Of a stretch of DNA of 24,340 nucleotides, positions 1 to 24,340 are shown in pieces (the first letter of the stretch is position 1; each line of letters starts with the position of its first letter). The position numbers and the translations under genes are program-made. The notes under the pieces are model-generated. The model worked only from the letters and a program-made list of their open reading frames with translations. It was not told the DNA's origin and ran no database searches. Source of the DNA: a virus; the IMG/VR virus record IMGVR_UViG_3300031631_000025, positions 1-24,340 of that record; one strand, written 5' to 3'.

Positions 1-395
1 AAATAATTCAATCCGTGTAAAATAACTGCATTTTCTAGTGCAGCTTTTCTAGTGAAATTAATCTCATTCTTTGCCATTTCTGCCATGTTTTTTTCATATT
101 CAACATCAATCATTCTGGTTTTAGCTATTTTGTATTTTTTATGAGTCCTATAGTACGATTCCAAATCTTCTTTATTTGGTTTAGTTTTCATACAACAACC
201 CATTGGATCTTTATTAGCCCTTTTTATTAGTTCTGATCTAACGGTTTTCACATCCTCCCATGCTATATTGTACTGCTTACATACCTTAGCATAATTGGTA
301 TTGTACCTACGTGCTAATTCCCCCTGTGTTACAAGCCATTCGACATCTAACGCTGTCTCGTCAATTCGCATATCTTTTGTAAAATCTAATTCCAT
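1..395 (-). CDS. Conserved phage coiled-coil protein, possibly recombination-mediator-like (3' end cut by window)
   Basis: The frame is open from an ATG at 395 to the window edge, so only the N-terminal 131 residues are present. The start is preceded by a strong SD (GGAAGGGG). The visible protein begins MELDFTKDM, has an ALDVEWL segment, and is rich in Lys/Glu heptad-like sequence likely to form helices or coiled coil. It reads toward FTRKAALENAVILHGLNY at the edge. From memory of the family, phage proteins of about 170 residues with a D-x-E-W segment near the start and an RKKALE-x-LV-x-LHG-x-x-Y end are sometimes annotated as UvsY-like recombination mediators or simply as coiled-coil proteins. 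That resemblance is an inference, and a small DNA-packaging protein is an alternative. A palindromic promoter lies directly upstream. Confidence 0.75.
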   Translation of the reverse strand, partial: MELDFTKDMRIDETALDVEWLVTQGELARRYNTNYAKVCKQYNIAWEDVKTVRSELIKRANKDPMGCCMKTKPNKEDLESYYRTHKKYKIAKTRMIDVEYEKNMAEMAKNEINFTRKAALENAVILHGLNY

Positions 396-416
396 AAGCC
401 CCTTCCATTAAATGAT

Positions 417-458
417 TCATTTAATAAACAGTTTACTACTTTATTAAATGATTGTAAA
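417..458 (-). promoter_or_regulatory. Promoter candidate overlapping a 12-bp inverted repeat
   Basis: On the minus strand a TTTACA -35 box (453-458) and a TAAACT -10 box (430-435) are separated by exactly 17 bases. A perfect 12-bp inverted repeat (TCATTTAATAAA at 417-428, TTTATTAAATGA at 440-451, 11-base spacer) covers the spacer and the -10. It sits 22 bases upstream of the ATG at 395. The layout suggests a promoter with an overlapping operator for the partial gene at 1-395. A regulator is not identified in the window. Confidence 0.55.
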
Positions 459-495
459 GAAAAATAATTATTCATATTACTTTGTTTTGGGCCAT

Positions 496-744
496 TTAAA
501 GCGCCTCAAACTCAGCAGTCATTTCAGCCAAATTTTGGTTAGCCATGGATAGGACAAGCACCTTTACGATTTCGACTTGCTCTGGTTTAAGTTCGAACGG
601 GATGCTGCCATACCCGTCATTATTCGAGATATGAACCTCCGTATATTTCTGGGCAAGTTTTCGCTCGATTTCTTTAATTGGCCTCATAGCTGCTTTGATT
701 TTTATTATAAGGATGTTGCTTTCATTTAGTATTTCTGGTGTCAT
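496..744 (-). CDS. Hypothetical protein, 82 aa
   Basis: The ATG at 744 follows AAAGGAGAT at good spacing, so the start is secure. The protein is soluble-looking, with no membrane segment or Cys pair. The N-terminal half (NILIIKIKAAMRPIKEIERK) is amphipathic, and the remainder is acidic with a helical C-terminal part. No family is recognised. It is the last complete gene of the small-gene cluster at 496-2018 and is separated from the next gene by about 100 bases containing a promoter, so it probably ends a transcription unit. Confidence 0.75.
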   Translation of the reverse strand: MTPEILNESNILIIKIKAAMRPIKEIERKLAQKYTEVHISNNDGYGSIPFELKPEQVEIVKVLVLSMANQNLAEMTAEFEAL

Positions 745-761
745 TTTTATCTCCTTTACTA

Positions 762-800
762 ATCTATTCTGGTTGATTTACATTCCGGGCAAACCGGGTA
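762..800 (-). repeat. Second copy of a zinc-knuckle-encoding segment (direct repeat of 1008-1046)
   Basis: Read on the minus strand this segment matches the sequence at 1008-1046. Both share the 17-mer CCGGTTTGCCCGGAATG and then GAATAGATT. In one frame it would encode PVCPECKSTRID followed by a stop, but stops immediately upstream (804-806, 816-818) mean it has no start and no longer belongs to an ORF. It lies just before the SD of the 82-aa gene, as its partner lies before the SD of the 61-aa gene. The two copies therefore flank the gene at 809-994. Confidence 0.65.
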
Positions 801-808
801 ATATTAAT

Positions 809-994
809 TTATTCGTCACTGAATGGGCTACCACCACCAAAGATAATAGCAGGTGTCTTATTATTGTACCTATCGCTGTTATATCCTACCTTAATTATGT
901 TGTCCCATCCACCATCGGGGGATGCACATATAACTACTTCATCATCTCCAAATGGGGCATTTTCTAAAGCATTTATCAATTCCCTTTTTGTCAT
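809..994 (-). CDS. Hypothetical protein, 61 aa
   Basis: The start ATG at 994 is preceded by GGGGGATACAG. The protein (MTKRELINALENAPFGDDEV then a DGGWDNI segment) has the look of a widespread class of small phage proteins that begin with an MTV/K-ELI-x-L helix, followed by D-D-E-V and a short beta-rich part. No function is known for such proteins. The gene is bracketed by two near-copies of a 39-base segment (762-800 and 1008-1046), suggesting it may be a mobile or recently recombined cassette. Confidence 0.75.
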   Translation of the reverse strand: MTKRELINALENAPFGDDEVVICASPDGGWDNIIKVGYNSDRYNNKTPAIIFGGGSPFSDE

Positions 995-1007
995 CTGTAT
1001 CCCCCTA

Positions 1008-1046
1008 CCAATCTATTCGATTAGATTTGCATTCCGGGCAAACCGG
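1008..1046 (-). repeat. First copy of the zinc-knuckle-encoding direct repeat
   Basis: This segment encodes PVCPECKSNRIDW in the frame that is +1 relative to the end of the 78-aa gene at 1078-1314. It shares a 17-base identity block and a following GAATAGATT block with 762-800. On the plus strand TTCCGG-GCAAA-CCGGAA gives a 6-bp stem, so a small hairpin is also possible. Confidence 0.65.
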
Positions 1047-1077
1047 AAAATTCGCTTCTTTTAACTGCTGTAAATAC

Positions 1078-1314
1078 CTATGTATTCTTGATGGTTTTTT
1101 TGATTTTGCGGGTTATATCTTCACAACATTCCCAATCACTTTCATTATCGGTTTTTTGTGGGTTTTCAAGAACCACTCTTCTTTTTCCATTCATTTTTAC
1201 TATTTTATGACAATGAATACAATTAAAGTTTTTCTCACCCTCCCCATACATCCGGGTGTGATGGAAAACTACTGTTGGAATAAAGTCTTCTTTTTCACAA
1301 TACGGGCATTTCAT
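1078..1314 (-). CDS. Zinc-ribbon protein, 78 aa, probably frameshifted near its C-terminus
   Basis: The ATG at 1314 follows GGAGAAG. The protein opens with MKCPYC and has a second pair CIHC about 30 residues later, a classic treble-clef or zinc-ribbon spacing with an intervening HH; a further CC lies near residue 62. The annotated frame ends IKKTIKNT at 1078. At a run of seven A (minus strand, 1095-1101) the +1 frame continues with a coherent 29-residue tail (PSRIHRYLQQLKEANF, then PVCPEC and SNRIDW) that adds another Cys pair and stops at 1005. I infer either a one-base homopolymer insertion (mutation or sequencing error) or, less likely, programmed +1 frameshifting. The function is unknown; a nucleic-acid-binding role is possible. 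Confidence 0.7.
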   Translation of the reverse strand: MKCPYCEKEDFIPTVVFHHTRMYGEGEKNFNCIHCHKIVKMNGKRRVVLENPQKTDNESDWECCEDITRKIKKTIKNT

Positions 1315-1355
1315 AATTTACTTCTCCATTTTAAAATCTAATATCCAATCTTCCA

Positions 1356-1541
1356 TTAAAGCTGCTCATTTTGACAATATGCTATACGCGTTAGCTCATA
1401 GGCCTTAGCCTGAAAGTCAGCATCACCATATGCCGGGGATTCATTATTCTGTTTTCGCAACTCATTTTCTGCCTTCATGCCATCAACCTCGGTTCGAGTT
1501 GCAAAAATTAATCCTAACCTTCTTGCGTCCATTTCATTCAT
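1356..1541 (-). CDS. Hypothetical protein, 61 aa (start uncertain)
   Basis: The frame is open from 1577, but no SD precedes that ATG. Later ATGs lie at 1553 and 1541. I chose 1541 (MNEMDARRLG) because GGATG lies upstream and the leader parallels that of the next gene, whose ATTATTTTTACAGGAGGTAAGC precedes a Met-Asn start. The product is charged and probably helical (RTEVDGMKAENELRKQNNES), with a C-terminal YELTRIAYCQNEQL. No domain is recognised. A start at 1553 would add four residues (MDVA). Confidence 0.6.
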   Translation of the reverse strand: MNEMDARRLGLIFATRTEVDGMKAENELRKQNNESPAYGDADFQAKAYELTRIAYCQNEQL

Positions 1542-1601
1542 AGCTACATCCATTGTAAAAATAATGATTAAGTTCAATATCTGGTCTGGTGTAACTGCTG
1601 A

Positions 1602-1796
1602 TTATTTTTCAGGTTTCGATCCTGTATGGGCCCTAAAAAAGCTCCACGATCCGTTATCCGCCATCCATTCACGCCCAAACTGATCAATGTAATTGTGGAC
1701 TTCTTTGCCAGACACAACATCAATAAAGGCACATCCAATATCTTTCATGGGGCGACCACCTGTGATATGTAGGGCTATTGTTTTCAAAATATTCAT
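1602..1796 (-). CDS. Hypothetical phage protein, 64 aa
   Basis: The start at 1796 (MNILKTIAL) is decided by a consensus AGGAGG seven bases upstream; the open frame up to 1829 lacks an SD. The C-terminal half (FIDVVSGKEVHNYIDQFGRE then WMADNGSWSFFR) resembles short phage proteins that carry V-SGK-EV-x-YY-DRFG-x-WLA. I recall that pattern as common but unassigned. It is probably a small beta-rich protein. No function is proposed. Confidence 0.72.
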   Translation of the reverse strand: MNILKTIALHITGGRPMKDIGCAFIDVVSGKEVHNYIDQFGREWMADNGSWSFFRAHTGSKPEK

Positions 1797-1832
1797 GCTT
1801 ACCTCCTGTAAAAATAATATAATGATCATCAG

Positions 1833-2018
1833 CTAAAAGTCTGGGTTGATAGGATTCCCGCAATACGGGCATAAATCGTCCTTGTCTTGGTTCAGTTCGT
1901 GGTATTGAGAGCAAGGCTTTTTGTCTGTTGCATCTACTGATTGAAAACCCCTTGGGTCGGGGCATCCACAATCCCATAAAAAAGTACTATGTTTTTGGCA
2001 CCATTGGTCGTTGTTCAT
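1833..2018 (-). CDS. Small Cys-rich protein with C-terminal zinc ribbon half, 61 aa
   Basis: The ATG at 2018 is preceded by AAAGGACAC. The sequence has seven scattered metal-ligand candidates: C7, H10, C17 and C19 in WCQKHSTFLWDCGCPD, C36, and a terminal CPYCGNPINPDF. The last motif is the usual knuckle of zinc ribbons. It belongs to the run of small genes downstream of the clamp loader. A role in binding nucleic acid or regulating transcription is possible but cannot be shown. Confidence 0.75.
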   Translation of the reverse strand: MNNDQWCQKHSTFLWDCGCPDPRGFQSVDATDKKPCSQYHELNQDKDDLCPYCGNPINPDF

Positions 2019-2077
2019 AAGTGTCCTTTCAATAAGGTGTTATCCAGTTAGAAATTAAACTTAACACATTAATTAAT

Positions 2078-2992
2078 TTATATTTCTAAATCATTTAAAA
2101 TAGCATGGCACAAATACCAAAGTTTATTCATACCATCATCATAAAGTGGCTCATCAAAACAATACATCACAAAATGTGCCCTTGGATTTGTTTTATTGGA
2201 TATAACCGATATCATATAACTATATATGATACGCCTGATCTTTTCGGGATTTTCGTTTTTAAGATTCTTTAGTAACTTAACCCCACTTAACCATGAACCC
2301 CCCTTAAACAGCAATTGTGCTAATTCAAATCCACTTGATTTAGTTTCATTCTCTATATCCACCTGTTTCTTCATATTATCAGGCGGTAAGTGAATTACTT
2401 TTTCAAGAATAGTTAAAGCTCGCCTTGGTTTACCATTACATGCAGTTACAATGCTTTTTGTCACCACCTTCGGTATTCTGACTTTTTCCCGTTTAGCTAT
2501 CCTGTTGATCAATACAGTTAATTGTTTTTCATTAAGCATTTCCATTTCATAATGAGTACACCTACTTTTAACAGTAGACAACAATGCTTGTGGATCTGTT
2601 GTGCATAAAATGAAGTAAACCCAACTTGGTGGTTTGGCTAATGCTTGTAATAGTGCGTTTTGAGCTGCCTTTTGCATACAATGGATTTCATCTAATAAAT
2701 ATACTTTAGCTTTTCCATCAGCACCAAATCTCATGCTTTCACGCATCTTCCTAACACCATCAATGCCCCCATAACTTGCAGCATCAATGTAATTAAAATC
2801 AGTTTCCTTAGCACCAATTTCATTAGATACTATTTCCCCTATAGTAGTCTTACCTGTTCCACTTTCCCCCGTAAACAATAAAGCATGTGGAAGTTTATTC
2901 TGTTCTATCTTTGCAATTAAACTATTTTTGGTATCAACATTACCAATCAATTCAGAAAATGTTTTTGGTTGGTGTTTTATATATAAATCCAT
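2078..2992 (-). CDS. AAA+ sliding-clamp loader subunit (DnaX/RFC-like)
   Basis: This is an ATPase of 304 residues that would open and load a sliding clamp at primer-template junctions. Domains in order: N-terminal P-x-x-F-x-E-LIGN, Walker A GESGTGKTT (42-50), Walker B VYLLDEIH (97-104), sensor 1 around CTTDP (130-134), and the clamp-loader signature SRC (143-145) with the arginine finger, then a helical lid and collar region to the end. The zinc module found between Walker A and B in bacterial DnaX is absent, making it closer in size to RFC small subunits and T4 gp44. It follows the polymerase genes and cooperates with the beta-like clamp at 5631-6653. No separate delta or gp62-like wrench subunit is recognised in the window. 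Confidence 0.9.
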   Translation of the reverse strand: MDLYIKHQPKTFSELIGNVDTKNSLIAKIEQNKLPHALLFTGESGTGKTTIGEIVSNEIGAKETDFNYIDAASYGGIDGVRKMRESMRFGADGKAKVYLLDEIHCMQKAAQNALLQALAKPPSWVYFILCTTDPQALLSTVKSRCTHYEMEMLNEKQLTVLINRIAKREKVRIPKVVTKSIVTACNGKPRRALTILEKVIHLPPDNMKKQVDIENETKSSGFELAQLLFKGGSWLSGVKLLKNLKNENPEKIRRIIYSYMISVISNKTNPRAHFVMYCFDEPLYDDGMNKLWYLCHAILNDLEI

Positions 2993-2995
2993 AGC

Positions 2996-3025
2996 TGTCC
3001 TTATTTGTCCTTATTTGTCCTTATA
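2996..3025 (-). repeat. Three tandem 10-bp units carrying SD sequences
   Basis: The plus strand reads TGTCCTTATT, TGTCCTTATT, TGTCCTTATA. On the transcript each unit gives AAGGACA, so three SD-like sites occur in tandem between the polymerase stop (3021-3023) and the clamp-loader ATG (2990-2992). Only the proximal one is correctly spaced for initiation. Confidence 0.7.
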
Positions 3026-4406
3026 ATATAATTGTTTCTGCCTCACTTGCCCATGATTTATTGACACCAAATACATCAGCCTCTACTTCTAAGGGGACAG
3101 TTATCCAATCCCATTGTTTAGGCAACCAATGCATCATGACTTCTGCCATATTGTCTAATACATCTTGTTTTTCTTTTGGGGCAGTATCCCATATCATTTC
3201 ATCATGTATCTGCCCTATCTGCCTACTTTTCCATTTGTATTTCTGTTGTCTTCTGTCCATTTCGATATAAGATTTTAATAAGCAATGAAAAGCTGGTCCT
3301 TGGATAGGATAATTGGTTATTTCATTCTTAGACATAACCCCCCTAATCGTAAATCCTGTAACAGTTTTCATTTCCCCTTCTTTCTTATACTTCTTAACAA
3401 CAGCTTTTCTCCAATTACCATAATCTTTATATCGTTTATTCCAGAAGTCATATTCAATAGATTCTATGTGATCAGTGAACTGTTTGAAATTCTTGATTCC
3501 TTTACTGATTAAATGTTCCCCCATCATTTTACCTGTAATTAATCTCTTACCATCAGTTTTCTTAAATGTGCCTTGAGCTGGCATAGCAGACAGTTTCAAA
3601 AGGGCAGGAACATTATTACCATAAAAGTCACCATAGAACTGAGCAAATACAAAACCATTTTTAGCAGCAAATCTCAATTCTTTTTCATACCCACTTTTTT
3701 CAAAATCATCTAACTTAAAAATCTCCTTTGCCATGTCCCGGTGCATATCCCCATGAACAATATCATAAATAAGTGTTTTGTCTTTTGTGATACATCCAGC
3801 ACCCCTAACCTCAACGCCACTATAATCTGCTGCTACAAGTTGATGTCCTTTTCTTGGTCTAATTGCTTTTCTTACTAATTTCTTTTGTAATTTATCCCTC
3901 TTCGGATTATTGTGAAAGTTAGGATCAGAACTGCTGGAACGGTATGTCTTCACCTTGTGTAGAGGAAACCCTGGTCTTAGGAAACCATTTACCTGTTCCT
4001 TAAGGAATCCCTTAATAAAAGTATTGTTAACTATATAAAGTTTCTTATATTCACTAATTAGTTTAAGATCAGGAACATCTTTAGAAAGTATATCTAAAAC
4101 AGCAGCACTTACTGATGGGTTTCCTTTTTCTGTTTCAGCAAGAACAGGTAATTTCATTTTCTTAAAAAGAACAGTACCTAATTGGGAATCAGAACGTATC
4201 TTAACAGTCCCGAAAACTTGTTTCCATTTGTTGCCTAATTTAGAATCCTTAATCTTATCTTCAAGTACATTCAGTTTTTTGGTTAAAATTACGTGTATCT
4301 TTTCACAATATTTAACATCAACACACATACCGTATTTAGTAGCTCTGTTTAACGCAATTAAACCATCATTAATAAGATTCATAGCATCTTGAGTAGTTGG
4401 TTTCAT
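3021..4406 (-). CDS. Family A DNA polymerase, polymerase domain only (split gene, C-terminal part)
   Basis: The 461-residue protein carries the palm, fingers and thumb of a Pol I-type replicative polymerase but no exonuclease. Motif A is VAADYSGVEVR with Asp194, motif B is RFAAKNGFVFAQFYG (Arg245, Lys249, Tyr258), and motif C is QIHDEMIWD (His401, Asp402), so both catalytic Asp residues are present. The N-terminal 150 residues look like thumb sequence (GMCVDVKYCEK is the usual start of that part). Its ATG overlaps the stop of the upstream UDG-exonuclease gene in ATGA, so the two are translationally coupled. Phage polymerases of SPO1 type have UDG-like, exonuclease and polymerase parts in one chain; here the chain is divided exactly at the exonuclease/polymerase border. 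Confidence 0.93.
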   Translation of the reverse strand: MKPTTQDAMNLINDGLIALNRATKYGMCVDVKYCEKIHVILTKKLNVLEDKIKDSKLGNKWKQVFGTVKIRSDSQLGTVLFKKMKLPVLAETEKGNPSVSAAVLDILSKDVPDLKLISEYKKLYIVNNTFIKGFLKEQVNGFLRPGFPLHKVKTYRSSSSDPNFHNNPKRDKLQKKLVRKAIRPRKGHQLVAADYSGVEVRGAGCITKDKTLIYDIVHGDMHRDMAKEIFKLDDFEKSGYEKELRFAAKNGFVFAQFYGDFYGNNVPALLKLSAMPAQGTFKKTDGKRLITGKMMGEHLISKGIKNFKQFTDHIESIEYDFWNKRYKDYGNWRKAVVKKYKKEGEMKTVTGFTIRGVMSKNEITNYPIQGPAFHCLLKSYIEMDRRQQKYKWKSRQIGQIHDEMIWDTAPKEKQDVLDNMAEVMMHWLPKQWDWITVPLEVEADVFGVNKSWASEAETIIL

Positions 4407-5626
4407 TTACTTATTTCCTTTAATTGCTTCATAGCTAACATATAAGTAAAGACATTATCTAATCCACAATAAGTAAAAAGTTTTTCCATACCAAATTTCT
4501 TAACAAATTCTTCAATTCTGTTTATGGAATTAGCACCATATTTCTTAACATCAATACCAGACAAATATGGATTTGCATCTTCATCATAATTAGCTATTCC
4601 AAAATTAACATAAGTTTGAAACTTTAATCCACTTATTCCCTTTCTATTGTCCAACACATGGGCACCATTCATACTGCAATGTAGCCAACCTTCTGTATCA
4701 ACACCAATACAATGTGATGTCCAGGTGTCTTCGAATTGGGAGTTATGGCTGATTTTCTTTATGTTTCTATTTTTCATTACTTGCCCAAAGAGCTTGTCCC
4801 TAAATGGGGTGTTTTCCCAAACGTATACCTTAGTATAAGAAACAGCCACACCAGTACAAACTATCTTGTGACCTTTACGGTATGGGCGTAGTCCTGTTGT
4901 TTCATAATCAAGGGTAAATACTTTGCTTTTTCTTAATGCTTTTATAGCTTCTTTGAACTGCTTATCAGTATGGCAATAATTAATGTATTCAGTAAAATCA
5001 GGATACTCAATAAAAGGGGTATCTGTGTGTTTAATTATTCTTTCTATATCATCAGTCCAAATCTTATACGCAACATTGTCCTTCTTTTGTGCATTCACAT
5101 ACCCAGGATGAAATATTGGGCAAACATAAGCATTGTGTTGTTGATCAGGTATTATCCACCCACGCCATTTATCAATCCCACCGATTCCTTTTTTATAATA
5201 CTTACCAATAACAGACTCAACAGCACTTGCACCTAATAAAACAATCATCTTTGGCTTGTATTTTTTAATAGCACTTTGTACCCTTTTTCTACAACAATCT
5301 ATTTGATATGAAGTGACTGTTTCATTTTCTTTAGGAAGACAATTAATAGCATTTAAGGAAATACCATCATTGAATAAACTAAAATTAAATCCTTTTAATT
5401 TACTTTGTAATAAATGTCCTGCCCCATTTGTCCAAAGTTTATTATTTTGGTCTTCTTGTTCCGTAGGAAAGTTCCCAATAAACATCACTTTCTTTTTGAA
5501 CTTTCCTACGGGATTGAGTTTTGGATTTTTCCCATTTCTATACAAACCACAAGAAGCACAAGACAGTAACTTGCCTTTCCTGATATGATCTGTTTGTAAT
5601 TCATTAGTATCAAAGAAGTCTTCCAT
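4403..5626 (-). CDS. UDG-superfamily domain fused to 3'-5' proofreading exonuclease (split polymerase, N-terminal part)
   Basis: Residues 1-200 resemble the family 4/5 uracil-DNA glycosylase fold seen in SPO1-type DNA polymerases. The four 4Fe-4S ligands appear conserved (CASC at 23-26, NCLP at 96, C111 or C112), LLGASAV follows, and motif 2 is FHPG (His173). Motif 1, normally GE-x-PG, is GNFPT here, so glycosylase activity is doubtful. Residues 235-407 form a DnaQ-like exonuclease: Exo I LDYETTGL (Asp240, Glu242), Exo II HNSQFED (Asn295, Asp300), Exo III YCGLD (Tyr386, Asp390), all intact. It would proofread for the polymerase encoded immediately downstream with a 4-base overlap. The start lies 4 bases after the clamp gene's stop. 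Confidence 0.88.
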   Translation of the reverse strand: MEDFFDTNELQTDHIRKGKLLSCASCGLYRNGKNPKLNPVGKFKKKVMFIGNFPTEQEDQNNKLWTNGAGHLLQSKLKGFNFSLFNDGISLNAINCLPKENETVTSYQIDCCRKRVQSAIKKYKPKMIVLLGASAVESVIGKYYKKGIGGIDKWRGWIIPDQQHNAYVCPIFHPGYVNAQKKDNVAYKIWTDDIERIIKHTDTPFIEYPDFTEYINYCHTDKQFKEAIKALRKSKVFTLDYETTGLRPYRKGHKIVCTGVAVSYTKVYVWENTPFRDKLFGQVMKNRNIKKISHNSQFEDTWTSHCIGVDTEGWLHCSMNGAHVLDNRKGISGLKFQTYVNFGIANYDEDANPYLSGIDVKKYGANSINRIEEFVKKFGMEKLFTYCGLDNVFTYMLAMKQLKEISK

Positions 5627-5630
5627 AGGT

Positions 5631-6653
5631 CTATTCCCCAGACATTAATCTAAACATATGATTCCAATTACCAAAACTGAATTTAATCTTTTTATTCTCT
5701 TTATCTATGTGGCAACTATCAGTGACTTTCAACATATCAATAAAGAACTTACTACTCACACTGAATGTAAAAGAATCACCTATGTATTTAATTTTAGTCT
5801 TTTTGGTATAATGACCTACTTTTCCTATTCCTTTAATAATAATTAAATTCTTCATTAAAGTAATGTCAATCATTGCACCAAAAAGACTATCATCATTTTC
5901 ACAAAAGATAACTGCTTTATCAATGGCATTAATTAATTCCTCATGAAATTTCATCTTTTTACCAACAACATCCATAACACCAGAGATATTAGGGAATTTC
6001 TCATTAAACACCCTACATGAAAATATAGCGTTATTGTCTGCTAAGAAAGAAACCCATGAGTCAGTTAAGCTGTATTTAATTGCATTGAAGTTTCTTAAGA
6101 ATTTAACTGAATCAACTGGTATAAGAAATTCACCAAAGATTTTACCATTTAATTTATAATTAGTTGCCCTTTTATTGTCCGTACTTTCCACCATATCATT
6201 CTTCACATGAATACATGTCAATAACGGTTTAGATAGGTCTTTAGTGGTAGAAAACGAACAAAACAACAAAGCCTCAATTAAATTCTTAGGAATTTTTTTC
6301 CAGATATGTTCTGTGTTAATCTCGTTTAAAGGTAATTGGATTTCTTTTTCTAATTTAATTCCTGCACTTTCCCCCTTACCTATCCCGATTAATAATTCAT
6401 TATCTTCTTGTCTTAAGTTAATATTATCTGTTTTATTGCTGATTTTATTCAGCAATGTGTAGATCTCTTTAGCACTAACGGCACCAGTAACCCCAGACTT
6501 AAATAATGTGCTTATAGAAATACTGTCATTATAAGTCACTATTCTATCTTCCATGAAGGCAAAACTGGTACTTTGTTTAATGTTATCTGATGTTGATAGT
6601 CCCGGTTTAACAATATCTAATGCTTTAATTAATTCTGTTTTACTTATCTTCAT
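5631..6653 (-). CDS. DnaN-like sliding clamp (beta-clamp fold)
   Basis: This 340-residue protein is about the length of a bacterial beta clamp. Its parts match that fold: N-terminal KISKTELIKALDIVKPGL, an RIVTYNDSISIS strand pair near 40, GAVSAKEIYTLLNKI, a second repeat with FLIPVDSVKFLR, and a third domain containing FTFSVSSKFFIDMLK and the end FSFGNWNHMFRLM. I recall proteins with a VKPGL and Y-ND-x-I start as phage DNA polymerase III beta-like. It should form the ring that tethers the split polymerase and be loaded by the AAA+ protein at 2078-2992. The start has AAAGGACAT upstream and overlaps the preceding gene in ATGA. Sequence identity to true DnaN is probably low. Confidence 0.75.
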   Translation of the reverse strand: MKISKTELIKALDIVKPGLSTSDNIKQSTSFAFMEDRIVTYNDSISISTLFKSGVTGAVSAKEIYTLLNKISNKTDNINLRQEDNELLIGIGKGESAGIKLEKEIQLPLNEINTEHIWKKIPKNLIEALLFCSFSTTKDLSKPLLTCIHVKNDMVESTDNKRATNYKLNGKIFGEFLIPVDSVKFLRNFNAIKYSLTDSWVSFLADNNAIFSCRVFNEKFPNISGVMDVVGKKMKFHEELINAIDKAVIFCENDDSLFGAMIDITLMKNLIIIKGIGKVGHYTKKTKIKYIGDSFTFSVSSKFFIDMLKVTDSCHIDKENKKIKFSFGNWNHMFRLMSGE

Positions 6654-7012
6654 TTAATGTCCTTTATATAGAATTTATTAATGGTGTTTTGATATTCTTC
6701 AGGTTGATTGCTTAACCATTCTTTCATTTCTTTTATATTGAAGATAAATACATCTGATTTCCACTTACCGGGCCAAGTATGGAGAATAACTGTACTATCG
6801 GGAATTTCAAAAAGGTACTTAGTATATCGTAAACAAGACACCATTCTGTTGTTTCTGTCAATGGCAATAAAGGGGGATATTTGTTTTTTGTAAGTAAACA
6901 TATATTTCTTAAAATAATCATCTAAATCCTTTCTAAACCCATCTTTGTTTATTAGAATTGGATTATGATTTATGCCCATTGATTTTCTTTTCTTTTCCTT
7001 TTTTCTAATCAT
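6650..7012 (-). CDS. Hypothetical protein with MIRKK-type basic N-terminus, 120 aa
   Basis: It begins MIRKKEKKRKSMG, one of at least five proteins here sharing a Met-Ile-Arg-Lys basic leader. The middle (SPFIAIDRNNRMVSCLRYTK then EIPDSTVILHTWPGKWKSDV) looks like a compact alpha/beta domain, and the C-terminal part is helical (MKEWLSNQPEEYQNT). No family is recognised. The ATG at 7012 directly abuts the stop of the gene before it, and its own stop overlaps the clamp start in ATGA, so it is co-translated with replisome genes. A role as a small replisome or clamp-associated factor is only a guess from position. Confidence 0.75.
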   Translation of the reverse strand: MIRKKEKKRKSMGINHNPILINKDGFRKDLDDYFKKYMFTYKKQISPFIAIDRNNRMVSCLRYTKYLFEIPDSTVILHTWPGKWKSDVFIFNIKEMKEWLSNQPEEYQNTINKFYIKDIK

Positions 7013-7359
7013 TAGATTTCCTTTTGGTACTGTTTGATTATGTTGTGAAGTTCCCTGCTTTTAACTTCACAGTTATGCCAACTATTAATAGTTCCCCCAC
7101 AAATACAAAACATACTGCCATTGTCTAAATTGTGTTCTATTAAACTACCTAAATAGTAAGATTCAAATCCAGTTGGACCGCCGTTGAATCTAACCACTAT
7201 ACCCCTATCATCAGTATGTCCTGAATCCAGGAACCGTATTGCTAATGTTTTTTCTACTACATCTGACCATTTACGATTAAAATACTTTTCCTGTACATTA
7301 CTCCATATTCCTGTTTCCTGTTTCCAATAACTAATGATAAAATATTCAGTAATCTTCAT
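7012..7359 (-). CDS. Hypothetical protein, 115 aa
   Basis: The start ATG overlaps the methyltransferase stop in ATGA, implying translational coupling; the SD is weak. The protein has a beta-rich first half (MKITEYFIISYWKQETGIWS), a glycine-rich stretch (VVRFNGGPTGFESYYLGSL), and a CIC pair with a later Cys (FCICGGTINSWHNC). No domain is recognised. Its close linkage to the methyltransferase and the clamp suggests a DNA-metabolism accessory role, with no direct evidence. Confidence 0.75.
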   Translation of the reverse strand: MKITEYFIISYWKQETGIWSNVQEKYFNRKWSDVVEKTLAIRFLDSGHTDDRGIVVRFNGGPTGFESYYLGSLIEHNLDNGSMFCICGGTINSWHNCEVKSRELHNIIKQYQKEI

Positions 7360-8468
7360 AATTCAAATTCCATCTTTTTTATAGTTTTTGGGTCACCTTT
7401 AAAGAATAATAATACGTTTTGATGATTCTTTCCACATTTCTTATACGAATCAAATTGTAACTGTATTCTAACAGGCAATGATCCTATAGCATTTTTAAGA
7501 ATAAACTCATTGTACAGCTTAACCCCACACTTCTCAAAGATTTTAATGTTATCCGCAATGAATCCATTATAAAACCCTTTCTTGTCCCTAAAATCCCCAA
7601 CAACCACACAGGCAAAGCGATTCTCTTTTAGTTTTCTAAGTGATTTGGAAATAATGTTACTGTATGTATCAAGAAAATCTTTATAGGGCATGTTTGATAT
7701 GTCTCGTTTGTCATCAGAATATATTTCCAAATCCCCATAAGGTGGGCAAGTAAATATAAAATCTGATTCAGGGGCACTGAATAATTGTTTTTTACTATCA
7801 CCAGCGACCCACTCTAAGTTAATGGATTTAGGTGTGTGTGTTTTGAAGATTAAATCAGCATTTTCTTGATTGGCTGTGATTTGTTCTTTCCGTAAATCAC
7901 AACCCCAATAATTATATCCTAATAATGCAGCAACCACCCCCCTTACAGAGCCACCACAAAAAGGATCAAGTATTTGCCCTTTCTTTGGGCAAAACCATTT
8001 ATACATTAACTCAGTAAGAACAGGATCGAAAATACTTGTTCCTGTTATTCCTCCAGTATTTCTATCAACAGCAGTGTCCCCAAAAACAGAATAACAACCA
8101 AGTGCTTTCTTTGACTTTTCATCAAAACCCTCATTATACTTTTTGGAGTTATAGTCTTTCCATACAGTTTTGTCACTAAGTGACCCCCTGCCTGGGGTGT
8201 TTTTTGCTGCTTTCTTTTTTGCCTTTTTAATAGCTTCAGCTTTCTGAAACTCTGACATATCCCCTATTTGATAAGTTAATGAACTACTACGCCCTAATTC
8301 AGATTTAATTCCAATCTTAACCCACCACCGTTTTCTCGTTTGCCACCGCTTGTCCTGGGTGTTTAAAATAGAAAAGGGTGGGACTATGTACTTATTAGCA
8401 ATAGCTCCACCCATGTCTTGTTCCAGTGGTTCAGAAAAGATGGATTCGCCAAATAGACTAAAATCCAT
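7356..8468 (-). CDS. Phage DNA methyltransferase (amino-methylating type)
   Basis: This 370-residue protein carries the SAM-binding motif I ILDPFCGGSVRG (166-177), followed by GYNYWGCDLR (motif II region), and the catalytic motif IV TCPPYGD (240-246). The motif I then IV order excludes the beta order. The N-terminal PPFSILNTQDKRWQTRKRWW segment and the IFDPVL-x-ELMYKWFCP segment before motif I are typical of a phage methylase family often annotated as a DNA modification methylase. The product would be N6-methyladenine or N4-methylcytosine; TCPPY does not settle which. No restriction endonuclease is adjacent, so a solitary enzyme that protects or marks phage DNA is the simplest reading. The SD AAGGAAC precedes the ATG. 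Confidence 0.88.
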   Translation of the reverse strand: MDFSLFGESIFSEPLEQDMGGAIANKYIVPPFSILNTQDKRWQTRKRWWVKIGIKSELGRSSSLTYQIGDMSEFQKAEAIKKAKKKAAKNTPGRGSLSDKTVWKDYNSKKYNEGFDEKSKKALGCYSVFGDTAVDRNTGGITGTSIFDPVLTELMYKWFCPKKGQILDPFCGGSVRGVVAALLGYNYWGCDLRKEQITANQENADLIFKTHTPKSINLEWVAGDSKKQLFSAPESDFIFTCPPYGDLEIYSDDKRDISNMPYKDFLDTYSNIISKSLRKLKENRFACVVVGDFRDKKGFYNGFIADNIKIFEKCGVKLYNEFILKNAIGSLPVRIQLQFDSYKKCGKNHQNVLLFFKGDPKTIKKMEFEL

Positions 8469-8475
8469 AAGTTCC

Positions 8476-9372
8476 TTATTTAAGTTTGTAAATGCCTTCT
8501 TTAACAGAAAGAATATCGAAATTAACTAACGCTTTTGTCATATAGGTGCAAGCACTTGTAGCCGTTGGGTTACTGGAACCCCCTTGTTCAACAAAATTAT
8601 CATCAGATACAGAAAGAAGATCAGACATTGTAAAGCCCTTTTTACCTAAACTTTTAATTGTTTCTGCAATTACATCAGGACGTCTAATTGCTGAAACCGT
8701 CTTTTTAGGTGCTTTGACTTTCGGTGCATCTTCAATTCCAAGAATTTTCAGCATTTTTGGTTTCAACTGACGGGGGCCTTGTAGTCCTTTAAACCCATCA
8801 AGTCCTTTTCTGAGTTTCTTAAATTCAGGGTGTTCAGCAACAATGGCTTTAAGTTCAACCAATTTTCCTGTTTGTTGAACAAGTGTATTAAGATCAGTTT
8901 CTATTTCCTCATCCCCAACTTCTTCTTTAACTTCCTTTTTTTCCTTTTTTTCCTTTTTAGTTTTAGTTTTCTTTTTAGTTTTCTTTGGTTTTTCTTCAGG
9001 TTCTTCTTCTTCATCTTCTTCAGGTTCTTCTTCTTCATCTTCTTCAGGTTCTTCTTCTTCATTTTCTTCAGGTTCTTCTTCTTCATTTTCTTCAGGTTCT
9101 TCTTCTTCATTTTCTTCATTAAAATCAGGGGTGCAATCTAATGTTTTAAACACATTAACTGTTAGTTCAGAAAGAGTTCCCATATCATCTTCTTCTACGA
9201 ATCCAGCAGCTTCAATGATTTTTTCTTTTAGGGTTTCAGCTTTAACTGTTTTCCCCGTTTTAATTGCAGCACCACCTTTACTGTCCTCAAGTTCACACAC
9301 ATTACATAAATCTTTAGCGACCTTGATTAAGTCACTACGTCCAATTTCTTTTACCTTTTTTGCTTTTGCCAT
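8476..9372 (-). CDS. Protein with acidic octapeptide repeats and adjacent Lys-rich block, 298 aa
   Basis: The start at 9372 (MAKAKKVKEIG) is fixed by AAGGAGAAGT upstream. A GTG further upstream at 9444 would lie at the predicted transcription start and is rejected. Residues 1-80 are ordinary and contain CNVC. Residues 86-127 are five copies of the octapeptide EENEEEEP or EEDEEEEP, and residues 128-150 are a Lys block (KPKKTKKKTKTKKEKKEKK). The C-terminal 100 residues look folded, with a possible winged helix (IRRPDVIAETIKSLGKKGFT). The charge-segregated layout suggests a flexible tether, DNA mimic or histone/SSB-tail-like module. It is the first gene after a strong promoter and leads the polymerase operon. 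The function is unknown. Confidence 0.8.
   Translation of the reverse strand: MAKAKKVKEIGRSDLIKVAKDLCNVCELEDSKGGAAIKTGKTVKAETLKEKIIEAAGFVEEDDMGTLSELTVNVFKTLDCTPDFNEENEEEEPEENEEEEPEENEEEEPEEDEEEEPEEDEEEEPEEKPKKTKKKTKTKKEKKEKKEVKEEVGDEEIETDLNTLVQQTGKLVELKAIVAEHPEFKKLRKGLDGFKGLQGPRQLKPKMLKILGIEDAPKVKAPKKTVSAIRRPDVIAETIKSLGKKGFTMSDLLSVSDDNFVEQGGSSNPTATSACTYMTKALVNFDILSVKEGIYKLK
8993..9117 (-). repeat. 24-bp tandem repeat, about five units, inside a coding region
   Basis: Each unit reads TTCTTCAGGTTCTTCTTCTT plus CATT or CATC on the plus strand and encodes the acidic octapeptide. Units differ mainly at the single base that swaps Asn and Asp codons, so the array looks recently expanded. The reverse-frame ORFs it creates are artefacts. 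Confidence 0.85.
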
Positions 9373-9446
9373 TTTACTTCTCCTTAATTTGTTTGCCTTC
9401 TTTACTTCAATTCGTTTACTACCATAGTAGACTTCGACATACACAT

Positions 9447-9473
9447 ATTATAGATATTGACTAATCATGTCAA
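9447..9473 (-). promoter_or_regulatory. Strong promoter candidate with overlapping dyad, upstream of the polymerase operon
   Basis: On the minus strand a perfect TTGACA (9468-9473) and perfect TATAAT (9447-9452) are 15 bases apart, shorter than the ideal 17. The -35 is half of an inverted repeat, TTGAC-ATGATTA-GTCAA, that could be an operator. Transcription would start near 9440, giving a leader of about 68 bases before the ATG at 9372. The surrounding 9373-9538 stretch contains no ORF. Confidence 0.6.
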
Positions 9474-9538
9474 GCACTATTTTAATATTTTCTTACATAT
9501 TTAATGGTTTTTTAAATGGTTGATTTAATGAAATAACG

Positions 9539-10132
9539 TCAAAGCCCTGTTGACAGGTAATAAGGGCAATTTTTACACCCTAACCGTACAATAGAACCCC
9601 CAGTGTTTTTTGTTACATCTAAGCACTCATTTCTGTTTCCACAATTCCACGCATTCTTGTCTTCCAAATCATGGTAAGATTCTACTAACTCCCCCATCCT
9701 GTAAAATTTACGTTTCTTAATCTTCGGTTGTCCTTTTTCATAAGAACTAGTGTAGGTAGCACAATTATGGCATTTCCCTACTAATACCTTTTTACCATAA
9801 ACATGCCACCCACAATTATAACAAATTTTAAATTTAAGTTTAATCGGTAATTTTTCTTTACAACCACAAACAACTTTATTTCTTATTTTCTTTTTTACTC
9901 TAAATACCAATATTCTGTCTTTTCTTATTTTATCAATAACGTGCTCAATCATACATTTTTTGCAAGCATAAATATTATACACTTTTCCTAATTCACAATT
10001 ACTCTTATCTATGTCTAAAATCCATTGTGGAACTTCCTCATTTGATATGTATTCTTTAATTGTTGTGAGCAGTACACTTACATGGTGTAAATCCTTTCTT
10101 GGTTTATTACTACTTGTGTTTAAATGATTCAT
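9539..10132 (-). CDS. Multi-zinc-finger-like Cys-rich protein, 197 aa
   Basis: The start at 10132 (MNHLNTSSNKP) is set by AAAGGAATTAAC; the open frame continues to 10255 but overlaps the helicase gene and lacks an SD. It contains six Cys pairs or clusters: CKKC, CGC, CYNC, CHNC, CGNRNEC and CKNC. These are arranged as two or three ribbon-like units, with basic sequence between them (IRKDRILVFRVKKKIRNK). This suggests several bound zinc ions and nucleic-acid or protein binding. It directly follows the replicative helicase (16-base gap) and ends the initiation operon. The helicase itself carries a CYNC-type insert, so the two could share a binding style. No family name is assigned. Confidence 0.78.
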   Translation of the reverse strand: MNHLNTSSNKPRKDLHHVSVLLTTIKEYISNEEVPQWILDIDKSNCELGKVYNIYACKKCMIEHVIDKIRKDRILVFRVKKKIRNKVVCGCKEKLPIKLKFKICYNCGWHVYGKKVLVGKCHNCATYTSSYEKGQPKIKKRKFYRMGELVESYHDLEDKNAWNCGNRNECLDVTKNTGGSIVRLGCKNCPYYLSTGL

Positions 10133-10148
10133 GTTAATTCCTTTGATC

Positions 10149-11717
10149 TTAATAAAAACTAAACAATATGGGCCTTCCAACTTGTAAACGGTGAGCTGTG
10201 TACACAATTTGGCCACCCTCAACATCCCTATCAACAATAGAATTGTATCTAGCAATCCCCTTAATCTTTTCCATTGGTGTCATGTTTATGCCAAATGCAG
10301 AAGTCACATGATCGAATTTTCTTTTATCTTCAGTGAAATTTTCCTTACTAAGAATCTTCTTACTAAATGATTTAGCATCAGCTTGTGTGGGTGCGATAAT
10401 TAGAGCATTCTTTTCAATAGACAATGCCCTTGCCCTTGCCCATTTCTTATTTTCTTGATCCCTAATAGATAATGTTTTGGTGTCTGTGTCAGGGGCTAAT
10501 ATGTCCATGTAATCAATTAAACAAACATCAATATGAAACCCCTCTTTTTCCATAATATCCCATTCTTGCCTTATCATGGACATAGTTAATTGTTCAGTAG
10601 GATATGTGATTAACCTCATTTTATTCAGTTTACGTTTAAAGTCTTTTTGTACCTTATGATAAACATCCTTCCACATCAATGGTTTAACAGGTTTTCTTTT
10701 TTTATACCAAATTGTTCCTTTAAAATTCTTATTTTTACTTTCATTGACCCCCCTTAAACAGTTATAACAAGGTTTGTGATTCTTTGTGGTGCTGACCCTT
10801 TCTTTTAAATCTTTCAGTGTTGTATTGTTACTTTCAGCTTCCCCCCTTAATTGTTCTGGTGTATAATTCTCAAAAGGATTGTGTTTACTTTCCTTTTCCC
10901 TTAAATCACAATCTCCATTTTGGTTATAAACACAGTCCAAAACAGGAATATAAAGTTCATTACAATATTCAGGTAAATCTGATCTCTTAGTCAACCATAT
11001 ACCTTGTCTTCGTTCTTGCTGCTTTTCTGACATATCACCACCCTGAAAAAAAGCAACATTAAGTCCTGCACTAATAGCCCTCATTCCCATATCCATTAAG
11101 GTGAAGCTTTTGCCGTGTTTTGATTGTGCTAATATGGAAACAAATGACCCCCTACATAATGTTCTGTTTATCATTTTTCCAAAAGGAGTATCACCGTAAG
11201 AAAATAAAGGTGTGAACTGATCTTCGTAAGTTTCCCTGATGCTTTTAGCGGAACGTAAAGGAATAACACCATCAGATCTTACTGTTTGAATTGGTTTGTA
11301 ATCACTTATAATTTGTGTTGCTTCATCTAAATCATTGTTTTCTAATTCAATTACAGCCTTTTCAATGATTAATTCTAATTGCCTTCTTTTTAAATAATCT
11401 TTAGTTTCATCGAAAAGAAAATCAACATTAATCTTTTTTTGATGCTTAGAAAGACTTTCAAGGGTAGCTTCAATTAAACCTGCTGAATCAGGATCAAGGG
11501 ATTCCATTTTGGATAGATAGATGTTTTGTATTTCTTTCTTTGGGGCTTTTTCATACTTACGGAAATATTTAATACACCAGTTACTTATACGCTTAGACTC
11601 CTCACTTTTAAGCCATTTAATTTTTAATAATGGTTCAATTCTTTTTAGATATTCAGTTTTTAAAATAAGTCCAGTGACTATTCTACGTTCAATATGTGCA
11701 TCACTTTTATTCTTCAT
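10149..11717 (-). CDS. DnaB-like replicative DNA helicase with Cys-containing insertion
   Basis: This 522-residue RecA-fold helicase would unwind the fork ahead of the polymerase. The N-terminal 140 residues are helical and resemble a DnaB N-domain plus linker. The RecA core has a divergent Walker A AQSKHGKS (197-204), Walker B DVCLIDYMDIL (397-407), the APTQA sensor (442-446) and a C-terminal arginine-bearing end. An extra segment of roughly 100 residues (about 255-355) sits between Walker A and B with two Cys pairs (262/270 and 317/320), absent from standard DnaB and plausibly zinc-binding. It is translationally coupled (ATGA) to a small gene upstream and lies downstream of a DnaC-like loader. 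Confidence 0.87.
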   Translation of the reverse strand: MKNKSDAHIERRIVTGLILKTEYLKRIEPLLKIKWLKSEESKRISNWCIKYFRKYEKAPKKEIQNIYLSKMESLDPDSAGLIEATLESLSKHQKKINVDFLFDETKDYLKRRQLELIIEKAVIELENNDLDEATQIISDYKPIQTVRSDGVIPLRSAKSIRETYEDQFTPLFSYGDTPFGKMINRTLCRGSFVSILAQSKHGKSFTLMDMGMRAISAGLNVAFFQGGDMSEKQQERRQGIWLTKRSDLPEYCNELYIPVLDCVYNQNGDCDLREKESKHNPFENYTPEQLRGEAESNNTTLKDLKERVSTTKNHKPCYNCLRGVNESKNKNFKGTIWYKKRKPVKPLMWKDVYHKVQKDFKRKLNKMRLITYPTEQLTMSMIRQEWDIMEKEGFHIDVCLIDYMDILAPDTDTKTLSIRDQENKKWARARALSIEKNALIIAPTQADAKSFSKKILSKENFTEDKRKFDHVTSAFGINMTPMEKIKGIARYNSIVDRDVEGGQIVYTAHRLQVGRPILFSFY

Positions 11718-11878
11718 ATTTGGTGTTCTTTTATGATGTCGAGGATTCCTTTTATTACCGAATTACATTTATTGCATTTTTCATAAACATCAATTTGTTC
11801 AAGTTTTATCTGTTCAGCCCCACTAATAATTACTTTTATCTTATCCAATACAATTTGGAGTTCTGTTGCTTTGTTCAT
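11714..11878 (-). CDS. Small protein with CNKC motif, 54 aa
   Basis: This short gene fills the gap between its neighbours with 4-base ATGA overlaps at both ends (11875-11878 and 11714-11717), strong support that it is real. The ATG at 11878 is preceded by AAAGGAAATGTT. The product begins MNKATELQIVLDKIKVIISG, is mostly helical, and has CNKC near the middle, followed by SVIKGILDIIKEHQI. A single zinc knuckle within a helical hairpin could mediate dimerisation or contact with the helicase, which it immediately precedes. No family is known to me. Confidence 0.72.
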   Translation of the reverse strand: MNKATELQIVLDKIKVIISGAEQIKLEQIDVYEKCNKCNSVIKGILDIIKEHQI

Positions 11879-12198
11879 AACATTTCCTTTATAGTGTTAT
11901 TGAGATTTTTAATAATTTCTTTGTGGTACTTAATACGTTTAAGTATGTATTGCTTGTATTTTATATTAGCTTCTTCAATGGTACTGCACAAACTATGAGT
12001 ATTTGTTTCTTTTAATATTCTATTCCCTATTATTGTTTTACCACCTAACCAGGATTTCATCCTGATTATTGCTTCTTTTTTTCCTTCTTGTTCCACTATT
12101 ACTTTTTGTACATCACCATCAAACTTATAACTAACTAAATATTTATAAATCTTTTCCTTAGTTTTTCTTTTTATGGTACTTTTCTTTTTTCTAATCAT
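11875..12198 (-). CDS. Basic hypothetical protein with MIRKK N-terminus, 107 aa
   Basis: It begins MIRKKKSTIKRKTKEK, a strongly basic leader shared with other proteins here. The rest contains YLVSYKFDGDVQKVIVEQEG, a short beta-sheet pattern, then a helix-rich C-terminus (ILKRIKYHKEIIKNLNNTIK). It is highly basic overall, consistent with nucleic-acid binding. The ATG at 12198 follows AAAGGTCAG. It sits between the helicase loader and the helicase and is coupled to the next gene by ATGA. The function is unknown. Confidence 0.75.
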   Translation of the reverse strand: MIRKKKSTIKRKTKEKIYKYLVSYKFDGDVQKVIVEQEGKKEAIIRMKSWLGGKTIIGNRILKETNTHSLCSTIEEANIKYKQYILKRIKYHKEIIKNLNNTIKEML

Positions 12199-12276
12199 GC
12201 TACTGACCTTTGGTTTAAAAATTAAAGTGGTACGGTTGTATCAGAAAAACCTAAAACGTAAACGTCAGGGGTATTT

Positions 12277-12924
12277 TTACACATAGGTTTGGGAATTTGT
12301 TTGGGTTTTTCTGTATTGTTTCTTAAAAAAGACAGGTTTACACATATCTGACAATCTTGATGTTGTTCTTTCATCAGTTTTGTCCCTTAATGTGTTTAAA
12401 TCAAAATTTGAAGTTATTATGGTTTTCATTCGTTTATTGGCATTATTGTACCTGTAATTTATTATCGAATACATTATTTCATTTGTCCAATCGGTACTCT
12501 TGCCTGAACCAAAATCATCAAGAATAAGAAAATCACTGTGCTTACACATATTCATTACTCTTTCTTCATAAGTTGTGACTTTTTCTGTTTCTGGATCAAT
12601 TTGAACACCAAAGGTAGGGTCTTGATTACTTTTTTTGTAAGATTGTTTTAATTCAATTAAAAGATCACTGGTATTAATAAACATTAATGAATGATCCATA
12701 ATGGGAATGTTTATGTTTCTGAATAAATTACAAACTAAACCCAAAGAGTAAATGGTTTTGCCTGTTCCTGATTTACCATAAAAATAAAGATTTCCTGTTT
12801 TATCTTCTTCTTTTATATTTAATTGGCTATAAGTTTCCTTCACTTTTTCCAAAAGGGTGCAAGGGATTTGGAATTTAATATTCAGAACATCAAATACTTT
12901 TATTATGGATCTGTTTCTTTGCAT
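12277..12924 (-). CDS. DnaC-like AAA+ helicase loader
   Basis: This 215-residue ATPase has Walker A YGKSGTGKT (49-57), Walker B FLILDDFG (132-139), sensor 1 TIITSNF (168-174) and an arginine finger in TTSRLSD (Arg190), the arrangement of the DnaC/DnaI/IstB group. Helicase loaders of this group place hexameric DnaB on origin DNA melted by the initiator. The gene lies between the initiator (12985-13866) and the helicase (10149-11717), like P between O and host dnaB function in lambda, except that this phage brings its own helicase. The ATG at 12924 follows AAGGATAC. Confidence 0.9.
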   Translation of the reverse strand: MQRNRSIIKVFDVLNIKFQIPCTLLEKVKETYSQLNIKEEDKTGNLYFYGKSGTGKTIYSLGLVCNLFRNINIPIMDHSLMFINTSDLLIELKQSYKKSNQDPTFGVQIDPETEKVTTYEERVMNMCKHSDFLILDDFGSGKSTDWTNEIMYSIINYRYNNANKRMKTIITSNFDLNTLRDKTDERTTSRLSDMCKPVFFKKQYRKTQTNSQTYV

Positions 12925-12984
12925 AATGTATCCTTGGTTAGAAGTAAATGGGTTAATTAATTTAATTTATTTAATCTAATTTAA

Positions 12985-13866
12985 TTAATCTCGTATATCT
13001 GTAGCTTCACCATACACAACATCTGATCTTGGTGCTGCCCCTGGTAATTGTGGATATAATACTTTTTTGGGCTCATTATCTTGAGTTTCTCTTTTAATAG
13101 CATCTTCTAACTTACTGAATTTTTCCCTAAATGATTTAGCACTATGGATGACAGGTATATATTTTTTGCCTATATTTTTACCATAAAACTTCAACCCATC
13201 ATTTACTCGTTTAATTATTTCTCTATGGGAAAACCCATTTATGTTTAAATCTTTGGAAACTAGTTTTTCTATATCTTTGGACCAATTGTTTAAATTTGAA
13301 TTAACATTTATTTTTCTATGGGTTTGAATTATATTAATTAATTTTTTGGTTAAGTTAATATAAGATTTTTGGATTAAATCTTTTTTCTTTGGGATTGTTT
13401 TTGTTTTATCTTTTTTTAATTTATTTAAATCAACTTTTTTGTTTTTTGGATATATATCTTTCTCTAGGTTTGGTATACTCTCTTTTGGTATACTCTCTTT
13501 ATCATTTTCTAGATACCCCCCTCTAGGATATCTACCACCCCCCTCTAGGATATTAACTACCCTAATAGTTCTTTTTATTATTTGTTTTCCTTTTTTATGA
13601 AGATGTATTTTTATATATCCTTTTTTTAATAATGAGTTAATTATTTGTGAACATCTGCCTTTAGATATTTTAGCAAATTTGCTAAAATGTTTATTAGATG
13701 CGTAGCACCCATCATTATTATCAAGGTCTTTTATTTCTATGAAAAAATGCTTTTCAAGTAAAGTAAGATTATCATCAAGCCATGTTTCAGCAGGAATAAA
13801 TATCCCTGTCCATTCTCTTACAGGTTCATCAGGATTAAGTTTTTTAGTTGATTTTTTACGAATCAT
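12985..13866 (-). CDS. Winged-helix replication initiator (lambda O / replisome-organiser type)
   Basis: The 293-residue product starts at 13866 (MIRKKSTKKLNPDEP), where AGGACGG is correctly placed; the open frame to 13890 has no SD. Residues 18-105 form a helix-turn-helix domain of the type seen in phage replication proteins: EWTGIFIPAETWLDDNLTLL, then GCYASNKHFSKFAKISKGR and IINSLLKKGYI. A low-complexity Lys-rich linker follows (106-165). The C-terminal domain ends in HSAKSFREKFSKLEDAIKR, close to the SAKSLR-KF-L signature of initiators that recruit the loader. The linker DNA contains iteron-like direct repeats and a long AT-rich tract, suggesting the origin lies inside the gene. It overlaps the preceding gene by 11 bases. 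Confidence 0.83.
   Translation of the reverse strand: MIRKKSTKKLNPDEPVREWTGIFIPAETWLDDNLTLLEKHFFIEIKDLDNNDGCYASNKHFSKFAKISKGRCSQIINSLLKKGYIKIHLHKKGKQIIKRTIRVVNILEGGGRYPRGGYLENDKESIPKESIPNLEKDIYPKNKKVDLNKLKKDKTKTIPKKKDLIQKSYINLTKKLINIIQTHRKINVNSNLNNWSKDIEKLVSKDLNINGFSHREIIKRVNDGLKFYGKNIGKKYIPVIHSAKSFREKFSKLEDAIKRETQDNEPKKVLYPQLPGAAPRSDVVYGEATDIRD
13472..13553. repeat. Iteron-like direct repeats inside the initiator gene, putative replication origin
   Basis: Two copies of the 17-mer ACCCCCCTCTAGGATAT lie at 13515-13531 and 13537-13553, exactly 22 bases apart (two helical turns). Two copies of GGTATACTCTCTTT lie at 13472-13485 and 13487-13500. Immediately on the low-coordinate side (about 13300-13460) is an exceptionally AT-rich tract. 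Iterons beside an AT-rich region within the initiator gene is the known layout of lambda ori in gene O. The origin assignment is an inference. Confidence 0.55.
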
Positions 13867-14221
13867 CACACACCGTCCTATAACCAACACATCCTGATTG
13901 TATTTTATAGTTTTCTGTTTTTATTTTGTTCCAGCAAATACCACAATAATAAGAAAATCTACTATCAATGGTGGTTTCATTACCATTTAGTTTTTTTGTA
14001 AATGCTATTTGCATAGATTCCATAACACTTTCTTTTGGGAGTGATTTTAAAAACAGATTGGTTGTTTTTATTCCATGATCAGAAAATATGTATTTTTTAT
14101 CTGAAAGTATCCACCACAATATACAACACTGCTCAATTGTGGTTGTTTGTTCATCTTGGTTTGTGCTTTGGTGAGTGTCTGATTGATTGATTTGTTTTTT
14201 GGCAGGTTTTTTACGAATCAT
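13856..14221 (-). CDS. Hypothetical protein with MIRKK N-terminus, 121 aa, first gene of the initiation operon
   Basis: It begins MIRKKPAKKQINQSDTHQST, sharing its first five residues and matching DNA (ATGATTCGTAAAAAA) with the initiator gene that follows. A hydrophilic linker is followed by a folded part (QCCILWWILSDKKYIFSDHG, ITTNLFLKSLPKE) and a Cys-containing end (YYCGICWNK and CVGYRTVC). No family is recognised. The ATG at 14221 follows AAGGAGATT and is the first start codon after the structured leader and promoter at 14222-14359. Position suggests a regulator of initiation or of the initiator. Confidence 0.73.
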   Translation of the reverse strand: MIRKKPAKKQINQSDTHQSTNQDEQTTTIEQCCILWWILSDKKYIFSDHGIKTTNLFLKSLPKESVMESMQIAFTKKLNGNETTIDSRFSYYCGICWNKIKTENYKIQSGCVGYRTVCDDS

Positions 14222-14325
14222 GATGAATCTCCTTGCTACGTTAAGGGTGAAATGCGAGGGGTGTGTCGTAGTAACCTTTTCAGGTCCACACCCCTTTTCC
14301 TATCCGGGCCAGGGCAGGTGCATTT
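14222..14325 (-). ncRNA. Candidate structured 5' leader RNA of the initiation operon
   Basis: This stretch lacks an ORF and is visibly more GC-rich than its surroundings. On the minus-strand transcript three nested helices can form. An outer stem AAATGC/GCATTT pairs 14320-14325 with 14250-14255. A 9-bp stem pairs CACACCCCT and AGGGGTGTG (14287-14295 with 14257-14265). An inner ACCT-GAAA-AGGT hairpin (14274-14285) is capped by a GNRA tetraloop and extended by a G-U pair. The predicted transcription start falls at the base of the outer stem. It matches no riboswitch class I can recall. A cis-regulatory element or an antisense/terminator function on the plus strand are alternatives. Confidence 0.5.
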
Positions 14326-14330
14326 GCCTA

Positions 14331-14359
14331 ACAATACTAAAAGAACAAATATTTGTCAA
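14331..14359 (-). promoter_or_regulatory. Promoter for the replication-initiation operon
   Basis: On the minus strand a perfect TTGACA (14354-14359) is 17 bases from TATTGT (14331-14336; 4 of 6 to TATAAT). A start near 14324 leads straight into the structured leader. The upstream flank carries AT-rich 9-bp repeats that could act as an UP element or activator sites. Confidence 0.65.
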
Positions 14360-14371
14360 ATGTTTTTAATT

Positions 14372-14398
14372 AATCATTTTAATCATTTTAATCATTTA
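14372..14398. repeat. Three tandem 9-bp AT-rich repeats upstream of the promoter
   Basis: AATCATTTT occurs at 14372-14380 and 14381-14389, and AATCATTTA at 14390-14398. The array starts in the stop codon region of the upstream gene and ends 12 bases from the -35 box. Possible roles are binding sites for a regulator or an UP element. Confidence 0.6.
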
Positions 14399-14610
14399 TC
14401 AATCCCATTTAACCTCTTGATTTCCTTAATATTTCTTAGTTCTGTGTTAAGTGTCTTCATAATAACAGGTATTGATTTCTCGGGATCTTGAATCATTATC
14501 TGCCCAAAGTAATTATCCTCATACCTAACAGTGAGGAATCTGAATGATTTTTCAGGTCCTTTTGATTTACATTCAGCACTGAATTTGCCTTTCCTTCTAA
14601 TTCTTTTCAT
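14392..14610 (-). CDS. Small basic hypothetical protein, 72 aa
   Basis: I place the start at 14610 (MKRIRRKGKFSAECKSKGPE) because GGGGG lies seven bases upstream; an ATG at 14625 would add MWGLL without an SD. The gene overlaps its predecessor by 14 bases. After a basic N-terminus the sequence has SFRFLTVRYEDNYFGQIMIQ, a probable beta-hairpin pair, and a helix (IPVIMKTLNTELRNIKEIKR). No family is recognised. It closes the transcription unit that contains the primase; the initiation-operon promoter lies just beyond its stop. Confidence 0.72.
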   Translation of the reverse strand: MKRIRRKGKFSAECKSKGPEKSFRFLTVRYEDNYFGQIMIQDPEKSIPVIMKTLNTELRNIKEIKRLNGIDK

Positions 14611-15082
14611 TAGTAACCCCCACATACGGCTTTAACTCAATTGTTGTTACATAGGTACTGTTTTTGTATTTAAACTCAAAGGCTTTTTCTTTTGTTGTGA
14701 AAGTATTTTTTCCAAAATATGGTTTATTTTCTTCATTAACATAGGCATTAACCCATATGGTTCTTATTGGTTTTTCTTCTTTAATCATAAATGGGCCATA
14801 CCCCATGTTTACTTTTTTCATAATATTATGCCCATGGAATAGTGTTTTTTGTATTGTGTGTATCTCTTCTATTGTTATAAAATCATAATTACTGCCAGAT
14901 ATTGAGCACAAACACCCACTGAAACTATACCAAAAACCCACACCATCAATGGCATTATTAAATTTAACTTCAATGGCATCTATGGTAGCAGGTGGATCCA
15001 TGTCCACATCAACAATAGAACCATTCCCAAACATAAGATCATACACCTTGTCCCCTACTTGAAAATCATAATCATTCTTCAT
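14597..15082 (-). CDS. Phage protein with N-terminal SH3/Tudor-like barrel, 161 aa
   Basis: Residues 5-60 (FQVGDKVYDLMFGNGSIVDV, then IEVKFNNA and GFWYSFSG) match a conserved phage pattern in which VGD-V-D-GWG-V is followed by V-VFDNG and YS-DG, predicted to be a small beta-barrel. The second half has another beta-rich part (TIWVNAYVNEENKPYFGKN) and ends in TTIELKPYVG. No enzymatic motif is visible. It is ATGA-coupled to the primase gene. A protein- or nucleic-acid-binding adaptor is possible. Confidence 0.75.
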   Translation of the reverse strand: MKNDYDFQVGDKVYDLMFGNGSIVDVDMDPPATIDAIEVKFNNAIDGVGFWYSFSGCLCSISGSNYDFITIEEIHTIQKTLFHGHNIMKKVNMGYGPFMIKEEKPIRTIWVNAYVNEENKPYFGKNTFTTKEKAFEFKYKNSTYVTTIELKPYVGVTNEKN

Positions 15083-15984
15083 GAATATCCCCCTAAAATT
15101 GATTGTATTTTTTTAATTGATAATGTCCCTGGATCTTTTCCTTCAGGACAAGCAGCTAATAATACATCTTGATTATTAATAAATTCAATTCTATCTTTAA
15201 TCTTTTCTGCCTCTTTTCTACCGGCAATATCACCATCGTAAAAGATAATTATTCTTTTGTTGGAAAGTGATTTAATTTGTTGAGGTGATAATCCTACACC
15301 GAATCCACAAATTGCATTAAATCCAGCTTGCCTTACTTTCCAGCAATCAAATATACCCTCAGTTAGATAAACAGTATGATTAATTTCATCTGGAAACAAC
15401 AGCGATTTAATATTGATTTTTTCCCTATCTTTTGGACAGGCGATATATGGTAAGTTTGATTTACCTATCGCTCTTGTTTGGTAAGTTACGATATCGCCGT
15501 TATCGTAAATGGGAATGAAAATTCGCCAACTAAGATCAATGTTATCCATTTTACTAAGTAATGATGTTCCTTTAATGTTGTAATGGTTCACCAGGTTTTT
15601 CCAATCAAATCCCCTCCTTTTTAGATATTCTTGGTGCTGTGGGAGTCCCTTAATCGGTATTAAATTCGTAGGTAATATAAAGGGTTTTTTATTTATCGCA
15701 GGTTTCGTATCAAACCCATGCACAGAACCACTACTCTTTGCTGATTTTAACAGTTTTGTTATATCTTGGTACGGTAGCCCCAATAATAAATTAAAAGTCC
15801 TTAAAGTGGGTTGTTTTCCACAACTAAAACAACTAAAGTATTGGCCTTTTATGTGATAACCTAAATGAAAATGATTATTATTTTTCCCACAATAAGGACA
15901 ATTAACATTTATCCAACCTGGGCGTTTGTGTTTTGAGTTACTTGGGGCAGTTTTTACCGATTTGAATAATTCATATAAACTCAT
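15079..15984 (-). CDS. DnaG-like DNA primase
   Basis: This 301-residue protein would synthesise RNA primers at the fork. It has an N-terminal zinc-binding domain (CPYC at 29-32, CFSC at 52-55, with His residues between). The start of the RNA polymerase domain follows (SWRIFIPIYDNGDIVTYQTR around 152-171). The TOPRIM fold comes next, with VYLTEGIFD (Glu209), IIIFYDGDIAG (Asp250, Asp252) and KDPG (Asp284). It is shorter than bacterial DnaG because the helicase-interaction domain is missing, as in many phage primases. The SD AAAGGGG precedes the ATG, which overlaps the upstream stop in ATGA. Confidence 0.92.
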   Translation of the reverse strand: MSLYELFKSVKTAPSNSKHKRPGWINVNCPYCGKNNNHFHLGYHIKGQYFSCFSCGKQPTLRTFNLLLGLPYQDITKLLKSAKSSGSVHGFDTKPAINKKPFILPTNLIPIKGLPQHQEYLKRRGFDWKNLVNHYNIKGTSLLSKMDNIDLSWRIFIPIYDNGDIVTYQTRAIGKSNLPYIACPKDREKINIKSLLFPDEINHTVYLTEGIFDCWKVRQAGFNAICGFGVGLSPQQIKSLSNKRIIIFYDGDIAGRKEAEKIKDRIEFINNQDVLLAACPEGKDPGTLSIKKIQSILGGYS

Positions 15985-16241
15985 AACACCCCTTTAGCTT
16001 TTAACCAATTTTCCCATCTTTTATTGTGGTGTTTCCAAAATGTATTTCCTTCTTTTGTTTTTGACCAATCAAAGGAAATTATAAGCATATTAAAAATACT
16101 CGTTTCTGTGTACCCCTTTATTTCATCAAAGAATTTTTCAAAATTATGTATATGGTTTTGTGTTTTTGTATTATATATAAACTCAGCAGTTATCCCACTT
16201 TCACTCAGAAATTCCTTCAATGTTTCTATTTTTGTTTCCAT
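15981..16241 (-). CDS. Small protein with SFDW-TKEG-FW motif, 86 aa
   Basis: The start at 16241 (METKIETLKEFLSESGI) has AAGGAGTGG upstream although the gene overlaps its predecessor by 41 bases. The C-terminal third reads IISFDWSKTKEGNTFW then KRWENWLK, which is clearly related to the C-terminus of the protein at 18097-18348. This short motif (F-W-x2-T-x-EG-x2-FW) recurs in many small phage proteins of unknown function as I recall. The stop overlaps the primase start in ATGA. The two paralogues flank the helicase and primase region; their role is unknown. Confidence 0.78.
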   Translation of the reverse strand: METKIETLKEFLSESGITAEFIYNTKTQNHIHNFEKFFDEIKGYTETSIFNMLIISFDWSKTKEGNTFWKHHNKRWENWLKAKGVL

Positions 16242-16470
16242 TTAACCACTCCTTCCATGCCTTAAAATAAGAACATGGCTTTAATGTACAACCATTACAA
16301 ATACCAGCATCAAGCCAAATGGTATCCATGTGTTTGAATCTATGAATAGATTTAGGACAATCATCCCCGACATTGGGCACGTGTCCCCCAAAATTTGCAT
16401 GTATGATTTTGTATGTTTTTGCTTTTCTTACCATCTTTTCTTTTTTAGTTTTCCTTATCATTTTATTCAT
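16201..16470 (-). CDS. Cys-rich protein with basic N-terminus, 89 aa
   Basis: The start at 16470 overlaps the upstream TAA in TAATG; an alternative start three codons later gives MIRKTKKEKMVRKAKTYK, like other basic leaders here. The body contains GGHVPNVGDDCPKSIHRFKH, then GICNGCTLKPCSYFKAWKEW. This gives five Cys and several His, suggesting a metal-binding fold. I do not recognise the family. It is translated between an unknown 82-aa protein and the SFDW-motif protein. Confidence 0.75.
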   Translation of the reverse strand: MNKMIRKTKKEKMVRKAKTYKIIHANFGGHVPNVGDDCPKSIHRFKHMDTIWLDAGICNGCTLKPCSYFKAWKEWLNGNKNRNIEGISE

Positions 16471-16718
16471 TATGGGATCATCCTTAATATTAAATCAGAT
16501 TCACCCATTTCTAAAAGATCAAGATGAACATCTGCTTCTAATCTTGATTTAAAATATTCAGTATCCCTTGATCCAGGTTCCTTTACTCCTAATTCATTGT
16601 CTGTGTGTATTGTTCCAATGTACCAACCGGCAGCAGAGCAAAGAACCTGTAAATCTGAGTATTTTTCTTTTTCTTTTTCTTCAACAAAATAAGCATTTGT
16701 TATCATTGGTGATTTCAT
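16470..16718 (-). CDS. Hypothetical protein, 82 aa
   Basis: The ATG at 16718 follows GGGAGG and overlaps the helicase stop in ATGA. The N-terminal part (MITNAYFVEEKEKEKYSDLQ) and the segment SAAGWYIGTIHTD look like a small alpha/beta domain: a tryptophan-tyrosine-glycine turn followed by DNELGVKEPGSRDTEYFKSR. That order is reminiscent of phage proteins in which Ala-GWYIG is followed by PFSRES-YF and an A-x-x-ALE helix. No biochemical function is known to me. Confidence 0.78.
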   Translation of the reverse strand: MKSPMITNAYFVEEKEKEKYSDLQVLCSAAGWYIGTIHTDNELGVKEPGSRDTEYFKSRLEADVHLDLLEMGESDLILRMIP

Positions 16719-18100
16719 TTATCCTCCCATTTTTTAATATTATTTTCAATATAAGCGATTGATCTTTTTCTTGCACCACCCCTAAGTACACCCTCTAAAC
16801 AATCAAAATAATCAAACCACAAGGCGAACTTCTTTCCTGGTGATTGTCTTCTTATTCTACCAACATACTGAATGAGTCTGTTTTTGTCACTAATTGGTGT
16901 TGTTTGATGCCCAACACTAAGTAATGGCTCATCAAAACCCTCCCCTATTAATTTGTCCGTAGCAAATATAATCTTTAGATCCCCTTTTTTAGTCTTTGAT
17001 ACAATTTCTTTTCTTTCCTTTTCTTTTATTTTTCCCGTTAATATTCTGGATACCATTCTGATATGATCAGGTAACAATTTAAATAATTTTGTACAATGTG
17101 ATCTGTTTTGGGAAATAACTAAATGAATCCCAGGCAATTCAATATACTTGATTATGTTATTAACAATCAATTTATTTCTTTTTTGGTTTCTTGCCAACTC
17201 AACTAATGCTTTTGAGTATTGTTTTTGAAAACAACTATTAGCTATAAACTCCGTTGTAACAATCTTGTAATAACACTCACAAAGATTAGCTTTTTCGATA
17301 CTAATTGAAACGTGGATTCCTCCTATATACCATTTCATCACATTAGTTAATCCATCACTCCTGGATGGTGTTGCTGATAAACCAAATAAATATTTTCCTT
17401 TGTAATTCTCAATTATTGTGGTATACGTTTTTGCCGGTGATCTATGAGCTTCGTCAATACACATGACCCCAAAGTTATCTAATAATTTAGGATGTTTTAC
17501 AAGGGTTTGCATCAACGCAATGGTGACAGGTTTTACATTGATTTTATTGTCCCCTATGATACCTATGTCCTTTTCTTTGATTCCTAAAAATTGGGCTATT
17601 CTCTTGGGCCATTGGTTCAATAAAAGTTTAGTATGAACAGTTATAATAGTTGGCTGTTGGTACTTTGCCATTAACCATAAAAACATCACAGTTTTTCCTG
17701 AGCCGGTCGGAGCTTTTAAGATACCACAATTACTATCCCATTCTGTTATTTTAGATTGTCCTCTTTTCTTATCCAGTTTTTCTTTAAATTCCCAATTAAT
17801 CGCAGGTAGTAATTTAGTTTCATCAGAAATATCTAAAGTAATTCCCCTTTTTGTGTAAAATAATTTAATTTTATTAAGTGATCCTCTTGGAACAGTAATA
17901 CCAGCATCAGTATATTTCCAATAGGTTAAGAATTTTTTAGGCAGGTATTTGAAGTTTCTGTTTCCACAGAATTTTGTTGCTGCTTTATATTTTGGATTTG
18001 TTATTGAAAAAGCCTTCATGATTTCTTTACTAAAAAGTATAGGCTTTTCCAATAATAGTCTATTTGATAATATTACTTTTTGTACAGTTTGTTTTTTCAT
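16715..18100 (-). CDS. SF2 helicase, UvsW/XPB-like
   Basis: Motifs in order (counted from the chosen Met): I APTGSGKT (130-137), II IDEAH (215-219), III GLSATPSRSDG (240-250), V near ATDKLIGEGFDEP (380-392) and VI QYVGRIRR (411-418). All core residues are present. Enzymes of this group (T4 UvsW, RadD, XPB) remodel branched DNA, including R-loops and stalled forks. The 110 residues before motif I form an extra N-terminal domain. I chose the start at 18100, which overlaps the previous stop in ATGA like other junctions; an ATG at 18127 would add nine residues without an SD. It belongs to the replication and recombination set. Confidence 0.9.
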   Translation of the reverse strand: MKKQTVQKVILSNRLLLEKPILFSKEIMKAFSITNPKYKAATKFCGNRNFKYLPKKFLTYWKYTDAGITVPRGSLNKIKLFYTKRGITLDISDETKLLPAINWEFKEKLDKKRGQSKITEWDSNCGILKAPTGSGKTVMFLWLMAKYQQPTIITVHTKLLLNQWPKRIAQFLGIKEKDIGIIGDNKINVKPVTIALMQTLVKHPKLLDNFGVMCIDEAHRSPAKTYTTIIENYKGKYLFGLSATPSRSDGLTNVMKWYIGGIHVSISIEKANLCECYYKIVTTEFIANSCFQKQYSKALVELARNQKRNKLIVNNIIKYIELPGIHLVISQNRSHCTKLFKLLPDHIRMVSRILTGKIKEKERKEIVSKTKKGDLKIIFATDKLIGEGFDEPLLSVGHQTTPISDKNRLIQYVGRIRRQSPGKKFALWFDYFDCLEGVLRGGARKRSIAYIENNIKKWEDK

Positions 18101-18348
18101 TGCATTTTTTTGAGTCTTGTTTCCCATTTTTTATCTATGTTGTGCCAAAACCCAAATCCTTCCTTTGTTAAACCCCAGTCAAATGAATGTATGTAATCTT
18201 TTGGCTTCAAGGGTTTTAATAATCTATTGAATGATATTTTAACATTTTTTCTAACCATTCCTAATTTATGATCTCTTAGGTTCCTTCTATACCTTAAAAT
18301 CACACAATTATCAATCAAAAATTCAATTAATTTTTGTTCATGGTTCAT
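18097..18348 (-). CDS. Small protein with SFDW-TKEG-FW motif, 83 aa (paralogue of 15981-16241)
   Basis: The start at 18348 (MNHEQKLIEFLIDN) follows GGGG eight bases upstream and shares its A with the preceding TAA. The C-terminal IHSFDWGLTKEGFGFW then KKWETRLKK aligns with IISFDWSKTKEGNTFW then KRWENWLK in the other gene. The N-terminal halves are only loosely alike (E-x-LIEFL versus ETLKEFL), so these are diverged paralogues. The stop overlaps the helicase start in ATGA. Confidence 0.78.
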   Translation of the reverse strand: MNHEQKLIEFLIDNCVILRYRRNLRDHKLGMVRKNVKISFNRLLKPLKPKDYIHSFDWGLTKEGFGFWHNIDKKWETRLKKMQ

Positions 18349-18509
18349 TATAATACCCCATAGTCTTGAGCATAGGTTAAAAACATAATAATAAATATCC
18401 AGGTCAACACACAAAACCCTAAACAACCACTAAAGAATAATATTCTTTTTAGCACCTCAAAGAACTTTGTGTCATCATCTTTAAAATTCCAATTATTGTG
18501 ATTTTTCAT
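18348..18509 (-). CDS. Single-pass membrane peptide, 53 aa
   Basis: This ORF is short, but it starts at an ATG (18509) with GGGG five bases upstream and its TAA overlaps the next start in TAATG. The first 20 residues are polar (MKNHNNWNFKDDDTKFFE), followed by one long hydrophobic segment from ILFFSGCLGFCVL to IFIIMFLTYA, then a short polar tail. That is a typical N-in or N-out one-span protein. Possibilities include a membrane effector or superinfection-exclusion factor. A holin is less likely since no endolysin is nearby. Confidence 0.68.
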   Translation of the reverse strand: MKNHNNWNFKDDDTKFFEVLKRILFFSGCLGFCVLTWIFIIMFLTYAQDYGVL

Positions 18510-18525
18510 CGATACCCCTATTTTA

Positions 18526-18768
18526 TTATAGATTAAGAGTTACAACAGTTTCAGCCTTTTGGTAGTAACAGTTTTTCCATCCAAATTTATCCATGTAAGC
18601 ATTTGGCACATATTGATCAGTTGTATTTTTTCGATAACCAAAATTAATTCTTTTTGTTACTCTACCAGTTCCTTTTTTCAATCTTTTGTCAATTTTTATT
18701 TTTGTAGCAATCCCATATCCTTCTTTATGGGCAATTGAGTTCGCAAGCTGCTGTGTTGTTTTTTCCAT
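18526..18768 (-). CDS. Basic hypothetical protein, 80 aa
   Basis: The ATG at 18768 is preceded by AAAGGAGAT at good spacing. The product is Lys-rich (IDKRLKKGTGRVTKRINFGY) with a start MEKTTQQLANSIAHKEGYGI that is probably helical and an aromatic C-terminal part (FGWKNCYYQKAETVV). Its high basic content fits nucleic-acid binding. No family is recognised. It is the first gene before the small membrane peptide and appears to be expressed from the accessory block. Confidence 0.72.
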   Translation of the reverse strand: MEKTTQQLANSIAHKEGYGIATKIKIDKRLKKGTGRVTKRINFGYRKNTTDQYVPNAYMDKFGWKNCYYQKAETVVTLNL

Positions 18769-18805
18769 GGAATCTCCTTTTCAATTTTCCTTTCAATTTT
18801 CTGGA

Positions 18806-19285
18806 TTAATAAATACTTTCCTTGTATATTTTCCAGATATTGACCATAGCTTTAAATGAAATAGAACCACCACCACAAGGTCCTTTATGTCCCCATGTAA
18901 TGAAGGTTTTCAATCTTTTTCCCACATACTCAAACATGTCAACATCTATATCAGCAATACCAAACCAATAACCACCTGATGTATTAAAGAATGGTAATGA
19001 GTCACACTTATCTTTGCTTTTTGCAACATTAACAAATGAAGTGTATGGTTTGACACATATTGATGCGCTTTTTACCGGGTTCCAGAACTCTAAGTGACCG
19101 TTCGGATATTCTTTTTTTGGACCTTTGCAAATAATTATGTCACCGGCACATGGTTTTGTTTTATCCCTTGTATCCTCAATACAATAGATTACTTCATTTA
19201 CCTTAATTACATCTTCTTCTGTGATGCCATAATTTTCATGAACATTAACATTTTGATTAATCAATCCCATCAATGTTTCTTCCAT
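18806..19285 (-). CDS. Hypothetical protein, 159 aa, possibly DUF4121-like
   Basis: The ATG follows AAGGAGAAATATT, the leader reused by five other genes in this block. The N-terminus is helical and acidic. The folded core includes PCAGDIIICKGPKKEYPNGH, SASICVKPYTSFVNV and FFNTSGGYWFG, then FITWGHKGPCGGGSISF at the C-terminus. The beta-rich core with a VKP-YTPFV-like segment and TSGG-x-WFG recalls the DUF4121 family as I remember it, but I cannot check that. No catalytic set is obvious. An inverted repeat lies in the upstream intergenic region (19323-19347). Confidence 0.78.
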   Translation of the reverse strand: MEETLMGLINQNVNVHENYGITEEDVIKVNEVIYCIEDTRDKTKPCAGDIIICKGPKKEYPNGHLEFWNPVKSASICVKPYTSFVNVAKSKDKCDSLPFFNTSGGYWFGIADIDVDMFEYVGKRLKTFITWGHKGPCGGGSISFKAMVNIWKIYKESIY

Positions 19286-19322
19286 AATATTTCTCCTTGT
19301 TAGTTAATTAAAACACCCACAA

Positions 19323-19347
19323 ATGGTATCACTCCGAATAATACCAT
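19323..19347 (-). promoter_or_regulatory. Inverted repeat, copy 1 of a shared regulatory element
   Basis: ATGGTAT (19323-19329) and ATACCAT (19341-19347) form a 7-bp dyad with an 11-base spacer upstream of the gene at 18806-19285. It is a shorter relative of the two 10-bp dyads at 20061-20088 and 20778-20805. Confidence 0.55.
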
Positions 19348-19358
19348 AAATTAATGTT

Positions 19359-19571
19359 TTAATTACTTCTTGATCTGTAAAGGGCTATTGAGTCTATTGC
19401 TCTTTTAAAATCCCCATTATTCAATCTCTTTGCTTCTGCTGTCCATATCTTGCAGTTTTGGTCATCCCAAATCATCAATTTTCTATCATCACCCCAGGGC
19501 TCAAGGTTCCCTATGTATCCAAAGGTCAATCCTTTTTCCATTTTTACCATAGCTCTAATTGATTTTTCCAC
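19359..19571 (-). CDS. Hypothetical protein, 70 aa (GTG start)
   Basis: I accept the GTG at 19571 because AGGGGGT lies about five bases upstream; the first in-frame ATG is seven codons later without an SD. The product is small and alpha/beta-like: KMEKGLTFGYIGNLEPWGDD, then KLMIWDDQNCKIWTAEAKRL and a helical C-terminus. Such proteins with a beta strand ending in WDDQN are unknown to me. It is separated from the preceding gene by only eight bases, so the two are probably co-expressed. Confidence 0.68.
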   Translation of the reverse strand: MEKSIRAMVKMEKGLTFGYIGNLEPWGDDRKLMIWDDQNCKIWTAEAKRLNNGDFKRAIDSIALYRSRSN

Positions 19572-19579
19572 ATTACCCC

Positions 19580-20014
19580 CTAATAGTCTTGCATTGCCTC
19601 TACCTTGGCTAATTTTAATCCGTTAATCAGGGCATCACTTGCTAATATATCACAATAAGACAATCCTAATGAATCAAGTGTATCAGATTCATCACAAGTT
19701 ATGCAATATTCATGATTACTCAATTCGTAAGAAAACATATCGAATATAAAATCATGACCTGTTTTGTCTTTTTTAATCGCACAATTCATTTCTTTTTCAT
19801 GTCTTTCAAAAAGATTCTTCAGATTCTTAGATTCAGTTTTCCTGTAGATCATTCCAGTAGAGTTTTTATAAACCATTTTACTATCTTTTGGATCTAATCC
19901 AATTTTTACCATTCCTTCATTAAATTGCTTGTCATTGAAGGCAAAGAAACAAGGGAAATTGTTAAACTCATTACTGTGTCTTTTTTTCATTAATAGATAA
20001 CCATTTTCTTTCAT
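19580..20014 (-). CDS. Hypothetical protein, 144 aa
   Basis: The ATG at 20014 has the standard AAAGGAGAAATATT leader. The sequence FNNFPCFFAFNDKQFNEGM then KIGLDPKDSKMVYKNSTGM resembles a family of small proteins that begin N-x-FFAFN-QF-EG and have a G-G-Y-x3 turn, which I recall from phages and mobile elements of low-GC bacteria; its name and role are uncertain to me. The C-terminal half contains CITCDESDTLDSLGL followed by a helical tail. An inverted repeat and a promoter-like TATAAT precede it. Confidence 0.78.
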   Translation of the reverse strand: MKENGYLLMKKRHSNEFNNFPCFFAFNDKQFNEGMVKIGLDPKDSKMVYKNSTGMIYRKTESKNLKNLFERHEKEMNCAIKKDKTGHDFIFDMFSYELSNHEYCITCDESDTLDSLGLSYCDILASDALINGLKLAKVEAMQDY

Positions 20015-20060
20015 AATATTTCTCCTTTAGTTGTTAGGTTCTTCAATTAAATACTTCCGA

Positions 20061-20088
20061 ATGGTATTATATCTCAACATAATACCAT
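20061..20088 (-). promoter_or_regulatory. Inverted repeat, copy 2, with embedded TATAAT
   Basis: ATGGTATTAT (20061-20070) and ATAATACCAT (20079-20088) are perfect 10-bp arms around an 8-base spacer. On the minus strand GATATAATACC places a consensus -10 in the downstream arm, but no good -35 is visible, suggesting a regulated promoter. Together with the following leader (about 85 bases) it is nearly identical to 20732-20820. Confidence 0.6.
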
Positions 20089-20098
20089 AAAGAATCAT

Positions 20099-20731
20099 TT
20101 AATCATCAGTATACAGTTTTTGTGCTAAATTTATATACAACTCATACTCATTTATTTCTTTTTGAGTATACTTGTTATTTATTCCTATTTTTTTAAACAT
20201 ATTTTTCCATTCTTGTATTTTATGGACTTCACATCCTATTTTCAATGTATCTTTTTTGCAGATACAAATAAAGTGACGTGTTCCTTGTATTTGTAGTGGG
20301 GATGTTTCCCAGGCATCGCCAAAAACTCTGGTATTTCCATAAACACAGGCATAGCCATAAACTCTGGCATTGCCATAAACACATGCATTTCCATAAACAC
20401 ATGCAGTTCCATAAACACATGCAGTTTCACAAACACATGCAGTTCCACAAACTCTGGCATTGCCATAAACTCTGGCATTTCCACAAACTATGGTAGTTCC
20501 ACAAACTCTGGCATCGTCGTAAACTCTGGCATCGTCGTAAACTCTGGCATCGTCGTAAACACATGCATCGTCACAAACCCAGGCATAGTTAAACTGACTT
20601 AGGTTTTTTTCATTCTCAATAAATCCACCAAGATCACCAATTGTAATATTTTTAAATGATTTCAATGCTTTTATTCTATAAAGAATTTTTCCGTTGATGT
20701 TTTTTCGTTCTTTTGTTAGTTCAAACTTCAT
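20099..20731 (-). CDS. Hexapeptide-repeat (left-handed beta-helix-like) protein, 210 aa
   Basis: Residues 1-50 form a conserved cap (KFELTKERKNINGKILYRIK, then GDLGGFIENEKNLSQ). Residues 51-142 are a run of hexapeptides of the type D/G-D/N-A-x-V-x/Y (ACVYDD, ARVYGN, ACVCET), about 15 units, the pattern of left-handed parallel beta-helices. A C-terminal alpha/beta part (HFICICKKDTLKIGCEVHKI) follows. Proteins with this cap and repeat set are common in phages and prophages; their function is not established to my knowledge. Many Cys residues sit in the repeats, unusual for the family. The start carries the shared leader plus a shared first eight codons (see 23450-23665). Confidence 0.85.
   Translation of the reverse strand: MKFELTKERKNINGKILYRIKALKSFKNITIGDLGGFIENEKNLSQFNYAWVCDDACVYDDARVYDDARVYDDARVCGTTIVCGNARVYGNARVCGTACVCETACVYGTACVYGNACVYGNARVYGYACVYGNTRVFGDAWETSPLQIQGTRHFICICKKDTLKIGCEVHKIQEWKNMFKKIGINNKYTQKEINEYELYINLAQKLYTDD
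20305..20580 (-). repeat. 18-bp imperfect tandem repeats encoding hexapeptides
   Basis: Units such as CATAAACTCTGGCATTGC and CATAAACACATGCAGTTC recur with an 18-base period in runs of near-identical copies. The runs suggest local duplication and conversion. They generate long reverse and shifted ORFs that are not genes. Confidence 0.8.
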
Positions 20732-20777
20732 AATATTTCTCCTTTAGTTGTTAGGTTCTTCAATTAAATACTTCCGA

Positions 20778-20805
20778 ATGGTATTATATCCTCACATAAT
20801 ACCAT
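20778..20805 (-). promoter_or_regulatory. Inverted repeat, copy 3, with embedded TATAAT
   Basis: ATGGTATTAT (20778-20787) and ATAATACCAT (20796-20805) flank an 8-base spacer upstream of the hexapeptide-repeat gene. The whole 20732-20820 intergenic region matches 20015-20100 at almost every base, indicating a recent duplication or gene conversion of a control region. Confidence 0.6.
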
Positions 20806-20821
20806 AAAGAATCATTTAAAG

Positions 20822-21079
20822 TTAAATCTCAAATACATTTTCGCACATTTCATCTAATTCCTCTGCATTGTAGTACGTATTTAGACATCCAGCACATATC
20901 CTGATAGAATACCAATCTGAAACATCAATATCACCACATTTAGTAGTAAGATACAGTTTAGCATCCATAACATCACCACCGGCTCCGTTGTTGCAGTTGT
21001 CACAACCAAGATAGCTGAAATAATAACCATCAATTGTGTAAGGGACCATTATAGCGATTTCTTTACCGTTAATTTTCAT
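20822..21079 (-). CDS. Small zinc-binding-type protein, 85 aa
   Basis: The ATG at 21079 follows AAAGGAGATTAAAAG and overlaps the upstream gene by 11 bases. Two Cys pairs, CDNC (about residue 27) and CAGC (about 63), enclose a DAKLYLTTKCGDIDVSDWYS beta segment, consistent with a treble-clef or rubredoxin-like zinc site. The C-terminus is acidic. It forms a two-gene unit with the 310-aa protein. The function is unknown. Confidence 0.78.
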   Translation of the reverse strand: MKINGKEIAIMVPYTIDGYYFSYLGCDNCNNGAGGDVMDAKLYLTTKCGDIDVSDWYSIRICAGCLNTYYNAEELDEMCENVFEI

Positions 21080-22001
21080 CTTTTAATCTCCTTTTTATGT
21101 GAGATTGTATTTCATTTGAAAGATCTTCAAATTTGATTTTCTTGCCTAAATGTGGTCCAGGTTGTCCATATCCAAACATACTAACACCATTTGGACTGTT
21201 TGGATTATGAGATAGTCCCAAACATACGTTATGGTTCTGCCCTTCCTTTTCGTCAAGAACAACTGTATAACGATCAATTGATCTATCTTCATTATCGTAA
21301 ATACCTGTTATTTTTAAATTGTTTTCAATCTTCCTTAAATGTTTATCAGGATTTATATTTGAGACAATTGTTGTATAAAGGGTATCTTCTAAATAATCCT
21401 TCAGCCCAAAGAAACTTCTTCTTTTGTTTTCATCACAAATCAATCTTTGAAAATCAAACTGATCTGAATCAGGATCATAAAAAACAGTGAATTTAAAAGG
21501 CATATAACCATCATAACCACCCCATTCATCCATTGCATGGAAATAGTTTTTGAAGGTTACTTTTCCGTTTTTATGCTCAGTGTATTCCCATTCACAATCA
21601 ATTCCTGATCCATGTGGTAATTCTTCAATAAACAATTCAGGATCAATTTCTACATCTTTTAATTCTGTTACATCTTTTTTGATGTACAAAACAATTGATT
21701 GATTAGTGGATTTCTCAAACATAGAATAAACAATAAGGAATGATCTGTACCTGTAAATAACAGATTTAGATCCTAATGTTAAATAACTGGTAGAGCCATC
21801 ATGTCTTTTGAAACGTAGATTTCCCCCATTATTCTCCAGTACCCTTAATTCTTTTTCGATCATATATTTTTTAACATCTATCTTAGAAATATACTTTTCG
21901 ATCGTTTTTAATGGATTAATTTCATCAGTCCATAAAGAATTGAAAAAATAAATACCTTTTTTTGCTTCATTCATAAATTCTACTTTTGTGATCTTTTCCA
22001 T
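21069..22001 (-). CDS. Hypothetical protein, 310 aa
   Basis: The ATG at 22001 has AAGGAGGAATATT, a variant of the shared leader. The N-terminal 110 residues are a mixed alpha/beta region (RFKRHDGSTSYLTLGSKSVI). A middle part contains HAMDEWGGYDGYMPFKFTVF. The C-terminal 75 residues (TVVLDEKEGQNHNVCLGLSH, then GVSMFGYGQPGPHLGKKI and a helical end) resemble a small domain I associate with mobile-element proteins, in which LGLS-NP is followed by FS-W and HLGKKI-F-DLP. No catalytic motif is evident. It sits downstream of the 270-base structured noncoding region. Confidence 0.75.
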   Translation of the reverse strand: MEKITKVEFMNEAKKGIYFFNSLWTDEINPLKTIEKYISKIDVKKYMIEKELRVLENNGGNLRFKRHDGSTSYLTLGSKSVIYRYRSFLIVYSMFEKSTNQSIVLYIKKDVTELKDVEIDPELFIEELPHGSGIDCEWEYTEHKNGKVTFKNYFHAMDEWGGYDGYMPFKFTVFYDPDSDQFDFQRLICDENKRRSFFGLKDYLEDTLYTTIVSNINPDKHLRKIENNLKITGIYDNEDRSIDRYTVVLDEKEGQNHNVCLGLSHNPNSPNGVSMFGYGQPGPHLGKKIKFEDLSNEIQSHIKRRLKDEN

Positions 22002-22274
22002 AATATTCCTCCTTAGTTATTAGATTACTTAATTACTTCCTAAACGATTCAACATCCCGGTTCATGTAGATCCGTTATTGTCAAACCGTTAGGGAATTAA
22101 TTAAATTCCATCAGCATTGTTGTCACCTCGCAAACACCATAGTTCTTAGGGAAAATCAGTTGTACTCAACTGCCCTACCTTCTATTCTATAGTTGTATGT
22201 AATGATATACCGTCACTACTTACTGGTGGGACTTCTTATCTTTGGCATGGGTGTATACCTCATTGGTTTACCAT
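22002..22274. other. Noncoding region with hairpins, no ORF
   Basis: No frame longer than about ten codons with an SD occurs here on either strand. Contents visible by eye are the structured element at 22136-22193, a GGAATT/AATTCC hairpin at 22093-22109, and a direct repeat CCGTTA at 22072-22077 and 22086-22091. It separates the 30-aa gene from the 310-aa gene and could hold an RNA gene, a leader or a promoter. I could not find a clean pair of promoter boxes. Confidence 0.6.
22136..22193 (-). ncRNA. Candidate structured RNA element
   Basis: Three co-linear helices can pair. ACCATAG (22136-22142) pairs with CTATAGT (22187-22193; six Watson-Crick pairs and one mismatch that is a G-U wobble on the minus transcript). 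TAGGG (22147-22151) pairs with CCCTA (22173-22177). CAGTTG (22157-22162) pairs with CAACTG (22167-22172) around the 4-base loop TACT. The last two stems are continuous on one side with a 5-base bulge on the other. There is no U-tract, so a terminator is unlikely. It is not a tRNA because no T-arm is present. Confidence 0.45.
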
Positions 22275-22367
22275 CTAGTTTTTACGTTTCCTTTGCCATT
22301 TAGGAAGAGCTTCTTCTGATTCTTCAATGGATTCTTCAATAATATCATCTGGATTCATTTTGTCCAT
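22275..22367 (-). CDS. Small acidic-to-basic peptide, 30 aa
   Basis: The ATG at 22367 follows GTGGGGTAA. The peptide MDKMNPDDIIEESIEESEEA ends in LPKWQRKRKN, with an acidic helix followed by a basic tail. Such charge-segregated microproteins are common in phage accessory regions. Its length makes it uncertain, but it has an SD, codon use like its neighbours, and lies directly after another small gene. No function is known. Confidence 0.5.
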   Translation of the reverse strand: MDKMNPDDIIEESIEESEEALPKWQRKRKN

Positions 22368-22375
22368 TTACCCCA

Positions 22376-22480
22376 CTAACTCCTGTTACTTATATTAACT
22401 ATAATTGTTATGATCCCAACTACTATCAATATTACTGTTAATGCTATAAGCCCAATGATCATTTTAAATTTATCAAACAT
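22376..22480 (-). CDS. Single-span membrane peptide, 34 aa
   Basis: The ATG at 22480 is two bases after the stop of the 223-aa gene, so translation may be coupled; only GAG is available as an SD. The sequence starts MFDKFK and then has 24 uninterrupted hydrophobic residues (MIIGLIALTVILIVV then GIITIIV) and a polar tail NISNRS. That is a clear transmembrane helix, preceded by basic residues that predict an N-in topology. The role is unknown. Confidence 0.58.
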   Translation of the reverse strand: MFDKFKMIIGLIALTVILIVVGIITIIVNISNRS

Positions 22481-22482
22481 GA

Positions 22483-23154
22483 TTAATACTCAATATTTTG
22501 TACTTTGTCGAGTACAGTTTGGACCTCATTACAACATGATACCGCTATTCCATGGTTATAGAACTCAGTATAAACAAACACAGTAGTTGAGATAAACATA
22601 TGATAATCTAATTTATATTCATCAACAACTGAATTTACCCATTGCTGAGGTAAAGCAAAATCAAACGTGTATTTATCGAGTCCACAATCTTTTATAAGAT
22701 CAGCTTTGGTTCCTCTTTTATCACATATCACATCCCAATCAAATTTCAAATGGGCAATTTCCTCACCTACCTGTTGGTAGACAATGTTACTTCCATTAAA
22801 AATCTTTATGTTCAGGATATGATCATAGTTCTTGTCCCCTAACTTTCCTAACATCTTGTAAATCTTATTGTTAATGGTGATTTTATCTGTACTGTGGGCA
22901 ATTCCATCAGTATTCAGTTTTTCTCTTATTGTTAGTGCATTACTGTAATTTGGATTAGACTCATTTGAATCCATTATAGCTGAACTTAAGCAATACTTCA
23001 CATAATCAAATGCAAAACCATCAAAACTATCAGCATCTGCCCAAGGGTGACTTCCTTCACCATAATCATTAATAATCTGACAAAGTAAATTAACTTCACT
23101 GTCAGTCAAAAGATCACAAGATTTTACATCTTTTACACACTTTACACCTTTCAT
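22483..23154 (-). CDS. Hypothetical protein, 223 aa
   Basis: The ATG at 23154 follows the shared AAAGGAGAAATATT leader, whose upstream 20 bases are also identical to those of the gene at 23450-23665. The protein is alpha/beta with a start MKGVKCVKDVKSCDLLTDSE and a segment YGEGSHPWADADSFDGFAFD, then a second half containing KFDWDVICDKRGTKADLIKD and FALPQQWVNSVVDEY. Despite its length I recognise no domain and see no convincing catalytic motif. It lies in the accessory block next to small membrane peptides. Confidence 0.75.
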   Translation of the reverse strand: MKGVKCVKDVKSCDLLTDSEVNLLCQIINDYGEGSHPWADADSFDGFAFDYVKYCLSSAIMDSNESNPNYSNALTIREKLNTDGIAHSTDKITINNKIYKMLGKLGDKNYDHILNIKIFNGSNIVYQQVGEEIAHLKFDWDVICDKRGTKADLIKDCGLDKYTFDFALPQQWVNSVVDEYKLDYHMFISTTVFVYTEFYNHGIAVSCCNEVQTVLDKVQNIEY

Positions 23155-23252
23155 AATATTTCTCCTTTAGTTGTTAGTTGTTTTTCATTTATTAAACAAA
23201 CATGTATGAACTCAAACCTTAAAATTTTAGTTTAAATCCATACCTTAAGAGT

Positions 23253-23450
23253 TTAATCTACTATGCTATCATAAAACGCAAGAGCAGTGTCTTTTTGAAA
23301 GAAAACTTCAAATATACAAGGGTGTGATGTATAATCTTGTATGACCCACCATTTTACAGGCATCAGTTTTGAAAACTCACGATCAAACCTATTATCAGTT
23401 AATTTGTACACTTTACCATTGATGGTTTTTTGTTTTAATGTTTTGTTCAT
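23253..23450 (-). CDS. Hypothetical protein, 65 aa
   Basis: The start at 23450 overlaps the upstream stop in TAATG, so it is translationally coupled. The sequence MNKTLKQKTINGKVYKLTDN has an INGK-Y turn like the neighbouring proteins at 20099-20731 and 20822-21079. It continues with PVKWWVIQDYTSHPCIFEVF. It looks like a small beta-rich fold. No function is proposed. Confidence 0.7.
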   Translation of the reverse strand: MNKTLKQKTINGKVYKLTDNRFDREFSKLMPVKWWVIQDYTSHPCIFEVFFQKDTALAFYDSIVD

Positions 23451-23665
23451 TAGTCAATCCACGTCAAGCAAATACTTCCATTATTTATCTCAATGTAACC
23501 ATTATCAAAATGGTGGTCATATACACTATGTCCTTGTAAACATGCTTTTGTCTCAAATAAGATCTCAGCTTCTTCTGCATTTTTACATCTTGTAACAGTA
23601 TTAACAACATTATCTTTGATCACAATTACTAATGGTATTCTTACTTTTGTTAGTTCTAACTTCAT
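23450..23665 (-). CDS. Hypothetical protein, 71 aa, start shared with the hexapeptide-repeat gene
   Basis: The ATG at 23665 follows AAAGGAGAAATATT. The first eight codons, MKLELTKV, and their DNA match MKFELTKE of the unrelated gene at 20731, so leader and N-terminus were copied together. The rest (IPLVIVIKDNVVNTVTRCKN, a helical AEEAEILFETKACL, and a C-terminal NGYIEINNGSICLTW) suggests a small alpha/beta domain. No family is recognised. Confidence 0.72.
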   Translation of the reverse strand: MKLELTKVRIPLVIVIKDNVVNTVTRCKNAEEAEILFETKACLQGHSVYDHHFDNGYIEINNGSICLTWID

Positions 23666-23716
23666 AATATTTCTCCTTTAGTTGTTAGTTGTTTTTCATT
23701 TAAGGTTTTTCATTCC

Positions 23717-23807
23717 TTAATACTGAAAACAAACACGTTTCTCGTTAGTTTTTTATGCTTATTTTCAGTATTAAAGGTTTATAGTATGATATTATATACT
23801 ATAAACC
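23717..23807. promoter_or_regulatory. Two adjacent dyads in the intergenic region
   Basis: Dyad 1 has perfect 13-bp arms, TTAATACTGAAAA (23717-23729) and its complement (23762-23774), around 32 bases. Dyad 2 has perfect 12-bp arms, GGTTTATAGTAT (23776-23787) and ATACTATAAACC (23796-23807), around 8 bases. On the minus strand dyad 2 contains TATATAATATC, a -10-like sequence, as in copies 2 and 3 of the other dyad family. It lies 13 bases beyond the DUF932 gene's stop. A terminator is less likely as no U-run follows. Confidence 0.5.
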
Positions 23808-23819
23808 GATAACCTAATC

Positions 23820-24340
23820 TCATGCGGCGTTTTTGTATTCCTCTAAATTCTTTGTGATTTTCCACAAAGTTTGGTTAATCTCACGGTCCCTGTCAATGGA
23901 AACAATCTCACGTGTAACAGTTGGTCGCCCTTTTTCACTTTTTCCCTTCAAACCACCTTTAATGATGTTTTCCTGGATCACATTGTAAGTTTTCCACAGT
24001 GTAGGAGCAGAATCTTCCTTTCGTCGTATTTCAAGCAATTGTTCAGGATCAAAGGTTTGTAGATCATTATACAAACACTTTGTCGCTGCCTGAGTAAAGA
24101 TTCCACGTTCATTTGGGGTCAGTTCAATACTTTGCCAATCCTCAACAACAGCCCCAATTCCTTCACCAATTTTAATCATTTCCTGAGCATTCGTTACAAA
24201 CTTGTCTATATCGAATCCCAGGTGACGGTGTGTAAACTGTCCGAGCTTTTCCCCACAAATCAATCCATTCGAGCAAACAAAGGAAAAAGGTCCTAACATA
24301 GATTTAAATAAGGAACCAGAATCATGAGCATTGAACAGTA
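23820..24340 (-). CDS. DUF932-family phage/plasmid protein (5' end cut by window)
   Basis: The frame is open through the window edge, beyond the ATG at 24299, and reads LFNAHDSGSLFKSMLGPFSF then VCSNGLICGEKLG. N-x-HDGS-F-F-G-FR-VCSNGL is the hallmark of DUF932 (also annotated as phage/plasmid-like protein TIGR03299), so the true start is outside the window and the in-window ATG is internal. The remaining 150 residues are the helical C-terminal part, including ERGIFTQAATKCLYNDLQTF and ending in a tail rich in charged residues. DUF932 proteins are common next to phage replication genes; their biochemical function is not known to me. Confidence 0.85.
   Translation of the reverse strand, partial: LFNAHDSGSLFKSMLGPFSFVCSNGLICGEKLGQFTHRHLGFDIDKFVTNAQEMIKIGEGIGAVVEDWQSIELTPNERGIFTQAATKCLYNDLQTFDPEQLLEIRRKEDSAPTLWKTYNVIQENIIKGGLKGKSEKGRPTVTREIVSIDRDREINQTLWKITKNLEEYKNAA

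Follow-up and report, generated by a model that had tools for sequence, protein, structure and literature searches.

Isolated phages with a UDG-exonuclease-polymerase architecture that we examined mostly carry it as one fused chain (ZHS, LysYB1, Tlacuache, MAR10 and PMBT14), as does the uncultured genome ctfzr933. Edwardsiella phage vB_EpM_ZHS and Vibrio phage MAR10 (Mardecavirus) share with the locus described here the domains, their order, a glutamate in the Exo II motif and the gene neighbourhood, with a clamp gene before and a clamp loader gene after the polymerase. However, their polymerases are single chains of 876–884 amino acids, only about 25% identical to ours, and that of MAR10 is without the aligned Fe-S cysteines. 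The isolated Rhizobium phage RHph_TM39 (Kleczkowskaviridae) resembles our locus in encoding UDG-exonuclease and polymerase in two adjacent genes, there with a 1-nt overlap; its first chain (623 amino acids) is some 200 residues longer, and the sequence is so distant that this split probably arose independently. For the OM43 phages MEP401/402, too, a family A polymerase divided between two ORFs and conserved across the group was described (PMC10580990); there, unlike in our locus, the cut lies within the PF00476 polymerase domain, a small ORF stands between the parts and no UDG domain was reported; the authors considered an intron. Proofreading in trans by a separate subunit is known from the alpha-epsilon-clamp assembly of E. 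coli Pol III (PMC3642679), which is like the enzyme proposed below in this respect but combines a family C polymerase with a DEDDh exonuclease and shares, as a system, no common descent with our pair. Finally, the large fragments of Bst and E. coli DNA polymerase I have the exonuclease and polymerase fold seen in a fused relative of our locus (L010), but in a single chain with no UDG-like domain.

The DNA analysed here (the window, 24,340 bases) is an entire linear IMG/VR virus record and therefore probably represents only part of a phage genome. In the order of transcription, its minus strand encodes a sliding clamp-like processivity factor (5631–6653), a UDG-like and 3'-5' exonuclease protein (P0001, 407 amino acids, 4403–5626), a family A polymerase (P0002, 461 amino acids, 3021–4406) and an AAA+ clamp loader subunit (2078–2992), each directly adjoining the next. 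The clamp-like protein, found at the same position in most relatives, had no Pfam match and was identified from PHROGs (phrog_947, 1.1e-24), while the clamp loader matched both phrog_5846 (1.5e-62) and Pfam DNA_pol3_delta2; the exonuclease and polymerase halves each matched phrog_17. The exonuclease and polymerase ORFs lie in different frames and overlap in the tetranucleotide ATGA (4406–4403, minus strand), which contains the last codon (TGA) of the former and the first codon (ATG) of the latter, with a Shine-Dalgarno-like AAGGA (4416–4420, minus strand) 9 nt ahead of this ATG. At the border we found no tRNA, no Rfam group I intron and no intervening base, and an intron or intein at this place was rejected, the window having neither an Rfam match nor an insert there. 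A pattern scan for strong promoters or terminators between the two genes stayed at chance level (15 found versus 18.9 expected), and no terminator was found by pattern scan on the minus strand. The coordinates and domain reading of an earlier note on this DNA were thus recovered, as was its statement that no intron, intein or insertion separates the genes. Its label “SPO1-type” fits the UDG-like, exonuclease and polymerase domains and their order, but not their distribution over two polypeptides, and the nearest fused isolates by sequence and gene order are ZHS and MAR10. Repeats were seen elsewhere in the window: a 10-bp unit (TGTCCTTATT, plus strand) present in 2.9 copies fills the gap between the polymerase stop and the clamp loader start (2996–3024), a 24-bp tandem array (5.4 copies, 98% matches) at 8476–9444 codes for a protein with the highly acidic repeat EEEEPEEN/D, and an 18/36-bp array at 20099–20731 codes for a protein with YdcK-like beta-solenoid repeats (Pfam, 3.2e-14).

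The first chain combines a family 4-like UDG domain (Pfam UDG, 3.2e-14, residues 41–184, 5075–5506, minus strand) with a DEDDy-type exonuclease domain (about residues 215–407, 4406–4984, minus strand; Pfam DNA_pol_A_exo1, 2.2e-9, residues 218–345). A Foldseek search with the P0001 model likewise matched family 4 UDG and the Klenow exonuclease domain. Residue conservation was scored in alignments of 109 exonuclease and 122 polymerase sequences, and the exonuclease catalytic positions D240, E242, E299, Y386 and D390 were kept across the former (one row without the last two columns). The Exo I (D-x-E) and Exo III (Y-x3-D) motifs fit the DEDDy pattern, whereas Exo II (N-x3-D) carries E299 in place of the aspartate found in Klenow. 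This glutamate is invariant (109/109), and ZHS and MAR10 have it in their fused enzymes too; it therefore does not mark the split forms as decaying, although it could reduce exonuclease activity. Four cysteines (C23, C26, C96 and C112) are invariant in the alignment as well (109/109); going by the spacing in Thermus UDG, we take them to be the expected 4Fe-4S cluster ligands of a family 4 UDG. Sequence and fold searches grouped the domain with family 4 UDG and UdgX, but its motif 1 (GNFPTEQED versus GEAPGxxED, in general form GE[AG]PGxxED) and motif 3 (HPG versus HPS) are degenerate in the window and deviate in many relatives too. We infer that it serves as a structural Fe-S domain, and its glycosylase activity is doubtful here.

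The second chain gave a strong PF00476 (DNA_pol_A) match (1.9e-43, residues 55–445) and carries motif A (D194, E199), motif B (R245, K249, F254, Y258) and motif C (H401-D402), which, judged by sequence, qualifies it as a family A DNA polymerase. Its catalytic positions vary little or not at all overall, and none of the 122 relatives with a full polymerase, split or fused, deviates at D194, E199, K249, F254 or D402. The earlier assertion that all catalytic residues are present therefore holds for Exo I, Exo III and the polymerase, but not for the Exo II aspartate or for UDG motifs 1 and 3. Several relatives show peculiarities of the polymerase gene itself: inteins of ~350 amino acids interrupt the ORFs of L142 and L161–L164 near the conserved YRSSS motif (about position 156 of P0002), that of L142 with a weak HNH match in addition; in L080 a duplicated N-terminal polymerase fragment (66 amino acids, 3965–4267) precedes the complete copy at 4564–5952; and in the Bacillus phages Goe26 and BSP7 (L025, L203) the gene is interrupted within the polymerase domain, as expected for SPO1-like introns.

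Structure models bear on the place of the border in the fold. The exonuclease chain of the window (AlphaFold2, mean pLDDT 91.4) is predicted to end in a helix of residues 380–406, while in the fused relative L010 (mean pLDDT 91.8) a continuous 52-residue helix (378–429) spans the exonuclease/polymerase border. The L010 model matched Bst Pol I over 555 residues (Z 38, rmsd 3.1 Å). Since the predicted L010 helix runs over the border, the cut would fall inside the helix between the exonuclease and polymerase domains.

About 200 loci were recovered by scanning viral and genome contigs, and copies among them were then removed; the exonuclease half alone as a single-sequence query gave no matches on viral contigs, but an alignment query did find relatives. 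The non-redundant set contained 122 relatives whose polymerase was full-length, 107 of them split and 15 fused; this ratio is not a census, because resemblance to the window decided which loci were collected. The best matches to either half among phage isolates were only about 27% identical. In all split loci the exonuclease chains end and the polymerase chains begin at about one alignment point, at the border of the two domains, and dN/dS values of about 0.03–0.31 in both halves indicate strong purifying selection on each. We found no earlier report of this split clade in the open-access literature, where absence is no proof. The fused relatives and the conserved split that had been proposed as a check were thus both found, and the split proved stable, as had been supposed.

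The border itself could in principle be an artefact or be bridged during translation. In the window, the exonuclease and polymerase frames are adjacent and an indel where they meet could fuse them, as expected from an assembly or sequencing frameshift in a single gene; an assembly error is refuted by the more than 100 split loci from many samples, which show all three relative frames and often whole genes between the halves, and we give this explanation practically no weight. The overlap of the two genes would also be compatible with programmed frameshifting, by which some fused protein would be made besides the separate chains. However, no slippery heptamer is present at AGT AAA TGA, and other loci have the halves in every frame or with genes between, making such frameshifting highly improbable. 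A recoded stop codon at the border was rejected as well: exonuclease genes end in TGA (52), TAA (51) or TAG (9) with mixed frames, and no single recoding could therefore join the two proteins.

The spacing of the genes varies widely among the split loci: some pairs overlap, by at most 20 nt, while others are several kilobases apart, with many distances of 100–3,900 nt and a single one of about 5.3 kb. The pair lies within 60 nt in 51 of about 110 loci, and 22 of these 51 close pairs have a start-stop overlap of −4 or −1. The intergenic space frequently holds other genes, coding for N6/N4 and C5 methyltransferases, ThyX, Mom, NADAR, CsrA, MazG and HD proteins, so that the junction appears from its gene content to be a cargo slot and overlap coupling one solution among several. 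The coupled translation suggested in the earlier note thus agrees with the ATGA of the window and with the overlaps of the close pairs, but is not general, and the 1–5 kb of other genes found between the halves in several relatives argue against a general need for it.

The cargo also bears on whether the gene was simply broken by a homing endonuclease, intron or intein, the split being a side effect of such a mobile element as in split T4-like polymerases. Cargo is often present at the junction, with an HNH match in one locus (L011) among the inserts scanned and an HNH-like ORF upstream of the polymerase in another (L012, in which the exonuclease end lies outside the sequence examined), and inteins occur elsewhere in the polymerase gene. 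Against this origin, about half of the split loci (the close pairs counted above) have no insert, the cargo consists mainly of methyltransferases, ThyX and nucleotide-metabolism genes, and the window contains neither an insert nor an intron nor any Rfam match. We consider a mobile element improbable as the explanation of the split; it may have caused the first fission, but is not what maintains it.

Despite the variable spacing, the pair was never found unlinked, which had been named as an outcome that would speak against a two-subunit enzyme: both genes always lie on the same strand, at most about 5.3 kb apart. The polymerase gene followed the exonuclease gene in 78 of the 80 loci found through the exonuclease half, and the remaining two comprised the locus with the polymerase about 5.3 kb away and a contig ending soon after the exonuclease gene. 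Conversely, no locus found through the polymerase lacked the exonuclease among those with more than 1 kb of upstream sequence. A clamp gene was found in 94 of the 104 testable loci, and in 103 of 112 a gene for the clamp loader lies no more than 1.5 kb downstream, giving the order clamp-exonuclease-polymerase-loader in most loci where it could be tested.

Quick trees rooted with the fused polymerases of isolated phages placed fused forms on the deepest branches and other fused lineages nested among split ones. The fused/split label required six changes on the polymerase tree (126 rows) and five on the joint exonuclease and polymerase tree (88 rows), where five were also forced by the starred branches. 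By these sequence trees, the simplest history would comprise one old fission followed by about four re-fusions, in L010, in the group of L068, L059, L073, L074 and L079, in L188 and in L143; the number of events is approximate, because many deep forks are weakly supported and the sequences that fix the root are distant. One transition appears to be recent: the DNA of the fused L010 and the split L191 is about 90% identical to either side of the junction, which in L191 carries an N6/N4 methyltransferase gene between the two halves. Taken together, the split of this UDG-containing family A phage replicase is real, old and stable.

A reading that dispenses with a two-subunit replicase would make the UDG-exonuclease protein an independent repair nuclease that merely shares an operon with a polymerase lacking proofreading. 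The distance of up to about 5.3 kb between the genes would suit it, and a UDG-like domain of the family 4 fold could act alone in repair. However, the constant linkage on one strand, mostly in the order clamp-exonuclease-polymerase-loader where testable, and the fusion of the same domains in the outgroups, on basal branches and in several nested lineages argue against it. The exonuclease active site is invariant while UDG motifs 1 and 3 drift, which suggests that proofreading rather than uracil removal is the function that has been kept. We regard the repair nuclease as unlikely, albeit the most serious of the rival explanations. Instead, we think it likely that the two genes encode a two-subunit, Klenow-like, UDG-containing family A replicase that proofreads in trans, for which we infer the physical complex, the trans proofreading and the docking on the clamp.

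The suggestion of docking comes from the end of the exonuclease chain, which is exactly [LFIP]PF in 34 of the 107 split loci (LPF in 32 of these), against 12 of 3,514 other ORFs of the loci (Fisher p about 1e-44, relatedness ignored). These (L)PF tails are encoded by 13 different codon strings, the preceding residues vary freely, with mostly Y, E or N at position −6, and the trait required at least 14 changes on the tree of split forms. The published clamp-binding motif has the form Qxx(L/M)xF; in the E. coli epsilon subunit the exonuclease domain is immediately followed by QTSMAF (PMC3642679), the sequence in Hda is QLSLPL, and in PolC the motif stands at the very C-terminus (PMC12309361). 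The LxF part of this motif fits the (L)PF tail, but its glutamine does not. The tail thus resembles the end of a sliding-clamp-binding motif, which makes docking on the clamp a good hypothesis, the alternative being a peptide that binds the polymerase chain. It is conceivable, though we lean slightly against it, that after the fission the proofreading subunit became a clamp-tethered trans exonuclease through a tail repeatedly evolved or lost in the clade, so that a family A enzyme would have converged on the DnaQ-clamp arrangement of bacterial Pol III. The exonuclease chain of the window ends in KEISK and has no (L)PF tail, so that by its sequence the clamp tether does not apply to it. A similar ending, AEDIPF, is found in the fused polymerase of Serratia phage Tlacuache (L024, 4082–6574).

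We propose that the ancestral enzyme was a single UDG-exonuclease-polymerase chain, and that one ancient cut would have fallen inside the long helix linking the exonuclease and polymerase domains. Selection would have kept the halves as a non-covalent enzyme, proofreading in trans with the adjacent clamp and clamp loader. In the window, translation of the polymerase is probably coupled to the exonuclease gene by the ATGA, with the AAGGA in front of its start as an aid. The exonuclease C-terminus set free by the cut would in many relatives have evolved the (L)PF tail, probably docking on the clamp much as epsilon does in E. coli Pol III, and where this tail is absent, as in the window, the chains would have to depend on direct contact.

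Family A replicases are treated as single chains, with the primer end shuttling within one protein. In this large clade of uncultured phages, the exonuclease appears to have been cut from the polymerase, both parts kept, and the two re-joined several times at the same point. The fused L010 and the split L191 would provide a natural matched pair for the worth of a covalent link to fidelity and processivity. The split clade also lets one ask whether a clamp-binding tail can replace that link, and may show how a Pol III-like subunit boundary can arise.
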